64,000 bases of DNA, from the NCBI GenBank assembly GCA_943788935.1, contig CALSSE010000005.1, positions 186,001 through 250,000 on the forward strand, written 5' to 3'. Shown here piece after piece: positions 1 through 64,000 of this stretch (position 1 is the first letter of the stretch; every line of letters begins with the position of its first letter). The DNA is from an uncultured bacterium. GTDB taxonomy: Bacteria > Myxococcota_A > Bradymonadia > UBA7976 > VGTA01. The notes under the pieces were generated by a model. It ran no database searches, was not told the origin of the DNA, and was given only the letters and a program-made list of their open reading frames with translations. Position numbers and translations under genes: made by a program.

Positions 1-557
1 ATCGCGGGGTCTTGTACCGCGTTATTGAGCGTTAGTCGACGAGCACCCATGTAGTTTTGTTCATCTTCAAATTCTCCGAGATCGATCTTTAATCCAGGCT
101 TATCCTCACTCAAAGAGCCGAAGAATCCCTTCTTGCGGACCTCTACTCGCGGATAGAGTTGACCGTCAAGTGATACGCTCGCTTCAAACCATGTGAAGAC
201 GCTCTCGAAAGGCTGATCGAGACAATCAGGTCCGTCAAAGAGATCGACAAAGGTCCGGCTTTGAGCGCTGAGCTCATCCCAATCTCGCTCATCCATAGTG
301 ATCGAGACCTCTAGGAGTCGTTCAACGCTGTAGAGCTCATCTAGACGCTCTATTCTCTCAGCGAGAGTCTCTTGATCTGTCGCCAAGAGCTCTGCGTCAG
401 GCAACTCAACCATCCTCGTATCTGCGACGTTATCGACCATCATGTCTGAAAGAGACATCTCCGACGCCATACTGTTATCATCAGTACACGCTACAGTGAT
501 CGTTAAAAATATGATGAGTAGAGGATAAAGAATAAAAGTATGTGTTTGATAGAACAT
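1..557 (-). CDS. CotH-kinase-like lipoprotein, N-terminal part (gene runs off the window)
   Basis: The reading frame starts at an ATG at 557 and stays open to the window edge, so about 185 residues are visible. The N-terminus is a hydrophobic signal ending in ITVAC, with a likely lipidated Cys24, followed by an acidic Ser/Met-rich linker. From about residue 65 the protein has the start of a CotH-kinase domain: SITMDERDWDEL, then VRKKGFFGSLSEDKPGLKIDL and LTLNNAVQDP near the edge, matching the conserved CotH pattern (VR.KG...K...K..., LNN...DPS). The CotH family (PF08757) includes secreted or surface protein kinases; activity here is not shown because the catalytic residues lie outside the window. 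It lies 56 bp downstream of the GH128-like gene on the same strand, so co-transcription is likely. Confidence 0.75.
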   Translation of the reverse strand, partial: MFYQTHTFILYPLLIIFLTITVACTDDNSMASEMSLSDMMVDNVADTRMVELPDAELLATDQETLAERIERLDELYSVERLLEVSITMDERDWDELSAQSRTFVDLFDGPDCLDQPFESVFTWFEASVSLDGQLYPRVEVRKKGFFGSLSEDKPGLKIDLGEFEDEQNYMGARRLTLNNAVQDPA

Positions 558-613
558 TAGTGCCCCTCTGATTATATTCTTAGTTATGTCTTAATAGCCT
601 TTAGCTCCAACAG

Positions 614-1690
614 TCACTCATCATAATAAGGAGCGTTAATGTAGGCTTCGCCGAGCGGTGTGAGAGCGCCATCTTCAGCGAGAAGGTTGATCTTAGGGAA
701 ATCAGGACGACGACCTGTGAACCATGCATAGCGATAGACGTAAGGGTGGGCCTCAAGGAAGGAGACCATGTCGAGGAGCCACTGTCTCTCTAGTTCATCC
801 GTAGCCCAATCTTCGCTACGCCATAGGGCGAACTCAGTAAGCCAAAGAGGCTTACCATAGCGCATCACCATCTCATCGACTTGATCTTCGAGGCCATAGT
901 CATACCAATGAAGAGCGGTGTAATCCATATGAGGCTCGCGACCAAATTGAGCCTGAAACTCGTCTAGGAACATGTCCATCCAGATGATGAAATTACTCCC
1001 AATGGGTGCGCCTTCGACAACCACACAGCCACCGCAATAATTGAGCGCTGGGCCAACGAGCTCTAGATCATACTCCTCGGCGATCTCCTCAAAAATCGGC
1101 CAAATAGAGGCGGCATAAGCGGGAGTCAAGTTCGCTTGATCTTGAAAGTTAGGCTCATTGTAAGTGAGTAAATAACGAACCTCTGGGTGTTCGTCGAGAA
1201 AGGCTCTGATCTGATCAGGGTTGTTACCATTCCATGTCATCGGTACCCAGTCCACCTGAAGCGTTTCATAGCTCTCCGCGATCGGAGAGTTATAGCTCGG
1301 CGACCAATTATACCACCATGACACCCCTGAGGAGAGCGCCTCAAAGTCGGCGAGGCTATTAAAGCCATAAGCGATCCCTCGCTTATAGCTCTTGTTCAGC
1401 TCAAGGGGTTGAGAGCCACCCATATTCATATCAAATAGATCAGTGTTCATTTCGATATCAGTCCCACCGATATCAGTCCCTCCTGTGTCAATCACCCCTG
1501 TGTCAGCGAGCTCCTCTCTCTCACTCTCAGAGTCGGCATCCCCTATCATTTCTCCCGCTTGAACACTTGTGCCCTCGCTTGACATATCAATGATATTGGG
1601 GGCCTGAGCACCTTGTTCCATCTCTTCACAGCCCACTGCTGAGAGGAGCGCTGCGACCCATAGTGACGTTATAAATAATGTGTATCTCAT
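614..1690 (-). CDS. Lipoprotein with Asl1/GH128-type glycoside hydrolase domain
   Basis: 358 residues. The signal peptide ends at LSAVGC (Cys21) and is followed by an Asp/Glu/Ser/Thr-rich linker with a small TGGTDI repeat around residues 68-80. The catalytic domain begins at about residue 103 (KRGIAYGFNS) and shows the Asl1-like pattern: GVSWWYNWSP, the acid/base segment LLTYNEPN near 172-179, HWYDYG, and the probable nucleophile segment LWLTEFALW near 284-292. The family (PF11790, GH128) contains endo-beta-1,3-glucanases, so a surface-anchored enzyme acting on beta-glucan is a reasonable inference. The ATG lies just after an AGGAGAA-like ribosome site. The gene probably heads a two-gene unit with the CotH-like gene downstream. 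Confidence 0.82.
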   Translation of the reverse strand: MRYTLFITSLWVAALLSAVGCEEMEQGAQAPNIIDMSSEGTSVQAGEMIGDADSESEREELADTGVIDTGGTDIGGTDIEMNTDLFDMNMGGSQPLELNKSYKRGIAYGFNSLADFEALSSGVSWWYNWSPSYNSPIAESYETLQVDWVPMTWNGNNPDQIRAFLDEHPEVRYLLTYNEPNFQDQANLTPAYAASIWPIFEEIAEEYDLELVGPALNYCGGCVVVEGAPIGSNFIIWMDMFLDEFQAQFGREPHMDYTALHWYDYGLEDQVDEMVMRYGKPLWLTEFALWRSEDWATDELERQWLLDMVSFLEAHPYVYRYAWFTGRRPDFPKINLLAEDGALTPLGEAYINAPYYDE

Positions 1691-1873
1691 CTGAGTTCTC
1701 CTAGAGATATGATGATCTGAACTATACCTCAGAAAGCAGAAGCTGTCATGACCGACTCATAATCTATATCTGATGAGACCCTACAGGATCATGAAGTATC
1801 TATGGAGAGTGACCTTCGTATCTATTCTTAATGTCGACTAACTCTCATGAGTTGACGTCAGAAATGAGGCTTC

Positions 1874-2221
1874 ATGCCTGCCAAGCATAAGACAAAAAAA
1901 ACGAAATTTCCCGAGACCAGGGTGAAGAACCCTGAGCCTCTCGCAGAGAGTGATGATTGGATCATATGGGCAGCTTGGGCAGACCGAGTCACCTTTGAGG
2001 AGATCCATGAGCGAACAGGCCTTAACGAGGCAGAGGTCATCGCGACAATGAGACGCTCACTCAAGCCACAGAGCTTTAGGCGATGGCGCAAGAGAGTTCA
2101 TGAAGGGGTGAGTATCAAGCATCGTCGTCGCTTCGTGCTTCAACGTCAGGAAGAGCGAGAGTGGGCGCTCGATGTAGATCATGAGACCAAATCTCACTCC
2201 CCTCACTCCTCTGATTCGTAA
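1874..2221 (+). CDS. TIGR03643 family (DUF2805) protein
   Basis: 115 residues, soluble and basic. The core at residues 27-86 (DDWIIWAAWADRVTFEEIHERTGL, then EAEVIATMRRSL, FRRWRKRVHEG, KHRRRF) matches the TIGR03643/DUF2805 family, a short helix-turn-helix-like protein of unknown function. The N-terminus is Lys-rich. It is convergent with the MopE-like gene and divergent from the GH128-like gene. The minus-strand frame at the same place has no family resemblance and was discarded. Confidence 0.85.
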   Translation: MPAKHKTKKTKFPETRVKNPEPLAESDDWIIWAAWADRVTFEEIHERTGLNEAEVIATMRRSLKPQSFRRWRKRVHEGVSIKHRRRFVLQRQEEREWALDVDHETKSHSPHSSDS

Positions 2222-2315
2222 AAAACGGATCCGTTCAGCGACAACAAGATAATGGGCGTTGATGCCTAAGTCTATCGAACACTATAAGATGAATGTTGAG
2301 GAGTAAACTTGATGA

Positions 2316-2362
2316 ACCTTGATGGACCTTGATGGACAGTGATTGATGGACAGTGATGAGAG
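2316..2362. repeat. Short imperfect tandem repeats upstream of the MopE-like gene end
   Basis: The motif cttgatggac is repeated directly, then an agtgattgatggac-type motif appears twice. It belongs to the short slippage-type repeats seen all over this window. Confidence 0.6.
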
Positions 2363-2381
2363 AGGTACTCCACAGGGGTCT

Positions 2382-4706
2382 TTACTCCTCAAGATGCGTG
2401 TAAATAGAGAACTGGTAAAGTCGCCGATTATCTCTCAACTCAACCACGTTAAAAGCTCCATTATTCAGCGAGCCTACCCCACGTCGATCTCCACCATCAT
2501 CGATATCATCCTCAGGTATATTATTCCAATTGACCCGGCGGTCTTCCGCGGCTTCGTCTTGTTGAGTACCTAAGAAGACCCTGAACTCTGCTTGTAAGCG
2601 TTCAATCACTGAAGCTGGTACTAGACCGGTGTCATCAACGCAAGCGAACGCGATACCAAATTGGTCATTACCGTCAACCATCCCCTCTAGCTCTATCCCC
2701 GCATACTGACCTGTAGCGTTGGCCTTCACACAGCGTTGACGCCTCTCGTCATTGCCGACCGAGAAGGTGTTACATGCATCTAGACTGAGATTCCATGATC
2801 CGGACTGCTGATAAGTGTCCCAATAACCAAGGCCGATCACACAATGTGATCGCGCCCACTCAATCAACTCAACCTCAGCGACCTCGAGCGCCTGTGAGGC
2901 ATGTGTAGGGTCACAATCCCACGCGAGTCCGAGCCAATGATCCTCTCCTACTTCGTCAGTTGTGATGTTCACAGTGCGAAACCCACTCTGAGCCTCGGTG
3001 ACTTTGCAGCTGTAGTTCTCGGTGTCTAGATCAGATCTCGACGTACATGTCGCTTGGTTGGGTAGCGGTGGAAACTGAGCCCAGGGTGAACTCATCGGTG
3101 TCGTCTCTAAAAATGCCCACCCTAAACTCACCCAGCAGTGATCATACAAGAGCCGTCCACACACCGAGCCTTCATCAACCTCCCCGTCACAGTTGTTATC
3201 AACACCGTCACAGGTCTCAGGTAACCCCTCATCGATCGTACCATCACAGTCGTTGTCAATCTCATCGCATACATCTGCCGGTGGAGTGAGTGGCCCTTCA
3301 CAGATTAAATCTTGTGAGACTCCAAGCTCGATGCTTGGTGGGCAGACCCGCCGGCTATATGCACACCCCTCAACTTCACCTCGGCATGAGCCGCCAGCGA
3401 GCGGGTCATTATCAATCACTCCATCACAGTTGTTGTCGACGCCATCACAGACTTCTTCTTGGTCTTGAGAGGGTACCTCAGCGCGACACTCTTCACCTAG
3501 CACAGTACATACATATATACCGGGAAAGTCTCCCAGACACCCGTTATACTGACGTGAGCAGCTCGCTCCTTTGAGGGTCTCCTCATCAACGAAGCCATCA
3601 CAGTCGTTATCGGACAGGTCACAGAGCTCCGGCTGAGGTGAGGGTGTATCGCAGCCCTGATACACTCCACCGATGCATGTCTCTTCCCCCACACCGCATT
3701 CATTCGCACAAGAGCGCCGCTCGCCATCAACACATCCTCCACAGCTCAGGGCCTCATCCACTTGGTCATCGCAATCATCATCGACATTGTTGCAGATCTC
3801 CATCGTCGGCAACGGAGCGTCACACCCTATATATGCTCCATTCTCGCATATCTCTTGGCCTAGACCACACTCCGTCTGACAGGCGCGACTGTCTCCCTCG
3901 ACACATGAAGCACAACTTAGCCCTTCATCGAACTCACCATCACAGTCCTCATCTTCTCCTCCACAGATCTCATCACCAGGTAGAGGCGCGTCACACCCTT
4001 GATAGACGCCCATTTGACAGCGTTCAATGCCCGCGCCACACAGTGTCTCACAGGGGCGTTCATCTCCTTCAGCGCACACCGAGCAATTGGGCGCTTCGTC
4101 TATCTGACGATCACAGTCATTATCAATACCGTCGCAAAGCTCCTCGGAGATGACTTGAGGCGCGCTGATTATACATTGACCTTGATCATCTTGAAATTCG
4201 ATGGTCTGACCAAATTTCAAGCTGAAGTCTCTTCGTGTCAGTCGCGCTCTGCACCCTAAGTTCGAAGTACAGTCGCTGGTCACTCCTAAACTTGAGCAGG
4301 TCTCTACTCCAATAGGTATATCAAAGACGAAAAGGCTCATCGATACCTGATCTCCATCGATGAATGGAAAGTTAAGAGTAGACTCAGCCGCGGCCAAGTC
4401 GAGTGATCGTCCGCTCCAACGCATCAGACCTTGATATGTCATTGGCTCGACTCGATCAGATTGTAAGACCCAGCACCCCACAGCGTCTTCAGTTACGCTA
4501 GAGAAGATCCGCGTGGAGCAGCTCTGCTCATCTTCAAGCTCACCGAGGCATGACCCAAACTTAAAAGAGAGCGCGAGAGGGTCAAGAGCGTTGTCTTGGC
4601 AAGAGTAAGAGAAGAATGATGCGACGAGTAAACATACACATGTAGATATAGAGCGTTTCGTAGCTTCTATAGACGTTCGAATACAGTTTAAAAACATGAG
4701 CCTCAT
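2382..4706 (-). CDS. MopE-like lipoprotein with repeated Asp/Cys metal-binding motifs
   Basis: 774 residues. An N-terminal hydrophobic segment ends at FSYSC (Cys36), giving a lipoprotein. Residues about 207-380 hold three tandem repeats of about 57 residues. Each has six cysteines (CxxC, RxC, CGxGxExC, GCD) and ends with a DxDCDGxxDE motif. More DNDCDGxIDE motifs follow to about residue 520, matching the putative metal-binding motif of PF11617 (MopE family). The C-terminal ~250 residues contain two related Cys-containing segments (CWVSLGWAF and CVIGLGYWD), probably a beta-rich domain. The role is likely calcium- or copper-stabilised surface display; no enzyme domain was recognised. It is a single gene with intergenic DNA on both sides. 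Confidence 0.8.
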   Translation of the reverse strand: MRLMFLNCIRTSIEATKRSISTCVCLLVASFFSYSCQDNALDPLALSFKFGSCLGELEDEQSCSTRIFSSVTEDAVGCWVLQSDRVEPMTYQGLMRWSGRSLDLAAAESTLNFPFIDGDQVSMSLFVFDIPIGVETCSSLGVTSDCTSNLGCRARLTRRDFSLKFGQTIEFQDDQGQCIISAPQVISEELCDGIDNDCDRQIDEAPNCSVCAEGDERPCETLCGAGIERCQMGVYQGCDAPLPGDEICGGEDEDCDGEFDEGLSCASCVEGDSRACQTECGLGQEICENGAYIGCDAPLPTMEICNNVDDDCDDQVDEALSCGGCVDGERRSCANECGVGEETCIGGVYQGCDTPSPQPELCDLSDNDCDGFVDEETLKGASCSRQYNGCLGDFPGIYVCTVLGEECRAEVPSQDQEEVCDGVDNNCDGVIDNDPLAGGSCRGEVEGCAYSRRVCPPSIELGVSQDLICEGPLTPPADVCDEIDNDCDGTIDEGLPETCDGVDNNCDGEVDEGSVCGRLLYDHCWVSLGWAFLETTPMSSPWAQFPPLPNQATCTSRSDLDTENYSCKVTEAQSGFRTVNITTDEVGEDHWLGLAWDCDPTHASQALEVAEVELIEWARSHCVIGLGYWDTYQQSGSWNLSLDACNTFSVGNDERRQRCVKANATGQYAGIELEGMVDGNDQFGIAFACVDDTGLVPASVIERLQAEFRVFLGTQQDEAAEDRRVNWNNIPEDDIDDGGDRRGVGSLNNGAFNVVELRDNRRLYQFSIYTHLEE

Positions 4707-5290
4707 ACTCTCACTTAAAATGGGTCTGATTAGAGTATAAAGCTACAGTAGAATTGGGTCAATTTTGTTCTTGAGTCCCCCTTCGCTAGCAAGTTTAGAG
4801 AGATATAAGGCCTCGTCTACACTAGTGAGTGGTGTGGACTACATGGCGCTAATCAACTCCAAGAAGGTAGAGAAATCAAAGGAGAGTGGCTCAACCCAAA
4901 AAAGCTCTCCTGTGCTCGAGAGCGAACTCATAAAAGTGGAAAAGTTTTCAACGAAAGAGACTTTATCAATGAACACAAGATGATTCATACTCCTCGTCCA
5001 ATGTGATCTGATCAACTCTTCACACCTATCTGTTGCATAAACTCTCGGATGGTGGAGGTGTTGACAATTGTACACCCATTACGAATTAAGATTTGGCAAG
5101 CTGTACCACTAAACTATCCGCTACTTCACACGACTAGAATCAATGAATAAAAGCTGGGGATACGCGAGGCTGCTACCTTGGGTAACCTTAACTGGCCAAC
5201 GTGTCGAACACCTCGATGCCGTCTGCCTTAGTCGCTCTCAACTATGCGTCGGCATAAAAGCCTTTAAGTTAGGCAACTACACATATTTCA
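4707..5290. other. Intergenic region with decayed sequence
   Basis: No convincing intact gene. Three overlapping short frames on both strands look spurious or decayed. One minus-strand frame (4839-5075) contains LVFIDKVSFVENF, which weakly recalls the LVFIDET segment of IS630-type transposases, but nothing else of that family can be recognised. A degenerate tRNA-like sequence lies at 5053-5121. The stretch separates the MopE-like gene from an AT-rich segment with a broken methyltransferase, so it may be the edge of an old insertion. Confidence 0.4.
5053..5121 (-). tRNA. Degenerate tRNA-Gly(GCC)-like remnant (pseudo-tRNA)
   Basis: Read on the minus strand this 69-nt stretch has a tRNA-Gly-like D-arm (AGTTTAGTGGTA), an anticodon-loop-like TTGCCAAA with GCC in the right place, and a 3' end ACACCTCCA carrying the CTCCA typical of tRNA-Gly. 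It starts GCGGAT like a tRNA-Gly acceptor strand. About six bases are missing before the anticodon loop, the T-loop is altered and the acceptor strands do not pair, so it cannot be functional. It may be a relic of a tRNA used as an insertion site. Confidence 0.4.
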
Positions 5291-6118
5291 TTATATACAT
5301 TGTTGTGTGCGACCTATTTTCACTTGTCTAGAAGTCTCAATTCTGTCCTCAACGAATTTTTTATCTCTCAAATATATTGTATTATGAGTTCCGAATGATT
5401 CTCTTTCTGTTAGCTGTTTTAATTTAGGAGAATAGTTGAACGGCTTAAACCCAAATTCAATCAACTTTTCATGAACTTTGACCTCGTCATAACCATAACT
5501 TCGTCCTAAACCATTCAATTCTATTATAATCGCTTTTAAGTCATTATTCGCCAAAGTACTTTCAGCACCATTTAGGACTTCTGTTTCAAACCCTTCAACA
5601 TCAATTTTCAAAAGGATTGGAGTTATTTCTGTCAATAATATTGAGTCCAATGTACTAACATTGAGTCCAATGTACTAACATTGACTTCAATGGTATCAGA
5701 ATCAGAATCATTTTCAGTGACTACGTGATTGACGGTATCCAATGACTTTGTAAAATGCAATTTCCCATTCTTACTACCTAAGCCAATGTTTAATGCTTTG
5801 ACTTTCTCCTGCATTTTATTAATTGATATGTTATCGATTAAGTTTTCAAACGTTGAAGGAACAGGCTCAATAGCAATAGTTTTCGCATTTATCTCTGAAG
5901 ATGCCAGAATTGTATAAGATCCAACATTCGCACCAATATCAATAAATAAATCACTTGGTCTCAAAAAATGCAGAAGAAATGCCATATCATCATACTCAAT
6001 TAAACCACAATAAAGGTTACCTGTAGCACCAGTTAACCCTTTCCAAATTATAAATTTCGAGTTTTCCGTATATGGATATAAGATGGGATATGGATTTAAA
6101 CGACAACTTATTTACCAT
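5291..6118 (-). pseudogene. FkbM-family methyltransferase, broken by a 20-bp tandem duplication
   Basis: Two frames together encode one FkbM-type SAM-dependent methyltransferase (PF05050). The upstream part reads NLYCGLIEYDD, FLRPSDLFIDIGANVGSYT (SAM site) and IAIEPVPSTFENL. The downstream part reads LLKIDVEGFETEVL, IIIELNG and HNTIYLRD. The break is an exact 20-bp tandem duplication at 5641-5680; removing one copy rejoins the frame as VNVSTLDSILLTEIT. Upstream of the Met at 5985 the homologous frame continues to about 6105 and then meets a stop. A start at 6118 (MVNKLSF) is in another frame, so a second lesion is likely. The segment is AT-rich compared with its neighbours, suggesting acquired DNA. 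FkbM enzymes methylate sugars or secondary metabolites. Confidence 0.8.
5641..5680. repeat. Exact 20-bp tandem duplication inside the FkbM gene
   Basis: The unit ttgagtccaatgtactaaca occurs twice head to tail and is followed by a diverged partial third copy (ttgacttcaatg). Twenty is not a multiple of three, so the duplication shifts the methyltransferase frame. Confidence 0.95.
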
Positions 6119-6607
6119 CTGAAAAACTTAACCACCCCACCAATCTTATTCTCAGAATTAAATGGGTGATTGTAAATCAACTTCAATATATTAATTATAT
6201 TCATTAATTTTATTCTCTAAGGATTAAGTAAATTAAGTGCGTCACAAATATAACAGCGAGCCACATAAGTCAAAGGTCACTGTTTTATATTGACACACTC
6301 ACTTTTTACTCTCCAAGTAGTTGTCGACCCTCAAATAGATTAACGCTCAGTGGGTGTGAGGCGAACAGGGGTAAGATCAGTAACCATCAATCCTAAGCGC
6401 ACTGATACACTCCATAAAAGCCGCCCACTTAACTCACCCCAATAATGTGGATCATCATCATGAGGTCTCAAAGACTAGCCAAAAAGGATCATAACGCCCA
6501 TACTACTATATATTATTTCTTGCCATTACACTTATACCACGTGACAGAGCTCGAGGAGCTTTTCATCGTATCGCATTGGGAGCAACGAGGTTAAGGCTAG
6601 GGCTACC
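6119..6607. other. Intergenic, AT-rich in the left half; no gene seen
   Basis: The left part (to about 6300) is AT-rich with TTAATTTTATT-type runs and could hold the former promoter of the broken FkbM gene. The right part has ordinary base composition. No reading frame with family resemblance and no RNA-like fold was recognised. Confidence 0.5.
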
Positions 6608-6943
6608 ATGGCTACCATAACGACCATGACGACCATGACGACCATGACGACCATGACGACCTTAACGCTCGCCCAAATTGTTGATGACCCGCCGACACTC
6701 ACTCAATATCTGATCGCTCATTTTGAGCAGTTCGGCTATGACTGGCTCATCGCAAAGCAAAGAGACGCGGAGGACACTGAGGCGGAGGACACTGAGGCGG
6801 AGGACACTAAAAACTTAGAGAGCTTCTCGGCGCTCCCTCATACTGACGAAACGATCAAGCCCTTTGAACAATGGAATCAGATTCTATGTTATTTTAATAA
6901 GACCCATCTCTCCTCGTTTCCCAACCTGACAGTAGAATTCTGA
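6608..6943 (+). CDS. Small hypothetical protein with two short repeat tracts
   Basis: 111 residues if started at 6608. The first 18 residues are a TMT/TM tract made by a 9-bp unit (acgaccatg) repeated about four times, so the true start could be any of several in-frame ATGs. Residues 19-53 (LTLAQIVDDPPTLTQYLIAHFEQFGYDWLIAK) look like a real helical segment. Residues about 56-68 come from a 15-bp unit (gaggcggaggacact) repeated three times, giving EDTEA repeats. The family is not recognised. Its coding status is supported only by the amino-acid character of the middle part. Confidence 0.4.
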   Translation: MATITTMTTMTTMTTMTTLTLAQIVDDPPTLTQYLIAHFEQFGYDWLIAKQRDAEDTEAEDTEAEDTKNLESFSALPHTDETIKPFEQWNQILCYFNKTHLSSFPNLTVEF

Positions 6944-7041
6944 TCGTGATCTTGATTATTTAGTTAGGTCAAAGCAGTGAGGGTATCTCAACTGAAACGA
7001 GTGATGACGCTACCTCCCCAATGAACAGCGCCATTCCTACT

Positions 7042-7368
7042 TCAAGAGATCATCGACCCACTAACGACGATCTCACCTGACTTACAGCGAGGACATGTCT
7101 TCCCCGCCAACCGCCATAAGCTAGAGATCTGCCCAAAGTTACACTCAGGACAGCGCCGAGTCGGAGCAGCGGAGTCCACATTGAACTCATGAGCGCACTT
7201 CATGCAGATGTAGGGGGTATCGACCGCCACGCAGAGGTCTGCCTCAGACGAAGGATGATAAGCGTAGCGCTTCACCCCATGCTCATCGAGATAGTAGGGG
7301 TTCCCATCGCTCCACGCTTCGGTAGTGAAATCGCACTCTGTGCATATAACCTTGACGCCTGCAGCCAT
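7042..7368 (-). CDS. Small double zinc-ribbon protein
   Basis: About 108 residues. Four CxxC knuckles are present: CTEC (near 10), CMKC (near 56), CPEC (near 74) and CPRC (near 94), enough for two zinc ribbons. The motif order (CxxCDF at the start, YICMKCAHEF in the middle, TCPRCKSG at the end) is that of small rubredoxin- or hydrogenase-accessory-like zinc proteins, but no specific family is assigned. The start at 7368 is preferred over the ATG at 7371 because an AAGGAG site lies five bases before it. The gene stands alone between the repeat-rich hypothetical and the TylF-like gene. Confidence 0.65.
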   Translation of the reverse strand: MAAGVKVICTECDFTTEAWSDGNPYYLDEHGVKRYAYHPSSEADLCVAVDTPYICMKCAHEFNVDSAAPTRRCPECNFGQISSLWRLAGKTCPRCKSGEIVVSGSMIS

Positions 7369-7598
7369 CATGTCTCCTTCTTTTTGTGTACATATGATGA
7401 AACCTAAAGTTACTCATGAAGTCATCTTCGTTACTTTACCAACATTAGGTCAATATTTGATCACCTAAATGCTTATATCTTGACGATCAGTGTTGCCTTG
7501 TTCTATGTTGCGACGCGGTTGATTTATTTATCCCCATTCCGACTTGACTATATTTCCCACACTGCATGTAATCGATTTTTAGCAAGGTGTGCTGCATT

Positions 7599-8438
7599 AT
7601 GACTTCTACTTTTAAATTAAAATTCAAGAATATCGTCAAAAGTTATATTAAACCAATATTATCTCCACGTGTTTATTCTAAAATGCACGCTATCTATCAC
7701 TATAAAAATAAAATTAACAAAAGAAAGATGATCCAACAATTACAGAAGGACTTCATCAATCACCCGCATATATCTATCAACAAATCTGAGCGTCAAGTCC
7801 TGCTAAAACAACTTGATGTTATTAATGACAATGTGGAGTGTCCTCATACTTTAGATCAAATTTTAGCTTATATAACACACATCCTATGTTTGCCCTCAGA
7901 TACAAGAGGTGTGGTTGTTGAAGCGGGATGTTTTAAAGGCGGTAGTAGTAGTAAATTTAGCCTAGCTGCCGATCATATGAATCGTACCTTTCTCATCTTT
8001 GACTCTTTCCAGGGAATCCCTAATAACGAGGAAGCACATGATGTCAATATCTTTGGTGGATCTGTGGGTTTTGTAAAGGGTGACTATAGTGGTTCACTCA
8101 ATGAAGTGAGGGATAATATCACTCAATTTGGTAAGGTTGACTGTTGTGAATTCGTGCCTGGATGGTTTGATGACACTTTACCTCATTTTAATAAAGCAAT
8201 CGACTGTATTTATTTAGATGTGGACTTAGTATCCTCTACAAAAACATGTTTAAAGTACCTATATCCATTACTACGTCCGGGTGGTTCTTTATTTTCACAA
8301 GATGGTCATTTACCTCTAGTTCTTGAATTATTGGACAATGATCAATTTTGGGAAGACGAAATCGGTTGTACTAAACCTCAAATGATTGGTCTAGGTAATA
8401 ACAAACTCGTTCAAATTATTAAGGCTAACATAGAGTAA
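7599..8438 (+). CDS. TylF/macrocin O-methyltransferase family protein
   Basis: About 279 residues from the ATG at 7599; an in-frame GTG at 7587 is an alternative. The motifs are those of the TylF family (PF05711): VVVEAGCFKGGSSSKFS (SAM site), FLIFDSFQGIP, FVKGDYSGSLNEV, CEFVPGWFDDTLP, IDCIYLDVDLVSSTKTCL and LRPGGSLFSQDGH. The family methylates sugar hydroxyls in macrolides and surface glycans using SAM and a divalent metal. The gene is clearly AT-rich relative to the surrounding genes and lies near a broken FkbM methyltransferase, so both may come from an acquired glycan-modification cluster. It is convergent with the kinase gene, 19 bp away. Confidence 0.85.
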   Translation: MTSTFKLKFKNIVKSYIKPILSPRVYSKMHAIYHYKNKINKRKMIQQLQKDFINHPHISINKSERQVLLKQLDVINDNVECPHTLDQILAYITHILCLPSDTRGVVVEAGCFKGGSSSKFSLAADHMNRTFLIFDSFQGIPNNEEAHDVNIFGGSVGFVKGDYSGSLNEVRDNITQFGKVDCCEFVPGWFDDTLPHFNKAIDCIYLDVDLVSSTKTCLKYLYPLLRPGGSLFSQDGHLPLVLELLDNDQFWEDEIGCTKPQMIGLGNNKLVQIIKANIE

Positions 8439-8457
8439 CTTCTTCACAATTAACGTC

Positions 8458-10728
8458 CTACTTCGCTAAAGATTGAAAATACTGAGTAGCTTTATCATTA
8501 GACTGCAAGCGCGCTTTGTATGTATTAGTAATTGTATGAGCCTTTTGGGGTTTTCTAGAAAATCTAATTTCATCCATTTCTCCTAAAAAAGAAAATCTAG
8601 ACGTCCCAAAAAAACTTCCGAAACGCAAATAAATATTACTTTGATATTTTTCAGAAAGTATATTATTTTCCACTAAAGTCTGCTTGCCATTTACAAATAT
8701 TTTCAAAGTATCATCTTCCTTAAGTAGAACTAAATGGGCCCATTGATTTGCATAGATCATTACATTTAGATTAAAGCTCGGATGAGTAATTGCGTTTGAT
8801 TCTCCTTTCGCTGCATAAGTAAAATAAACTTGATATGACCTCTTAAGAGGCACTGTTTCACCAGCGATCGAACTAGATCTATGCATTTGATTTTGCTGTA
8901 TAAAAACCCCCCAACCTGTACCTTTTCTAGGAGCCCCACATCTATAAGGTGATCCTGTTAGGGTACCAACGATAAACATAACGCAGCTCTCCTTTTCATC
9001 ATTTGGCCTGAACCACATCTCTAACATAAGATCTTGATTAATTGATGGAGTGTAAGGTACAGCAAACTGTGAAACATCTTTAAGATTCCTCCAAGAAAAG
9101 CCTCCTAAAACTTCTTTAGAATTTTCAGTTAATTGCTGAGGTAAAATATGATCTTTAGATTTTTCGAAAGTATTCAAACTCCTTTCCGTTGGGACTAAAT
9201 GAGGGTCACTAGGATTTATGGATGTTTGGCCAAAGATAGTATGATCAAAATTCCATAATGCCACGGTATTGTGTGTGAAACATGCTTTTCCATGAGCATC
9301 ATATTCTGGGATAGGTAAATCGCTACATTGGGCAGGGGGATCAATGAAAGGAGAAAGCAAAGGATCTATTATATCTACAAGCATATAAATAAATAGTGCA
9401 ATAAAACTAACAGCAAATACTGGATGTTGCTTCAAAAGCGACAAGAGATTCATACGAGACAATTGAGTAGATGTTGACCCTGATGCTGACCCCGACCCCG
9501 CCCTCGACCCCGACACCGACCCCGACACCGACACCGACACCGACCCCGACCCCGACCCCGACCCTGACCCTGACCCTGACCCTGACCCTGACCCTGAGTC
9601 TATTGTAGCTACTGAATATACTACATTTGATTTTACAGCCAATTGATCGGAAGTCTCAATTTGAGAGGGAAGTACATTAATTAAGTCAAAAGGAGTATTT
9701 GAGTCAAAGTCCGATTCAGATTGATCTAATAAATCAGTTAAAATACTGATCTGTTCAGGACGTTCATCAGCGGATTTTGCTAAACAGTGTTCAATCAAAT
9801 CTTCAATTTTTTGAGAAGGGATCTTAACTTTATTAGAAAGAGGATCAGGTACTTGCCTAGCATGAGCAATCATCAACTCCACAGCTGAAGTACCTTCAAA
9901 AGGTAATTGGCCCGTGAGGCATTCGTATAAAATGAGTCCTAAAGCATAGATGTCTGATCTATGATCTACTGGCTTACCATTAGCTTGCTCTGGACTCATA
10001 TACATGGGAGTACCAAATATTTGACCACTTTTCGTAAGCTGGCTTCGCTTGTTTCGAGACTTATTAGATGAGATTACTTGTGAGCTTGATTGTCTATTCT
10101 GTATTTTATGATCGTGAGAGTCAGCAGGTAAAGTTTGATTCAATTCACTTGATAATGAGTCATAAGACTGAGGATCTAATGTTTTCTCGGATTGAGATAG
10201 AACCTCGTCAGGTTCGTCATCTTGAAGTAACTTAGCAAGTCCAAAGTCAAGAATTTTAACAAAAAAAACCTTTTCATGATCAGGGACAAGGAAAATATTT
10301 TCAGGCTTTAGATCACGATGAATTAAACCAATTTTGTGGGATGCAAAAATACCTGAACACACTTGAGTGATTATTTGAAAAGTTTTTTTGGGAGATAGTC
10401 GTGTGTGCTGTTCTAATTCATCAGCTAACGTTCGTCCTTTCAAAAACTCCATTACAATATAAAGAAGTCCTTCAGAAGTCTCTCCATACTCATAGACCGT
10501 GATACAATGGCGATGATTAAGAGATGCCATCAATTGCGCTTCCCGATGAAAGCGACGACTAAGAGTTGGATCAATTAATAGTTTAGGATGTAAAACTTTA
10601 ATTGCTACTTTACGATCTAATGAAGGCTGAGAGGCTAAATATACTTGTCCCATACCTCCTCTGCCGATCGGATATTCAATGATGTATCGTCCATTATCAA
10701 GTTGATCTCCATAATTTAATATATTCAT
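8458..10728 (-). CDS. Transmembrane Ser/Thr protein kinase with extracellular LamG-like domain
   Basis: 756 residues. The cytoplasmic kinase domain spans about 15-335: glycine loop GRGGMG (22-27), VAIK Lys44, HRDLKPEN (137-144), DFG (161-163) and GTPMYMSPE (239-247). About 60 extra Ser/Asn/Gln-rich residues sit inside the activation segment between DFGLAK and GTPMY. A Ser/Gly linker (about 375-415) is encoded by a hexanucleotide repeat. One membrane segment (PVFAVSFIALFIYMLVDI) follows. The outer part, about 470-735, contains VALWNFD, MLEMWFRPN, WAHLVLLKEDDTLKIFVNGK and FLGEMDEIRFSRKP, typical of a concanavalin/LamG jelly roll that binds glycans. It is probably a one-component surface sensor that signals by phosphorylation. 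The DNA is somewhat AT-rich. Confidence 0.9.
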   Translation of the reverse strand: MNILNYGDQLDNGRYIIEYPIGRGGMGQVYLASQPSLDRKVAIKVLHPKLLIDPTLSRRFHREAQLMASLNHRHCITVYEYGETSEGLLYIVMEFLKGRTLADELEQHTRLSPKKTFQIITQVCSGIFASHKIGLIHRDLKPENIFLVPDHEKVFFVKILDFGLAKLLQDDEPDEVLSQSEKTLDPQSYDSLSSELNQTLPADSHDHKIQNRQSSSQVISSNKSRNKRSQLTKSGQIFGTPMYMSPEQANGKPVDHRSDIYALGLILYECLTGQLPFEGTSAVELMIAHARQVPDPLSNKVKIPSQKIEDLIEHCLAKSADERPEQISILTDLLDQSESDFDSNTPFDLINVLPSQIETSDQLAVKSNVVYSVATIDSGSGSGSGSGSGSGSGSGSVSVSVSGSVSGSRAGSGSASGSTSTQLSRMNLLSLLKQHPVFAVSFIALFIYMLVDIIDPLLSPFIDPPAQCSDLPIPEYDAHGKACFTHNTVALWNFDHTIFGQTSINPSDPHLVPTERSLNTFEKSKDHILPQQLTENSKEVLGGFSWRNLKDVSQFAVPYTPSINQDLMLEMWFRPNDEKESCVMFIVGTLTGSPYRCGAPRKGTGWGVFIQQNQMHRSSSIAGETVPLKRSYQVYFTYAAKGESNAITHPSFNLNVMIYANQWAHLVLLKEDDTLKIFVNGKQTLVENNILSEKYQSNIYLRFGSFFGTSRFSFLGEMDEIRFSRKPQKAHTITNTYKARLQSNDKATQYFQSLAK
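9480..9598. repeat. Hexanucleotide repeat (accctg/accccg) encoding a Gly-Ser linker
   Basis: About twenty near-perfect 6-bp units encode a (Gly-Ser/Val-Ser)n linker between the kinase domain and the membrane helix of the kinase. The six left-most contiguous accctg units are identical, so length change by slippage is expected and would stay in frame. Confidence 0.9.
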
Positions 10729-11031
10729 TAATCCTAAAGTCCTATACTACAGTTGGGTCGTATTGTCTTTTTACTACAATAAAACAACTAGAGATTTTAT
10801 CTACATTAGATAAAATACACCTGTAAGTATAGATATTCCTCTGCTCTCTCCCGAGGGTACGTTTAACCTCGCCCGTACGTTATGATCTACACAAGCGATC
10901 AGTAAGGGTCACTAGCGGCGGAAGTTATACCTGTTGCAGGATCATAGGATCCCGATTACCTCTAAGAAGCGGACGAATCCCCCGGCACTCCTCATGATTT
11001 AAGGGAAACTGTTCTTATAACCTCACTGTTC
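10729..11031. other. Intergenic; promoter region of the kinase gene and a 17-bp repeat
   Basis: The left part is AT-rich and precedes the kinase start, so it probably holds its promoter. The right end carries two copies of ctgttcttataacctca (about 11008-11042). The second copy reaches into the last codons of the membrane-protein gene and contains its stop. No gene was seen. Confidence 0.5.
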
Positions 11032-11637
11032 TTATAACCTCACTATGGAAGGCGGATGAGTATCGCGCCGCCAAGGAAAAGCGAGCCGCTTACGCCAAGC
11101 CTTAGGGAGCCATAAAGTGCTGAGCAACAGGTCACGAAGACCCGCGATCGTGACACCACACCCCATAAGTGAGAGCGCGTTGACCATCCACGGCGAGAGT
11201 GGTTGCGCGTGAAAATGAAACCCACTCTCAAGCGCACTCCACGCCCACCAATGGGGTGCTAATGTCGTAATAAATGCGCCGTACAGAATCGCCATAAGCG
11301 CGTGCATTACGAGCTCACCCGTAGCCAAACCTCCCCACGCGCTCCGTACGCGCCGCTCGATCACAAAGTCAGCGAGCGTGATGATCACTTCGGCGAAGAT
11401 GAGAGCCAAGAGCGCCCAGCTCCAGAGCCCCCCCCAAGCGACTTGACTGAGAGTGATAAACAAGAGTCCGTAGATAAGATCTCTTATCCCATGCAACCTG
11501 AGCTCATCTCTAGACTCTGTAGCATAGGCGGGTAGCCGATAGCGGTATTCATGATAATAGAGAGTATCTAAGGCTCCTAAAACACCTTGTATGAGTATCA
11601 GAGTCATCGGTAATGTATAATCTGTGTGAATCATCAT
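11032..11637 (-). CDS. Conserved integral membrane protein
   Basis: 201 residues with about five membrane segments: an N-terminal one (TLPMTLILIQGVLGALDTL), IYGLLFITLSQVAWGGL, WALLALIFAEVIITLADFVI, GELVMHALMAILYGAFITTL and a C-terminal one near NALSLMGCGVTIAGL. Conserved-looking polar motifs are DTLYYHEYRYRLP, ELRLHGIRD and DFVIERRVR. I know this pattern only from uncharacterised proteobacterial membrane proteins and assign no function. It lies 16 bp downstream of the next membrane-protein gene on the same strand, so the two are likely co-transcribed. Confidence 0.7.
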   Translation of the reverse strand: MMIHTDYTLPMTLILIQGVLGALDTLYYHEYRYRLPAYATESRDELRLHGIRDLIYGLLFITLSQVAWGGLWSWALLALIFAEVIITLADFVIERRVRSAWGGLATGELVMHALMAILYGAFITTLAPHWWAWSALESGFHFHAQPLSPWMVNALSLMGCGVTIAGLRDLLLSTLWLPKAWRKRLAFPWRRDTHPPSIVRL

Positions 11638-11653
11638 ATGCTCGCTAAGATTT

Positions 11654-12499
11654 TCATTTAACAGGGGTGAGCCACCACATTGGGATCGGGACTCCCCAGA
11701 GATAATAAAGTTTAAACTGATGTGATGTGGAAGAAGCAGAATCTGCAGAATCTGCAGAGAGAGGCTCGATTAAGTTATTAGGGAACTCGTGCGCATGAAT
11801 TCGATTAAAGAGCCACACAATACTTAAATAAGACCAAGCGATCCCCCATGGAGCTCGGCGTATGAGGCTGAGCGCCGCGAAGCTAATCCACAATGAATCA
11901 CGCCAAGCACCAAGGTAAGCGTGAGAGTGACGAAATAATAATAAAATCGACCGATCGACCCTAAACGCATCACGCCACCGTCCCCGCTCTCCTACCTGCA
12001 TAAAAGCGAGCGGGATTAAGAAGGTGTTCAGCATCAAGGCGATGCCAATCATAAGCCCTTGCGTTGTTGAGAGCTCAAACCAAGAGACTGAGCTCTGATA
12101 ATAAGCGAGCGTTCCCCCGAGAGTGATCGGAGGTAAGAAGTAAGTGAGCGCGCCAAAGACGAGAAAGCGGAGCGACTGCTCCGAAGTCTCCCAAGGCAGG
12201 ATATCAGCCCCCCAAATAAAAGCGAGCGCGATCGTCGGGGTAAAATAGACAATCATCACGCCCAACGCGCCGAACCCTTCTAGAAATAGGTTTAAGAGAG
12301 GTGGGGTAGGAGGGAGCGGAGACCTATCACCCTCGCGCTCAGGATTAAGTAAATGCGCGACGACATATTTACGATAGCCAAGCGCCATTAACCATCCTAT
12401 GGGTGGGCAGCAGAGGATCCACCAGCCCAAGACGCGGTTGATTTCACGCCATTCGGATGAACTTGTCATAAACAGCGCAGCAGAGTCTCGGTGTGTCAT
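11654..12499 (-). CDS. Multi-pass membrane protein, DUF4013-like
   Basis: 281 residues with about six hydrophobic segments, including WWILCCPPIGWLMALGYRKYVV, FGALGVMIVYFTPTIALAFIWG, LRFLVFGALTYFLPPITLGGTL and LMIGIALMLNTFLIPLAFMQVG. The order (membrane entry, GYRKY, an LxxFLEGFGALGV helix, a long AxxQVGERGRWRDAFRV loop) resembles DUF4013 membrane proteins. The C-terminal region is more polar and has a 9-bp-derived ADSADSA repeat. The function is unknown. It is the upstream partner of the 201-residue membrane protein. Confidence 0.6.
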   Translation of the reverse strand: MTHRDSAALFMTSSSEWREINRVLGWWILCCPPIGWLMALGYRKYVVAHLLNPEREGDRSPLPPTPPLLNLFLEGFGALGVMIVYFTPTIALAFIWGADILPWETSEQSLRFLVFGALTYFLPPITLGGTLAYYQSSVSWFELSTTQGLMIGIALMLNTFLIPLAFMQVGERGRWRDAFRVDRSILLLFRHSHAYLGAWRDSLWISFAALSLIRRAPWGIAWSYLSIVWLFNRIHAHEFPNNLIEPLSADSADSASSTSHQFKLYYLWGVPIPMWWLTPVK

Positions 12500-12819
12500 G
12501 AAGCGATTATAACTCCCTTAAAGAAAAATCTATGGTTAATCTCTCTATGGTTAATCTCTCTATGGTTAATCTCTCTATGGTTAATCTCTCTATGGTTAAT
12601 CTCTCTATGTAAAGAGCGATGTTTGGACACCATCCCCTAGATCAACGACATGCCTCAACTTAATTGGGCCGAAAGACGTAAATCCTGTCTCACCCACTCC
12701 GCTTTATCCCCGATGAATATAAGAATTGAACGGTCTCCTAAGGCCGAGACAGAGGATACCTCGAGCTCAAGGTATAGCTAAGAGCGATACCAGAGGGTTC
12801 ATAGGCCGCAAGCGGTTCC
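12500..12819. other. Intergenic with a 15-bp tandem repeat; no gene seen
   Basis: The left part holds the 15-bp repeat described separately. The rest (about 12611-12819) has no recognisable gene. It is the space between two leftward genes of very different base composition. Confidence 0.5.
12531..12610. repeat. 15-bp tandem repeat, about five copies
   Basis: The unit ctctctatggttaat is repeated head to tail with five copies of tatggttaat and a partial sixth. It lies directly upstream of the DUF4013-like gene, so copy number could alter its promoter spacing. Confidence 0.95.
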
Positions 12820-13920
12820 TCATGGTCCTTGATTGAAGAACGCCCAGATTAGCGCAGTCGCGTCTAATTGCTGGGAGGTGCGTCCAGCGATACGCGGCGC
12901 GACAACTTCATTAGGCGGCCAACTGTGGCCCATTCCGGTGACGATATAGTAGTCGATGCGCGCGCCCACCTCGCAGCCCCGATAGGCGTAGAGAGTCACC
13001 CGTGTGGGGTCTTGGCCGTCCACCGGGTCCAGTTCGCTAACTTGGGGGGTGGGATCGCAACCGTAACGTTCGGCCCAAAAGGCTCGCGTGACATCGGCTG
13101 ACTCAATAGCGCCACCATCGCCGAGACCGAGCTGATCGTGGCTCGAATCCCCACCTTCAAAGGTCATGAACGCGTCCTCGGTTCCCTGAATCGCGAGCAT
13201 GGGGAGCATATTCCCTGGGCGGCACGTGTCCAGAGCGTTCGTAGGCAGCGCCGAGATAACCGGGGCGATGGCGTCAATACGGTCGGAGAGTTCGCAGGCC
13301 AAGTGTTGAGTGAAGAGGCCGCCGTTGGAGAGACCGGTGGCCCAGATTCGATCATCGTCGACGTTGAGATGGGTGGTCATGTGGTCAATAAGGTCGGACA
13401 CGAAGCCGAGATCGTCTACGCCAGCTCTCGACGCGTCTGTCGTACCACGGCCATCAGCCCAATTCTTTTGCACCCCGTCGGGGTAGACTGCAATGGTGTT
13501 GTCTCGATCCGTATAAGCATCGAAACCGAGCTGATTCTGGAGCATCGCGCCTTCTCCGTTGCCACCATGAAAGACGAGTAGCAAGGGCAGGGGGGTTTGA
13601 CCATCGTAGTCCGGAGGGATACGTACGTTGAAGTCGCGCGTTCGTCCACCCGATTCTAGGGTTCCACGCTGTGTGCCTGCAGCGATGGTGAAGCCAGGTC
13701 CTCTGCCCTCGTCTTCACCCGCATCCGTGACATCCGATGCCATGTCGGGTAGGCCTACGTCTTCGATATCGATCTCCTCGGTATGGTCTGCGTCGACTGT
13801 CGCGCCTTGGGATGCGTCAGACCCATCGATGTCCATATTCGAGTTAGTCCGGTCCTCGGTGGCCGTACATCCGCACCAAAAGACCCAAACAAAAGCAAGC
13901 CAGAGTATTCGTATGTTCAT
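12820..13920 (-). CDS. Secreted PHB-depolymerase/feruloyl-esterase family lipoprotein
   Basis: 366 residues. The signal peptide ends around Cys16-Cys18 (FWCGC) and is followed by an Asp-rich linker to about residue 80. The alpha/beta-hydrolase domain shows PLLLVFHGGNG (oxyanion-hole region), VYPDGVQKNWADGRG, DDLGFVSDLIDHM, the nucleophile elbow GLSNGG (about 196-201), MLAIQGTEDAFM with the likely catalytic Asp, and GMGHSWPP with the catalytic His. This is the LpqC / poly(3-hydroxybutyrate) depolymerase-like esterase pattern (COG3509). Substrates in the family include polyesters and feruloylated sugars. The gene is visibly richer in G and C than the flanking genes, which suggests recent transfer or a different origin. 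Confidence 0.85.
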   Translation of the reverse strand: MNIRILWLAFVWVFWCGCTATEDRTNSNMDIDGSDASQGATVDADHTEEIDIEDVGLPDMASDVTDAGEDEGRGPGFTIAAGTQRGTLESGGRTRDFNVRIPPDYDGQTPLPLLLVFHGGNGEGAMLQNQLGFDAYTDRDNTIAVYPDGVQKNWADGRGTTDASRAGVDDLGFVSDLIDHMTTHLNVDDDRIWATGLSNGGLFTQHLACELSDRIDAIAPVISALPTNALDTCRPGNMLPMLAIQGTEDAFMTFEGGDSSHDQLGLGDGGAIESADVTRAFWAERYGCDPTPQVSELDPVDGQDPTRVTLYAYRGCEVGARIDYYIVTGMGHSWPPNEVVAPRIAGRTSQQLDATALIWAFFNQGP

Positions 13921-14080
13921 CTATTATTTCTTTCGATAAAGTGAGGCCTATATGATTGACTAAAGACTGCTCATACTTGATGTCCGGCGAGGGTTTAAGT
14001 CTTATGATTGACTACAAAACTAGTCTTTGAATGGGTGGCTGAATCATGAGAACGTTTTGTTAACAGAATTAACTCTCTCT

Positions 14081-15463
14081 TCAGTAGTTATTGACGGGCT
14101 GAATCACCCACTCTCCCTTGAGGTTAATATAGCCCGTCTTCTTGACCTCGACGATCTTACCTTTGGCCTTCACATTGGTTGATGGCTCCTTCACGGTGAT
14201 CTCTACTCTCGCGATTCCATCACGGAATCTCGGGCGATGATAACCGGAATACTTGGGAGGGAGGATTACCTCGCCCTCGGTGTTGATGAAGCACCAGCGC
14301 TGCCCACTTGGTGTCTCGACTTGCACCGACAACACCCCCTCATGGAGCTCCCCTAAGCTGCGGACTTCACCAAAGCTCTCCCCCTTGAAGAGCGACTTGA
14401 GTTTACCCTCTCGGCTCAACCAGTGATATTCGCCTGCGGTGTTCTTCACCACTGCGAAGTCCCCAGAGAAAGAGTCGCAGCGCTTGTATTTGAGGGGAAG
14501 TTTAAGTTGGCCTTTGACGTCGATATAGCCGCACTGTCGGTCTTGGGTTACCGCGGCGAGCCCCGCGCTAAAGGGGGTCGCGTAGTCATATTTAGCGGGG
14601 ATCGCCCACTCACCCTTTATGTCAATAAAACCCCACTTCCCACTCTTGCTGTCTCTCACCGCCGCTCTACCCTCGGCGAAAGTCGTGACCGATTTAAATC
14701 GAGCTGGAATGACCATTTTCCCTGTCTGGTCCATATAACCGTAAGGCGTGTAATCAGTCCTCACCATGGCGTCATCTTTGAGCTTGCGCTGACCGTAAAA
14801 CTTGCTCAGCATCTCGAGGTCTTTGTCGCTCATGTACGCTTTGGCCTCGGCGTAAGGAAGCATGGGATGAACCCATGCTAGACCCTCGGAGAAGTCACCC
14901 GCCGCCCTCATGCTCTCACCGAGCTCAAAGGGGATCACGAACTCTCCCTTAGGATTAATATAACCCTCATAGATTTTACTCTTCTCTCGGTCCGTCGAGA
15001 AGGTCGGGGTCGGCAGTTTCGCCTTCGCGAGACCGTTAGAAAAGGCCCCGATCTTATCAAACTTGGTCGGAATGACGAGCTCTCCTTTACGATTGATCAC
15101 GCCTTTGGGGGTATAGATCTTTATCGAGGTCTCTGTCTCGACGCGCTTGACAGCGCTTATGACAGCCAAGTCTTCAGAGAAGTTCTCCGCGGTGCCAAAT
15201 TGCGGGGCGATCGCTAACTTCCCTGTTTTGGTCATGTAACCGTAACGATAGCGCTCCTCCCTGAAGTGACCCATCGCTCGAGCGAAGTCACTCTTGAACT
15301 TAGGAAGCGCTGAGGTGATCTCAGCTTTAAAAAAATAAAGGGGGCCTTTAATCGGCTCTTGCGCTCGCTCAGGCATCGGATCAAAGGTCATTGGTCCACC
15401 TCTGTTGCACGCCGAGAGGTACACAGCGCAGACCAAGAGGAGAGTCGCTCTTATTAAGCTCAT
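14081..15463 (-). CDS. WG-repeat lipoprotein
   Basis: 460 residues. The signal peptide ends at YLSAC (Cys19). From about residue 70 to the end the protein consists of WG-type beta repeats (PF14903): YGYMTKTGKLAIAPQF, GVINRKGELVIPTKF, GYINPKGEFVIPFE, YGYMDQTGKMVIPARF, WGFIDIKGEWAIPAKY, CGYIDVKGQLKLPLKY, WCFINTEGEVILPPKY and a final TGYINLKGEWVIQP. Each repeat is about 45-60 residues and carries the (F/A)SxGLAxV turn. WG repeats form a propeller- or solenoid-like surface for binding; no enzyme is expected. Such lipoproteins are common in myxobacteria and Bacteroidetes. It is a single gene. Confidence 0.88.
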   Translation of the reverse strand: MSLIRATLLLVCAVYLSACNRGGPMTFDPMPERAQEPIKGPLYFFKAEITSALPKFKSDFARAMGHFREERYRYGYMTKTGKLAIAPQFGTAENFSEDLAVISAVKRVETETSIKIYTPKGVINRKGELVIPTKFDKIGAFSNGLAKAKLPTPTFSTDREKSKIYEGYINPKGEFVIPFELGESMRAAGDFSEGLAWVHPMLPYAEAKAYMSDKDLEMLSKFYGQRKLKDDAMVRTDYTPYGYMDQTGKMVIPARFKSVTTFAEGRAAVRDSKSGKWGFIDIKGEWAIPAKYDYATPFSAGLAAVTQDRQCGYIDVKGQLKLPLKYKRCDSFSGDFAVVKNTAGEYHWLSREGKLKSLFKGESFGEVRSLGELHEGVLSVQVETPSGQRWCFINTEGEVILPPKYSGYHRPRFRDGIARVEITVKEPSTNVKAKGKIVEVKKTGYINLKGEWVIQPVNNY

Positions 15464-16003
15464 AAAACACCATTGAGTCTCTGTGGGTAAAGCCTATTTA
15501 TAACACATCTTACGGAGAGGATTAAGCTCGTTCTCGAGAGACTCATCTCTGTTTTACTTCTCAAGGAGATGGAACCGATATCTTTTCTTACAAATCGGAA
15601 CGTCGCTTTTATTTAATGGAACAATCGCAGTCGGCGAAACTTGTGAGCGGGATCAAGTGTGTGTCACTGGTTCTTATTGTGAGTTTTAGCAAGAGTGCGA
15701 AGGTGTTTGTGAAGGTACCTGTGCGCTAGAGCCTTGATGTGAATAAGCTATCCCTTTGAGACTCACTCAGGTGTAACAAAAGCCTGAGGTAGTCAAAAAG
15801 AATCCTTGCGGGGATGTGGCTGAATCACGTATTCACTCCTCAGCACTCATTACACACCTTTCATCAGACTTATGAGTGACTTACAAACAGCATAAGTCTA
15901 AATAAATGAAACCTATATGAATCATCATAATCTATGTTTGATGGGATGTTTTTTTTCTAAAAATACGCTTGATAAGTACATTTAACTATAAAGTAGAAGA
16001 GAC
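15464..16003. other. Intergenic region between divergent genes, with a Cys-rich relic
   Basis: Promoter space for two divergent genes. The right end is AT-rich just before the ThuA/ALO gene. A short decayed Cys-rich coding relic lies at about 15629-15745 and is listed separately. No other gene was seen. Confidence 0.5.
15629..15745 (+). pseudogene. Relic of a cysteine-rich protein
   Basis: The plus frame reads GETCERDQVCVTGSYCEF, stop, QECEGVCEGTCALEP, stop. The spacing of the cysteines is that of short Cys-rich repeats in lipoproteins of this group. Two in-frame stops and no start show that it is not translated as one protein. It is short, so chance cannot be excluded. Confidence 0.3.
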
Positions 16004-18508
16004 ATGAATCGTTTGTTTATTAGGGCTCTAAAAGTCGGGCTATTGTTTCACCTAATCACACTGTGGATTGGATGCGGTGACTCGAGTGACCTCTACACAG
16101 CAGAGCAGACAACGATTCCTAGAGAACAGCAGGGTGAAGACGAGTCGGTTAGCGGTAAACGTGATGACATTAATGCTAACGATCTCCCAGGGGGAAATGA
16201 CGAAAAAGTTGAGCCTATTCATGCTCTTTATCTGACCAATTATATGAATCGTTGGCATGATTATGAGACGCAACAGCAAGATCTGATCGATGGCTTGAGT
16301 CGCCTCCTTAAAATAGAATTCCATCTAGTCGGGAAGGATGCTGAAGATACGCTCACCCTGATGGAGGCTCCTCAGTTTGGCATGGGCTATGATGTGATCA
16401 TTTACAACATGTGTTTCGCAGATGACTTTAATCTTGAGCGGATCAATAATATTATCAGCCAAACTCGAGACGCAGGTATCCCGGCAGTATTGTTACACTG
16501 CACCATGCACAGCTTCCAACAGACCTCTCCCAGCTATCCCGAACATGAGCTAGAGCTAAGAGTCGCAGAGTTAGATTGGGCCGAAACGCACCCCGAAGTT
16601 GACTTTCCTTATTGGTGGCGTTTCACAGGCGTAGACACCCTATCACATGATTGGTCTCGTGAGCTGACCGCAACTCGCGTAGAGGGAGAACATCCGCTAG
16701 TACTCGGTGCTCCTCAGGACATTCAACTTACCAAAGATGAACTATACCGGGTCATTAAGATTAAAGAGGGAGTGACTCCCCTCTATGTAGCCTACAGTCG
16801 AGAGAGTCGACGAGAGCACTTAGTCGCCTGGATACATGAAGTTGGCGCTGGGCAGGTATTAGCGACAACCCTTGGACACAACCATCATACTACCCAAAAC
16901 ACTTCATATCATCGACTTATCGCCAATGGGATAGCACAGCTCACTGGACGTCTCGATATCAATGGTCTACCCGATGCTTCATCACAGGGTTCATTGCCAA
17001 CCCCAAACTATCAAGCGACCGTGACTTGTCAGCCTTCCGATGTGTTCTACCCTCAAAATATTGCTCAGCTACAAGAGATCGTGAGTGACGCTTGGGAGAG
17101 GAACCGATCACTCAAAGTGATCAGCGTTCCTCAGTCCAACAGTAATAGTGAATTTATATGTCCTGAACATGGAGGAATACTCATCAACCTCGGTCGAATG
17201 AATCAAGTCCTTAACCTCGATGAAGAACGAATGACCGTCACCGTACAACCTGGAGTTCGAGCTTTTGAGCTCTCTGCATATCTTCATGAATATGACTTAG
17301 CGATTCCCGCCATGCCCGATTATACAGGCGTAAGTATTGCGGGAGGAATCGCCACTTCAGCCCATCACTCTTCTCTCAAGTTTGCTACGGGTATGGCTGA
17401 TATGGTCGAGTCACTGCTCGTCGTAGATGGAAGAGGTGAGCTGAGGCGTCTTGAAGGCGCTGAAGCTGCCGCCGCTGCTGTACACCTTGGTATGCTTGGT
17501 ATTGTTGTAGAGATCACTCTTAACGTCGAGCCTCAGTTTAAACTCCAATATGGCTTTGAAAAAGGGAGGGATGACGAGCTTGAGAATCATATCGAGGAGA
17601 GTGTCCGCGCCCATGATTATGCTCGTGTGATGTGGTTTGCGGGTAATGGGCGCTACGTACTCGATTATTATGATCGTGTTGACCCCTCAGAACCGGGCAA
17701 CTCTAAACATAACGTTTGGACCAGTACCGGTAGTGTTTTTCGCTTTGTGGGCGATTTGCCATACCGTGTTTTGAATCGAGCGCCACTTCGTGTGCAATGT
17801 GACAGCGCTTTACTTAGATCCAAAATTTGGACCCCTCCTTTAAATGTAAAAAACTCATCGGGTGCCCGCCCTGTTGGGTGGTCACATGAGATGCTTGGAT
17901 CAGAGTGTAGCTCTGGCACATGTCCTTGGGATACAGACTCTGTGCGAAGCAGAACGATGGAAGCCTCCTTTCCACTGAGTCAGCTCTCGTCATGGATGTC
18001 CGATGTACGGGCCATTATAGAACAGAATAGAGCGTGTTTCCCAATACTCGGTATCTATCTCCGCTTCTCTCAGGCTTCGGATCGTTGGTTAGGATTTAAC
18101 TATGGTGAAGATGTTATCTCTTTCGAGATTCATATCCCAAAAATCGCTGCTGAGACCTACCATGAGAGATCAGCAGATGTTTATGATGAGATTATGCAGA
18201 TGACTCTTAGCCGCTATCATGCTCGCCCGCATTGGGGAAAAAACTCAAGCCCTATATTCATGGGAATAGGGGCCAAGCAGTATCCTCGTTGGGATGACTT
18301 TGTAAAACTTAAGCGAGAAATAGACCCCAAAAGTCTCTTTGAAAATAAGCTATGGAGACAACTTAATCTTAACGCTCCATTGCCTACTTACCCAGGCTGC
18401 GCTATGGCTCGAGACTGTATTTGTGAAGAAGATAGTCACTGCGGAGATCGTTATCGTTGCGCTCCAGGCGGGTACTACACCGCTGCTCGAGTCTGCCGTG
18501 AAGACTGA
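16004..18508 (+). CDS. Lipoprotein fusing a ThuA-like domain to an FAD-linked sugar-lactone oxidase (ALO-type)
   Basis: 834 residues. The signal peptide ends at LWIGC (Cys24). Residues about 70-315 match ThuA-like domains (PF06283): ALYLTNYMNRWHDY, YDVIIYNMCFADDF, VLLHCTMHSF, WWRFTGVDTLSHD and GQVLATTLGHNHHT. Residues about 340-510 form an FAD-binding PCMH domain (LINLGRMNQVLNLD, VTVQPGVRAFEL, VSIAGGIATSAHHSS). The C-terminal part ends with the ALO signature RPHWGKN and IDPKSLFENKLWRQL. In place of the GHS motif with covalently bound His of many family members it has PQSNSNS, so flavin is probably not covalently bound. A Cys-rich tail (C..C.C) follows. The substrate is probably a sugar or lactone; the surface location is inferred. 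Confidence 0.85.
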   Translation: MNRLFIRALKVGLLFHLITLWIGCGDSSDLYTAEQTTIPREQQGEDESVSGKRDDINANDLPGGNDEKVEPIHALYLTNYMNRWHDYETQQQDLIDGLSRLLKIEFHLVGKDAEDTLTLMEAPQFGMGYDVIIYNMCFADDFNLERINNIISQTRDAGIPAVLLHCTMHSFQQTSPSYPEHELELRVAELDWAETHPEVDFPYWWRFTGVDTLSHDWSRELTATRVEGEHPLVLGAPQDIQLTKDELYRVIKIKEGVTPLYVAYSRESRREHLVAWIHEVGAGQVLATTLGHNHHTTQNTSYHRLIANGIAQLTGRLDINGLPDASSQGSLPTPNYQATVTCQPSDVFYPQNIAQLQEIVSDAWERNRSLKVISVPQSNSNSEFICPEHGGILINLGRMNQVLNLDEERMTVTVQPGVRAFELSAYLHEYDLAIPAMPDYTGVSIAGGIATSAHHSSLKFATGMADMVESLLVVDGRGELRRLEGAEAAAAAVHLGMLGIVVEITLNVEPQFKLQYGFEKGRDDELENHIEESVRAHDYARVMWFAGNGRYVLDYYDRVDPSEPGNSKHNVWTSTGSVFRFVGDLPYRVLNRAPLRVQCDSALLRSKIWTPPLNVKNSSGARPVGWSHEMLGSECSSGTCPWDTDSVRSRTMEASFPLSQLSSWMSDVRAIIEQNRACFPILGIYLRFSQASDRWLGFNYGEDVISFEIHIPKIAAETYHERSADVYDEIMQMTLSRYHARPHWGKNSSPIFMGIGAKQYPRWDDFVKLKREIDPKSLFENKLWRQLNLNAPLPTYPGCAMARDCICEEDSHCGDRYRCAPGGYYTAARVCRED

Positions 18509-18541
18509 TCGCTTGACGCCCCATCGCTTGACGCCCCATCG
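18507..18541. repeat. 15-bp tandem repeat beginning at the ThuA/ALO stop codon
   Basis: The unit atcgcttgacgcccc occurs twice and then a third partial copy (atcga). The first copy overlaps the final A of the stop codon of the preceding gene. Confidence 0.9.
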
Positions 18542-19253
18542 ATGAGTGTGGGCGGGTCGGACAAGGAGAACCGAAAGGCGTTAGGAAAAACACCTCTGAG
18601 AAAAACACCTCTGAGACCTTTCCAACCGTGATCCAAATTGAAAATCGACAACGCCCTCTCGTAATTTATCTTGAGACCAAGTAGGGATGCAGTAAGAACC
18701 AGAGGGACATACCCTCCGACTCATTCGTTTAGTCTTCACTCTTTGAGTAAAGTTTGGCGTGCGAAAACATCGAATTTGAACTGTAACGATGTTAGCCATG
18801 TGTGACGCTCTCTGTTAATTTCATGCTGATGATTTTATGTACTTTGACGATCCCACACATCTTCAAAACTCTGCCTCATTAACGAAGTCTGTTGTAGTGA
18901 TCCCCTGTTCAATCAATGGTTTAACAAGGTTAACAAGATGACAGCCTAACTAACAAGGCGGAAGCCTAACTAACAAGATGGCAGTCTATTATTTAACTCA
19001 TCTAAACCGTCAGCTTAGGCCCCAACAAAAGTATGGCTTTAACAGACTCAGGCCTAACGACGACGTGATAAGTGGCCCAAATGTGTGATTGATAGCGCAA
19101 GTGATGAGGCGTATGACATGTTCAAATCATATGACATGCCACATCGACCACTTATTAAATATAATTCTGAAAATTATCTACTACACACTTACATACTTAA
19201 ACTTGTATGAGTCTTCATTCAAAATGATCTTTGCATTTATATTTATATTTATT
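18509..19253. other. Long intergenic region with several small tandem repeats; no convincing gene
   Basis: Two copies of a 15-bp unit (gaaaaacacctctga) lie at about 18584-18614. A degenerate ~20-bp unit (taacaagatgacagcctaac-like) is repeated three times at about 18926-18985. A 72-residue minus frame (18581-18799) has Cys/Arg-rich content and no family resemblance; it is probably not a gene. The right end, from about 19140, is AT-rich like the next gene. Confidence 0.5.
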
Positions 19254-19787
19254 TCAAACAAATACAAAAATAACCATAGTAAACATAATGATCACGATGG
19301 GTATACTGATTAAAGTAACTACTGTAGGTTTGAGGACCGGTTTAGAGGATGATGAGGTAGAACTTTGTCTTAAACGGTTAATCATGGGAGCAACAAGTAA
19401 CTCGGATGCAATTATTGCATATAAAGGGGTCAGTAATGCAACTGCCATAGCTGGTCCGATTGATGATGGATCGTCCATATTACTTAACATACTAACAAAA
19501 CCGACTAATAATCCGATTACACCGCTTCCTGAAATAGTCAAACGGAGTGTTGAGAGAACCTCCTGATAATGATTCGATAATTGTTGATTAATCTTTACCC
19601 CTCTAATAGAAATCACAATTGCATTAACTAAGTCGATGTGGTGATGATATGCAAGAGTAAAGAAAAGTGGAATAAGCGTGACAAAAGCTAAACTACTCAA
19701 ATCAATAAATGCCGATATATTTGAGCTCATGCTTATAGCAACGATAAGTGAAAAACATCCAAATATAAAATGTAAAAAGCGCAACAT
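19254..19787 (-). CDS. Orphan MotA/TolQ/ExbB-like membrane protein
   Basis: 177 residues with four membrane segments: two at the N-terminus (FLHFIFGCFSLIVAISM and LSSLAFVTLIPLFFTLAYH), one in the conserved block and a C-terminal one (VVTLISIPIVIIMFTMVIFV). Residues about 85-140 (STLRLTISGSGVIGLLVGFVSM, NMDDPSSIGPAMAVALLTPLYAII, ELLVAPMINRLR) match the MotA family core, where Pro and hydroxyl residues line the proton path. It is shorter than MotA (about 250-290) and lacks a MotB partner next door, so stator function is unproven. The DNA is AT-rich. Confidence 0.7.
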   Translation of the reverse strand: MLRFLHFIFGCFSLIVAISMSSNISAFIDLSSLAFVTLIPLFFTLAYHHHIDLVNAIVISIRGVKINQQLSNHYQEVLSTLRLTISGSGVIGLLVGFVSMLSNMDDPSSIGPAMAVALLTPLYAIIASELLVAPMINRLRQSSTSSSSKPVLKPTVVTLISIPIVIIMFTMVIFVFV

Positions 19788-19991
19788 ATATTCTCCTTTT
19801 GTTTATTAGCCGATAGAGAGATCTTTTATTAGTTACGGTAAAACAAACGAGTTCTTTAGCTGACCTCCATATGTTTATGATGGTATGGCCTTGGTACATC
19901 AGTCAGGGCTAAGTATCTTTAGTGAGTTCTGTAAATCCTTAGAGAACATAAGTTACCAATCAGCACTGCATATCTAGAACCGAAGAGAGCT

Positions 19992-21047
19992 CTAGAGCCA
20001 ATAGTACATACGCAAGTCTTCTTCAAACTGATGAATCGTCATATCGGGACGCATAGCGCGAAGATTGTCGCTTAATTCGACCATAGCCGCCTTTGACTCT
20101 TCTACACGAGCGCCGCTATCTGGCTCAGAGTTGAAACCGCGAGGTAAAGTCACTTCCTTTAGCTTTGGAAAAGAAGCGATCATGTCAATATCTAACGCTA
20201 CAGGGCATCGGAACAGGTTGAGTACTTCCAAATGAGGATGAGCTCGAAGAGCTTCAGGCAAGGCAAGTAGACGACTACAACTCGAAAGATTGAGCTCACG
20301 AAGCTCTGTTAATTCACTGATCTCATCACTGATCGCGATGAGTGATGAGCAGTTCTCAAGGTCTAATTTCTCTATTTTTGGCACTGCACTCAAACCGTCG
20401 AGTACAGTAAAGTCGTTGTAACCGATAGAAAGGTCGAGGGTGTTTGGAAAATGACTCAAGTCAGGTGTCGCCTCTAGGCTTAGATCCCACACATGCAACT
20501 CGGTCGTGGCTGAGTCCAACCCTTGAACGGCCTTAGCAAACCGCTTGTTCGCTTTCGCTCGAATTTTTTCTGGGATAGGGGCTCGTCCATACATAATATC
20601 GATAGCTGTCTCAAAATGCTTTGCTGCTTCCGAGGAAATGGCGACTTGTCGATCAAACAATTGCTCAATGTGCTCTTGTTTACCTTCACCCACTTGATCA
20701 AGCCAAGGCTTCCATGGTTTAGGCAGTGGCTTTAATGAGGAATACTGCTCTTCAGATACATCAAAGATATACCCTCCCAAAGCCCTCTCTTTTGCCGAGT
20801 TACTCGGTTTGAAGAGAGCATCATGATTGTGCTTACTAGGATCCCAGAAGCCTAAGAGTTTATGTGGTATAAATGCAGTCCCTAAGTCCTTTGGCTTGAT
20901 GGTGTTCAACAACGGCATGCCTACTCGGCGGCGCACTATTGCATCATGGCGTGCCCTGCTGCCCTTTGGGAATGTCTCTGGCGAGATCCCCCCTGTGAGT
21001 GTTTCCCATAACCAACGGTCCATTCTGCCTTCAAATGCGATCAACAT
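19992..21047 (-). CDS. Leucine-rich-repeat protein with unrecognised N-terminal domain
   Basis: 351 residues, no signal peptide, probably cytoplasmic. Residues about 185-310 contain LRRs: LHVWDLSLEATPDLSHFP, LDLSIGYNDFTVLDGLSAVP, IEKLDLENCSSLIAISDEI, LRELNLSSCSRLLALPEAL, LEVLNLFRCPVAL and LKEVTLPRGF. The first ~180 residues (LIAFEGRMDRWLWETLTGG, PLLNTIKPKDLGTAFIPHKLLGFWDPSK) do not match a family I know. LRRs mediate protein binding. Single gene; the start is the ATG at 21047. Confidence 0.75.
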   Translation of the reverse strand: MLIAFEGRMDRWLWETLTGGISPETFPKGSRARHDAIVRRRVGMPLLNTIKPKDLGTAFIPHKLLGFWDPSKHNHDALFKPSNSAKERALGGYIFDVSEEQYSSLKPLPKPWKPWLDQVGEGKQEHIEQLFDRQVAISSEAAKHFETAIDIMYGRAPIPEKIRAKANKRFAKAVQGLDSATTELHVWDLSLEATPDLSHFPNTLDLSIGYNDFTVLDGLSAVPKIEKLDLENCSSLIAISDEISELTELRELNLSSCSRLLALPEALRAHPHLEVLNLFRCPVALDIDMIASFPKLKEVTLPRGFNSEPDSGARVEESKAAMVELSDNLRAMRPDMTIHQFEEDLRMYYWL

Positions 21048-21330
21048 AGCTCACCTCTCAGTTACTTACCTATTCGGGGGGAATTTTTGACATCGATTCC
21101 ATGTCGGGTGCTAATTCTTTACGCTTTATCTTTAACTTACTATAATTAAAGAATCAATAATGACACTTGAAGGCGGCATCATGATCTATGTCTGATCATG
21201 GCATCTCCTCGACCAACAGAAAAACACGTCTTCTTTACAGACAATCATCTCTGAAGGAGGGTCTCATTTATCAGATATTTTCTACACTCATCCAGAGTGC
21301 CCATTATTTCCCAACGAACAGAGCGATCAG

Positions 21331-22143
21331 TCAGCTCCCAATTTGACACTCAAAGCAAGCATATAGCTTTCGATTCCCTACTGATCGAGTCTCAACTGGC
21401 GACTCACATTTTAGACAAGTTGAATGCCCATAGATCATCAGTGATTCGCTTCTCTTTCCCTTCGCGATATGATCTTCTGCGGAGGCTTTATCGAGGGTAG
21501 TGATAATCTGGTCTGCCTTTACTCCCAAGGCCAACCACCACATCGCTGTATGCCAAAGATCTCGAGCAGTCGACGCTTTAATCTCATTTGCAGGCGTGAG
21601 GGGATTGATACGATGTTCAAAAAGTAGCTCTGCCCGGTATATATTTCCAAGTCCGGCGATTACCTTCTGATTCAGAAGCGCAGCGGCGATGGGGATTCTT
21701 CGCTTTGCGAGCCTTTCGATGAAAAGCTCAACATCTCCGTCGTCTCTGAGCGGATCGGGACCAAGTTGGGAGCATTTCTGCTTGACCTCATCAGCCGTTA
21801 AGACCTCACAACACGTCGGACCAGAGAGGTCTAGAATATGAGTCTCGCTCTGTATTCTTAATCGACAATTTGGACTCACAATCGCTTGATGCTCGATATT
21901 TCGTGAACGAAACTTACCATATAGCCCGAGGTGAATATGTATGAATGCATCAGAGGTATCTGAGAGTATGTAGCGATGGAAGAGGTGCTTGCCATGCGCA
22001 GATGCGGAGTGGAAGATAGATTGGTTTAATGCTTGGGCACCGTCACGAAAACGTCCTTGAGGTGAGGATAGATCTACACGCTTGCCCCGAAACCACTCTT
22101 CATGATCTTTGGCCATTCTATGGATGGTATGTCCCTCTGGCAT
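21331..22143 (-). CDS. nei: Fpg/Nei family DNA glycosylase (endonuclease VIII-like)
   Basis: 270 residues, the usual length. It starts MPEGHTIHRMA, with the catalytic Pro2 and Glu3 of the family. Residues about 50-57 (SAHGKHLF) contain the conserved beta-hairpin Lys. The helix-two-turn-helix segment (AAALLNQKVIAGLGNIYRAELLF, about 155-177) is well conserved. The C-terminal zinc finger is complete: CLKC near 245 and CFEC near 264. The MPEGHTIHR start is typical of the Nei branch rather than classical Fpg. The enzyme removes oxidised bases and cuts the DNA by beta/delta elimination in base-excision repair. Single gene. Confidence 0.93.
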   Translation of the reverse strand: MPEGHTIHRMAKDHEEWFRGKRVDLSSPQGRFRDGAQALNQSIFHSASAHGKHLFHRYILSDTSDAFIHIHLGLYGKFRSRNIEHQAIVSPNCRLRIQSETHILDLSGPTCCEVLTADEVKQKCSQLGPDPLRDDGDVELFIERLAKRRIPIAAALLNQKVIAGLGNIYRAELLFEHRINPLTPANEIKASTARDLWHTAMWWLALGVKADQIITTLDKASAEDHIAKGKRSESLMIYGHSTCLKCESPVETRSVGNRKLYACFECQIGS

Positions 22144-22512
22144 CTGTTCTCCTATGTCTACTTATAGATTAACCAACCATTTATGGATGCTGCTGATCAT
22201 AGAAGCGATGCGTCACCACGCATGAAGGTTCGCGAATTAAGAAGTTTAAGAAGATCTCTAAGAAGGTCTCTAAGGAGGTCGCTCTCTCTGTTTTTATAAG
22301 CGAAGTAACTCTTGTGGTTCAACTACCGACTTGGGGTCTCATGGAGTGACATTAACTCTGCAATATCTAGTGTAAGTTATCATTCCATATTGTAAATAAA
22401 AGCTGGGAATCGATCGCTTGCCTAATAAATGCCAATGACATTTAAGCACTTAAAAAACTTTACCTACCACCGTGTCACCACCGTATCACAACCGTGTCAC
22501 CTAGTCAGCCGT
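22144..22512. other. Intergenic region with short repeats; no gene seen
   Basis: It contains degenerate ctaagaaggtct-type units at about 22243-22282 and three copies of an 11-bp unit (accgtgtcacc or accgtatcaca) at about 22470-22501, next to the stop of the DUF1552 gene. No reading frame of note. Confidence 0.5.
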
Positions 22513-23817
22513 TCAAGCTCTGATGGACAGCGGCTGCATCGTGGACGCGATCTCCTCGTCCCCCCAGTTCGTGATCCCTGGTATATTGAGGAGATCGAAG
22601 AGATCAACGTGTAGGTCAGACATAGGACGTCGACCATCATTAATCTCCATGCCAAACTTCAGGTCAGAGCCTGAGCCACATAATAATGTAGGGATGTTGT
22701 CGGTTGTATGTTGATCTCCATCCGACATATCAGAACCATACATCACCAATGTAGAGTCCATGAGGTTAGCTGCTTTAAGCTCGGTGAGCAGGTGCGCGAG
22801 TAAACCTGTATGGATCGTATTCATCCCTCGCAAACGAGTGATTAATGGACCCTCTCCTCGATTATGAGCGCACCCATGATGACCGGGACCTCCTCCTAGG
22901 ATCTCTGCACACTGTAAGTCTGATGAGCTCGGGCCATACATAAAGGTCGAGGTGTTCACGAGTCCACACTGCATGGCGAGGACAACCATACGATTCATGA
23001 GCTCATAGCGTTGCACATAATGGGTCTGAGCGTTGGCGAAATCTTGTGTCGGACGAGGTTCATTCGGCTCACATCCTATATCGACGGCCTCGAGCTGCTG
23101 TTCCACTTCACGCACCGTATTCATATAGGTCGATAACACAGGACGATAGGCCTCGGGGAGATCAGAGGACAAGCGCTCAGCGTCACGATATACAAAGTCT
23201 AGGATACTTTTTTTCTTAGCATGTAAATGACGCACCTGATCAGCATCTCCATTATCAAACCCAAAGATCTTATCGAACATTTGACGAGGGTCTCCAATGG
23301 GAGATCGAAAGGTATCATCTGTCTGCCATGAGATGCGATTAAGGTAGTCATTTGAATAACCGGGGTGATCATTCAGAGGATGCACATGGTAATAGGGGGC
23401 CCCTACCTCTAAAGAGCGTATTGAGGTTGGGTAATGATCTGCGACGATTTGGTCGAGTGACTTACCACATTGGGCGACTGCAGCATTCCCTAGGACAATC
23501 CTACGACATGATAAGAAACCGGCACAGTTTTGCCAATGAGGATCAATCCCTCGGATGCCGTTGTGCAACCCTCGAATAATCATGGTGTTATTACGGTGAC
23601 CCGCTGCCACAAGCGGAGCGAGCGCTTCATCGAAGTTCCAATTACCATTGGTAGAATTCGGCATGTGGGCGCCGTTTGGGAAGAAGACCCCGATAAATCG
23701 ATTCCGGCCGGGGACTTGAGCGCTCCCAAGAGAAGGGACGAGCTGAGAGATTAAAGGTAATGTTAGGCCTCCGCCTAGCACACGTAAAACTGATCGGCGG
23801 TCAGGATTGAAGATCAT
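22513..23817 (-). CDS. DUF1552 protein with twin-arginine signal
   Basis: 434 residues. The N-terminus has RRSVLRVLGGGLTLPLISQL, a twin-arginine signal usual for this family. The body matches DUF1552 (PF07586): RNRFIGVFFPNGAHMP, NTMIIRGLHNGI, HWQNCAGFLSC, SLDQIVADHYPT, SLEVGAPYY, and near the C-terminus HHGCAHNRGE, LLAHLLTELKAANLMDSTLVMYGSDMSDGDQHTTDNIPTLLCG. The last segment recalls sulfatase-like or DUF1501-like metal enzymes. The biochemical function is unknown. It follows the DUF1592 gene by 48 bp on the same strand; the two families are constant partners in Planctomycetes and Myxococcota and probably form an export-dependent pair. Confidence 0.92.
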   Translation of the reverse strand: MIFNPDRRSVLRVLGGGLTLPLISQLVPSLGSAQVPGRNRFIGVFFPNGAHMPNSTNGNWNFDEALAPLVAAGHRNNTMIIRGLHNGIRGIDPHWQNCAGFLSCRRIVLGNAAVAQCGKSLDQIVADHYPTSIRSLEVGAPYYHVHPLNDHPGYSNDYLNRISWQTDDTFRSPIGDPRQMFDKIFGFDNGDADQVRHLHAKKKSILDFVYRDAERLSSDLPEAYRPVLSTYMNTVREVEQQLEAVDIGCEPNEPRPTQDFANAQTHYVQRYELMNRMVVLAMQCGLVNTSTFMYGPSSSDLQCAEILGGGPGHHGCAHNRGEGPLITRLRGMNTIHTGLLAHLLTELKAANLMDSTLVMYGSDMSDGDQHTTDNIPTLLCGSGSDLKFGMEINDGRRPMSDLHVDLFDLLNIPGITNWGDEEIASTMQPLSIRA

Positions 23818-23865
23818 GGTGTCTCCGTCTGAGCAAGTGAAGTGAGGAAGGCATCAATCGCTAGG

Positions 23866-26004
23866 TCATGGAGGAGAGCGCTCCGGCTGATCTACATGAG
23901 CGATTTGAGTGATCAAGCAACGTTCATCACCGCGGGGGGCGCGGTGTAGTCCATAGGCGAAGAGTTTCTCAGCGACACAGAGTTGATAAGAATCTGATCC
24001 GCTGATAAGCGATTTGAGCTCATCAGGATTACCCACAGAGTTACCATTAAAGTCAAAACTGTGGCCTATGGGGCTTCCATCAGGATAGGTCTCCCGCCAC
24101 CTCCCTTCGGCATCAAAGTGCTCAAGAGCGAGTCCTAGTGGATCCATTTGAGAGTGACAGCCCAAACATCGGTCAGTGCTCTCCCGGTGCAGCTGCATAC
24201 GCTCATTCAAAGGGAGTTCAGGATCGATGAACTCTGCGGTGGCAGCGATCTCTTCAAGCGTCGCGGGGTCTAGGGGAGGGATCGTTGAGCACAATGTACG
24301 ATTTAAGGCGTATATACCGCGATGAATGACTCTCCTAAAATCAGACCCTGACGCGCCTGAAGTGAGGAAGTGACCCTGCTCAAATAAGCCTCCACGTTCA
24401 TTGGTCATGATCTGAGTAGGGCCCGCTTCAAGGTCAATAGACGCCAAGCCATAGTGTTCAGCTAAGAGCCCATTGACAATGGTGAACCCCGGCTCTAGGA
24501 GTCGCATTGCCGGCAAGTCATCATTGAGTATCGCCGCAAATACATGGTGAGCCTCTTCACGCATTGACCTCGCCAGAGAGGTCTCTTCTTCAGTGAGATG
24601 ACCACGAAAGTCTAGCCATTGTCCTCCAAAGTTCTCAACGAACCGCGCGCTGTCTTCTCTGAGAATCCGACTGGCTTGTACCGCGAGATCGGCATCGCTC
24701 AAAGGACTTGTGGCCGCTAAATACCACAGCGCGTCATCTGGGAACGACCCTCGGAAGAAGAGCGCTAGTCGAGAGGCGCGTCGGTAACTCTCTTCATCTG
24801 GCCGAGTGCCCCCCGGCACGAATTCTGGTTTGTATTGTACGTGAGGTGATAAGAGCGCTGCTTGTAGCGTGGATTTAAGTCCTTCCATAAAAGACCCAGC
24901 GATGCCAGTTTGCTCAGCGGAGACAACGACCTCCTCAAAAACTGTTTTAAGATCGTCCAATTCTTCCGGTCTAAGCGGACGACGCCAAGCTCGACTCGCG
25001 ACACGATTAACAACCTCAGATCCACATGTCGCCCAATCGAGGCCTGTTGTTGTGATCGTAGGCTCAAGGGTGAGCACAGCGTTAAGCGCGGTGCTGTCCC
25101 ATGAGTTATTGCCATTTCGTCTAATGATAAAGTCAACAAACTCACCGCTGCGTACATTGACTGAGAGATCAAAGGAGACAGAAGCTCCTCCGTTAACGAT
25201 CACTTCTTGGAACACGAGCCCATTGCCCATGCGAATTTCAGCTGTAATCCCATCTCCCCCCCCTGGGTCTCCATCCGCGATACTCCCTTGAAGAGTCACT
25301 TCCCCGTCAACAGGAGCGGTCCAACGACGTATAACATCGACTGAAATCCCAGGGTGAAGCCCCGTACGCCATATAAAGATCCCGGCATCAGTGTTCGACC
25401 TCCATCGCTGAGGGCCGGGGTCATAGATGAGAGGGTTTTCAGCATAATCTAAGTAGCTCCAACAATCGGCTCCCTGTTGACTAGAAAATTGTGCGCCAGC
25501 ATCATAGATGGAATGAAGTGGGCAGAGCGGTGTTTGCTCCACAGGTTCCGGACAAGACGCCATGAGGTCAGGAGTGTTCACCAATAGCTCAGCCACAGCC
25601 TCGGTAGTGCGCAGCTGCTCTTCTAACGTTTGGGCATCGATACGAGACTCTGTCATATGGTCAAAGCCACGCACCTGTGCCAAAGGAGTCCATTGAGCGA
25701 AGAGACCAGTGTCGATAGGGGTCAGCGCGAGATCGGAGTAGAGGCGCCATATCTCATGATTTGATGACCGGGGTAGGATGGGCACAGATTCAGCGACAGG
25801 TTCACAGAGGTCCGGAGTGGCCATGTGACCAGAGAGAGAGGGGTCATTACTCTCTGTACCTGCTGACGCCGAATAGGGGTCTTCAAAAGGAGAGCCCGAC
25901 TGCACTATTGAGGTCTCCTCCCCGCCGCGAGATGGTTCTTTTGGCGCACACCCTACGACAAAAAATAGTGTCCACCAGAGAACAGGCGTGGTCGAGAATT
26001 TCAT
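23866..26004 (-). CDS. DUF1592/DUF1588/DUF1585 cytochrome-like lipoprotein
   Basis: 712 residues. The signal peptide ends at FFVVGC (Cys19). After a linker and an N-terminal helical segment, residues about 220-320 form a beta domain (SVDVIRRWTAPVDGEVTLQGS, DGITAEIRMGNGLVFQE). Then come DUF1595 (NRVASRAWRRPLRPEELDDL), DUF1592 (RLALFFRGSFPDDALWYLA, VENFGGQWLDFR), DUF1588 (GSDFRRVIHRGIYALNRTLC, STDRCLGCHSQMDPLGLALEHFD) and DUF1585 (DSYQLCVAEKLFAYGLHR). CLGCH is a c-type haem-binding motif. These proteins are thought to be surface oxidases or planctomycete-type cytochromes; no reaction is established. It lies directly upstream of the DUF1552 gene. Confidence 0.92.
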   Translation of the reverse strand: MKFSTTPVLWWTLFFVVGCAPKEPSRGGEETSIVQSGSPFEDPYSASAGTESNDPSLSGHMATPDLCEPVAESVPILPRSSNHEIWRLYSDLALTPIDTGLFAQWTPLAQVRGFDHMTESRIDAQTLEEQLRTTEAVAELLVNTPDLMASCPEPVEQTPLCPLHSIYDAGAQFSSQQGADCWSYLDYAENPLIYDPGPQRWRSNTDAGIFIWRTGLHPGISVDVIRRWTAPVDGEVTLQGSIADGDPGGGDGITAEIRMGNGLVFQEVIVNGGASVSFDLSVNVRSGEFVDFIIRRNGNNSWDSTALNAVLTLEPTITTTGLDWATCGSEVVNRVASRAWRRPLRPEELDDLKTVFEEVVVSAEQTGIAGSFMEGLKSTLQAALLSPHVQYKPEFVPGGTRPDEESYRRASRLALFFRGSFPDDALWYLAATSPLSDADLAVQASRILREDSARFVENFGGQWLDFRGHLTEEETSLARSMREEAHHVFAAILNDDLPAMRLLEPGFTIVNGLLAEHYGLASIDLEAGPTQIMTNERGGLFEQGHFLTSGASGSDFRRVIHRGIYALNRTLCSTIPPLDPATLEEIAATAEFIDPELPLNERMQLHRESTDRCLGCHSQMDPLGLALEHFDAEGRWRETYPDGSPIGHSFDFNGNSVGNPDELKSLISGSDSYQLCVAEKLFAYGLHRAPRGDERCLITQIAHVDQPERSPP

Positions 26005-26176
26005 AACATCTCCATGATAGTGGGCTCATGATAGTGGGCTCTATATATCGCACTCTGTATATCGCACTCTGTATATCGCACAGATACATCGATCAATGCT
26101 TACCAAATTAAATATAGCTTTAAGGTGATTAAATAAAAAGCTCTGAGCTTGATGTACCCTTAGCTTTACATATAGT

Positions 26177-26460
26177 GAGCGAACGATTACCCATATCCTC
26201 ACGCCTAAACATGCTCTCTATCTCGACAAAGAATAGGCTCCTCTCTTTGTGTACTGCTAAAGCGCACGACCGAGCGACTGTCCCATCTTGAGATATGCTT
26301 CAACCCCCTCGTCTGTATGACTTAAAATGCGCTCATCCACTTCCCACTTACCCGGTTCACCAAGTACAATGACCATAGAGCCTCCGAAGAGAAACATCCC
26401 CTTCTCATCACCCCGCTTAAAGGTCTCTTCATGATAGATCTGCTGGATTTCCCCTACGCA
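26177..26460. repeat. Direct repeat, copy A (284 bp, shared with 27398-27680)
   Basis: It runs from gagcgaacgattaccc to the shared ...cctacgca and matches 27398-27680 with roughly 95% identity by eye (about a dozen differences and one single-base length difference). It covers the last ~200 bp of psd plus ~80 bp beyond the psd stop. Confidence 0.95.
26257..26460 (-). pseudogene. Truncated 3' end of a phosphatidylserine decarboxylase gene
   Basis: The minus strand encodes the same C-terminus as the intact psd: the GGST catalytic region, VIVLGEPGKWEVDERILSH and MGQSLGRAL, stopping with TAG at 26257. Similarity ends abruptly at 26460, inside the codons before the MFLFGGST region, where unrelated repeat sequence begins. 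It has no start and no upstream coding part, so it is a dead copy produced by a local duplication. The substitutions relative to the intact gene show the event is not very recent. Confidence 0.92.
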
Positions 26461-26580
26461 AATGGTGGTCTCAGAGGATTAGTAACAATGATGGTCTCAG
26501 AGGCTTAGTAACCAGAGGCTTAGAAAGGTTTAGAGAGCGACCGAGAAGGTCTCTGAAAGCTCTCAGAGGCTTGGAGAATC
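26461..26580. repeat. Repeats of the ggtctcagaggcttag type, left of the cupin gene
   Basis: A 26-bp unit (aatggtggtctcagaggattag plus taac) is repeated with two changes. Further agaggcttag and gagaggcttgg fragments follow. A related cluster lies on the other side of the cupin gene. Confidence 0.8.
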
Positions 26581-26688
26581 TGAACTCTTTTGAAAAAAAT
26601 AAAGTCTTGAAACAGTTATATTTACTGTGTGAGCATATGAGATATATTTATTAAACATATCTGACTTATGCTTATGAAAGAATAGTTA

Positions 26689-27168
26689 ATGAGACAATAT
26701 TTTTTGGTTATCCTGTTGGTGTTGATTAACGTTGCTTGTGAAGATGAATCGGCGAATAATGAAGAGTCGTTTACTTGGGGTGAAGTAACAACGATTAATG
26801 GAGAAGTACCTCCAGGCGAGTTATCTCCTCTTCAAGACGTGACAACTTCATTAGATACCATAGATACTAATGGTAATCGCTTGATTATTACTAGAGGTGT
26901 GCGAGAAGCAGGCACTCGAGTGGGTATACATGTTCACAAGTATGGTGGGCATACTTGTGTATTATCGGGTGTGATTACCGATTTTATTGAAGGAATGGAA
27001 CCTAAAGAATTTCCTGCAGGAACGTGCTATTATATGCCACCTAATACCATCATGTCTGCGGCTAACTTGGGCGATGACCCCGCTATTTTATTAGATACCT
27101 TTATCTTGCCTCCCAATGAGTCAATGATCACCATCTTAGAACCAGGCTGGAGTGATGTTAGTAACTAA
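26689..27168 (+). CDS. Cupin-domain lipoprotein
   Basis: 159 residues. The signal peptide ends at LINVAC (Cys17). Residues about 65-145 form a cupin barrel (cupin_2): GTRVGIHVHKYGGHTCVLSG supplies the first metal-ligand motif (H..H......E replaced by T), and PAGTCYYMPPNTIMSAANLGDDPAILLDTF the second, where the usual His is replaced by Met/Ser. Metal binding may therefore be partial. The substrate is unknown. The gene is AT-rich and is enclosed by ~284-bp direct repeats of the psd 3' end and by GGTCTC-type repeat clusters on both sides, so it looks like an inserted cassette. Confidence 0.8.
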   Translation: MRQYFLVILLVLINVACEDESANNEESFTWGEVTTINGEVPPGELSPLQDVTTSLDTIDTNGNRLIITRGVREAGTRVGIHVHKYGGHTCVLSGVITDFIEGMEPKEFPAGTCYYMPPNTIMSAANLGDDPAILLDTFILPPNESMITILEPGWSDVSN

Positions 27169-27476
27169 GCACACAACAAACTGAGAAATTAGACTTAGCC
27201 TCAAAAACTATACAAACTTTATTCTCCTATGCAGTTAAGCAATAATTTAACATATCAAAGAACTAGAGACTTAGAGAGCTTGGAGAGCTTGGAGAGCTCG
27301 CTAGAAAAGGTCTCAGAAAAGGTCTCAAAGGCTTAGAGAAGAGGCTTGAAGAAAAGGTCTCAAAGGCTTAGAGAAGAGGCTTAGAGAAGAGGCTTGAGAG
27401 CGAGCGATTACCCATATCCTCACGCCTAAACATGTTCTCTATCTCGACAAAGAATAGGCTCCTTCTTTGTGTACTG
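27169..27476. repeat. Repeats of the ggtctcaaaggcttag type, right of the cupin gene
   Basis: This gene-free stretch carries tandem gagagcttg units near 27270-27300. Two copies of a longer unit built from aaaaggtctcaaaggcttag followed by agaagaggcttga then run to about 27397, just before copy B of the psd-end repeat. Its composition mirrors the repeat cluster on the left of the cupin gene. Confidence 0.8.
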
Positions 27477-27680
27477 CTAAAGCGCACGACCGAGCGACTG
27501 TCCCATCTTGAGATATGCTTCAACCCCCTCGTCTGTATGACTTAAAATGCGCTCATCCACTTCCCATTTACCCGGTTCACCAAGTACAATGACCGTAGAG
27601 CCTCCAAAGAGAAACATCCCTTTCTCATCACCCCGCTCAAAGGTCTCTTCATGATGGGTCTGCTGGATTTTCCCTACGCA
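27398..27680. repeat. Direct repeat, copy B (283 bp, includes the 3' end of intact psd)
   Basis: Partner of 26177-26460. Here the sequence is continuous with the complete psd gene, so this is presumably the original copy. Confidence 0.95.
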
Positions 27681-28385
27681 GGTGGCTCCCACCTCGACAT
27701 AAGCAAGTTTTCCAAAGCGCTCAGTCTCTAAAATGGTCACCTCACGCTCATTGATCATGAAAATATCTTCACGAAACGCGAGCGCCCAGGGGTTGACTGA
27801 ATGCAACGCGCCAGAGATACGCCAAGAGTCAAGTACCCGCCCGGCATCAGGGAAATGAAATCGGTGATAGTCTACAGGGCAGAGACGGGCAATAAAGCCT
27901 GGTCCATTGTCGAACACCCCGTTCCAATCAGAGTGATTCAAGAGCGCGCTGGCTTTAAAGCAAGCACCCTTTACGGGCACTGAGACCTCGTCATTGAGTG
28001 CAGCATAGGCAAAGTACCGGGCATCACATGGTGCGGGAAATTGATCCCCCTGTGCGAAAGGCCGCGCCGTGTCTGTGACTCGTCGAGTAAAGAACTTATT
28101 AAAGGTGCTATATGGATCTTCTGCGCTTCGACCGTCCTCTGGTAAGAAATCGTTCATGTTGATGTCGAACTGCTCAATGAAAGGCTTGACCTTACGCTTC
28201 GACTTAGGGCGATCCTGCAACCAACCATATAGTCGACTGAACGGAGGGGCCGCGATAAGCGCCGAGAGAGCCCGTCCCACAAGTGTGCCGTACAGTCGTT
28301 TAATCCACTTCCCCCCATAGACGCGCTCTTCTTGCACAACGCCACTCTCAAGTTCCACAAATCGGATCGGTCTTAACTTACTCAC
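27477..28385 (-). CDS. psd: Phosphatidylserine decarboxylase proenzyme
   Basis: 302 residues with a GTG start preceded by GGGAGAGAGC. The family features are present: FNKFFTRRV, the catalytic-region His in DYHRFHFP (about 172-179), LHSVNPWALAFREDIFMINER, VEVGATCVGKI (about 231-240) and the self-cleavage site GGST (261-264). Cleavage before Ser forms the pyruvoyl cofactor. The GGST form and ~300-residue length fit the longer Psd type also found in Chlamydia and many Myxococcota. The enzyme makes phosphatidylethanolamine at the inner membrane. Its 3' end is duplicated about 1.2 kb downstream. Confidence 0.95.
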   Translation of the reverse strand: MSKLRPIRFVELESGVVQEERVYGGKWIKRLYGTLVGRALSALIAAPPFSRLYGWLQDRPKSKRKVKPFIEQFDINMNDFLPEDGRSAEDPYSTFNKFFTRRVTDTARPFAQGDQFPAPCDARYFAYAALNDEVSVPVKGACFKASALLNHSDWNGVFDNGPGFIARLCPVDYHRFHFPDAGRVLDSWRISGALHSVNPWALAFREDIFMINEREVTILETERFGKLAYVEVGATCVGKIQQTHHEETFERGDEKGMFLFGGSTVIVLGEPGKWEVDERILSHTDEGVEAYLKMGQSLGRAL

Positions 28386-28717
28386 ACGCTCTCTCCCTCA
28401 ATTAGGCTCACACCCGCTGTATAAAAATGTGTCGTATCCGCACCCATTAAATGAGCGGGAGTGTAATATACCGGGCCACCCTCAGTAAACCCAAGACTTT
28501 CAAAACCCCTCCGAGAGCATAGTGTTCCCAGCTTTTAGCCCCTTAGAGTCTGTCTCTGTCTCTGTCTCTGTCTCTGTCTCTGTCTCTGTCTCTGTTTTGA
28601 AGAATGACCGATTTAACAGGAATAGAGTCTCCTCCTCAGGTTGTTTAGAGTGTACGATATAGAGTTAAGTTATAACCTATCGCCTTGTTTTCTATTACCT
28701 TACCTAAGGAGTAACTC
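28386..28717. other. Intergenic region between divergent genes, with a hexanucleotide microsatellite
   Basis: No gene seen. A (tctgtc)n microsatellite lies at 28549-28594. A strong ribosome site, aaggag, at about 28705-28711 serves the membrane protein that follows. Confidence 0.6.
28549..28594. repeat. Microsatellite (tctgtc), 7.7 copies
   Basis: Perfect hexanucleotide run of 46 bp in the shared promoter region of psd and the Bax-inhibitor-like gene. Copy-number change could shift promoter spacing. Confidence 0.97.
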
Positions 28718-29383
28718 ATGCTAAGCACCGAATCAGTCTGGTCGCGAGCGGATTCAGATCAACGGGATGAGATTTCGGCTCATCTATATAACATTGTCAT
28801 CGGTCTGACGCTGTTATGGGGTTTTGCTGCCAACTATTTCATTGTCCAGTCTCTTGATCCAACGTGGGTGATGAGCTTGGGTATGTGGCCACTGATGATT
28901 GGCTATATTGTGTGTGCTTTCGCAGGGACATATATTTATACCTCTTCCGATTCTGCGATGGTATCTTTCTTGGGGTATAATTTGGTCGTCATACCGATCG
29001 GTGTCATCTTAACCCCCTTAATCTATGCCTTTGATCCTCTGATCATTCAAAAAGCGATGTTGGCGACGGGCGCGGTGACTTCAACCATGATGTTGTTAAG
29101 CTCTACTTACCCTGCTTTCTTTTTGAGTATTGGTCGAACCTTGTTCGTCGCCCTCATCATCTTAATCATAGTGCAAGTCGGCATGATGTTTATGGGTGTC
29201 CATGAGCCTACGTGGGTTGATTGGATCGCCACGGGTATTTTCTCGGGTTACATTGGTTACGATTGGGCACGAGCTAACGCTCTGCCTAAAACGCTCGACA
29301 ACGCTGTTGATAGCGCCGCTTCATTGTATATTGACATCATTAACCTCTTTATTCGCCTCCTCTCCATTATGAGTAAAAGATAG
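28718..29383 (+). CDS. Bax inhibitor-1 (YccA-like) family membrane protein
   Basis: 221 residues with seven hydrophobic segments (for example IVIGLTLLWGFAANYFIV, MWPLMIGYIVCAFAGTYIY, FLGYNLVVIPIGVILTPLIY and TLFVALIILIIVQVGMMFM). The end, YIGYDWARANALPKTLDNAVDSAASLYIDIINLFIRLLSIM, is the conserved C-terminal block of the BI-1/YccA family (PF01027), which carries the paired Asp residues of the pH-sensitive channel. Bacterial members act as calcium or proton leak channels or interact with FtsH; the role here is not known. Start chosen by the AAGGAG site seven bases upstream. Confidence 0.85.
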   Translation: MLSTESVWSRADSDQRDEISAHLYNIVIGLTLLWGFAANYFIVQSLDPTWVMSLGMWPLMIGYIVCAFAGTYIYTSSDSAMVSFLGYNLVVIPIGVILTPLIYAFDPLIIQKAMLATGAVTSTMMLLSSTYPAFFLSIGRTLFVALIILIIVQVGMMFMGVHEPTWVDWIATGIFSGYIGYDWARANALPKTLDNAVDSAASLYIDIINLFIRLLSIMSKR

Positions 29384-29895
29384 AGAGAAGAGCCAAAACA
29401 GAGCGTTATTATAGGGTTCAAAAGGACAGATATAGGCGAGGTTTACTTAGTGACAACCGCAGGAACAACCTTGGCTTGCGGCTCCTGAGCTGAGCGCGAT
29501 GGCTCGACGCTCGTTGATTACGGTCACGAGCCCATGCTTCGGCGTTCACCATCTCGTGACGAACCCGCGTGACACAAAGCCCCTTGGGGTGGACACACCT
29601 AAGAGACAGCCCCCGTGACCTTGGTAGCCTCGGCGAAGAGCTCACGCGGCGGCGCTTGTCCGCTGTTTGGGATAGGATGGTTTATCGTCAAAATTCGAAA
29701 AAATCGCTTGTTAGCTCTTGGCCCGCTCGGCTGATCCTCGCCTCCGCCGACTGTCCCCTCCGCCTTCCCCTAAAGGGGCCCCTTGGCGGAGCGGCCTGTC
29801 GTCTCCATCGACGACCTGCCGAGCCAAACGCTCAACCCTGAGGTCGTGTTGATTTTCAGAGCTCAATCATCAGCGCTGTTGTTCTTGTCAAGGGA
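29384..29895. other. GC-rich intergenic region with a DGR-like template copy and GC hairpins
   Basis: Apart from the template-like sequence at 29452-29489, the segment 29490-29840 is GC-rich and contains short strong palindromes such as aaggggcccctt (about 29772-29783) and ccccttgggg (about 29581-29590). Frames on both strands (29418-29645 minus, 29569-29841 plus) resemble nothing I know. The region might be a structured RNA or the remains of a lost gene. It is unlike the rest of the window in composition. Confidence 0.5.
29452..29489 (+). other. Template-repeat-like (TR) sequence for the kinase-FGE variable region
   Basis: 38 nt that match, in inverted orientation, the 3' part of the FGE coding region (revcomp of 29923-29960). 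The last 20 nt (cttggcttgcggctcctgag) are identical. In the first 18 there are five differences, and each is an A here and a G in the gene; none of the other 30 positions differ. In frame it reads DNRRNNLGLRLLS then stop, i.e. Asn-rich, as expected of a diversity-generating-retroelement template. The similarity does not continue to the left, so the template is short or truncated. The alternative is a relic of another FGE gene end. Confidence 0.6.
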
Positions 29896-32490
29896 TCAAG
29901 TGTCAAGCGTCAAAGTTCGCACCTCAGGAGCCGCAAGCCAAGGTCGTCCCCGCGGTCGCCGGGGCCGCTGAGTCGCGAAAGGCGACGCGACAGCTGTCGG
30001 CGCCGCGGTTCCAGCTACCGCCGCGGCGACCCGCGAAACAGCGGAGCCAACCCACTCGTGCGGATCACTAACTATGCTATTATGACCTTGATAAGCTGAA
30101 TCATTCCACTGATCTGAGCACCACTCAAAGACATTACCGCTCATATCATGTAAGCCCCACATATTAGGCTTCTTGGTACCCACAGGGTTCGTCTTTCCGC
30201 CTGAGTTAGAACCTAACCAAGCTACCTCATCTACATTATTTGAGCCCGCATAAGTGAGCTCTGTTCCTGCCTTCGCTGCATACTCCCATTCAGCTTCCGT
30301 TGGGAGGCGGTAGCCTGTCCGACCAAAGTCTAGACTTACGGTCGGTTGATCGCCCGACCCAATATCGTAGACTGCTTGCAAACCCTCCGCTTCGCTGAGC
30401 GCGTTACAGAAACGGATGCAGTCAAACCAGCTCACCGTCTCGACTGGTAAGTTGCCCCCCTTGAAATGGCTTGGGTTAGACCCCATCACCGCTTCCCACT
30501 GTGATTGGGTGACTTGGGTCTGTCCGATGAGGAAGGGCTTGGTGATCCGCACCTTGTGACGAGGCCTCTCATCATCATAGCCATCACCCTCTTTGGATCC
30601 CATCCAAAATTCACCGGCAGGGATGTGGTTGAGCTTAAACTCTTGCCCCTTTACTCGTGAGGTGATCACATCGCCTGCCTTGAGCTGTCGCTTGGGCGCA
30701 GGCGGAGGTGGAGGCGGGGTCATCTGGGGCGTTAGAGGGGGAGGGGTCACTTGACGCTTCGCCTCGACCTTGGTCTTGATCTCGGCGACTGTGTCCCACT
30801 TGACCCACGCAGACTCGCCCTGCCACCACAACATGAGGGTGTCGGCGCCTGCGAGGACTCGGACGGCCACCTCAACTACGCTGAGAGGGCCCTCAGGATC
30901 GGTGCCCGGTACGGTGGCATAATATGTCTTAGGCGTCTCGCTGAGCTTGGCGAATAGAGCTTGGGCGGTACCGCGAACGCTTGGCATAAAGTGGGTAAGC
31001 TGACTGATCAGCTCTCGCCACATCCCCTCACCAACCTTAGACCCAAGACACTTGGCGAGGGTCATGCCGAGCGCAAAGAGGTCTGCTGTGCCATCTACCT
31101 GCTCTCCTGCTAGCTGCTCGGGAGGCGCATATCCACCCGTCGCCATCCCCGTATGCCCTGTGCTTATACCGTCTTGGTGAGCGATCCCAAAGTCGATGAG
31201 GACTGGGGAGCCATCGCCGCGGAGCATTATGTTCTCGGGCTTGATATCACGGTGAATCACCCCTTGAGCGTGACAGGCGACCAACGCTGAAGCGAGGGCG
31301 CGAGCGAGCGACTTGACCTGACTCTCTTCAATCGGACCACGACTGAGCTTGGTTTTAAGGCTCACCCCCTCGATCATCGTCATCACAAAATACCACGAGC
31401 CGCTGAGTTGATCACGCCCCCAATCAAGGATATCGATCACCGAGGCGTGGCTCACCCGATCGAGAGCGTCGATCTCAGATCGAAAACGAGAGATAAACTG
31501 TGGATCCGAAGAGAGTGAGGCGCTCATTAACTTGACCGCGCCATCTTGACCACGACTGTTCTTGGCCCGCCACACTGAGCCCATCCCGCCGCGACCTAGT
31601 AAGCCTGTGAGTCTCCACCCCTTGTCTCCAATCTCTGAGCCGACGTCATAGCGTTGAGGCTCAGCCGATGGGGGCGTCGCGCCGCTCACCCGCGCTTGGG
31701 TCAACTTGGTGAGGCTCTGTCGAGCGCGCTGTACTCGTGGATCATTTGAGCCTGCTCCGGTGATCGTCCTCGCTACCCGCTCTGCGCCATCAAAATCTCG
31801 CTCTAGGGTGAGGAGCGCCATCTCGTGAACCTTAGCAGTGTTCCCATTCGGTGAGATTGACTTCATCTTAGCGAGCGCAGCCTCAGCAGTCGGGAGGTCA
31901 CGGCTGACCATGGCGCTCTTAAAGCGACCCTCAGCAGCCAAGAAGTGAGGCGCTTGGGCGGGGGTGATCCCCTCGCTAGCGAGCGGATGATGATAAGCGA
32001 CTGATGCCTCTAGGGTCTCCTGCATCTGATGAAGCATATCCCCTTGGGCCCCCTGTGCTCGTAACATCTCCACCATCTGTCGCTTCACCGTCTCTAGCTC
32101 AGGGGTGAGCGCACGAAGCTCATCACGCAAGGGGCTGAATTGATTCTCAAGTGCGCTGTTCATCATCGCCTCAAGCATGTCAGGCGACGCGCCAAATTGC
32201 GCTGACTGGGTCATCATCCCTACAACCCCGTCGAGCTGACCGCTGAGATGCCCCATGAGCGCCTCAAGGTGCTGTACATCACCACCCAAGCCCTCGATCA
32301 TCTCGGTGATCTTCTCGTCGGTCAGCTCCTGACCTTTGTCAGCGGCATAGTCACAAGCCGACTCTACCGCCGCTACGAGGAGCGGCGCGCCAGGGATGAG
32401 CGCATGAGCGGCGATCTTCGCTACCGCCCCCACACCCGCGCCATGGCCCTGAACGAGCCGATGCCCGAGCTGCTTGATGTGATCGAACAT
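29896..32490 (-). CDS. Ser/Thr protein kinase fused to an FGE-sulfatase (C-type-lectin-like) domain, C-terminus frameshifted
   Basis: 864 residues as read. Residues 1-165 form an alpha-helical N-terminal domain of unknown type (APLLVAAVESACDYAADKG, then a coiled region). Residues about 165-270 are TPR-like. The kinase spans 290-510 (GRGGMG 299-304, HRDIKPEN 413-420, DFG 433-435, GYAPPEQ). A Pro-rich linker (580-600) leads to the FGE domain from 617 (IPAGEFWMGS, VTQSQWEAVMG, PVETVSWFDCIRFCN, YRLPTEAEWEYAA, GLHDMSGNVFEW). After DPHEWVGSA the frame is wrong: the next frame gives RGGSWNRGADSCRVAFRD and the third gives SGPGDRGDDLGLRLLR, ending at 29910. The correct fold therefore needs two single-base corrections near 30030 and 29972. 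The fusion is a known type of DGR target; its own role is unknown. Confidence 0.85.
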   Translation of the reverse strand: MFDHIKQLGHRLVQGHGAGVGAVAKIAAHALIPGAPLLVAAVESACDYAADKGQELTDEKITEMIEGLGGDVQHLEALMGHLSGQLDGVVGMMTQSAQFGASPDMLEAMMNSALENQFSPLRDELRALTPELETVKRQMVEMLRAQGAQGDMLHQMQETLEASVAYHHPLASEGITPAQAPHFLAAEGRFKSAMVSRDLPTAEAALAKMKSISPNGNTAKVHEMALLTLERDFDGAERVARTITGAGSNDPRVQRARQSLTKLTQARVSGATPPSAEPQRYDVGSEIGDKGWRLTGLLGRGGMGSVWRAKNSRGQDGAVKLMSASLSSDPQFISRFRSEIDALDRVSHASVIDILDWGRDQLSGSWYFVMTMIEGVSLKTKLSRGPIEESQVKSLARALASALVACHAQGVIHRDIKPENIMLRGDGSPVLIDFGIAHQDGISTGHTGMATGGYAPPEQLAGEQVDGTADLFALGMTLAKCLGSKVGEGMWRELISQLTHFMPSVRGTAQALFAKLSETPKTYYATVPGTDPEGPLSVVEVAVRVLAGADTLMLWWQGESAWVKWDTVAEIKTKVEAKRQVTPPPLTPQMTPPPPPPAPKRQLKAGDVITSRVKGQEFKLNHIPAGEFWMGSKEGDGYDDERPRHKVRITKPFLIGQTQVTQSQWEAVMGSNPSHFKGGNLPVETVSWFDCIRFCNALSEAEGLQAVYDIGSGDQPTVSLDFGRTGYRLPTEAEWEYAAKAGTELTYAGSNNVDEVAWLGSNSGGKTNPVGTKKPNMWGLHDMSGNVFEWCSDQWNDSAYQGHNSIVSDPHEWVGSAVSRVAAAVAGTAAPTAVASPFATQRPRRPRGRPWLAAPEVRTLTLDT
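29923..30030 (-). other. Putative variable region (VR) at the 3' end of the kinase-FGE gene
   Basis: The segment encodes the last strands of the FGE domain (RGGSW to LGLRLL in mixed frames). It is GC-rich and dominated by NNC codons (CGC, GGC, GCC, GAC, AGC), as expected if AAC codons of a template were mutated at adenines. It pairs with the template-like sequence at 29452-29489 through a 21-bp perfect inverted repeat. Confidence 0.55.
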
Positions 32491-32635
32491 AGAGGTACCT
32501 CACCGAATAAGTAGGGGGCTCAGTATTGACAACATGAGAGGCTGAAATCAAGCATGATAGACCAAGCAGGTCTCAGAGACTTTTCAGACGGTTTTTCAGC
32601 AGGTCTTGATTCCCACTAGACTCTATTGATGTTAA

Positions 32636-34522
32636 ATGGTGGCCACAAATCCGCCGATGAGTCATACTCAACGATTCACGATCCTGGCGACCCATAGCCA
32701 TGTTTATCACTTCATCTCAGACTCTAGACTAACGGTTATTATGAGCGCGATATCTACAGATCAGCGGCGACTTCTTGGAGAGACGTTCTCTTTAAACCAT
32801 GGTTCACTGCACATTTATTTACGTCAACTCGATGAGTGGTATGTTCATGACGAAGCGCCTCCAAATAAGACGCTCCCTTTAGCTGATGGTGGTCAAGAGG
32901 GCTCCGCATCACGAACTCAAATATGGTGCCGCGGTGTGGCATTTGATACCTCTTCAAACTCACGCCTCGACACACGAGCGATCGCTAACGAGCTCATCGA
33001 GCGATCAGCGGATCTCCCCCCCACTACGCTGACGACCCACTTCACAGGACAATTCGCCGCGATCAACCTGATCATGGGGACACACAATTCGGTTGATCGA
33101 GTTGAGCTCCATAGTGATCGACTGAGGTCTTTCCCGCTCTTTTATGCTAAGCGCTCTGGGTCGCTCTGGGTCTCAGATGATCTGCTGTGGATGAGTGAAC
33201 AGCTAGCGGCTGATCTCCAAGAGACCAGCGTCCTCTCTATGTGGCGCACCGCTCAGCTGGTGAGCGGGAGTGACACCCTCTTTAAGGGGATCAAACAGTT
33301 GCGCGCTTCTGAGGTGATCACCTGGGATGGTGTCAAGCTCACCTCTACATCTGGAGAGACATATCTCCATCAAGAAGTCTCAGACATGAGCAGCACAGAG
33401 CTCAAGAGACGATTACGGGTAGGGATCAACACGTGTATTGATCGCCTCATTCAATTCGCCGATGGCGCGCCGCTAGTGATCCCACTCAGCGGGGGCTTTG
33501 ACTCTCGTCTCATCCTCACCGCCCTCGTGGACGCTGGTTACCCAAACCTCGTCGCCTTTACCTATGGTAAGAGCCATACTCCTGAAGTAGAGGTCAGTAA
33601 AGAGATCGCGTCTCAGCTCGGCGTACGATGGTGTTTTGTCAAGTATACCTCTCATATGTGGTGTTCATGGTCCAAGAGTGAGCAGGGCCGATTGATCATA
33701 GACCACGCGAGACGCAGCGGGGCTCTCTATCATGTACAAGATCCCCTCGCGATCGCGACCTTGGTGGAACGCGGGGACATCGAGCCTAACAGCGTCGTAG
33801 TCTGTGGTCACTCAGGAGATGTGCACGCCGGGAGCGTCATCGATGCCAAGAGTCTCAAAGCTCCCTTAAGCATCAAGGGCTATCTCGACTTACTCTCAAG
33901 TAAATATTTTGGTTTTAATGCTGCGAGTGACCCTCCCGGTCACTCTGTCGATTCGGTAGAACTTGAGACCGCCTTTATTAATAAGTTAACCCAAGAGCTG
34001 AGCGCTGATTTTATGACGAGAGCTCAAGAGAGCCTCACGCGTGAGTCGCTGATCGATGAGCTCGAGCGTTGGTTCTGGCGTGAGCGATGCGCCAAGTTCT
34101 TAGTTCAGTCGATGCGTACCTATGAGGTGCATGGACTCCGGTGGTGGCTGCCCCTGTGGGATGACGCGTTCACCTCATTGTGGATGGATGTCCCTTTACG
34201 CCATCGAGGACGTGTCGGGGTCTATCATGAGTTTGTCGATGACTACTTTGAGCAGGTAGCGAAGTATAGGCCACCTCAAGGGATCATTCGCCATCATCAC
34301 CCACGCCCCGTCCCCTTTTACAAGCGTTGGCTCCTACACTCGTCGCTGATTCAGACGATGCGTTTACGAGCCCGTCATCCCTTTGGCTGGTATCACTTGA
34401 TCCCATTTTGGCGTCATGCCCGCTCACCCCACCACGCGCTCCACATCAACGCGATGCTCGTTGATCAAGAGCTGCGCTGGTGGCGCGCTCGTCAAGCGCG
34501 CTTACTCAAAGCTCGCACATGA
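32636..34522 (+). CDS. Asparagine-synthase-like amidotransferase
   Basis: 628 residues. The C-terminal half has the PP-loop of the Asn_synthase family (PF00733): VIPLSGGFDSRLILTAL (SGGFDS at 285-290), and further VVCGHSGDVHAG. The N-terminal ~200 residues resemble the glutaminase fold (DRLRSFPLFYAKRSGSLWVSDDLLWM, GIKQLRASEVITWDG) but no N-terminal catalytic Cys is present, so glutamine hydrolysis is unlikely. It probably forms an amide or lactam bond on an unknown substrate using ATP. Lasso-peptide cyclases share this architecture, but no precursor or protease gene is next to it. The start could also be the ATG near 32741. Confidence 0.82.
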   Translation: MVATNPPMSHTQRFTILATHSHVYHFISDSRLTVIMSAISTDQRRLLGETFSLNHGSLHIYLRQLDEWYVHDEAPPNKTLPLADGGQEGSASRTQIWCRGVAFDTSSNSRLDTRAIANELIERSADLPPTTLTTHFTGQFAAINLIMGTHNSVDRVELHSDRLRSFPLFYAKRSGSLWVSDDLLWMSEQLAADLQETSVLSMWRTAQLVSGSDTLFKGIKQLRASEVITWDGVKLTSTSGETYLHQEVSDMSSTELKRRLRVGINTCIDRLIQFADGAPLVIPLSGGFDSRLILTALVDAGYPNLVAFTYGKSHTPEVEVSKEIASQLGVRWCFVKYTSHMWCSWSKSEQGRLIIDHARRSGALYHVQDPLAIATLVERGDIEPNSVVVCGHSGDVHAGSVIDAKSLKAPLSIKGYLDLLSSKYFGFNAASDPPGHSVDSVELETAFINKLTQELSADFMTRAQESLTRESLIDELERWFWRERCAKFLVQSMRTYEVHGLRWWLPLWDDAFTSLWMDVPLRHRGRVGVYHEFVDDYFEQVAKYRPPQGIIRHHHPRPVPFYKRWLLHSSLIQTMRLRARHPFGWYHLIPFWRHARSPHHALHINAMLVDQELRWWRARQARLLKART

Positions 34523-34863
34523 CCATCAATGCATGAGTTGCCTGAGTCGTGAGCTGCATGTCTAAATGATGCGCGTGTCTGCTGACTCGCCTGCAAGTGA
34601 CTCTTCGGGTGAGAATGGCCAACTTAATGGAGACGAGTCTGATTATGGGCTCAGTCAAGAGACAGAGCGCTATGCAGGAGCATAGGTCGCCAGAGGTTAT
34701 CGAGCAGGCGTATTAAACTGCTCTGTAAACTCACTTCTGTAGACTCGCTGAAACTATAGGTGATATGGCATAATCCTACCTATCATGGTATGTAGTCTCT
34801 CCTAGGATTACTGACGACCTCCCCCCAAAAATATCATCCGCATCCCCTAGAAGAGGCTGAGTC
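34523..34863. other. Intergenic region; one doubtful small ORF
   Basis: A 39-residue frame at 34566-34685 (MMRVSADSPASDSSGENGQL...) is acidic and Ser-rich with ordinary codons but no ribosome site or family, so it may not be translated. The right end holds an AT-rich stretch that could be the promoter of the SelO gene. Nothing else seen. Confidence 0.4.
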
Positions 34864-36567
34864 ATGCAGCAGACTAAAGACTTCGCAAAACCTACCGACA
34901 TATCGACTTTCGCAGAGTTTGCTGAACGAGCAGATTACTCACTCATGGATTCACTGCAACCCGATCCTGAGGCGACCGATGATGGTGATGATCACAGCCC
35001 ACGTCAGGTGCGTTCAGGCCATTATGTCCCGGTGAAGCCCACGCCGATCTCATCGCCAACCCTTGTCACCTACAGTAAGTCGTTATTTAACGATTTAGGC
35101 CTAAGTGAGAGCTTGGCGCAGGATGACAAGTTCTGTCGTCTGTTTTCTGGTGATCAGAGTGTCGCTCAAGACCCCATCAAGCCCTTCGGATGGGCCACTG
35201 GCTACGCGCTCTCTATTTATGGAACAGAATACAATGAGCAATGTCCCTTTCGAACAGGAAATGGCTACGGAGATGGTCGAGCGATCTCCATATTTGAAGG
35301 CTCTTTCCATGGTCAGCGTTGGGAGATGCAGCTTAAAGGCTCAGGACCTACCCCCTATTGTCGTGGCGCCGATGGACGGGCCGTACTCCGTTCAAGCGTT
35401 AGAGAGTTTCTGGCACAGGAGTTTATGCATGCACTAGGAGTCCCCACCACTCGCTCGCTGACGCTATACATGTCTCAGCTCGAGACGGTGCGTCGACCAT
35501 GGTATTCTCCAAGTTCACAATCCTATAATCCCGATGTCATGACAGATAACTTAGTGGCGATCTCAACTCGAGTGGCTCCCTCATTTTTACGGGTTGGGCA
35601 GCTCGAGCTTTTTGCACGTCGAGTACGCAATGAGACACACTCTGAGGCGCTCAAAGAGCTGAAGATGATCGTCCATCACTTGATAGAGCGAAATTATCGA
35701 GAGGACATAGATGAAAATATGCCCTTTAGTGAGCAAGTCGTTGAGCTTGCTCGCTTGTTCAGTTCACGGCTTATCTCCCTCATCGCACATTGGCTACGAG
35801 TAGGGTATTGTCAGGGCAATTTCAACAGTGATAATTGCGCCGCGGGGGGGTCTACTCTTGACTACGGTCCCTTTGGTTTCTGTGAGCTATTTGACCCAAG
35901 ATTTCAGCCATGGACCGGAGGAGGGCAACACTTCTCTTTCTTTAATCAACCTGCAGCCGCCGAACAGAATTTCCAGATGTTTTGTCATGCGCTCCGTCCT
36001 CTTATCGCTGATCACGAAGAAGCCTCAATGATGATCGACAAGATTCAGGGAGGCTTCTCTGACGCAATGAAAGCGGAGATCAGTCTGATGTGGGCAAAGA
36101 AACTAGGTCTGAACACCGCCGACCCTTTGTTACTCAAAGACCTATTTCAGCTGATGGTTCACTCTAATGCAGACTATACAATGTTTTTCCGAGAGCTCTC
36201 TTCAATCCCCAATGAGATCTCAACTTTAAAGAGGAGCTTTTATACGCCGAGCTCCAAGATGCTCGACGATAGATGGACGTCTTGGCTTCATCGATGGCGT
36301 GACCAAGTGATCAGAACAGGGGATCTAGAAGACATCTCTCACTCGATGAAACAACTTAACCCTAGCATCACTTGGCGTGAATGGTTAGTCGCACCCGCTT
36401 ACCAAGAAGCAGAGAGCGGACAATTTACTTTAATCCAAGAGCTACAAGAGGTCTTCAATCATCCCTACAGAGATATATCTCCAAAACAAGCGTCTAAATA
36501 TGACCGTCTGAGGCCAAAAGAACACTTTAATGTCGGAGGGATTTCTCACTACAGCTGCTCATCTTGA
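34864..36567 (+). CDS. selO: SelO/YdiU family protein AMPylase
   Basis: 567 residues, somewhat longer than the usual 480-520. The kinase-like fold of SelO (UPF0061) is clear: FGWATGYALSIYG, EMQLKGSGPTPYCRGADGRAVLRSSVREFLAQEFMHALGVPTTRSL (nucleotide site, KGSGPTPY at 158-165), RVAPSFLRVGQLELFA, and GNFNSDNCAAGGSTLDYGPFGF (SDN 322-324, Asp333) which supplies the metal ligands. The family usually reads GVMNTDN here, so this is a variant. SelO transfers AMP to Ser/Thr/Tyr of protein substrates, with roles in redox homeostasis. The extra length lies in an N-terminal extension of about 50 residues. An AGAGG site precedes the ATG. Confidence 0.92.
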   Translation: MQQTKDFAKPTDISTFAEFAERADYSLMDSLQPDPEATDDGDDHSPRQVRSGHYVPVKPTPISSPTLVTYSKSLFNDLGLSESLAQDDKFCRLFSGDQSVAQDPIKPFGWATGYALSIYGTEYNEQCPFRTGNGYGDGRAISIFEGSFHGQRWEMQLKGSGPTPYCRGADGRAVLRSSVREFLAQEFMHALGVPTTRSLTLYMSQLETVRRPWYSPSSQSYNPDVMTDNLVAISTRVAPSFLRVGQLELFARRVRNETHSEALKELKMIVHHLIERNYREDIDENMPFSEQVVELARLFSSRLISLIAHWLRVGYCQGNFNSDNCAAGGSTLDYGPFGFCELFDPRFQPWTGGGQHFSFFNQPAAAEQNFQMFCHALRPLIADHEEASMMIDKIQGGFSDAMKAEISLMWAKKLGLNTADPLLLKDLFQLMVHSNADYTMFFRELSSIPNEISTLKRSFYTPSSKMLDDRWTSWLHRWRDQVIRTGDLEDISHSMKQLNPSITWREWLVAPAYQEAESGQFTLIQELQEVFNHPYRDISPKQASKYDRLRPKEHFNVGGISHYSCSS

Positions 36568-36975
36568 GTCAGACAGCGAACCCTACCTTAGACCGTCAAC
36601 AACTTCAGAGGGTATTGTCAAAGAGCGATCCCCTCTCCTCTCTATTTCGATTTCCTGTCATAAATACAGTGCTTCGGGAGCGGTCTCATTAATGTTCGGC
36701 GTAAAGTATCCGTACCTCTCTAGGTACTGTCTACTGTGGACCCACCTGAGACTTTAGTTAAAACTGAAACAGTAATTATCTAAATAAAGACGATTGCTTT
36801 CACTAGCAAACTAGCATTAAGCAAACACCCAAAAATTTGATTTAAATATAATAAAAGAAGAGATGCCACAGCAAGAAAATATGTATACGATTTTAATATT
36901 GGAACGACGTCAAAAGATATTAATGCTATATTCTTTTCCCTTCGGCGATATGCCACTTTAAAAGAACGGATTAGA
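36568..36975. other. Intergenic, AT-rich; promoter region of the TSP3/collagen-like pair
   Basis: The right 200 bp is AT-rich (ttaaatataataaaag and similar) and probably holds the promoter of the following two-gene unit. The frames in the left part are shadows. No gene, repeat or RNA was recognised. Confidence 0.5.
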
Positions 36976-37509
36976 ATGAATGTGACACGGTTGGGACTCT
37001 TTCATACTCTTATATGGAGTATGTCGCTGGGAGTCGGTTGTAGTGATGAAGCCACTAATAGCTCGGTCAGTGACTGTAGTACGGATGGCATTGGCTGTGA
37101 TGTTGGGTTTATATGTGCCTTGAATCAAAATGAACTCTATCAATGCGTATCTGAGAGCGAACAAACTGACGCTTCAATGAGCACACTTGACGCTAGGGTC
37201 GATATGCTTGATGCATCACCAGAACACGATTCAGAGCTTGTCATGGACAGTGACGGTGATGGCGCTGAAGATGATCTAGACAACTGTCCTGATACGTCAA
37301 ATCCGAATCAAGTTGACAGAGATGATGATGGTCTAGGTGATGATTGTGACATCGAACCAAATATACAAAACTTTATTTTAAATGGGCAGGTTCTGATGTT
37401 AGGCGGATCGAGTATTGATGATCGCTATACTGTGACATCTTCCATAACCTCAGCGGTTGGTGAGTTAACAGACGGCCAGTTGATTATGACGGGGAGACTA
37501 AATCCATGA
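36976..37509 (+). CDS. Lipoprotein with thrombospondin-type-3 repeat
   Basis: 177 residues. The signal peptide ends at SLGVGC (Cys22). A short Cys-rich segment follows ([18 protein letters not shown]), then an acidic stretch and a TSP3-type calcium-binding motif around 90-125: [24 protein letters not shown] and [12 protein letters not shown]. The stop overlaps the start of the collagen-like gene by 4 bp (ATGA), so the two are translationally coupled and probably work together on the surface. Confidence 0.85.
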
Positions 37510-40067
37510 AAACTAATATCTATTTTCCACTCTTTCTTATTCTGAGTCTATTGAGCGAACCGGTCTGGGGACAAGACACTCTGACTTACCAAGGAACGAT
37601 CACCAATGCAGCTAGGCAGCCAGTGAGCGCCAGTTATCCAATGGTGTTTAAGCTCTACGCAGGTGACGATGATGAGGCGATTTGGACAGAGCGTAACGAG
37701 AGCATTGATATTATCGATGGCGTCTTTAGTGTTGAGCTCGGTAGTCTTACACCGTTTCCATCAAATCTTGGTTTTGATCGCTCACTCTATTTAGGGATCG
37801 CTGTTAATGATGGTCCTGAGATGTCACCGAGACTCAAGGTGTCAAGTGCACTGCGCGCTAGATGGGCTGCTCATGCACAGGATGTGAGCGACGAAGATAT
37901 TAACCCCAACTCAGTGAGTATCAATGGCGACGAGGTCATTGATGAATTGGGTCATTGGGTGGGAGATCCTAGCGGACTCAGAGGTGAGAATGGGCTACAA
38001 GGAGAGCCTGGAGCTCAGGGTGAGCGTGGGTTAGACGGTGTGAGTGTTGAGGAGGCACTGGTGAATATGTCCGGTGAGCTTGTTTTGACCTTGTCTGATC
38101 GTCGCCAACTTAATGTCGGGTTAGTGATTGGTAATGATGGTGTCTCGGGCTCTCAAGGTGATGACGGGGCAACAATCGTTGATGTAGACATCGATGAGGT
38201 GGGTACTCTAACGGTAGTTTTAAGTGATGGTCGTCTATTACTCGCCACAGGTAATGCCAAAGGTCCACAAGGAGAGAGAGGAGAGAGAGGAGAGAGAGGA
38301 GAGAGAGGAGAGAGAGGAGAGAGAGGCACAGAAGGTGTGTCTATTATCTCAAGTGATCTTATTGAAGATACGCTGATTCTTATATTGTCAGATGGGAGCG
38401 AACTTAGTGTAGGTAATATCAAAGGCGCTCAAGGTGAGCCCGGCGCTCAAGGTGAGCCCGGCGCTCAAGGTGAACCCGGCGCTCAAGGTGAACCCGGCGC
38501 TCAAGGTGAGCCCGGCGCTCAAGGTGAGCCCGGCGCTCAAGGTGAACCCGGCGCTCAAGGTGAACCCGGCCCTCAAGGTGAGCCCGGTGCTCAAGGTGAG
38601 CCCGGCCCTCAAGGTGAGCCTGGCCCTCAAGGTGAGCCCGGCCCTCAAGGTGAGCCCGGCGCTCAAGGTGAGCCCGGCCCTCAAGGTGAGCCCGGCCCTC
38701 AAGGTGAGCCCGGCGCTCAAGGTGAGCCCGGCGCTCAAGGTGAGCCTGGCGTCCAAGGACCGCCAGGCGCGGTTGGCCCAAGTGGTGTAAGCGTTGTATC
38801 AGCGGCGGTCAATCAACTAGGTGAATTGGAGATGCAGCTCTCCGATGGGGGTGAAATAAACGCTGGATCTGTGGACGCGAATACGGCTTGTGCAGTGAAC
38901 CCCGTCGTTGTGAATGGGGTTACTGTCAATGGCCTGATCTCACTTCAATGTGGAAACCAGAACCCTATTAAAGTGAGACTTGCGGGATGTGGTGATCATG
39001 TCGTCGATGCCGATGAAGAGTGTGATGACGGTAATCAGATGAATACAGATGCGTGTAAGAATGATTGTACCCAAGCTGTTTGTGGGGATGCTGTTGTATA
39101 TGTTGGACAAGAAGAGTGTGATGATGGCAATGATATAGACGGAGATGACTGTACAAACGCCTGCACAGACGCCATCTGCGGTGATACGGTAGTAGGACCT
39201 GATGAAGACTGCGATGATGGCAACAGCTCTAATCTCGACTCATGCACAAACAACTGTGTCGCTGCTAGATGCGGAGACGGATTCGTAGGCCCAGGTGAAG
39301 ACTGCGATGATGGAGATGCAGTTAATGGTAATGGCTGTGATGTTGATTGCACACTGAGCGCTCCCTGTGGCGCCAACTGTCCAAATCTGAATTTTGTGAC
39401 GATTACCGGAGGGCAATTTAGTATGGGAGATGATAACGGTTCCTCATCGCCTATGCACAATGTTAACGTCACTACTTTTAAGATGACACAAACAACAGTG
39501 ACAGTAGCTCAATATAGTATGTGTATTGATGCTGGAGTATGCCCTATACCACCCGGTGGGACATATAACGAATTCAATAAGAATAATCATCCAATCAACC
39601 GAGTACGCTGGCAAGATGCTCAAACATATGCAACTTGGGTTGGAGCTCGACTTCCAACCGAGAGCGAATGGGAATATGCAGCTCGAAACCGTGGTCAAAA
39701 CGTGTTGTATCCTTGGGGGAACACAAGCGCAAACTGCAACTTTGCCAATGTTAATAATTGCTATAGCTTTACTAGCCCTGTTTGCGAGTTTCCAAATGGC
39801 ACAACAAATCAAGGTTTATGCGATATGGCAGGTGGGGTGTATGAGTGGGTCGAAGACGATTATCATAATAATTATAATGGGGCACCGAATAATGGATCAG
39901 CATGGGTAGATAGTCCACGAGCAGCTCAACGCGTACTCAGAGGAGGGTCTTGGAGCGCAAGTGCGTCAAATGCTACTGTTTATTATCGTTATGCTGCTGA
40001 CTCGCCTACTTTTTTAAGTGCAGGGGGCACCTCGACTACCTATGGATTCCGATTAGCACGCGATTAA
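37506..40067 (+). CDS. Secreted collagen-like protein with DUF4215 repeats and C-terminal FGE-type domain
   Basis: 853 residues. A cleavable signal peptide (to about residue 23, SEPVWGQ) is followed by a beta domain ([24 protein letters not shown]; about 24-125) like those of fibre proteins. Collagen Gly-X-Y tracts then alternate with three similar ~35-residue modules ([43 protein letters not shown]). The main tract (about 307-427) is nearly pure [12 protein letters not shown]. Four DUF4215 Cys repeats (CGD..V...EECDDGN) fill about 480-600. The C-terminal FGE/C-type-lectin-like domain (about 625-853: [48 protein letters not shown]) lacks an obvious catalytic Cys pair, so binding is likelier than catalysis. 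It is probably a trimeric surface fibre with a recognition head. Confidence 0.92.
38272..38325. repeat. 9-bp tandem repeat encoding Gly-Glu-Arg
   Basis: The unit ggagagaga is repeated six times in the first long collagen tract (GERGERGER...). Confidence 0.95.
38425..38760. repeat. 18-bp tandem repeat encoding Gly-Glu-Pro-Gly-Ala/Pro-Gln
   Basis: About nineteen copies of a unit like ggcgctcaaggtgagccc encode the main collagen tract. Copies differ mostly by gagccc/gaaccc and gctcaa/cctcaa, suggesting expansion in blocks. Confidence 0.97.
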
Positions 40068-40141
40068 GAAGTCCCTCTAAGACTTGAAGTAAGAAGTTCC
40101 TCTGAGGCTTGAAGTTATAAGAAGTTCCTCTTAAGAAAGTC

Positions 40142-40270
40142 CTCTGATACCTTTTGACTCTGATACCTTTTGACTCTGATACCTTTTGACTCTGATACCT
40201 TTTGACTCTGATACCTTTTGACTCTGATACCTTTTGACTCTGATACCTTTTGACTCTGATACCTTTTGAG
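40142..40270. repeat. 16-bp tandem repeat, eight copies
   Basis: The unit actctgataccttttg is repeated eight times, almost perfectly, between two convergent genes. It is preceded (40068-40141) by three imperfect units of the form agaagttcctctgaggcttga. Confidence 0.97.
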
Positions 40271-40320
40271 AGCTTTTGAATGGGGTGGATCGAGTGAGGC
40301 TCAGCGAGCGATCATTGTGG

Positions 40321-41709
40321 TCACTGACTCATCTCTGTAGCAAAGCGATTTAGCCTTATTATAGCCTTTGACAGCTGTGGACAATGATCCTGTATAAAGC
40401 GATCTATAAGAGGCTCATCTGATAAATCAAGACTGTAGGAGCGTGTTAAGGCTCGGTAAGCGATCAGGGTCGCTTCTCCATCATAGTCAACAGTCGCTAA
40501 TCTCACCTTGAGCTCCGAAGGTGATAAGTAGAAATCACTGCCAGGGAGGAGCGCGATATAGTATTCATCGAGCAGTAGAGCGCACAGCTCCTCGGAGGTG
40601 CTCACTCCCCTCTTTAGGAGCGGCCCTCGGTAGATCTCAAAATTAGGCATAAGATAGAAAGCGCCTCGGGGATCAGGCGTAGTGATCCCGAGATCATTTA
40701 AGCGCTTGGCGAGATACTGACCACAGAGTTGATGAATCGCTCGAGTATCCTCGATAAAGCGCCGAATCTCATCATTCGATTGATAGGCGGCGATCGCCGC
40801 ACGCTGAATAGGAGCGCTCACCGCTGAGAAGGTCTCGCTGATCACTGAGCAGAGCGCATCGATCAAAGGTCGTAGAGGTGCGGAGGTGGCTAGGAATCCT
40901 AAGCGATACCCACCGGCAGCATGGGCCTTACTAAGTCCCCCTGTGACGATAGTCCCCTCTGGGTAAAGAGTGAAAAAACCCTTCTTGCGTTGACCTGTGA
41001 AATCGATCTCTGCGTAGATCTCATCACTGATAACGATGACTTGATAGGCTCGACATACCTCGACTAAATGGCTGATCTCCTCATCATGGTAGACCGCGCC
41101 AGTCGGATTGTTTGGGCTGTTGATGATGAGTACTTTTTGACCTCTCGGACGAGAGATACACGCCTCTCTTAGCTCCTCTGCGGTGAGCTTATAGTGATTC
41201 AGCTCTTGGGTGAAGATGGGGACCATCTCCCGACCGGTCAAACTTACTTGTGGGCCATAGCTCACCCAGCTCGGAGCGGGGACCAACACCTCTCCTTGGA
41301 GACAGAGTAAGGCTTGATAGATCAGCTCTTTAGATCCGGGTCCGATACATATCAGCTCAGGATCAAAAGGATAATCGAACTGATCATCATAATACTGAGC
41401 GATCTGCTCGCGGAGCTCAAAGAGACCTCGGGTAGGGAGGTAGTCTTTATGATGAGCGTTCTCTTGTAAGGCGCTCACTACTGAAGGAGGGATCGGGAAA
41501 GGCGCTTGACCAAAACCAAAATGAACAAGGTCATGTCCCGCCTCTCTTAAGGCGAGTGCTCTTTGGTTAATCTTCAGAGTCGCTGACTCCTTAAGACGCT
41601 GAGTGATCTCGGTGAGCTGAACCACACTTTGAGGAGGACGAGGAGCGATCATACTATATCCAAACTGACTAACGATCTGTAAATAACTAAGTTGTTTACA
41701 GATTAACAC
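40321..41709 (-). CDS. PLP-dependent class I/II aminotransferase
   Basis: 462 residues from a GTG at 41709; the homologous part begins near Met20 (41652), so the true protein may be about 443 residues. Family marks: YLPTRGLFELREQIA (substrate-side loop), INSPNNPTGAVY (198-204), VISDEIYAEIDF with the PLP-contacting Asp, GGLSKAHAAGGYRLGF with the Schiff-base Lys261, and a C-terminal substrate-carboxylate region (LLPGSDFYLSPSELKVRLA) where the usual Arg is present in KVRLA. It resembles aspartate or aromatic aminotransferases of the AspB/AlaT group. The substrate cannot be fixed from sequence. Single gene, convergent with the FGE-collagen gene. Confidence 0.88.
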   Translation of the reverse strand: MLICKQLSYLQIVSQFGYSMIAPRPPQSVVQLTEITQRLKESATLKINQRALALREAGHDLVHFGFGQAPFPIPPSVVSALQENAHHKDYLPTRGLFELREQIAQYYDDQFDYPFDPELICIGPGSKELIYQALLCLQGEVLVPAPSWVSYGPQVSLTGREMVPIFTQELNHYKLTAEELREACISRPRGQKVLIINSPNNPTGAVYHDEEISHLVEVCRAYQVIVISDEIYAEIDFTGQRKKGFFTLYPEGTIVTGGLSKAHAAGGYRLGFLATSAPLRPLIDALCSVISETFSAVSAPIQRAAIAAYQSNDEIRRFIEDTRAIHQLCGQYLAKRLNDLGITTPDPRGAFYLMPNFEIYRGPLLKRGVSTSEELCALLLDEYYIALLPGSDFYLSPSELKVRLATVDYDGEATLIAYRALTRSYSLDLSDEPLIDRFIQDHCPQLSKAIIRLNRFATEMSQ

Positions 41710-41973
41710 TCTTTATCGTTACAGTGACAGCGCTAAACGATTTTGTTTTTTTGTTATCGTTCATCGCTTCCTCGCTCTTGCGATCCTGATCTTTCGGCGC
41801 CGCTCTATCTTAACACCTACTTAACAATGTAGTTCTCTTATGGGGCGAGAGGTGAGCGCAGCATTTTTTTCGCTCAGCATTTTTTCGCTGAGACTATACA
41901 GCACAAGGTGTTCAAACGACTATGAGCTTGATAATATACCTCATAAACAATCACCCACAGGGAGAGCTTGTCG

Positions 41974-43269
41974 ATGAAAATAGTAGGGAGTCTAGCGCTC
42001 ATACTCTCAGCATCTTTTACTATATCCTTAAGTGATGCTAAATCTCCAGAACCTCATCACCTTAACAGAGCAAAAACAGCCTCTGATCTCGCCACAAGGG
42101 CAATTAAGCGCGGTGAGTTAGAGCATGCTAAAATATTATTGATGAACGCCTTTAATCGCGACCCTTCTAATCTTAAATATCTGAAGGAAATCCATGCGTT
42201 CAATCATCGCTTTGAGTCCAAAGACGGACGAGCGCGAGCAGAGCTTATAGAGCTTACAGAGCGCGCTCTTTATCTTATCGCTCCTGAAGACGTGGAGGCG
42301 GCTCTGGTGATGCTCAAGAACCTCAAGCTTCAGCAGGAGAGCTCTAAGACCTCCTCGAACATCACTCATCGAGCGACCCTGCTCGCTCGCTTTCAGCTCA
42401 GCGCGACTCAAGAGAGCGATCAAGAGATCTTTGACCAACTTGAAGCTCTAGAGTCCCTATTGAATGACCCTCTCAGTGGTGACCTCAAAAAAACGCTCCT
42501 CGTCAAGCTACAGAGCCAGCGCACGCAGCTTACTCGCTATCACCGCTTACTCGATCTCTCACAAGAGTTACAGCGTTACATGAGACTACTTGAGAAGAGC
42601 TCCCCCTCCGACTCACCTAGAGCTCAAGCGCGCTCGAGGATGATCTCCAATACCCTCAATATTATGTATAGCGAAGAGATTGAGTCCTTACCGCAGCGAG
42701 CGAAAGTAAAACTAGAGGCGGTGATGGGTGACGCTGAACGAACTCTCAAGGCTTATATTAAACAGCGATCAAAGCGCAGCTATCTACAGGCCGCAGAGAG
42801 ATACAACACCTTTATCGTTACCTATAACCAAACGATCAAAGAGAACAAGGGTTACCAAGCGATCGTGCTTCAAGGCAGTCAACTTCTAGAGGCGCTGAGA
42901 GCGATTATCATTAAGATTCAGAACGATACGAGTTATCGGCAAACAAAGGACCTCATCAATCAGGTACAGCGATATATTCAACACGCTCTAGAAGCCCAAT
43001 CAACACTCTATAACCGCTGGTCAGCGGAGCGATGCCTACAGGCTCGTCAGCTGATTAATAAAGAGGTCTCGCTCAGTGATGCCGAAGCGATCACTATATT
43101 CTACGAGAGTGACTTGGCTAAGATCGATGCCCGCTATATCTCTCCTGAGGTGAGTTCAATCTATCATCAGCTGATTCAAGAGATCCTCACCGAGCTCCCC
43201 GCTAGTAAAGCGATCGAGCTTCAACGTGATCTTATGACCAGTAAAAAGCGCCGTTTGGATTCATTTTGA
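41974..43269 (+). CDS. Exported helical protein of unknown function
   Basis: About 431 residues from the ATG at 41974 (an in-frame TTG at 41968 is the alternative; GGGAGA lies upstream of both). A signal peptide (LALILSASFTISLSDA) is followed by an all-helical body with TPR-like first helices (ATRAIKRGELEHAKILLMNAFNRDPSNLKYL). No family recognised. It overlaps the next gene by 4 bp (stop TGA in TTGATT), so the two are probably made together. Likely periplasmic. Confidence 0.7.
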   Translation: MKIVGSLALILSASFTISLSDAKSPEPHHLNRAKTASDLATRAIKRGELEHAKILLMNAFNRDPSNLKYLKEIHAFNHRFESKDGRARAELIELTERALYLIAPEDVEAALVMLKNLKLQQESSKTSSNITHRATLLARFQLSATQESDQEIFDQLEALESLLNDPLSGDLKKTLLVKLQSQRTQLTRYHRLLDLSQELQRYMRLLEKSSPSDSPRAQARSRMISNTLNIMYSEEIESLPQRAKVKLEAVMGDAERTLKAYIKQRSKRSYLQAAERYNTFIVTYNQTIKENKGYQAIVLQGSQLLEALRAIIIKIQNDTSYRQTKDLINQVQRYIQHALEAQSTLYNRWSAERCLQARQLINKEVSLSDAEAITIFYESDLAKIDARYISPEVSSIYHQLIQEILTELPASKAIELQRDLMTSKKRRLDSF

Positions 43270-44147
43270 TTAAACTCAAAACCTTATCTCCATGGGTCTT
43301 CTCCATCATATTGATCGCTCACACTGCTCACGCGCAGTCAACGCTACAGCCGGTCTCACAGCTCGACTCACTCTCCTCAGGGGCGAGGTATGGTCTGATC
43401 AATATTCAGTCTGTGCTCCCGATGGTTACCCCTCGAGATGAGCCTAAAGAGATCACCGTTTACTCACCATACACCCATCCGTCTAGAGCTGATTCTACCC
43501 GCTCACTTCAGACTCACCTTCGCTCTCATCGACATCCGGCGATTCCAAATAAAAAGACCCTCTTTATGGCTCTATCTGACTCTCTATTAAGTGAGAGTGG
43601 GAATGGTTATGATTGGCGACGAGACATCATCAGAGTCTCTAGCGCTCTCGCCCTTGAGGTCAGCTATGAAATCTTCACTCACTTCCTTGAAGAGCAGGCG
43701 GTTCGATTCACTCACTCCTCACTGTTTGGAGAGGTATTAGGGGGAGCGATGGGAGGGATATTACTCGTCGGTGTTGAGTGGATGTCCACCGGACAACTAA
43801 ACCCTGACCATATGTTAGAACACGCTGCTTACACTCTAGGGAGCGCTCTAGGCACTTACGGAATATTCGGTTTAGTGGCGAGCTATGGTGTCGCGGGTAC
43901 CGGGACCTCCATAAGCGCTCTCTCGGGAGCCGCCGCCACGAAAGCGACTCTCGCTTGGCTTGGAGGCGGGACGATCGCTAGCGGTGGAGGTGGAATGGCT
44001 GTAGGGTCAGTCGTCTTGTCAGGGATGACATTAGGGGTGGGTACTTTAATCGCTATAGGGACTAAGGCCTCTTTTGAGATGTGGAAGGCTAAAGAGCGCT
44101 CCGACTTTCAGATAGGGGTCCTTCATCATATTATCCATTCGATCTGA
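43266..44147 (+). CDS. Exported protein with hydrophobic, glycine-rich C-terminal half
   Basis: 293 residues starting at a TTG that overlaps the preceding stop. The N-terminal signal peptide ends around TAHAQS. The middle (residues 100-140) contains KKTLFMALSDSLLSESGNGYDWRRDII. The C-terminal ~150 residues are rich in Gly/Ala and hydrophobic residues (EVLGGAMGGILLVGVEWM, SALGTYGIFGLVASYGV, AVGSVVLSGMTLGVGTLIAIG), suggesting membrane insertion. No family recognised. The gene is convergent with the GH31 gene and overlaps its end by 22 bp. Confidence 0.65.
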   Translation: MIKLKTLSPWVFSIILIAHTAHAQSTLQPVSQLDSLSSGARYGLINIQSVLPMVTPRDEPKEITVYSPYTHPSRADSTRSLQTHLRSHRHPAIPNKKTLFMALSDSLLSESGNGYDWRRDIIRVSSALALEVSYEIFTHFLEEQAVRFTHSSLFGEVLGGAMGGILLVGVEWMSTGQLNPDHMLEHAAYTLGSALGTYGIFGLVASYGVAGTGTSISALSGAAATKATLAWLGGGTIASGGGGMAVGSVVLSGMTLGVGTLIAIGTKASFEMWKAKERSDFQIGVLHHIIHSI

Positions 44148-46906
44148 GCAGCCTGCTCTTGATGGTGAATCCACAAAGTCTGTGTTTCTGGGTTATACCA
44201 AGCGCTCTGCGGCAGCGCTAACATCTCTCTTTGATCTTCTGCGAAGGGGAGCTCTCTCCCATTAAGAGTGAGCTCTCTCGGCGCCTGATCCCAGCCTCTC
44301 AGCTCATAGACTCTCCCTTGAGTGAATACCTCGCCACTCTCATCGCTGAGACCGCGAGCGGTATAGTTTAACCGAGTCTCATCATACAGAGTCCAAATGA
44401 ATGGAGAGCCCTCCTCCGGTATTCCATATCCTCTCACCCACAGCTCACCAGGCGTGTCGGCGAAGCTCTCTATCTCTCGCTCTGCAGCAGGAACATTTAC
44501 ACCGACCGGCGAGAGTGTATCTATGCTCGGTCTAAGGAGCGGAATGAGCGCGCCACGCTTCACATACATAGGTAACAGATCTAAAGGGACCTCGCGGTTG
44601 ATAGATGTCCCGCTCTCGCCTCCATCAATCACTTCATTAGTCCACCAATCCACCCACTGCCCAGGGGGGATCAAGATCTCCTTCTGTCGCTCACCTCTGA
44701 CTACGCTCGGGGAGACGAGAAGGGAGTCACCCAAGAAGAAATGATCTGAGGGATGTTGGTTCATCATAGGATAGCTCAGTCCAAAGGTCCTCTGAATCGC
44801 TCGTCCGTTACGAGTGAGCTCTTGTGCATAAGTCCACTTATAAGGGAAAAGTCTTATATTTAGAAGAGCATACCGACGGTATGTATCGAGAACCTCTTCA
44901 TCAAAGCCATTCTCATCATTGAACTCCCAAGGCACGTCATTAGAATTAGTCCCCGTCTGCATAACTGTCCCAAGAGCACTCAGTTCTAGCCAACGCATAA
45001 AGGTCTCTTTATCAGGGGGAGAGCGCCGGTACCCTCCGGTATCGGAAGCAAAGAATGGGAACCCCGATACGCTTAAAGAGAGCCCCGCGACCAGCGCAGC
45101 GGGAACACCGCCGATTGGTCCATATTCCTCACCATCTTCATCTCGTCTCCTCTCTCGGTACCTAGAGAAATCAGCGTCTAGGTCAGCGGGCCACATCACG
45201 TTGACGTTAACCTGATCCCCCCAGCGGGCGGTTCGACAGATCAAAAAGCCTCCATCTTCCCCTAAAGTCTCGCTATAAGTTTGATGGTAGAGTCGCTGAT
45301 AATGAGCATGCATCGTTAGCTCATCAGAGCCATCATGAAATACCCACGGTAATCGCTGGCCATTCACTCCAATCACCACGTCCTCAGCATAATCGAGCTT
45401 GTAACCCTCTACACCTATATCTGAATAAGCGGTGAGCTGCTCTCTCCACCAACTCATCGCATCTGGATGGGTAAAGTCGATCGGAGCGCCCCAAGGGTTG
45501 AGCAACAACCCCCTCATGACGGGGAGGAATCCTTGCTCCTGCGCATATCGATGTTGCTCTGCTGCGTCTGATGCTTCGGCATCAATATAGGGAGCGTGCC
45601 ATAACGCTAGCTTAAAGCCGTTAGCGTCAAAGGTCTGACTCAGCTCTTGAGGGTTGAGGAAGGTAATGGGGTTGAAGTCAAAGAGCCCGATCTCACTCTC
45701 ATAAGGGCGATCTATCCAATAGCCTGAGGTGGGCAAGTCTAAATCTCGAATCGTGTTTAGGTCAGAGACCACCTGAGCCTGATCATCATTCTCATCGCGC
45801 CATATCCAAGGACCAAGCGCCCATGGTGCCGGTAGTTTAGGCCAGCCTGAGACCTCATAGTAATGGCGAGTTAAATCGAGGGGGTTAGGCTCACTGAACA
45901 GATAAAAACTGATCCCTTGTATTCTCGATCTCCCCTCTTCTGACCGCTCAGCCTGATGAGAGAGCGTCATCCATTCCTCAAGATCTAGCAGCGGGCCTCC
46001 CGACCCCCAACGACCCCCACCAAAATGAGCGCTGAGCCTCTCTGAGTCTCGCTTCCCCATATCAAAAGCAGCGGGAGAGTCAGAGGGTACAAAGAGCCCC
46101 CAACCTCTGCTGCCCACAGCATAAGGAATAGGCGCATGGACTTCGTTGTAGCGCTCCTCTAACTCCAAATCGAGCTCAAGCTGCATCGCCTTTAGGTATC
46201 CACGTTGGTTCACCGCGTCATAGACTTCACCTAGACCATAAAGACCCTCTTGGGAATCGATGAGAGGTTGAATCACAAAGTATGCTGCATAAGGGTGTGA
46301 GCGGCGATCTCCCTCTCGTCGCGCATCGGTGATGAGATCACATTTAACTCGACCCGACTCTTCCCAACGCCAGCGCATCCATAACTGATACCCATTATTT
46401 AGTCTCAATAAGAGCGTTAGCTCATTGTCTTTGGTGTCGACAACGCTAGCCTCTGAGATCGATGTCCAGTCTACATTGATTGGAGAGATGACCGCCTCAG
46501 TATCTAGAAGTTTAGGATAAGGATCATAGCTTAAATTTGAGCGTTTCTCCTCTACCCAAGCGACTTGAATCCCCTCTTGATCAAAGGTGAGTAAAGTCTC
46601 GTCTCCTCTCACCCAGCTCAGCGTAAAAGTGGGCTCAAGTTCTATCTTTAGCATCCCTTGTGAGTCACCGAGTCGATAAGAGCTCAGTGGAGGCTCATCG
46701 AGCCCTTGATCGTCGAGCCCTTGATCGTCGAGCCCTTGATCGTCGAGCCCTTGATCGTCGAGCCCTTGATCGTCGAGCCCTTGATCATAGCGATCATCAA
46801 CGACAGGGTCTCTAGCGTCCTCAGAGTCACAGCTACCGCAGGCACATACCCACATCACACATAAGAGAAAAGTTATTGAAGGTCGTTGAGGTCTTTTTAT
46901 AAGCAT
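44126..46906 (-). CDS. GH31-family alpha-glycosidase lipoprotein
   Basis: About 926 residues from the ATG at 46906; a GTG at 46945 is the other choice. The signal peptide ends in a Cys-rich lipobox region (VCACGSC). A pentapeptide tract (DDQGL, six copies) follows, then an N-terminal beta domain and the GH31 barrel: PWALGPWIWRDENDD, GYWIDRPYESEIG, FKLALWHAPYID, EGYKLDYAED with nucleophile Asp at residue 518 of the longer form, and WPADLDADFSRY with the acid/base region. GH31 enzymes cleave alpha-glucosides, alpha-xylosides or sulfoquinovosides; the substrate is not resolved. Anchoring places it outside the inner membrane. Confidence 0.9.
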   Translation of the reverse strand: MLIKRPQRPSITFLLCVMWVCACGSCDSEDARDPVVDDRYDQGLDDQGLDDQGLDDQGLDDQGLDDQGLDEPPLSSYRLGDSQGMLKIELEPTFTLSWVRGDETLLTFDQEGIQVAWVEEKRSNLSYDPYPKLLDTEAVISPINVDWTSISEASVVDTKDNELTLLLRLNNGYQLWMRWRWEESGRVKCDLITDARREGDRRSHPYAAYFVIQPLIDSQEGLYGLGEVYDAVNQRGYLKAMQLELDLELEERYNEVHAPIPYAVGSRGWGLFVPSDSPAAFDMGKRDSERLSAHFGGGRWGSGGPLLDLEEWMTLSHQAERSEEGRSRIQGISFYLFSEPNPLDLTRHYYEVSGWPKLPAPWALGPWIWRDENDDQAQVVSDLNTIRDLDLPTSGYWIDRPYESEIGLFDFNPITFLNPQELSQTFDANGFKLALWHAPYIDAEASDAAEQHRYAQEQGFLPVMRGLLLNPWGAPIDFTHPDAMSWWREQLTAYSDIGVEGYKLDYAEDVVIGVNGQRLPWVFHDGSDELTMHAHYQRLYHQTYSETLGEDGGFLICRTARWGDQVNVNVMWPADLDADFSRYRERRRDEDGEEYGPIGGVPAALVAGLSLSVSGFPFFASDTGGYRRSPPDKETFMRWLELSALGTVMQTGTNSNDVPWEFNDENGFDEEVLDTYRRYALLNIRLFPYKWTYAQELTRNGRAIQRTFGLSYPMMNQHPSDHFFLGDSLLVSPSVVRGERQKEILIPPGQWVDWWTNEVIDGGESGTSINREVPLDLLPMYVKRGALIPLLRPSIDTLSPVGVNVPAAEREIESFADTPGELWVRGYGIPEEGSPFIWTLYDETRLNYTARGLSDESGEVFTQGRVYELRGWDQAPRELTLNGRELPFAEDQREMLALPQSAWYNPETQTLWIHHQEQAAQIEWII
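46699..46786. repeat. 15-bp tandem repeat encoding Asp-Asp-Gln-Gly-Leu
   Basis: The unit tcgagcccttgatcg is repeated about six times and encodes an acidic spacer right after the lipobox of the GH31 lipoprotein. Confidence 0.97.
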
Positions 46907-47041
46907 ATACCGCTCAGCTTTGAGGAGTGTAGAGGAGAGAGACACATGGTGCCAACATGACTCAGTCGAGGCGCTTCGAGACTAGCCCACCATGATGAGA
47001 TAAGTTTTTCAGCATAGGGACATCACAATAGAGGGGAAGAC

Positions 47042-49453
47042 TTAAGGGTTATCTCTGACCACCCAAAATTGGTACATCCCTCCAAAGGTATTTGGATGAG
47101 AGTCTTCAAAGTCAGACCAATGATTGAGGTCTGTATGTGTGGGATCTTGTGGGTATTCGTTAGCATAGAGAGAATGAAGAGACTTAGGAAGCAAGAAGCC
47201 AAGAAATCGAAGATGGTAAGTCTCGAGGAGCGCTCTCATCTGAGCTAATGAATATCGATGCTCTTGCACATGGAAACAGAGGTCTCTACAGGCAGACATG
47301 GAAAAGAAATCTCTCCACTTCATAAACGAATCTAGGCCTCTTAGGTTTTGAGAGAGTATCTGCTGTCTAAGGAGTCGAATCCCTTCAGGATTAGGTTGTA
47401 AACCGAGCTGTTGAATATGCTCTCTCGCCTTGACTACGTCTCGTCTCGCTAACTCACTATAGAGAGCGAGCTTGAGATACCCTCCGTCAGCGAGCACCTC
47501 CATCAGACTCCCTAAGCCGGCAGCCGGGTCCTCCATATGATGTAAAACGCCGGCACACTCAATGACGTCAAATCGGCGATTTAAGAGAGCCACATCTAAG
47601 AGGTCCATCTGAATGAACTCCACATTATCGATCCCCGCCTCATGGATCTTGCGCTGTGCATAGGCGATACTCGCAGCGCTGAGATCGATCGCTATAATAT
47701 CAGCCCCTCTATATCTCTGCGCATACATCACCTGTTGTCCAGTTCCACACCCAGCGATCAAGACTCTCAATGGTGCCTGGTGATGCTTAACAAGAATATG
47801 ATGAGGGGTAATCTCAGAGTTAATGATCTCACCAAGCTGTCTCTGTTGCGTTTGATATGTATATGTAAATCTCCATCTCGGGTAAGGACTCTCCTCATAC
47901 TGCTCTTTAACATTCAATGAGACTTCATCATCGATTGACCCAATGCGTTTAATTTTAGCTTTAAGCTCTTCTTCAACCGATGGCTCAACGACCTGTAAAT
48001 GTATCAACTCTTTATAGAGTGGAGAGCCCACCAAAGAGTGTGTCTGATAATGACTGAGCAGTGTTTGAGCGATCTCTAATCGGTAAATCGGCAAATAGCA
48101 GGCAATGATAGAGATTAAAAATGGGTTCTCGCTCCCCCACTGAGAAGAGTGGTTCTTAAGCTCGGCGATTATACTCAGCTCATCTGTCATGGGCTGATAG
48201 ATGTATTCATTGAGGAAGCATTGAGCAGCGAGCGCGGCGGTGAAGTCTTGGATCAGCCTATTGGATGAGAGTTCTATTGAATTTACGTTTAGGCAAATCT
48301 CTCTTCTTAGTCGACTTAAGACCTGCTCCCACTCTCTCTCGGTGAAGATTAATCGAGTCAACCCCTTGAGTAAGCCTCTATGACTTACTAACTGAATAAA
48401 AGCATCTGAATCTAGGAGAGGTTGATCAGATGTCAGCGACTCGAAGAGGATATTTAGAGGCGTGAGATATTTGAAAAACCGTGCCAAATCTCGGTGAGGG
48501 ACATCATCCCTCATTAAGAGAATATCCACCACAATATTGAGCAATCTTAGGTCAATACTTTCGCTCTCCCTAGAGTTCAAAATACTGATCAGCGCTGTAT
48601 AAGCCTGCGCTAGTTCAGGCTGGAGCTCCGTCGATCGGAGCAAAGACTGTATAGACTGATTAATCTCACCATAATCCCGTAAAATAAGACCTAGATTAAT
48701 ATAAGCCCCTGCATGGTTGGGGTGTAGCTCGATCGCTCTAAGTGTCGCCGTCAGGGCATCAGATAGTTTACCTTGATCCTTAAAAGTCGCCCCTAAATTG
48801 ACATGGGTAGAGACGAGCGCTGTACGATCTACCTGAACGCCTAATTTATGGGCTGTTAAGCGCGCTTTATCGGCCTCAACCTGAGCTCCAAAGTGATCTA
48901 AACACAGCGCGAGGTTAAGCCAAAGTTTAGCTTCAGATGAAGAGCGCTCTAAAGAGGCCTGAGAGACCTCCAAAGCCTGATGTAACAATGCATTATCAAT
49001 GAGAATAGACGAGAGCGTTAAGGCGCTGATAGCGACTTCATCTGACTCAAAACAGGCTAACTTTAAATGTAATACAGCCTGCTCAACATCTCCCATCTCG
49101 AGTAGCAGAAGACCTAGGTTTCTACGGATGGAGTGATCTAAAGGTGAGATAAAGAGTGCCGCTTCAAAAGCCGCTTTGGAGAGTGTAAAATCTTTAGCGT
49201 GCATGTAAGAGACACCGGCGCTATTCCACAGCTGTGCATTGTCTCGCTTACTGATCGCTAAGGCATGTTCGATCACTGAAATCGACTCTTTGAGCGCTCC
49301 ACACCGCCTCAGTTCACCGCTTAAGTATTTGAGCGCTTCAGTGTCTTGAGGCCACACCTCACGAAGGGGTCTCATCGTCTGAAGAGCACCAACGGTATCC
49401 GATTTCTGCCTCTTCCTCGCTGCCTCTTTAACAATATCTAGCCATGAATTCAT
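47042..49453 (-). CDS. TPR protein with C-terminal SAM-dependent methyltransferase
   Basis: 803 residues, no signal peptide. Residues about 20-300 are tetratricopeptide repeats (AQLWNSAGVSYMHAKDFTLSKAAFEAALFISP, HVNLGATFKDQGKLSDALTATLRAIELHPNHAGAYINLGLILRD). A central helical region has no known match. Residues about 555-800 form a class I methyltransferase: VLIAGCGTGQQVMYAQ (SAM loop), IIAIDLSAASIAYAQRK, VEFIQMDLLD and FDVIECAGVLHHMEDP. The C-terminal part (SRDLCFHVQEHRYSLAQMRALLE) is typical of the uncharacterised TPR-methyltransferase family found in many proteobacteria. The target is unknown, perhaps a protein docked by the TPRs. Confidence 0.87.
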   Translation of the reverse strand: MNSWLDIVKEAARKRQKSDTVGALQTMRPLREVWPQDTEALKYLSGELRRCGALKESISVIEHALAISKRDNAQLWNSAGVSYMHAKDFTLSKAAFEAALFISPLDHSIRRNLGLLLLEMGDVEQAVLHLKLACFESDEVAISALTLSSILIDNALLHQALEVSQASLERSSSEAKLWLNLALCLDHFGAQVEADKARLTAHKLGVQVDRTALVSTHVNLGATFKDQGKLSDALTATLRAIELHPNHAGAYINLGLILRDYGEINQSIQSLLRSTELQPELAQAYTALISILNSRESESIDLRLLNIVVDILLMRDDVPHRDLARFFKYLTPLNILFESLTSDQPLLDSDAFIQLVSHRGLLKGLTRLIFTEREWEQVLSRLRREICLNVNSIELSSNRLIQDFTAALAAQCFLNEYIYQPMTDELSIIAELKNHSSQWGSENPFLISIIACYLPIYRLEIAQTLLSHYQTHSLVGSPLYKELIHLQVVEPSVEEELKAKIKRIGSIDDEVSLNVKEQYEESPYPRWRFTYTYQTQQRQLGEIINSEITPHHILVKHHQAPLRVLIAGCGTGQQVMYAQRYRGADIIAIDLSAASIAYAQRKIHEAGIDNVEFIQMDLLDVALLNRRFDVIECAGVLHHMEDPAAGLGSLMEVLADGGYLKLALYSELARRDVVKAREHIQQLGLQPNPEGIRLLRQQILSQNLRGLDSFMKWRDFFSMSACRDLCFHVQEHRYSLAQMRALLETYHLRFLGFLLPKSLHSLYANEYPQDPTHTDLNHWSDFEDSHPNTFGGMYQFWVVRDNP

Positions 49454-49581
49454 GCAGATCTCTCAGTAAGGATGCCTGTTGTATGTTGTATTTACATTAT
49501 CTAAGAGCGAGACCCACTGACCACTCCCTAACGGTACCTTAACAAACCGCTTCCTCAGATCATAGGGTCACTCATAGCACT

Positions 49582-50001
49582 TCACCAAGCGCCTATGCTC
49601 TTCATCTCAGACCACGGTGAGCGTAATGCTAAAGCCTCACCTCGCTGGAGTAACTCTATCGAGATACCATCGGGAGAACGAACGAAGGCCATTCGTCCAT
49701 CTCTTGGAGGGCGGTTGATGGTGACCCCCCCTCGCTGAAGCCGCTCACAAATGGCATAAATATCCTCAACCTCATAGGCGAGATGGCCAAAGTTCCTCCC
49801 GCCTGTGTACTCTTCTGGGTCCCAATTATGAGTCAGCTCAACCTGCGCCTCCTCTTGACCGGGTGCGGCTAAAAACACCAACGTAAAGCGTCCTGTAGTA
49901 GACTCTCTACGACGAAGCTCTTTTAACCCGAGCAGCTCACAGTAAAAGTATAATGAGCTCTCAAGGTCACTCACTCGAACCATCGTATGTAAATATTTCA
50001 T
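49582..50001 (-). CDS. gloA: Lactoylglutathione lyase (glyoxalase I, VOC family)
   Basis: About 139 residues from the ATG at 50001 (an upstream in-frame GTG at 50007 is less likely). Motifs: YLHTMVRVSDLESSLYFYCELLGL with the first metal His, VELTHNW with Glu, NFGHLAYEVEDIY with His, and RSPDGISIELLQRG with the last metal Glu. All four metal ligands are present. The protein converts the hemithioacetal of methylglyoxal and glutathione to lactoylglutathione. Single gene, divergent from the DUF2157 gene. Confidence 0.93.
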   Translation of the reverse strand: MKYLHTMVRVSDLESSLYFYCELLGLKELRRRESTTGRFTLVFLAAPGQEEAQVELTHNWDPEEYTGGRNFGHLAYEVEDIYAICERLQRGGVTINRPPRDGRMAFVRSPDGISIELLQRGEALALRSPWSEMKSIGAW

Positions 50002-50185
50002 CGTCACTCTCTACAGGCCATATGCTTAATACACCGCGTCTATAACATCAAATAGCATCAGTCGGTACAGCTCAATAATTCTAAAATAACATCTCTTCAT
50101 GATAACTAAACAATATCCTTATAGATCTGACATAATATCCTAGGCTCAGCACAGAAGAGCTCAAGTCAAATGATCGGAGGTTAAC

Positions 50186-51301
50186 TTGAGGTTAGAGAAA
50201 CGGTTAAAAGAGTGGGAAACGCTAGGACTCATTGATCATGAGACCTCCTCTCGTCTTCGCGCACATGAGGAGAGTAAAAGTCGCCCGCTAATGTTATATG
50301 CGATCAGCGGTCTAGGAGCGCTCTCGCTGTGTTTAGGCTTAATCAGCCTGATCGCTGCTAATTGGTACCACATCAGCGATGGCCTAAAGCTGAGCGTTAA
50401 CCTATTCATCGGGCTCGGTCTCTGCGGCTCACTCGCCTTTAAAAGAGATCAGTGGCCTAAATGGGGGGTAGAGCTCATCATCGCGGTCATCTGTGGATGG
50501 ACCTTAGCGTCGATCGCCCTCATCGGTCAGATCTACCAACTCGGTGGAGATGGACGCTCAGCGATCACCCTGTGGGCGCTCTTAGTGGTCCCCCTTCTGA
50601 TGCAAGGACGAAGCACACTCAGCGGGGTGATCTTATTAGGTGCGCTGTTGATCCCGAGTGGGCTATGGCTGATAGAGTTTAAATCTCCACATATCGTCAC
50701 CATCATCCCCGCGATAAACCTCGGGGTCTTGGCCTTGAGTTTCTATCGACCACTCACCGATCGCCGGCCGGAGATCATGAAGGTGTTCGGCTTTGTCGCG
50801 ACCTTAAACATCATTGGCGCAGCCACCGTAGCGCCCGTCTCATTTTATACGAGAGGCGCTAGCGAAGAAGCTCTGATGTATCTCCTACAGGCTCTGCTCT
50901 TCAGTCTGCCAGCCCTAGTGTGGCTATGGAGAATATTCAGCGATCGGCCCATGAGCCTTAAAGTCGCATTAATCGCCTCTGTTCTCTTCAGCTTTGGCCC
51001 GCTGTTACCGCACACGGGAGGGCTCAAGGTTCTCGCTATTTTGAGCTTTATCATCTATTGGGTTATCATCGCTAAAACAGCGCTCGACCTCGAGTATATA
51101 ACGCTTTTCCGCTTCGCGACTTTCGCGGTCGCGGCTCGATTAGTGATCATGTATTTTGAGCTTGTCGGGAGCTTACTCGACACCGGTCTCCTCTTCATCA
51201 CGGGAGGAGCGCTGATCCTCTTCGTCACTCGCTTTTGGTACCAGAAGCAACATCAATTACTCGATCAACATCGCAGCGACAGAGTAAGTGAGGCCCTATG
51301 A
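50186..51301 (+). CDS. DUF2157 multi-pass membrane protein
   Basis: 371 residues. The N-terminal cytoplasmic segment (LEKRLKEWETLGLIDHETSSRLRAHE) is the DUF2157 signature, followed by about ten membrane segments (for example LMLYAISGLGALSLCLGLISLIAANW). The start is a TTG at 50186: a strong GGAGG lies five bases upstream and no ATG is nearby. It overlaps the next gene by 4 bp (ATGA). DUF2157 proteins commonly neighbour GDYXXLXY proteins, as here; the function of the pair is unknown. Confidence 0.88.
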   Translation: MRLEKRLKEWETLGLIDHETSSRLRAHEESKSRPLMLYAISGLGALSLCLGLISLIAANWYHISDGLKLSVNLFIGLGLCGSLAFKRDQWPKWGVELIIAVICGWTLASIALIGQIYQLGGDGRSAITLWALLVVPLLMQGRSTLSGVILLGALLIPSGLWLIEFKSPHIVTIIPAINLGVLALSFYRPLTDRRPEIMKVFGFVATLNIIGAATVAPVSFYTRGASEEALMYLLQALLFSLPALVWLWRIFSDRPMSLKVALIASVLFSFGPLLPHTGGLKVLAILSFIIYWVIIAKTALDLEYITLFRFATFAVAARLVIMYFELVGSLLDTGLLFITGGALILFVTRFWYQKQHQLLDQHRSDRVSEAL

Positions 51302-51862
51302 GCTCATCATCATCAGCGATTCGATTTCAGATCTTAGCATTCTTACCGGTTCTCGGGATCACTCTCTTCATCGCCCATAGTCAATACCGCGCCCTCACCG
51401 GTGAAGTCTATCGCGTTGCTATTGAAGGCTATGATCCGCGAGATCTGATCCATGGTCACTATTTAAGATATCGTTTTTTCGCTGCCCTCCTCACAGAGTG
51501 TAAAGGTTCAGAGCTCCCCCACCGATATCTACTGCTTTAAATATACACAGCAGGAGAACTCAAGCGGTGACACCCACGGTGATCATGAGGTGAGTGATCA
51601 TGAGGTGAATATCTCCTCCGACTCAGCGACAAGCGAATGTGACTCTTCAGTGAAGGTTTCTGACTTGAGTAGATCACAGAAGTACTTAATCCCTGAAGAG
51701 TATGCGAGCCTTCTTGAGAAGGCCTTGAGGACACAAGAGGCCTCCGTTGACTTGATTATCCATGATGATCAGCGCTTTACAGTGGGGCAACTCTATCTCA
51801 ATGGCCAGCCATGGGAGTCTACGGTGATCAAGAAGCATTCCGAGATCCTAGAGGGGCGCTGA
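51298..51862 (+). pseudogene. GDYXXLXY-family protein, frameshifted in a C5 tract
   Basis: The first 80 codons encode FLPVLGITLFIAHSQYRALTGE and then GYDPRDLIHGHYLRYRFF, the GDYXXLXY signature (here GHYLRYRF). Translation then stops at 51540. The next frame continues without stop as DIYCFKYTQQENSSGDTHG...QKYLIPEEYASLLEKALRTQEASVDLIIHDDQRFTVGQLYLNGQPW, ending at 51862, which is the normal second half. Removing one C from the ccccc run at 51509-51523 restores SELPTDIYCF. The gene is either inactivated, phase-variable by this run, or carries a sequencing error. The neighbour DUF2157 is intact. Confidence 0.85.
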
Positions 51863-52023
51863 GGGAGACTTTAACTCGCAAGAATGCCTATGATTCGCTA
51901 GAGAGCAATCGCTTTAATCCCTATCTAAATCTTAGACTTAGCTTGCGAAAGCGACTTATTGTATAGTAGAGATCACACCTCATCTATATGTCTAAAACAT
52001 CTATTCGGGAGCTTCGGTGACTT

Positions 52024-53175
52024 ATGCCTTTATCGCTCAAGCCTTTATCGCTCAAGCCTTTATCGCTCAAGCCTTTATCGCTCAAGCCTTTAGTACCGAC
52101 GACAACGCTTCTACTCGCTCTCTTCTCTCTGATGGGTGGGCTCATCTCATGTGATCAAGGAATATCGAATACATCGACGTCTACTCTGGGCGCCAGTCCG
52201 GTCTGTCGTGAGGCTACTGCTCATGTACGAGGGTGTATTGGTAGTTTACAAGGTCCTCTCTTCTCCGGCGAGTGCGATCCAACTGAAGCCTCGCTGCTGC
52301 TCGACACCTCCTGCGAGGTGATCAGCGCGGCTCATGATGTTGAGCTAGACTTGAAGAGCGACTTAGGTGAGCAGCCTCCCTTCGCCTGTCTCTTCTTTGG
52401 GCTTGGCTGTCCTATAGATCAGAGCTGCTATGAGCCGCTATCTGGCGAGCCGCTAGAGCGAGTAATCGAGCTCTCCTCTACTGCTAATCTCGGTGATGAA
52501 TATGATGTAAGAGAGAGAATCGAATCTATTTCGGAGATCTTCAGAGCGTCAAAAGATCCTCGGGGAATCTTCTCTATTGTTTATCGCTTGATCACCAACA
52601 ACGCGGTCGAGTCTGTAGAAGAGGGCTTATATGAGAATCCTCAGTGGACTCGAGACTTAATCGTCGCCTTCGCTCGTCGTTATCTAGTCAATCTCCACGG
52701 TCACCTTACAAAGGGTGAAGTATCACCTCAGTGGAGCAAGTATTACAAGCTCGCTCAGAACTGTGACGTGGGCTATGGGCGTACTCTCGGAGTCGCCATC
52801 GCTACTCATCTCATGGTTGATTTACCCTATGCGATAGATGATGTAGACGGCCTCGATGAACATGAAGACGATTATATGCTCTTTGGTGAAGTTTCATTAC
52901 GAATCTTTCCCCAGCTTATCAGCGATATGCAGACCGTCTATCAAGAAGATGTCTCCGACTTGCTGAGAGGGTTCTTTCTAGGAGAGTGGATCGATAGCAT
53001 CTATACCAAAGGGACCGCGACGACTTTTATCTATCAAACGGTACGACTTAACGCTTGGCGTAACAGCCAAAACCTCTTGGTGTTTCCACGCGCGATCGTT
53101 CATGCCGACATCACGACCGGCTGGGGACTCGCCGAAGTGTTCCTCGCTACTCTTGATGCCTCAGGAGTGCTGTAG
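52024..53175 (+). CDS. Lipoprotein of unknown function with a repeat-extended n-region
   Basis: 383 residues. The first 23 residues are four copies of the pentapeptide PLSLK, encoded by a 15-bp repeat, ahead of the hydrophobic segment and lipobox GGLISC (Cys43). The mature part has several Cys pairs (CREATAHVRGC, CACLFFGLGC-like) in the first 100 residues and a helical body (DVRERIESISEIFRASKDPRGIFSIVYRL) ending in FPRAIVHADITTGWGLAEVFLATLD. No family recognised. A GGTGA site precedes the ATG. Confidence 0.7.
   Translation: MPLSLKPLSLKPLSLKPLSLKPLVPTTTLLLALFSLMGGLISCDQGISNTSTSTLGASPVCREATAHVRGCIGSLQGPLFSGECDPTEASLLLDTSCEVISAAHDVELDLKSDLGEQPPFACLFFGLGCPIDQSCYEPLSGEPLERVIELSSTANLGDEYDVRERIESISEIFRASKDPRGIFSIVYRLITNNAVESVEEGLYENPQWTRDLIVAFARRYLVNLHGHLTKGEVSPQWSKYYKLAQNCDVGYGRTLGVAIATHLMVDLPYAIDDVDGLDEHEDDYMLFGEVSLRIFPQLISDMQTVYQEDVSDLLRGFFLGEWIDSIYTKGTATTFIYQTVRLNAWRNSQNLLVFPRAIVHADITTGWGLAEVFLATLDASGVL
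52027..52090. repeat. 15-bp tandem repeat inside a signal-peptide n-region
   Basis: The unit cctttatcgctcaag is repeated four times plus a partial unit directly after the start codon. Confidence 0.97.
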
Positions 53176-53346
53176 CGCTCATGATCTCTTTTGTCTAGTT
53201 TTTGCCAACTTTAATTTTATTTTCGCCAACTTTAATTTTATTAACCTTTTCCCTAAAGTTATAAACTAAGGGACCGAATAACATTAACGATAGAGGCTTC
53301 CGATAGACTTTTTTTGGTAGAGACTTCAGGATAGAGGAGAGAGATC

Positions 53347-53577
53347 ATGAGCGTAACTATGGACGCAGGCGTGAACGCCATGCTTGGGCAAGCGCAAGCG
53401 ATGAGTCAAATCAACGTGCAGACTGTGGCTCAAGTTAAGCTCGCTAAGGGAGTGAATGACATGCACAAGAACGCGGTCATGACCCTCATCAGCAGCGCTG
53501 GACTCGCTACCTACTCACGCTCGGGGGAAATGAATGTCATTCCCCCCAAAGGGATGCAGGTCAACGCTATAGGTTGA
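53347..53577 (+). CDS. Small protein resembling the YjfB putative motility family
   Basis: 76 residues. The central helix (AMSQINVQTVAQVKLAKGVNDMHKNAVMTLISSA) has the spacing and Gln/Val/Leu pattern of YjfB-like proteins (PF14070), a small family linked with motility in Bacillus. Similarity is limited to this stretch. A good AGGAGAG site precedes the ATG. A 25-nt hairpin (gggggaaatga / tcattccccc) lies inside the 3' coding part at about 53523-53547. Its stop codon is the start of a 14-bp repeat array. Confidence 0.5.
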   Translation: MSVTMDAGVNAMLGQAQAMSQINVQTVAQVKLAKGVNDMHKNAVMTLISSAGLATYSRSGEMNVIPPKGMQVNAIG

Positions 53578-53668
53578 ACAGCGGCGGTTGAACAGCGGCG
53601 GTTGAACAGCGGCGGTTGAACAGCGGCGGTTGAACAGCGGCGGTTGAACAGCGACGGTTGAACAGCGG
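53572..53668. repeat. 14-bp tandem repeat, seven copies, starting at a stop codon
   Basis: The unit ggttgaacagcggc is repeated seven times; the first copy contains the stop codon (TGA) of the preceding small gene. Confidence 0.97.
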
Positions 53669-53750
53669 GCGATCATCATAGACCTCACCTCAATGATCCG
53701 CTATCGTGGTTAGAGCACGTAAGCGAGAAGTGGGAGATGAGGACTGATAG

Positions 53751-55352
53751 ATGATAATGACCTTGAGAGATACGATAGTGGTCACCCTAGTGTTAATACT
53801 CGCTGTGGGATGTGATCAAGGCGCTGAGCCCAAGGCTGAACGAGCGCTAGATATGATCTTGAACGATGTGGGGGGAGCAGAAGAAAGCTCAGAGATCGAT
53901 CAAGGTGAGCCACAAATAGAGAGTGATGCTGGCCTCGCACCAATAGAAGATATGCAAGTTATGGACGATCTCGCGATCCCCGAAGAGTTAAACTTACCAT
54001 GGGTGAGTCCGCCTGAGGGCTCTCAGGTCATTGAGGCTGAGCCTCAGCGTGAGGGAGATCCTGAACAAGGTTATTATCATTTTATTAACTCGCCCTTCGT
54101 GGGATGTGGGATCCCACTCTCGGTCTTTGAGCGGGTCGGTGACGCTAGTCGCTTCTTTCCCCTCGTGGGTCTCCCCGCCGAAGAGGCTTACCTCGATGGC
54201 CGAGTCGGAGGCAACGTAGATCTCCCCTACTTTCTTACCTATAATCGGACAGAGAGTGATGTAGAGATCGCCGCCACCAACTGTATGAGTTGCCACGCAG
54301 GGCTCTTCCAAGAGCAGCTCTTGGTTGGCTTAGGGAATAGCACCCTCAATACAACCAATGATGTGAGCGTTTTCGCTAATGGGCTAGGGAGCCTCGTCGA
54401 TGATCCCGCAGAACGTGAAGCATGGGCATACTGGGCAGAGCGTATGTCAGCGGTCGCTCCCGAGATCGTCCTCGACACCAAAGGAGTAGTCGCCGCAGAC
54501 AACCTCGCCTTAGTCTTATTTGGTCGTCGAGATCCAAGCACCCTCGAGTGGCGTGATGAGTATCAAGTTGAAGTACCCGATGAGGTACCAGCGGTCCCCT
54601 TAGCGGTCCCTCCACTGTGGAGAATGGGCAAGAAAAATGCCATGTTCTACTCTGGATCATTTCGGGGAGATCACAGCCGCTATATGTTCGCCGCGAGCTC
54701 TCTCTGTCTAACGGGTCTAGATGAGTTTCGTGAAATCGACAGTTACTTCAACCATGTAAGAGCGTGGATCGCCTCTCTCGAGCCACCCGTTTGGCCCTAT
54801 GAGCTCGATACAACACGAGTGGTTCGGGGTGAACGAATCTTCGAGCGTAGCTGTAGCGGCTGTCATGGTACCTATGGAGATGAGCCCACCTACCCTAACT
54901 TGGTCATCCCTGAGGCAGAGATCGGTACTGACCCACTCTTGCTAGTCTTTGAGCAGCTCTTCGTTCAAAGCCTCGGTCCTTGGTTTGAGCAAACTCCTCT
55001 CACCGAGAGTAATTACCTGACCGCTACCGGTGGATATATGGCTCCTCCCCTCGATGGGATATGGATCACCGCTCCTTACCTTCATAACGACAGCGTCCCC
55101 TCACTCGCCGCGCTTCTCGACTCGAGTCGTCGACCCTCTTATTGGCGAAGAGCCTCCTATGACTCCAATGACTTTGACCCCATAGAGGTTGGATGGCGCT
55201 ATGAGGCACGTGAGGTCGGTCGCGATGGAGGAGCTGGTCCCGAGGTTTATGACGCGACTCGACTCGGTTACCTCAATGAAGGCCACACCTATGGTGACCA
55301 CCTTAGCCAAGAGCAACGCCTCGATCTTATTGAGTACTTAAAAACTCTTTAA
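53751..55352 (+). CDS. Dihaem cytochrome c lipoprotein (cytochrome c peroxidase-like)
   Basis: 533 residues. The signal peptide ends at LILAVGC (Cys21), followed by an acidic linker to about residue 85. Two c-type haem sites are present: CMSCH at 178-182 and CSGCH at 368-372. The second lies in the typical RGERIFERSCSGCHGTYGDEP context, and SVPSLAALLDSSRRPSYWRR near the C-terminus is the usual end of dihaem cytochrome-c-peroxidase-like proteins. The family oxidises small molecules or transfers electrons outside the inner membrane. The specific substrate is unknown. Confidence 0.87.
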   Translation: MIMTLRDTIVVTLVLILAVGCDQGAEPKAERALDMILNDVGGAEESSEIDQGEPQIESDAGLAPIEDMQVMDDLAIPEELNLPWVSPPEGSQVIEAEPQREGDPEQGYYHFINSPFVGCGIPLSVFERVGDASRFFPLVGLPAEEAYLDGRVGGNVDLPYFLTYNRTESDVEIAATNCMSCHAGLFQEQLLVGLGNSTLNTTNDVSVFANGLGSLVDDPAEREAWAYWAERMSAVAPEIVLDTKGVVAADNLALVLFGRRDPSTLEWRDEYQVEVPDEVPAVPLAVPPLWRMGKKNAMFYSGSFRGDHSRYMFAASSLCLTGLDEFREIDSYFNHVRAWIASLEPPVWPYELDTTRVVRGERIFERSCSGCHGTYGDEPTYPNLVIPEAEIGTDPLLLVFEQLFVQSLGPWFEQTPLTESNYLTATGGYMAPPLDGIWITAPYLHNDSVPSLAALLDSSRRPSYWRRASYDSNDFDPIEVGWRYEAREVGRDGGAGPEVYDATRLGYLNEGHTYGDHLSQEQRLDLIEYLKTL

Positions 55353-55417
55353 ACCTGTACTCAACGGTAAGCCGCGTCCACAATAAGCCAAATCGACGTA
55401 GAGACTCTCACTGACCT

Positions 55418-56227
55418 TCAATGAGATAGAGTTTTCGGCCACTCACCGACCAAGCGGGGCGCTGAGACCCCTAGTGACTCAAAAGAGTGAGTCACCTTTA
55501 AAGACTCAATGTTGAGGCTGAGACCTGCAGAGAGTCTATGAGTGATTGATACCCATGCGCGTGACTCTGTCTGTCTCCAACCCTCCCAAGAGCTCTTCAC
55601 TCCCCCAATCGGTATAATGCTCACCCACATTTGCCAAGCGATAGGACGCCCCTCATCGTTTAAATGCCACAGATAGTGATCCCCAGGAGTACTCCCTCCT
55701 GTCTTATAGAACACTAAGAGAGAGTCATGAGGCCAATCATCGCTCTTCACTAAGGCCCGAGATGTCCCTGGATCTCTGATTTTAAAAGGCGCGAAGGCCC
55801 AAAACGAGTCGTTATTAAACGCTTTAATCGCTTTTTGAACATAATCTCGCTCATCATCAGAGGATACTCGCTCATCATCCTCTATCGCCCAACCTCGTTG
55901 ACCATTAAGATCAAGGTAGACAAAGAGGGTATCCTCGAGCTGTACTCGCGCTCTCTCTAAACCTCTATGCCACAGATAATGATAACCACGAAAACTCCAT
56001 TGGGCGCCTTCTGATACTTCAAAATCGGGTGCGTTAATGGCTTTGAGTAACCGATCAGCGATGCGCTCCGCAGCCGGGCCTTCTTCCCCTTGAGGAAGAG
56101 GGTCAGAGAGTGCACCACACCCCATCACTGATCCAAGGGTAAAGAGAATGAGCGAGAGGAAGTAAACATGACTTGAGCGAAGATGACTTGAGCGAAGATG
56201 ACTTGAGCGAAGACTAAAGAGAGTCAC
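55418..56227 (-). CDS. Lipoprotein of unknown function with LRSSH repeats in the n-region
   Basis: 269 residues. The n-region is LRSSH repeated three times from a 15-bp unit (acttgagcgaagatg), then a hydrophobic stretch and the lipobox GSVMGC (Cys37). The body contains ERIADRLLKAINAPDF, WSFRGYHYLWHRGLERARVQ, FWAFAPFKIRDPGTSRALV and GGSTPGDHYLWHLNDEGRPIAWQMWVSIIPIGG, suggesting one beta-sandwich or LolA-like half-barrel. No family assigned. The start at 56227 lies before the repeat; no Met is found after it. Confidence 0.65.
   Translation of the reverse strand: MTLFSLRSSHLRSSHLRSSHVYFLSLILFTLGSVMGCGALSDPLPQGEEGPAAERIADRLLKAINAPDFEVSEGAQWSFRGYHYLWHRGLERARVQLEDTLFVYLDLNGQRGWAIEDDERVSSDDERDYVQKAIKAFNNDSFWAFAPFKIRDPGTSRALVKSDDWPHDSLLVFYKTGGSTPGDHYLWHLNDEGRPIAWQMWVSIIPIGGVKSSWEGWRQTESRAWVSITHRLSAGLSLNIESLKVTHSFESLGVSAPRLVGEWPKTLSH
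56164..56214. repeat. 15-bp tandem repeat, three copies, in a lipoprotein n-region
   Basis: The unit acttgagcgaagatg is repeated three times and encodes LRSSH on the minus strand. Confidence 0.95.
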
Positions 56228-56349
56228 GACATAAACCTCACTGAGATTATTTACAGGTAGGAGAACTTAGAAGATACCACTCAACGAATTTGGCTTCAGC
56301 CTCTCAGCCCCCTTAAAGTCGATTCTATCTCCTTAAAGTTCTTTAATCA

Positions 56350-56380
56350 CTTAAACCTCTCTAAGCGCTTAAACCTCTCT
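56350..56380. repeat. 18-bp repeat spanning the stop codon of the reverse transcriptase gene
   Basis: cttaaacctctct occurs twice at an 18-bp spacing; the second copy contains the stop codon of the RT gene. Confidence 0.9.
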
Positions 56381-57682
56381 CAACTTCTCCATGAGGGATC
56401 GACCTTGATCGGGGTCCGTCATATGGATAAAGGCGATGAGACCGATTAAGTGGTTAATACTCTCCCCCTCATGCAACGCCTTACCTCGCTTGAGGTTATG
56501 GATCATCGCCCGCACCTTTCTTCTTAGCTCTCTCGGTGTCCGAGGTTGGTCATCCCCGTTTATGATAAGTCCGGTCACTTTCTGCTGATGTCCTACCCTC
56601 ATTACGTGGGTCTTATCAGCGCGCACCTTGAGCCCTTCATCCTCTACCACCGCATGAACCGTCCCGAATAGCTGCTTAATCATCGATGAGAAACTAGGAG
56701 CATCCTCGGATCTTGCCTGAGGGAGACTAAAGGTTAAGTCATCCGCATAGCGCGTATAACGCCAGCCATTCTTCTCGGCAAAGCCGGCTAAACGACGATC
56801 TAATCGTAAACAGGCAGCGTTGGTAAGCGCCGGACTCGCTGGAGAGCCTTGAGGGAGACAACGAGGTCCCATCGCGATATAGACACGCTCTCCTTGATCC
56901 TCCACCACTTGTCGAGGCGCCTCAGTACATAAGAGAGCGAGCAGGGCAGCGATGCCATCCATATAGCCTGCTTGACGAAAAATACCCTTTACTCGCTTGA
57001 AGGTGAAAGTAGGGAAGAAATCAGCGAGATCCATGCTCACCACGACTGAAGAGTCAATATGCTCTACCGCGTTACTATAAATCGAACGTCCTGGGAGGAA
57101 CCCATGGGCGGCGCCATGTACAGTGAGCCGCTCAGCGATATTCCGTAATACCCAATGTTGAGCGGCTTTAAGTTTAGGCATCGGAGCCCAAATCTCTCGT
57201 AAGCCACCGCTCTTCTTGGGGATCGTGAAAGAGCGATAATGGATCGACGTCGCAGCCTCTCGATGATAGCAGAGCCATCGAAGCTCGCCGAGACTGATCT
57301 CTAACTGCTCACAGAGCTCTTCTGGAGTCTCTATCTGAGGTAGGTTTCGCTGCTGAAGACGAGCTGATAAGTGATCAGGGTCAAAGAAATCAATGCTGAC
57401 ATCACTTTGCCAAAAGACCTCTTCGCCTAGGTGAACGATATGAAGCGCTGTATACGAACGCCACACCTTCGCCTGAAGTGGCTTACGTACTACTTCCTCA
57501 GCCTTAATCTCTTCAATGTAGGCCTTTTTTTGCTTCGACCCCATGCTGAGAACATCTTGACGCTTCACCCAAACGCCGTGTTCACGGAGTTTAGATTCTA
57601 CATATTTACGCGGTCCTCCCGCGCTGACGACCTCATCCCAAAATGATTGGTGTGAGGCTCGATCGCTGAGATGATCACTCAT
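56369..57682 (-). CDS. Retron-type reverse transcriptase
   Basis: 437 residues, no signal peptide. An N-terminal extension of about 135 residues precedes the RT core. RT blocks: IPKKSGGLREIWAPMPKLKAAQHWVLRNIA, HGFLPGRSIYSNAVEH with the retron NAXXH motif (204-208), VVSMDLADFFPTFTF with the first catalytic Asp218, LPQGSPASPALTN, RYADDLTFS with YADD (312-315) and VTGLI with the retron VTG motif (369-371). The order and the LLALLCTEAPR stretch resemble myxobacterial retron RTs. LPQG..SP is unlike the SQ motif of DGR enzymes. It starts at an ATG that overlaps the stop of the SWIM gene by 4 bp, so it lacks a preceding msr-msd region. Third gene of a leftward unit. Confidence 0.93.
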   Translation of the reverse strand: MSDHLSDRASHQSFWDEVVSAGGPRKYVESKLREHGVWVKRQDVLSMGSKQKKAYIEEIKAEEVVRKPLQAKVWRSYTALHIVHLGEEVFWQSDVSIDFFDPDHLSARLQQRNLPQIETPEELCEQLEISLGELRWLCYHREAATSIHYRSFTIPKKSGGLREIWAPMPKLKAAQHWVLRNIAERLTVHGAAHGFLPGRSIYSNAVEHIDSSVVVSMDLADFFPTFTFKRVKGIFRQAGYMDGIAALLALLCTEAPRQVVEDQGERVYIAMGPRCLPQGSPASPALTNAACLRLDRRLAGFAEKNGWRYTRYADDLTFSLPQARSEDAPSFSSMIKQLFGTVHAVVEDEGLKVRADKTHVMRVGHQQKVTGLIINGDDQPRTPRELRRKVRAMIHNLKRGKALHEGESINHLIGLIAFIHMTDPDQGRSLMEKLREV

Positions 57683-59574
57683 GATTGACTCGCATCCATA
57701 TAGTCGCGTCGCTCTAACTCAGCGACTCGTTTAAAATAAGCCGCACGAGCGGCGGCGATTTCAGAGAATAGACGATGGAAGAAGCGTGGGGACTCTCCCT
57801 CATCCTCCCAACGCTCGATGAGGAGCTTACGCTTCAGCTCCACGACTCGGCTCAGCTCACGGCCACGTTGGCGTTTTAAGTATACTGAAGTGGCGACTTC
57901 TACCCGCTCAGGATGAGCGGCGAGCTCTGCCTGACGCGCGGCCTCATCGCTTGCATACTTAACCCAAAGCGCTATGACGTGTGGACAAGGTCCTAATTTC
58001 TGTTTCTCTCGATCCTTCATCCACGCGCAATCGCAGCTGACCTTACGCATCCCTGCCCCCTCGAGGATTTGAAACTGCGGTGTATAGACGGGCTCTACCG
58101 GTAAATGAGCTGCCGGCAACTCGGTTACCTCGCCGAGAACCTCTATCTCACCGGTAGGGAGCTCACTCACTGTAGTGATCACTCTCCCAAGTTCAGCAAG
58201 TTTTGAACCTCTCGCCTCACGCTCGTTTCGATAACGCAACGCTGAAGGAGAGAGTCCGCTAAATAGCGTTCTCTGAGAGAGGGTTCCGCTCTTAAAATCA
58301 GGACGGGCTAGGCCCACTTGAATGAGTGCCCTTACCACATCTTTGGGGTGATGGGTATCGGGTATAGCAACGCTCTCCGAGATGAGTTCAGCGAGTTGCT
58401 TAGCAGTGAGAGACCCAGCTTTACTGAGAACCTCTTGAGCTGAAGACAGCAGAGGTTCCGAGACATCTGCTCGAGGGAGAGTGAGATCTAAGAGGACCCC
58501 TCTAGACCAGTTGTTTGGTCGAAAGCCCATTGTCGCCAAGGTGAAGGTCATCGCTCCACAATGAAGAACCCAAAAGGTCGGCTGGGCCTCCCCCAAAGCG
58601 CGTAATTCTACGTGGTCGATGTAGGGAAGAAGCTGATCAAAGATAAGCAGATCTCTTCGATCCCAGACCCCTAGGATCTCAGCGCGGTCGCCTCGATAGA
58701 CCTCACCGGTACATACTAAACGCCAGTTCCAAGGCTCAAGAGTGAGCGCTGGGGGCTTTCCAGGTACTAACTCAAAGCGCACTCCCTTCTTTTGCTTGGG
58801 CAGGTCAGCGTTAAGGCGAATCTGCTGTAGGACATTATACAAGTCCATACGACTGAGCGAGATTGAGCGGAGAGGTCGAGTGGAAGCAGAGAGGAGCTGA
58901 GTGAAGTTACGCATCCACTCTGTCGGAGCGGGGAGGGTTTTGGTGAGCTGTCCTACACATTCATCTCTGACCTCATTAGGACTAGCACCTAAGCTCAGGG
59001 TGAGCGCTCCATTGTTATTAAGAGTCGTGAGACCTCTCTGCAGCGTCTCTCCTCCCTCAAACTGAGCGCTGAGCTCTCTCACTCCCTCACCCTTAACATC
59101 ATAGCCCTCAGGGGAGACGCTGATCATGGCGTAGACTCTGCCCGTTGGATCTAGGGTCTCAAAGGCGAGCCCCGACTCATTAAGAGAGACCGTTGGGTCA
59201 CAGCCTACCCAAGCGGTCGGATCATGATCACCGAGGAAGTGATAAAAGGATCGGCTAACCTCTATAGGGGTGATATTAGGGTCTAAGCCTCGACGCCATG
59301 AGGCATACGCCTCATACACCTGAGGGTCATCAGGGAGATAAGCGCCTTTAGGTTGATGAAGAGAGAGAAAGATCCTCATCGCTTCGCGGAACACTAAAGG
59401 ATCCTTGAGGGTGAGTTCTGCGCGAGGAGACGGCGCTGAATTCCCCTCTAGAGAGTGAGTGAACAGGCAGACGCGCTGCTCGTCAGGGCGGGGGCGCTCT
59501 ACTGAGCTCACTCCTGCATAATGCAAAGAGAGAGCCTTAGTCATCGGGGTTTCGCTGTATTGGTCGCTCATCAT
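57679..59574 (-). CDS. SWIM zinc-finger protein
   Basis: 631 residues, soluble. The SWIM motif is CDCAWMKDREKQKLGPCPH with ligands Cys514, Cys516, Cys530 and His532 (CxCx13CxH). The rest is mostly unassigned: an N-terminal domain (about 50-210), a WD-like stretch with RPLRSISLSRMDLYNVLQ and WNWRLVCTGEVYRGDRAEILGVWDRRDLLIFDQLLP, and a helical segment before the SWIM motif that could bind DNA. SWIM fingers bind DNA or protein and occur in conflict systems with MoxR ATPases and vWA proteins, as well as in MuDR transposases. It is the second gene of the unit; stop and RT start overlap. Confidence 0.88.
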   Translation of the reverse strand: MMSDQYSETPMTKALSLHYAGVSSVERPRPDEQRVCLFTHSLEGNSAPSPRAELTLKDPLVFREAMRIFLSLHQPKGAYLPDDPQVYEAYASWRRGLDPNITPIEVSRSFYHFLGDHDPTAWVGCDPTVSLNESGLAFETLDPTGRVYAMISVSPEGYDVKGEGVRELSAQFEGGETLQRGLTTLNNNGALTLSLGASPNEVRDECVGQLTKTLPAPTEWMRNFTQLLSASTRPLRSISLSRMDLYNVLQQIRLNADLPKQKKGVRFELVPGKPPALTLEPWNWRLVCTGEVYRGDRAEILGVWDRRDLLIFDQLLPYIDHVELRALGEAQPTFWVLHCGAMTFTLATMGFRPNNWSRGVLLDLTLPRADVSEPLLSSAQEVLSKAGSLTAKQLAELISESVAIPDTHHPKDVVRALIQVGLARPDFKSGTLSQRTLFSGLSPSALRYRNEREARGSKLAELGRVITTVSELPTGEIEVLGEVTELPAAHLPVEPVYTPQFQILEGAGMRKVSCDCAWMKDREKQKLGPCPHVIALWVKYASDEAARQAELAAHPERVEVATSVYLKRQRGRELSRVVELKRKLLIERWEDEGESPRFFHRLFSEIAAARAAYFKRVAELERRDYMDASQS

Positions 59575-59669
59575 CGGGCCTTAGGCGTGAGGTGAAGAGA
59601 GGAAAGAGTAGAGAGGAAAGAGAGAAAAGAGAAGAGAGAGGAAAGAGTCATCGATGGGTCAAAACTTGA
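59575..59669. other. Purine-rich spacer between the HEAT and SWIM genes
   Basis: About 75 of the bases are A/G on the plus strand (ggaaagag and gagaaaagagaag units), so the transcript is pyrimidine-rich here. It separates the HEAT gene's stop from the SWIM gene's start. It could be a pausing or structured region, or a repeat tract. Confidence 0.6.
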
Positions 59670-62600
59670 TCAGTGATTCGGTGAGGGGAGGCGATGACGT
59701 TCTCGTTGTTGACGGCGACGAATGGATCGTCTCCTCGCTCGCCACCCTTCTCGTTGGAGTGACTCTGACGAGCTATTCTTGGCGAGATCGATGAGCGCCT
59801 GCTCTACCGCATCATTTGCGAGGCGCGCGGAGGCGCTGATCAACCCAAGTTGGGTCTCTTCATCGAGGTGGCTTAGATCGCCCGACTGAAGCTCGGTGAG
59901 TAAGCGAATGAGACTAGCGCTATCATCATTAGCGATCAGCGCATTAAGCGCGAAGAAGTCTCCTCGACGAGCGGCGGAGAAGGCGCTCTCTGTGACCTCG
60001 ACTGTAGAGACACGACTCACCGCGTCCCAATCGGCGAGACTCAGTCCACCGACTGATTCAGCGCGATCGTCAGAGAGCGCGTGATCGGCAAGCCCAGCGC
60101 TAATCGCTAAGCGAGTGATCACCGCGCTGAGCTCGGGCGCTTGAGCAGCGGCACAGCTCATCAGGCGTTGATCGATCACCTCGCTCGCGACACCTTCTAG
60201 GGAGAGGAGCTCAAGGGAAAAGAGCGCCTCGCGATACAGCTCGACATCAAGCCCTTCGGCGCATAGAGCGAACCAGATGGGAACCTCTCCTCCCTCGCTG
60301 CGACCCCAGAGCCAAATAAGTTGGCGCCACAGCTTCATCAATTTGGCTTGTTGGGGCTGATGAGCGCCTGCGAGACGGGCGACCTCCATCTCTCTCCAAC
60401 GATCACCAATACTGATGGTCGCGTCTAAGAGTAGCTCACGGTCTTCAACGCTAAGGTTAGCGGAGTCCCCTCCGACTAAGGTGAGCGTCATCTGCGCGAG
60501 ATTAGGTGCCCCTTCAATCGCTTCTGCGAGTCTCTGGAGCAGGGGCGAGAGTGGAGCGGGGCTGAGCTCTCGAAGTTTTGACTCAAAACGGCTCACTGTA
60601 GATCGGTGCTTAGAGCCACGACTAGCGGTGCCAAAGCAGAGCTCAATCCACAATGATGCCTCGCCATGATCTAAGATCACTCGCACGCTCTCTTCCCACT
60701 CATCACTGTGAGTGAGATCGGTCTTGAAGAGCTCGGTCGCGGCGACCAATAATGGAGATAGATCATCTGCTCGATCTACACCAGCGGCGCGCAACAGTCT
60801 GGCGCACCACGCGTTATAAGCCTTAACCCTGCTCGCTTTACCAAAGAGATCACTCTCTCGTAACACCTTAGTGAGGGTCTCAGAGGCTTCTTCAGTGGGA
60901 TCACTGATCAAGGCTTCGATCATCTGATCGTTGATCCGTGAGTTCATCTGAGCGCGGAGCAAGAGCGCTCGTAACGCTCTCCAACCCGCGGGCTCATTAA
61001 ACTGGCGAATCCCTGAGAGCGCCGCCTCCACAAGCTGATAGTCAGCTAACCCGTCGATGAGTCGACTGAGGATCTCCTCAGCGACCTCAGATTTACTCAT
61101 GTAGCCCAAGGCTTCTAAGGCTTCACTGCGAAGAGTATCTTCTTGATCATCGAAGAGGTTCATCAGAGTGGGTACCGCGCGTAAGTCTCGGCTTAAGCCG
61201 AGAGCTGTCACCGCTTGCTCACGCCAATGAGATGACTCCCCCCGGTCACGAGCAATCCCCATCAACAGAGGTACTCCTGCGCTGTTTTGAGCATAAGCTA
61301 AGGCGATCGCGGCGAGGCAGCGTGTGGTTTGATGTCTATGCTTAACCAGAGCTTCAAGTGGAGCAGGGTCAAACGTACGATACTCTACCCGCCAGCGCAG
61401 AGACTCTAGCGCCTCCTCCCTTAGTTGATCAGTCACGACTCCTTCAGGGAGCTTGGCGAGCTTGAGGAGCGCTGCCTCTACTTGAGACGAACGAGTGGTC
61501 TTAGCGGCCTCTATAAGATGGAGATGATATTTAATACTCTCGTAACGGCCAAGCTGAACACAGCGTGTTATGAGTGCGCTGAGGGTCTCCTCTTGATAGG
61601 CTCTCTGCTCTTCTTCTTCACGTTCCTCTTCACTCATCTCCTCCCATATCGCTTCTTCATCAATCGGCTCATCAAATCCGCTAATCTCCAAGACACAACG
61701 CTCTAAGTCATCGGACTCCCATCGAGAGTCTCCCATTAACTTAAGCAGCCTAGAGACGATTGATGAATCTCTCAGCGAGGAGAGTGCTCTCCAAGTCGAA
61801 GAGGCGTCAGCGCTTTGAGTCGGGTCTTTCACAAGCCTATCGAGCACGACCTTGGCGGCTCCACTAACTTTCAGATCTTGGAGGCAGCTGAGCGCTCGCT
61901 TATAGGTGTTAGGTTCAGTAGAGGCGATGAGCGTCTTGAGGGGCTTCACCAAAAGTGATCGTCCCGCTTCATCGAGGGCCCGTTGGCCGATGAGTCGCTC
62001 GCTTACTAAGAGTTGAACCTCTCCACTAGCGCTCTCTTGCCCCTTCCCTCCATACACTTTAAGGAGCTCTGTGAGAGACCCCTCTCGACTCTGATCTTCA
62101 CTCAGCGCCTGTAACAGCTTCACCTCTAACTGAGAGAGACTCCGAGCGCGAGCTTCAGCCTCGTGATCTTCAGTTAAAGGCTTATCTTCGGTAGGCCAAG
62201 CCTTGAGTAAACTCACCCAATGATTAATCGCGGTAGATCGTAGACGCTCATTCGCTGACTCAAAGCCCCTAGTTAAGATCTGTAAACCTCGAGTTGGGTA
62301 GAGCTCAAGGAGAGCTCTCATCGCGGTCGAAGCACCGATCCCGTCATCGCTATGAATCAGCTCTAGCGCCCTCTCATCGCTTACTCTCGCCAACAGCTGA
62401 GCGCCGCGCTCTATACAGGTAGACTGCCCGCTAGAGATTAAGAGCTCCGCTCGACCTAAATCACTGAGTTGCAGAACCTCCCCCTCTTCATCAAGGACAA
62501 TGAGAGCGCGTCTCTGCAAGCTATCATCGAGGCGTAAGCTCATCTGCAAGAGCGCTCGTGCGCCGATCGGATCCGACGGGAATAACGGGACTAGAGCCTG

Positions 62601-64000
62601 CAAGCTCTGCTCATCACGATGAGCTGAAATCAAGCTCGCATAAGTCCCAAAAGCGAGGGCCTCTGCCTCCGCTTGGGTCAAGTTCAAGGTGATCGGGTTC
62701 GGTGGCGTCAAAGATGAGCGACCGAGACGTTTCGCACAAGCCTCAGCGAGCTGGTGTTGTCGTCGCAGCTCAGCGGTCCATCTCTTGGCTTCTTCACTGC
62801 TCCGCGGGAGATGACTGAGCGCCTCGGCGGCATATGTCCGCGCTCTTGCTTCAACATGGGTGAGACAGCGAGCGAGGAGGCTCCAACACTCGCTGTTCAT
62901 CCAGTGGGGCTTGCTCCCCTGCGGCTTCTTCTCTCTCTCTCCTGACTCGAAAGAAGACATCTCCGCCTCCCACTTAAGGTCGGCTGGAGGTCGGCGAGCG
63001 CTCATCTCCTCTGCCCACCCATCAGCGAGCTGCTCTAGGCTGTGAGCACGAGAGATCCAGTCAGCACAGCGACGACGCAGTTGGTAGTCATCACTGGAGA
63101 GTCCAGCGATCAGTAGAGGACAGTCGCCGCCATGACTCAAAAGTTTGATCAGCTCCATATACATCACCGACTCACCCCCGCGCCCACCACGGTTGATCAG
63201 TCGCGAGAGGCGACGCTCCTCTTCCATGCCTCCCAGAGTGAGAGAGGCCTTGATATCCTCGTCGTCGGTTAGCTCAGCGCTGAGCTGGTTCATCCCTCGT
63301 TGATCACTCAATGAGATGAGCGCCCAAGCGATCGAATGATCTTGATCATCCGACTTCAACTGACTCGCGAGCGCAGTGGTCGCCTCTGCTGGTGCACACG
63401 CTCTTAGTGAAGCCCGCAAAGTGTGAGCGAGCTCTTCATCAATCGCGCTCATCGCGCCTTCACTTCGATAGCGCTCAAGGAGAGCCCACACGGCGGTAAA
63501 CCCTCCCTCAAATCGACCTTCAACGATGACTTTCACCGCGGCGGTGACCCGGTCTCTCCATCGTCGGTGTGCTCTCGTGACCGCTCCCTCGATCTGATCA
63601 TTGACCGAGACCAACGCTTGTAGAGACTGCTCAGCGAAGACTATGCCTACAGCGCTCGCCTCTGATCCACTGCTCGCTTCTGATCCACTGCCCGCCTCGG
63701 ATTCACTCACCCCTGCTCGAGCTTGAGCGCTCGCTGCGACGAACGCTCTCTGTTGAGCAGAGAGCGCCAAGGTGACCTGTCTCTTCCATTGCAAGTCATC
63801 TAAGAGTCCAAACTCTCCCCCTGCCGATTCCTGCGCAGCGATCACCTGCTCGGCTTGGGGAGCCGGAGTCTGTAGGGCCTCTAGCGCAACACTGAGAGCC
63901 CTCTCATCACCAACTCTCGCCAGAGTGAGCGCAGCTCGATCTCGTATGTCAGCATGATCATGATCGAGGAGTTTGGCGGCGACTGAGACCACCTCATCAC
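59670..64000 (-). CDS. Giant HEAT-repeat protein (N-terminus outside the window)
   Basis: At least 1,440 residues; the frame stays open to the window edge, so the start lies beyond 64000. It consists almost entirely of HEAT-type repeats of about 30-40 residues (RDRAALTLARVGDERALSVALEAL, LRSEALEALGYMSKSEVAEEIL, TTRCLAAIALAYAQNSAGVPLLM, HWREQAVTALGLSRDLRAVPTLMNLF). Acidic inserts (EEEREEEEQ) interrupt it. No enzyme domain is visible in this part. HEAT solenoids serve as large binding scaffolds. It is the first visible gene of the HEAT-SWIM-RT unit. The missing 5' end may hold an N-terminal domain and upstream genes such as an ATPase. Confidence 0.9.
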   Translation of the reverse strand, partial: DEVVSVAAKLLDHDHADIRDRAALTLARVGDERALSVALEALQTPAPQAEQVIAAQESAGGEFGLLDDLQWKRQVTLALSAQQRAFVAASAQARAGVSESEAGSGSEASSGSEASAVGIVFAEQSLQALVSVNDQIEGAVTRAHRRWRDRVTAAVKVIVEGRFEGGFTAVWALLERYRSEGAMSAIDEELAHTLRASLRACAPAEATTALASQLKSDDQDHSIAWALISLSDQRGMNQLSAELTDDEDIKASLTLGGMEEERRLSRLINRGGRGGESVMYMELIKLLSHGGDCPLLIAGLSSDDYQLRRRCADWISRAHSLEQLADGWAEEMSARRPPADLKWEAEMSSFESGEREKKPQGSKPHWMNSECWSLLARCLTHVEARARTYAAEALSHLPRSSEEAKRWTAELRRQHQLAEACAKRLGRSSLTPPNPITLNLTQAEAEALAFGTYASLISAHRDEQSLQALVPLFPSDPIGARALLQMSLRLDDSLQRRALIVLDEEGEVLQLSDLGRAELLISSGQSTCIERGAQLLARVSDERALELIHSDDGIGASTAMRALLELYPTRGLQILTRGFESANERLRSTAINHWVSLLKAWPTEDKPLTEDHEAEARARSLSQLEVKLLQALSEDQSREGSLTELLKVYGGKGQESASGEVQLLVSERLIGQRALDEAGRSLLVKPLKTLIASTEPNTYKRALSCLQDLKVSGAAKVVLDRLVKDPTQSADASSTWRALSSLRDSSIVSRLLKLMGDSRWESDDLERCVLEISGFDEPIDEEAIWEEMSEEEREEEEQRAYQEETLSALITRCVQLGRYESIKYHLHLIEAAKTTRSSQVEAALLKLAKLPEGVVTDQLREEALESLRWRVEYRTFDPAPLEALVKHRHQTTRCLAAIALAYAQNSAGVPLLMGIARDRGESSHWREQAVTALGLSRDLRAVPTLMNLFDDQEDTLRSEALEALGYMSKSEVAEEILSRLIDGLADYQLVEAALSGIRQFNEPAGWRALRALLLRAQMNSRINDQMIEALISDPTEEASETLTKVLRESDLFGKASRVKAYNAWCARLLRAAGVDRADDLSPLLVAATELFKTDLTHSDEWEESVRVILDHGEASLWIELCFGTASRGSKHRSTVSRFESKLRELSPAPLSPLLQRLAEAIEGAPNLAQMTLTLVGGDSANLSVEDRELLLDATISIGDRWREMEVARLAGAHQPQQAKLMKLWRQLIWLWGRSEGGEVPIWFALCAEGLDVELYREALFSLELLSLEGVASEVIDQRLMSCAAAQAPELSAVITRLAISAGLADHALSDDRAESVGGLSLADWDAVSRVSTVEVTESAFSAARRGDFFALNALIANDDSASLIRLLTELQSGDLSHLDEETQLGLISASARLANDAVEQALIDLAKNSSSESLQREGWRARRRSIRRRQQRERHRLPSPNH

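Follow-up and report, generated by a model that had tools for sequence, protein, structure and literature searches.

Diversity-generating retroelements (DGRs) diversify their target genes by a mechanism in which a reverse transcriptase (RT) copies the RNA of a template repeat (TR) with errors at adenines and the resulting cDNA replaces the variable region (VR) of the target (PMC8144416). Targets that join a kinase to a CLec domain, as well as remote targets, are already known (PMC7517822). Incomplete loci have also been described: DGRs 3, 4, 5 and 7 of Thiohalocapsa PB-PSB1 have their RT or TR lost or disrupted, and in that genome repeats stand where the RT or TR should be (PMC10907252). In this study, we analysed a 64,000-nucleotide stretch of DNA from an uncultured bacterium (the window), in which the end of a kinase-FGE gene is matched by a short inverted copy, and compared it with the remainder of its genome (G000), a sister species (G001), a further family member (G002) and other relatives. 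We propose, at a probability of about 0.72, that the locus represents a decayed DGR that has lost its RT and most of its TR, with a dispersed repeat lying between the template stub and the target.

The kinase-FGE gene (29896-32490, minus strand; 864 aa as read) encodes an N-terminal family domain, a Ser/Thr kinase domain (residues 295-482) and an FGE domain (residues 623-801), as assigned with Pfam. It has paralogues in G001, G002 and G006, with six proteins of related N-terminus in G001 and others in G002 and G006; a search for named relatives returned distant FGE matches only. The known kinase-CLec targets of DGRs likewise combine a Ser/Thr kinase with a C-terminal CLec/FGE domain carrying a 3' VR and have scattered paralogues, a likeness that leaves the N-terminal domain aside; in contrast to the window genome, both a DGR RT and a full TR are present in theirs. 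At its 3' end, the FGE domain of the window gene carries a patch of ~120 bases (29923-30045, minus strand), delimited by GC contrast and paralogue alignment, whose GC content is 0.74, compared with 0.47 and 0.48 in the sequence to either side. Its boundaries are sharp, and such a GC-rich patch at a gene end is typical of a DGR VR. Alignment with L134, a paralogue on G001:C40 that ends LGLRLLRCEL, places two one-base gaps in the patch, near 30027 and 29970, which may be consensus errors. In the frames of L134 the patch reads RGGSWNRGADSCRVAFRDS and GDRGDDLGLRLLRCEL, and the two lie in different frames; the listed open reading frame therefore crosses the patch out of frame. This double frame break was absent from an earlier, sequence-only reading of the window. 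Since the VR of the gene is frame-shifted, the locus is probably inactive; if the breaks were consensus errors over a still-variable site, they would count against a decayed DGR.

The 38 bases at 29452-29489 (plus strand), hereafter the stub, are 33/38 identical to the reverse complement of 29923-29960, the part of the VR-like patch that they match on the minus strand, when the two are aligned in register; in frame, the stub reads DNRRNNLGLRLLS. A repeat search of the window returned the pair as 29456-29492 against 29920-29956, inverted, at 89%. The match is short, as a chance inverted repeat might be, but its genome-wide BLAST E-value of 8e-7 effectively refutes coincidence, and the FGE-end reading frame is the same in both copies. 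The pair is therefore no chance match. At all five mismatches the stub has A and the gene has G, and every one of these differences is non-synonymous in the VR frame. The sequence-only reading had described both the pair and its A-to-G rule, and the in-register alignment bears them out; its count of eight adenines stands for the divergent first 17 bases, while the whole 38-mer has nine, the ninth lying near the 3' end. With nine adenines counted, the naive probability of five random differences all landing on adenines comes to 2.5e-4 (1 in 4,000), in place of the 1 in 9,000 given earlier, and when A-specificity is restricted to the first 17 bases p is ~0.009. Adenine specificity, seen here at five of five differences over a short span of 38 bases, is thus moderate evidence when taken alone, and at these odds suggestive, so further lines of evidence were sought.

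The same pair could have arisen had the 38-mer been the relic of a second FGE gene's end, left by an inverted duplication and without template function. FGE genes are very numerous in this lineage (65 domain matches in G000 and 73 in G001), the stub can be read as the C-terminus of an FGE protein, stop codon included, and A/G transitions are common. However, the five differences all fall in the 17 bases of the 5' half and none in the 3' 21-22 bases, a split of 5/17, all non-synonymous, against 0/21. Homology also ends before the GTGCGAACTTTGA tail (RCEL/TTGA) that is common to the window gene and L134 and is missing from the stub; such a break would be expected where a TR stops, but not in a duplicate of a gene from that family. 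In the 68 bases between the stop codon of the neighbouring Bax1-I gene and the stub, no FGE-like reading was found. The stub is, in addition, unusually rich in Asn codons: among the nine residues before G-x-R, Asn occurs at most twice in the 48 FGE ends compared from G000 and G001, three times in the stub, and three to four times in five true TRs. A second FGE gene, one of three options left by the sequence-only reading, is less likely on account of the missing tail and the Asn-rich codons, and we consider it improbable.

The Asn-rich character of the stub was also pursued across whole assemblies. The template-end pattern AACRACNTNGGNNKNCGNNT, which encodes Asn-(Asn/Asp)-x-Gly-x-Arg, has one match in the 5.95 Mb G000 assembly, the stub itself, and a reversed control has no match there. 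In the relative G014 its single match is a true TR just behind a DGR RT, and of its two matches in G001 one is the VR of L131 and the other is unrelated. The pattern (AACRAC...) was designed with the stub already known, so that these counts test rarity and not sensitivity, and it missed the TRs of G003, whose codons differ. When aligned with the TR 3' ends of related DGRs, the stub falls in register with them. Judged by these sequence features, the stub resembles a DGR template's 3' end and would be the end of a former TR.

Complete DGRs in related genomes served as controls. DGR-type RTs (G-x-x-x-SQ, YMDD) of the same order or class are present at G014:C366, G003:C393 and G003:C40 and in G004, G019 and G022, with the motifs GxPIGxxTSQ and YMDD, and Asn-rich TRs adjoin the RT in G003, G014 and G019. 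In the control TR/VR pairs, 88/102 core differences lie at TR adenines, distributed as 45 A>T, 37 A>G and 6 A>C. Five of five A>G, as in the window, would be unusual under this spectrum (~1%), barring a bias of the spectrum at this locus, and this counts against a decayed DGR. The complete loci of the same order (G003:C40, G003:C393 and G014:C366) share FGE target ends with the window and have Asn-rich TRs; unlike the window, they have an intact RT and a TR of more than 100 bases, and lie in GC-rich genomes. At G003:C40, the TR is inverted to all three VRs: it shares a strand with the RT, and the three VR genes, one of which faces the RT, are on the opposite strand. The order in the window is the same but without the RT: the stub (plus strand), ~430 bases, and the VR (minus strand). 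The inversion of template relative to gene, which had seemed odd from the window alone, is therefore no anomaly in this lineage.

RT profile searches found no DGR-type RT in G000 (91% complete), G001 or G002 (all three assemblies 88-91% complete), and thus no RT with the GxxxSQ motif in either the locus or its genome. Searches of G000 with PF00078 and phrog_1423 returned group II, retron-like, RT-Cas1 and other RTs only. Brt scores 61.6 bits on PF00078, well over the cut-off used, and the search would therefore detect a DGR RT in assembled DNA. Between the stub and the gene, tblastn gave no match to an RT remnant. An adenine-tolerant pattern for the template of the 5' VR, run across the G000 assembly, matched only the VR itself, and an adenine-tolerant scan of ~1 Mb of DNA for ten FGE ends found no TR besides the stub. 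Where a TR of ~100-150 bases covering the VR would be expected there are 38 bases; this reduction of the presumed TR, together with the lack of a recognisable RT fragment between stub and gene, counts against a decayed DGR. The sequence-only reading was right that no DGR RT is nearby and that only the 3' part of a template is recognisable, the 5' part being found nowhere in the assembly; the genome-wide searches that it had proposed, for a DGR-type RT and for a full-length template, were run on G000 and found neither. Among its three options, a decayed DGR fits best, given TR and VR remnants with no RT or full TR in an assembly that is 91% complete.

The RT in the window (56369-57682, minus strand) was rejected as a DGR RT, being a type XIII retron RT. 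It belongs to a complete-looking type XIII retron set in a row (56369-63992, minus strand) made up of the RT (PADLOC RT_XIII), a SWIM protein and a HEAT/ARM protein. In G001, the locus L113 (G001:C83:1-4317) carries at 486-4316 a fusion of the window gene's N-terminal and kinase domains to two retron-like RT domains, in a single open frame that the contig end truncates. Its tandem RT part resembles the arrangement at L005 (G000:C9:173757-177383), where two retron-like RT genes lie side by side.

The kinase-FGE gene is one of several with such an end. FGE ends that are conspicuously GC-rich for their genomes occur in G000 on C2 (L045), C29 (L050, frame-broken) and C18 (L072, frame-broken), and in G001 at L127, L131, L134 and L152. 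By their constant tails (LGLRLLRCEL, LGGRLARSID and LGLRLSRSLG) they form a few families, and TTGA/CTGA words repeat after several of them. We also observed a conserved TTGACCCTTGGGTCAA palindrome just after the FGE stop codon at L045, L152 and L198, altered in the last. Hairpins or cruciforms have been described downstream of DGR VRs, and the palindrome may recall these.

Such a set of VR-like ends in G000 and G001 bears on the possibility that the window gene is, together with the remaining GC-rich FGE ends, an active or recently active remote target; a DGR RT and full TR would serve them in trans from a plasmid, a prophage or a contig missing from the assembly, and the stub would be an old partial template. 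Since the assemblies are 88-91% complete, an unassembled DGR cassette is possible. Remote targets have been described in cyanobacteria (PMC7517822), trans diversification has been inferred in Thiohalocapsa PB-PSB1 (PMC10907252), and 3/4 VR-like ends of G000 have frame breaks that hypervariability at the site may have introduced into the consensus as artefacts. Against this, no DGR RT was found in G000, G001 or G002, the ~1 Mb scanned holds no TR for any VR-like FGE end, and the only TR-end pattern matches are the stub in G000 and, in G001, a VR and an unrelated place. Diversification in trans, though conceivable, lacks support, and the remote template envisaged by the sequence-only reading, for which the assembly offers neither a DGR RT nor a full-length TR, is in our view an outside candidate. 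A slightly more doubtful variant is that the genus diversifies a set of FGE-ended genes from a DGR cassette apart from all targets, on unbinned DNA such as a plasmid or prophage, or by means of a non-canonical RT; each target would then have a local template stub or nothing.

Between the stub and the VR lies a dispersed, intergenic, non-coding repeat (29502-29755, unstranded) with two copies, the second at G000:C19:16009-16263 (L047:8009-8263) and 79% identical; relatives gave short matches only. As a structured or DGR RNA the 255-base repeat was rejected, having no Rfam match and a two-copy fold no better than shuffles (z ~-1), and as a RAYT transposase remnant it was rejected for want of a match to RAYT. 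Beside the neighbouring Bax1-I gene, G001 and G002 carry other genes, with neither the kinase-FGE gene nor the stub, so the stub-gene segment is not shared at that place. Thiohalocapsa PB-PSB1 resembles the window genome in its CLec/FGE-type targets, incomplete loci, several VR-type genes and dispersed repeats (PMC10907252). The two differ in that intact RTs and TRs are present at other places in the PB-PSB1 genome or in other strains, whereas none was found in the window genome, where the template is 38 bases long. The parallel between the window repeat and the repeats of PB-PSB1 is suggestive only.

DGR origin of the locus is well supported by independent lines, since the Asn codons of the stub are unique in the genome, the VR patch is GC-rich, the stub is in register with TR 3' ends and a DGR of the same order is likewise inverted. 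According to our model of a decayed DGR, the kinase-FGE gene would once have been a DGR target, its last ~120 bases replaced by cDNA that had picked up adenine-directed errors during the copying of a template repeat. Of that template, the 38-mer at 29452, inverted to the gene, would be the surviving 3' end, once served by an RT; the RT itself and three quarters of the template, on its 5' side, would since have been lost, and the dispersed non-coding repeat would now separate stub from gene. The most likely verdict is thus a relic of an already familiar type of system, rather than one that is novel or still at work. If so, two marks, a short adenine-rich template stub and a GC-rich 3' patch in the gene, still identify a DGR-type target once its RT and the bulk of its template have been lost. 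With complete DGRs of the same order as a yardstick, the locus offers a testable case of DGR target decay, or of service in trans, in an FGE-rich lineage.
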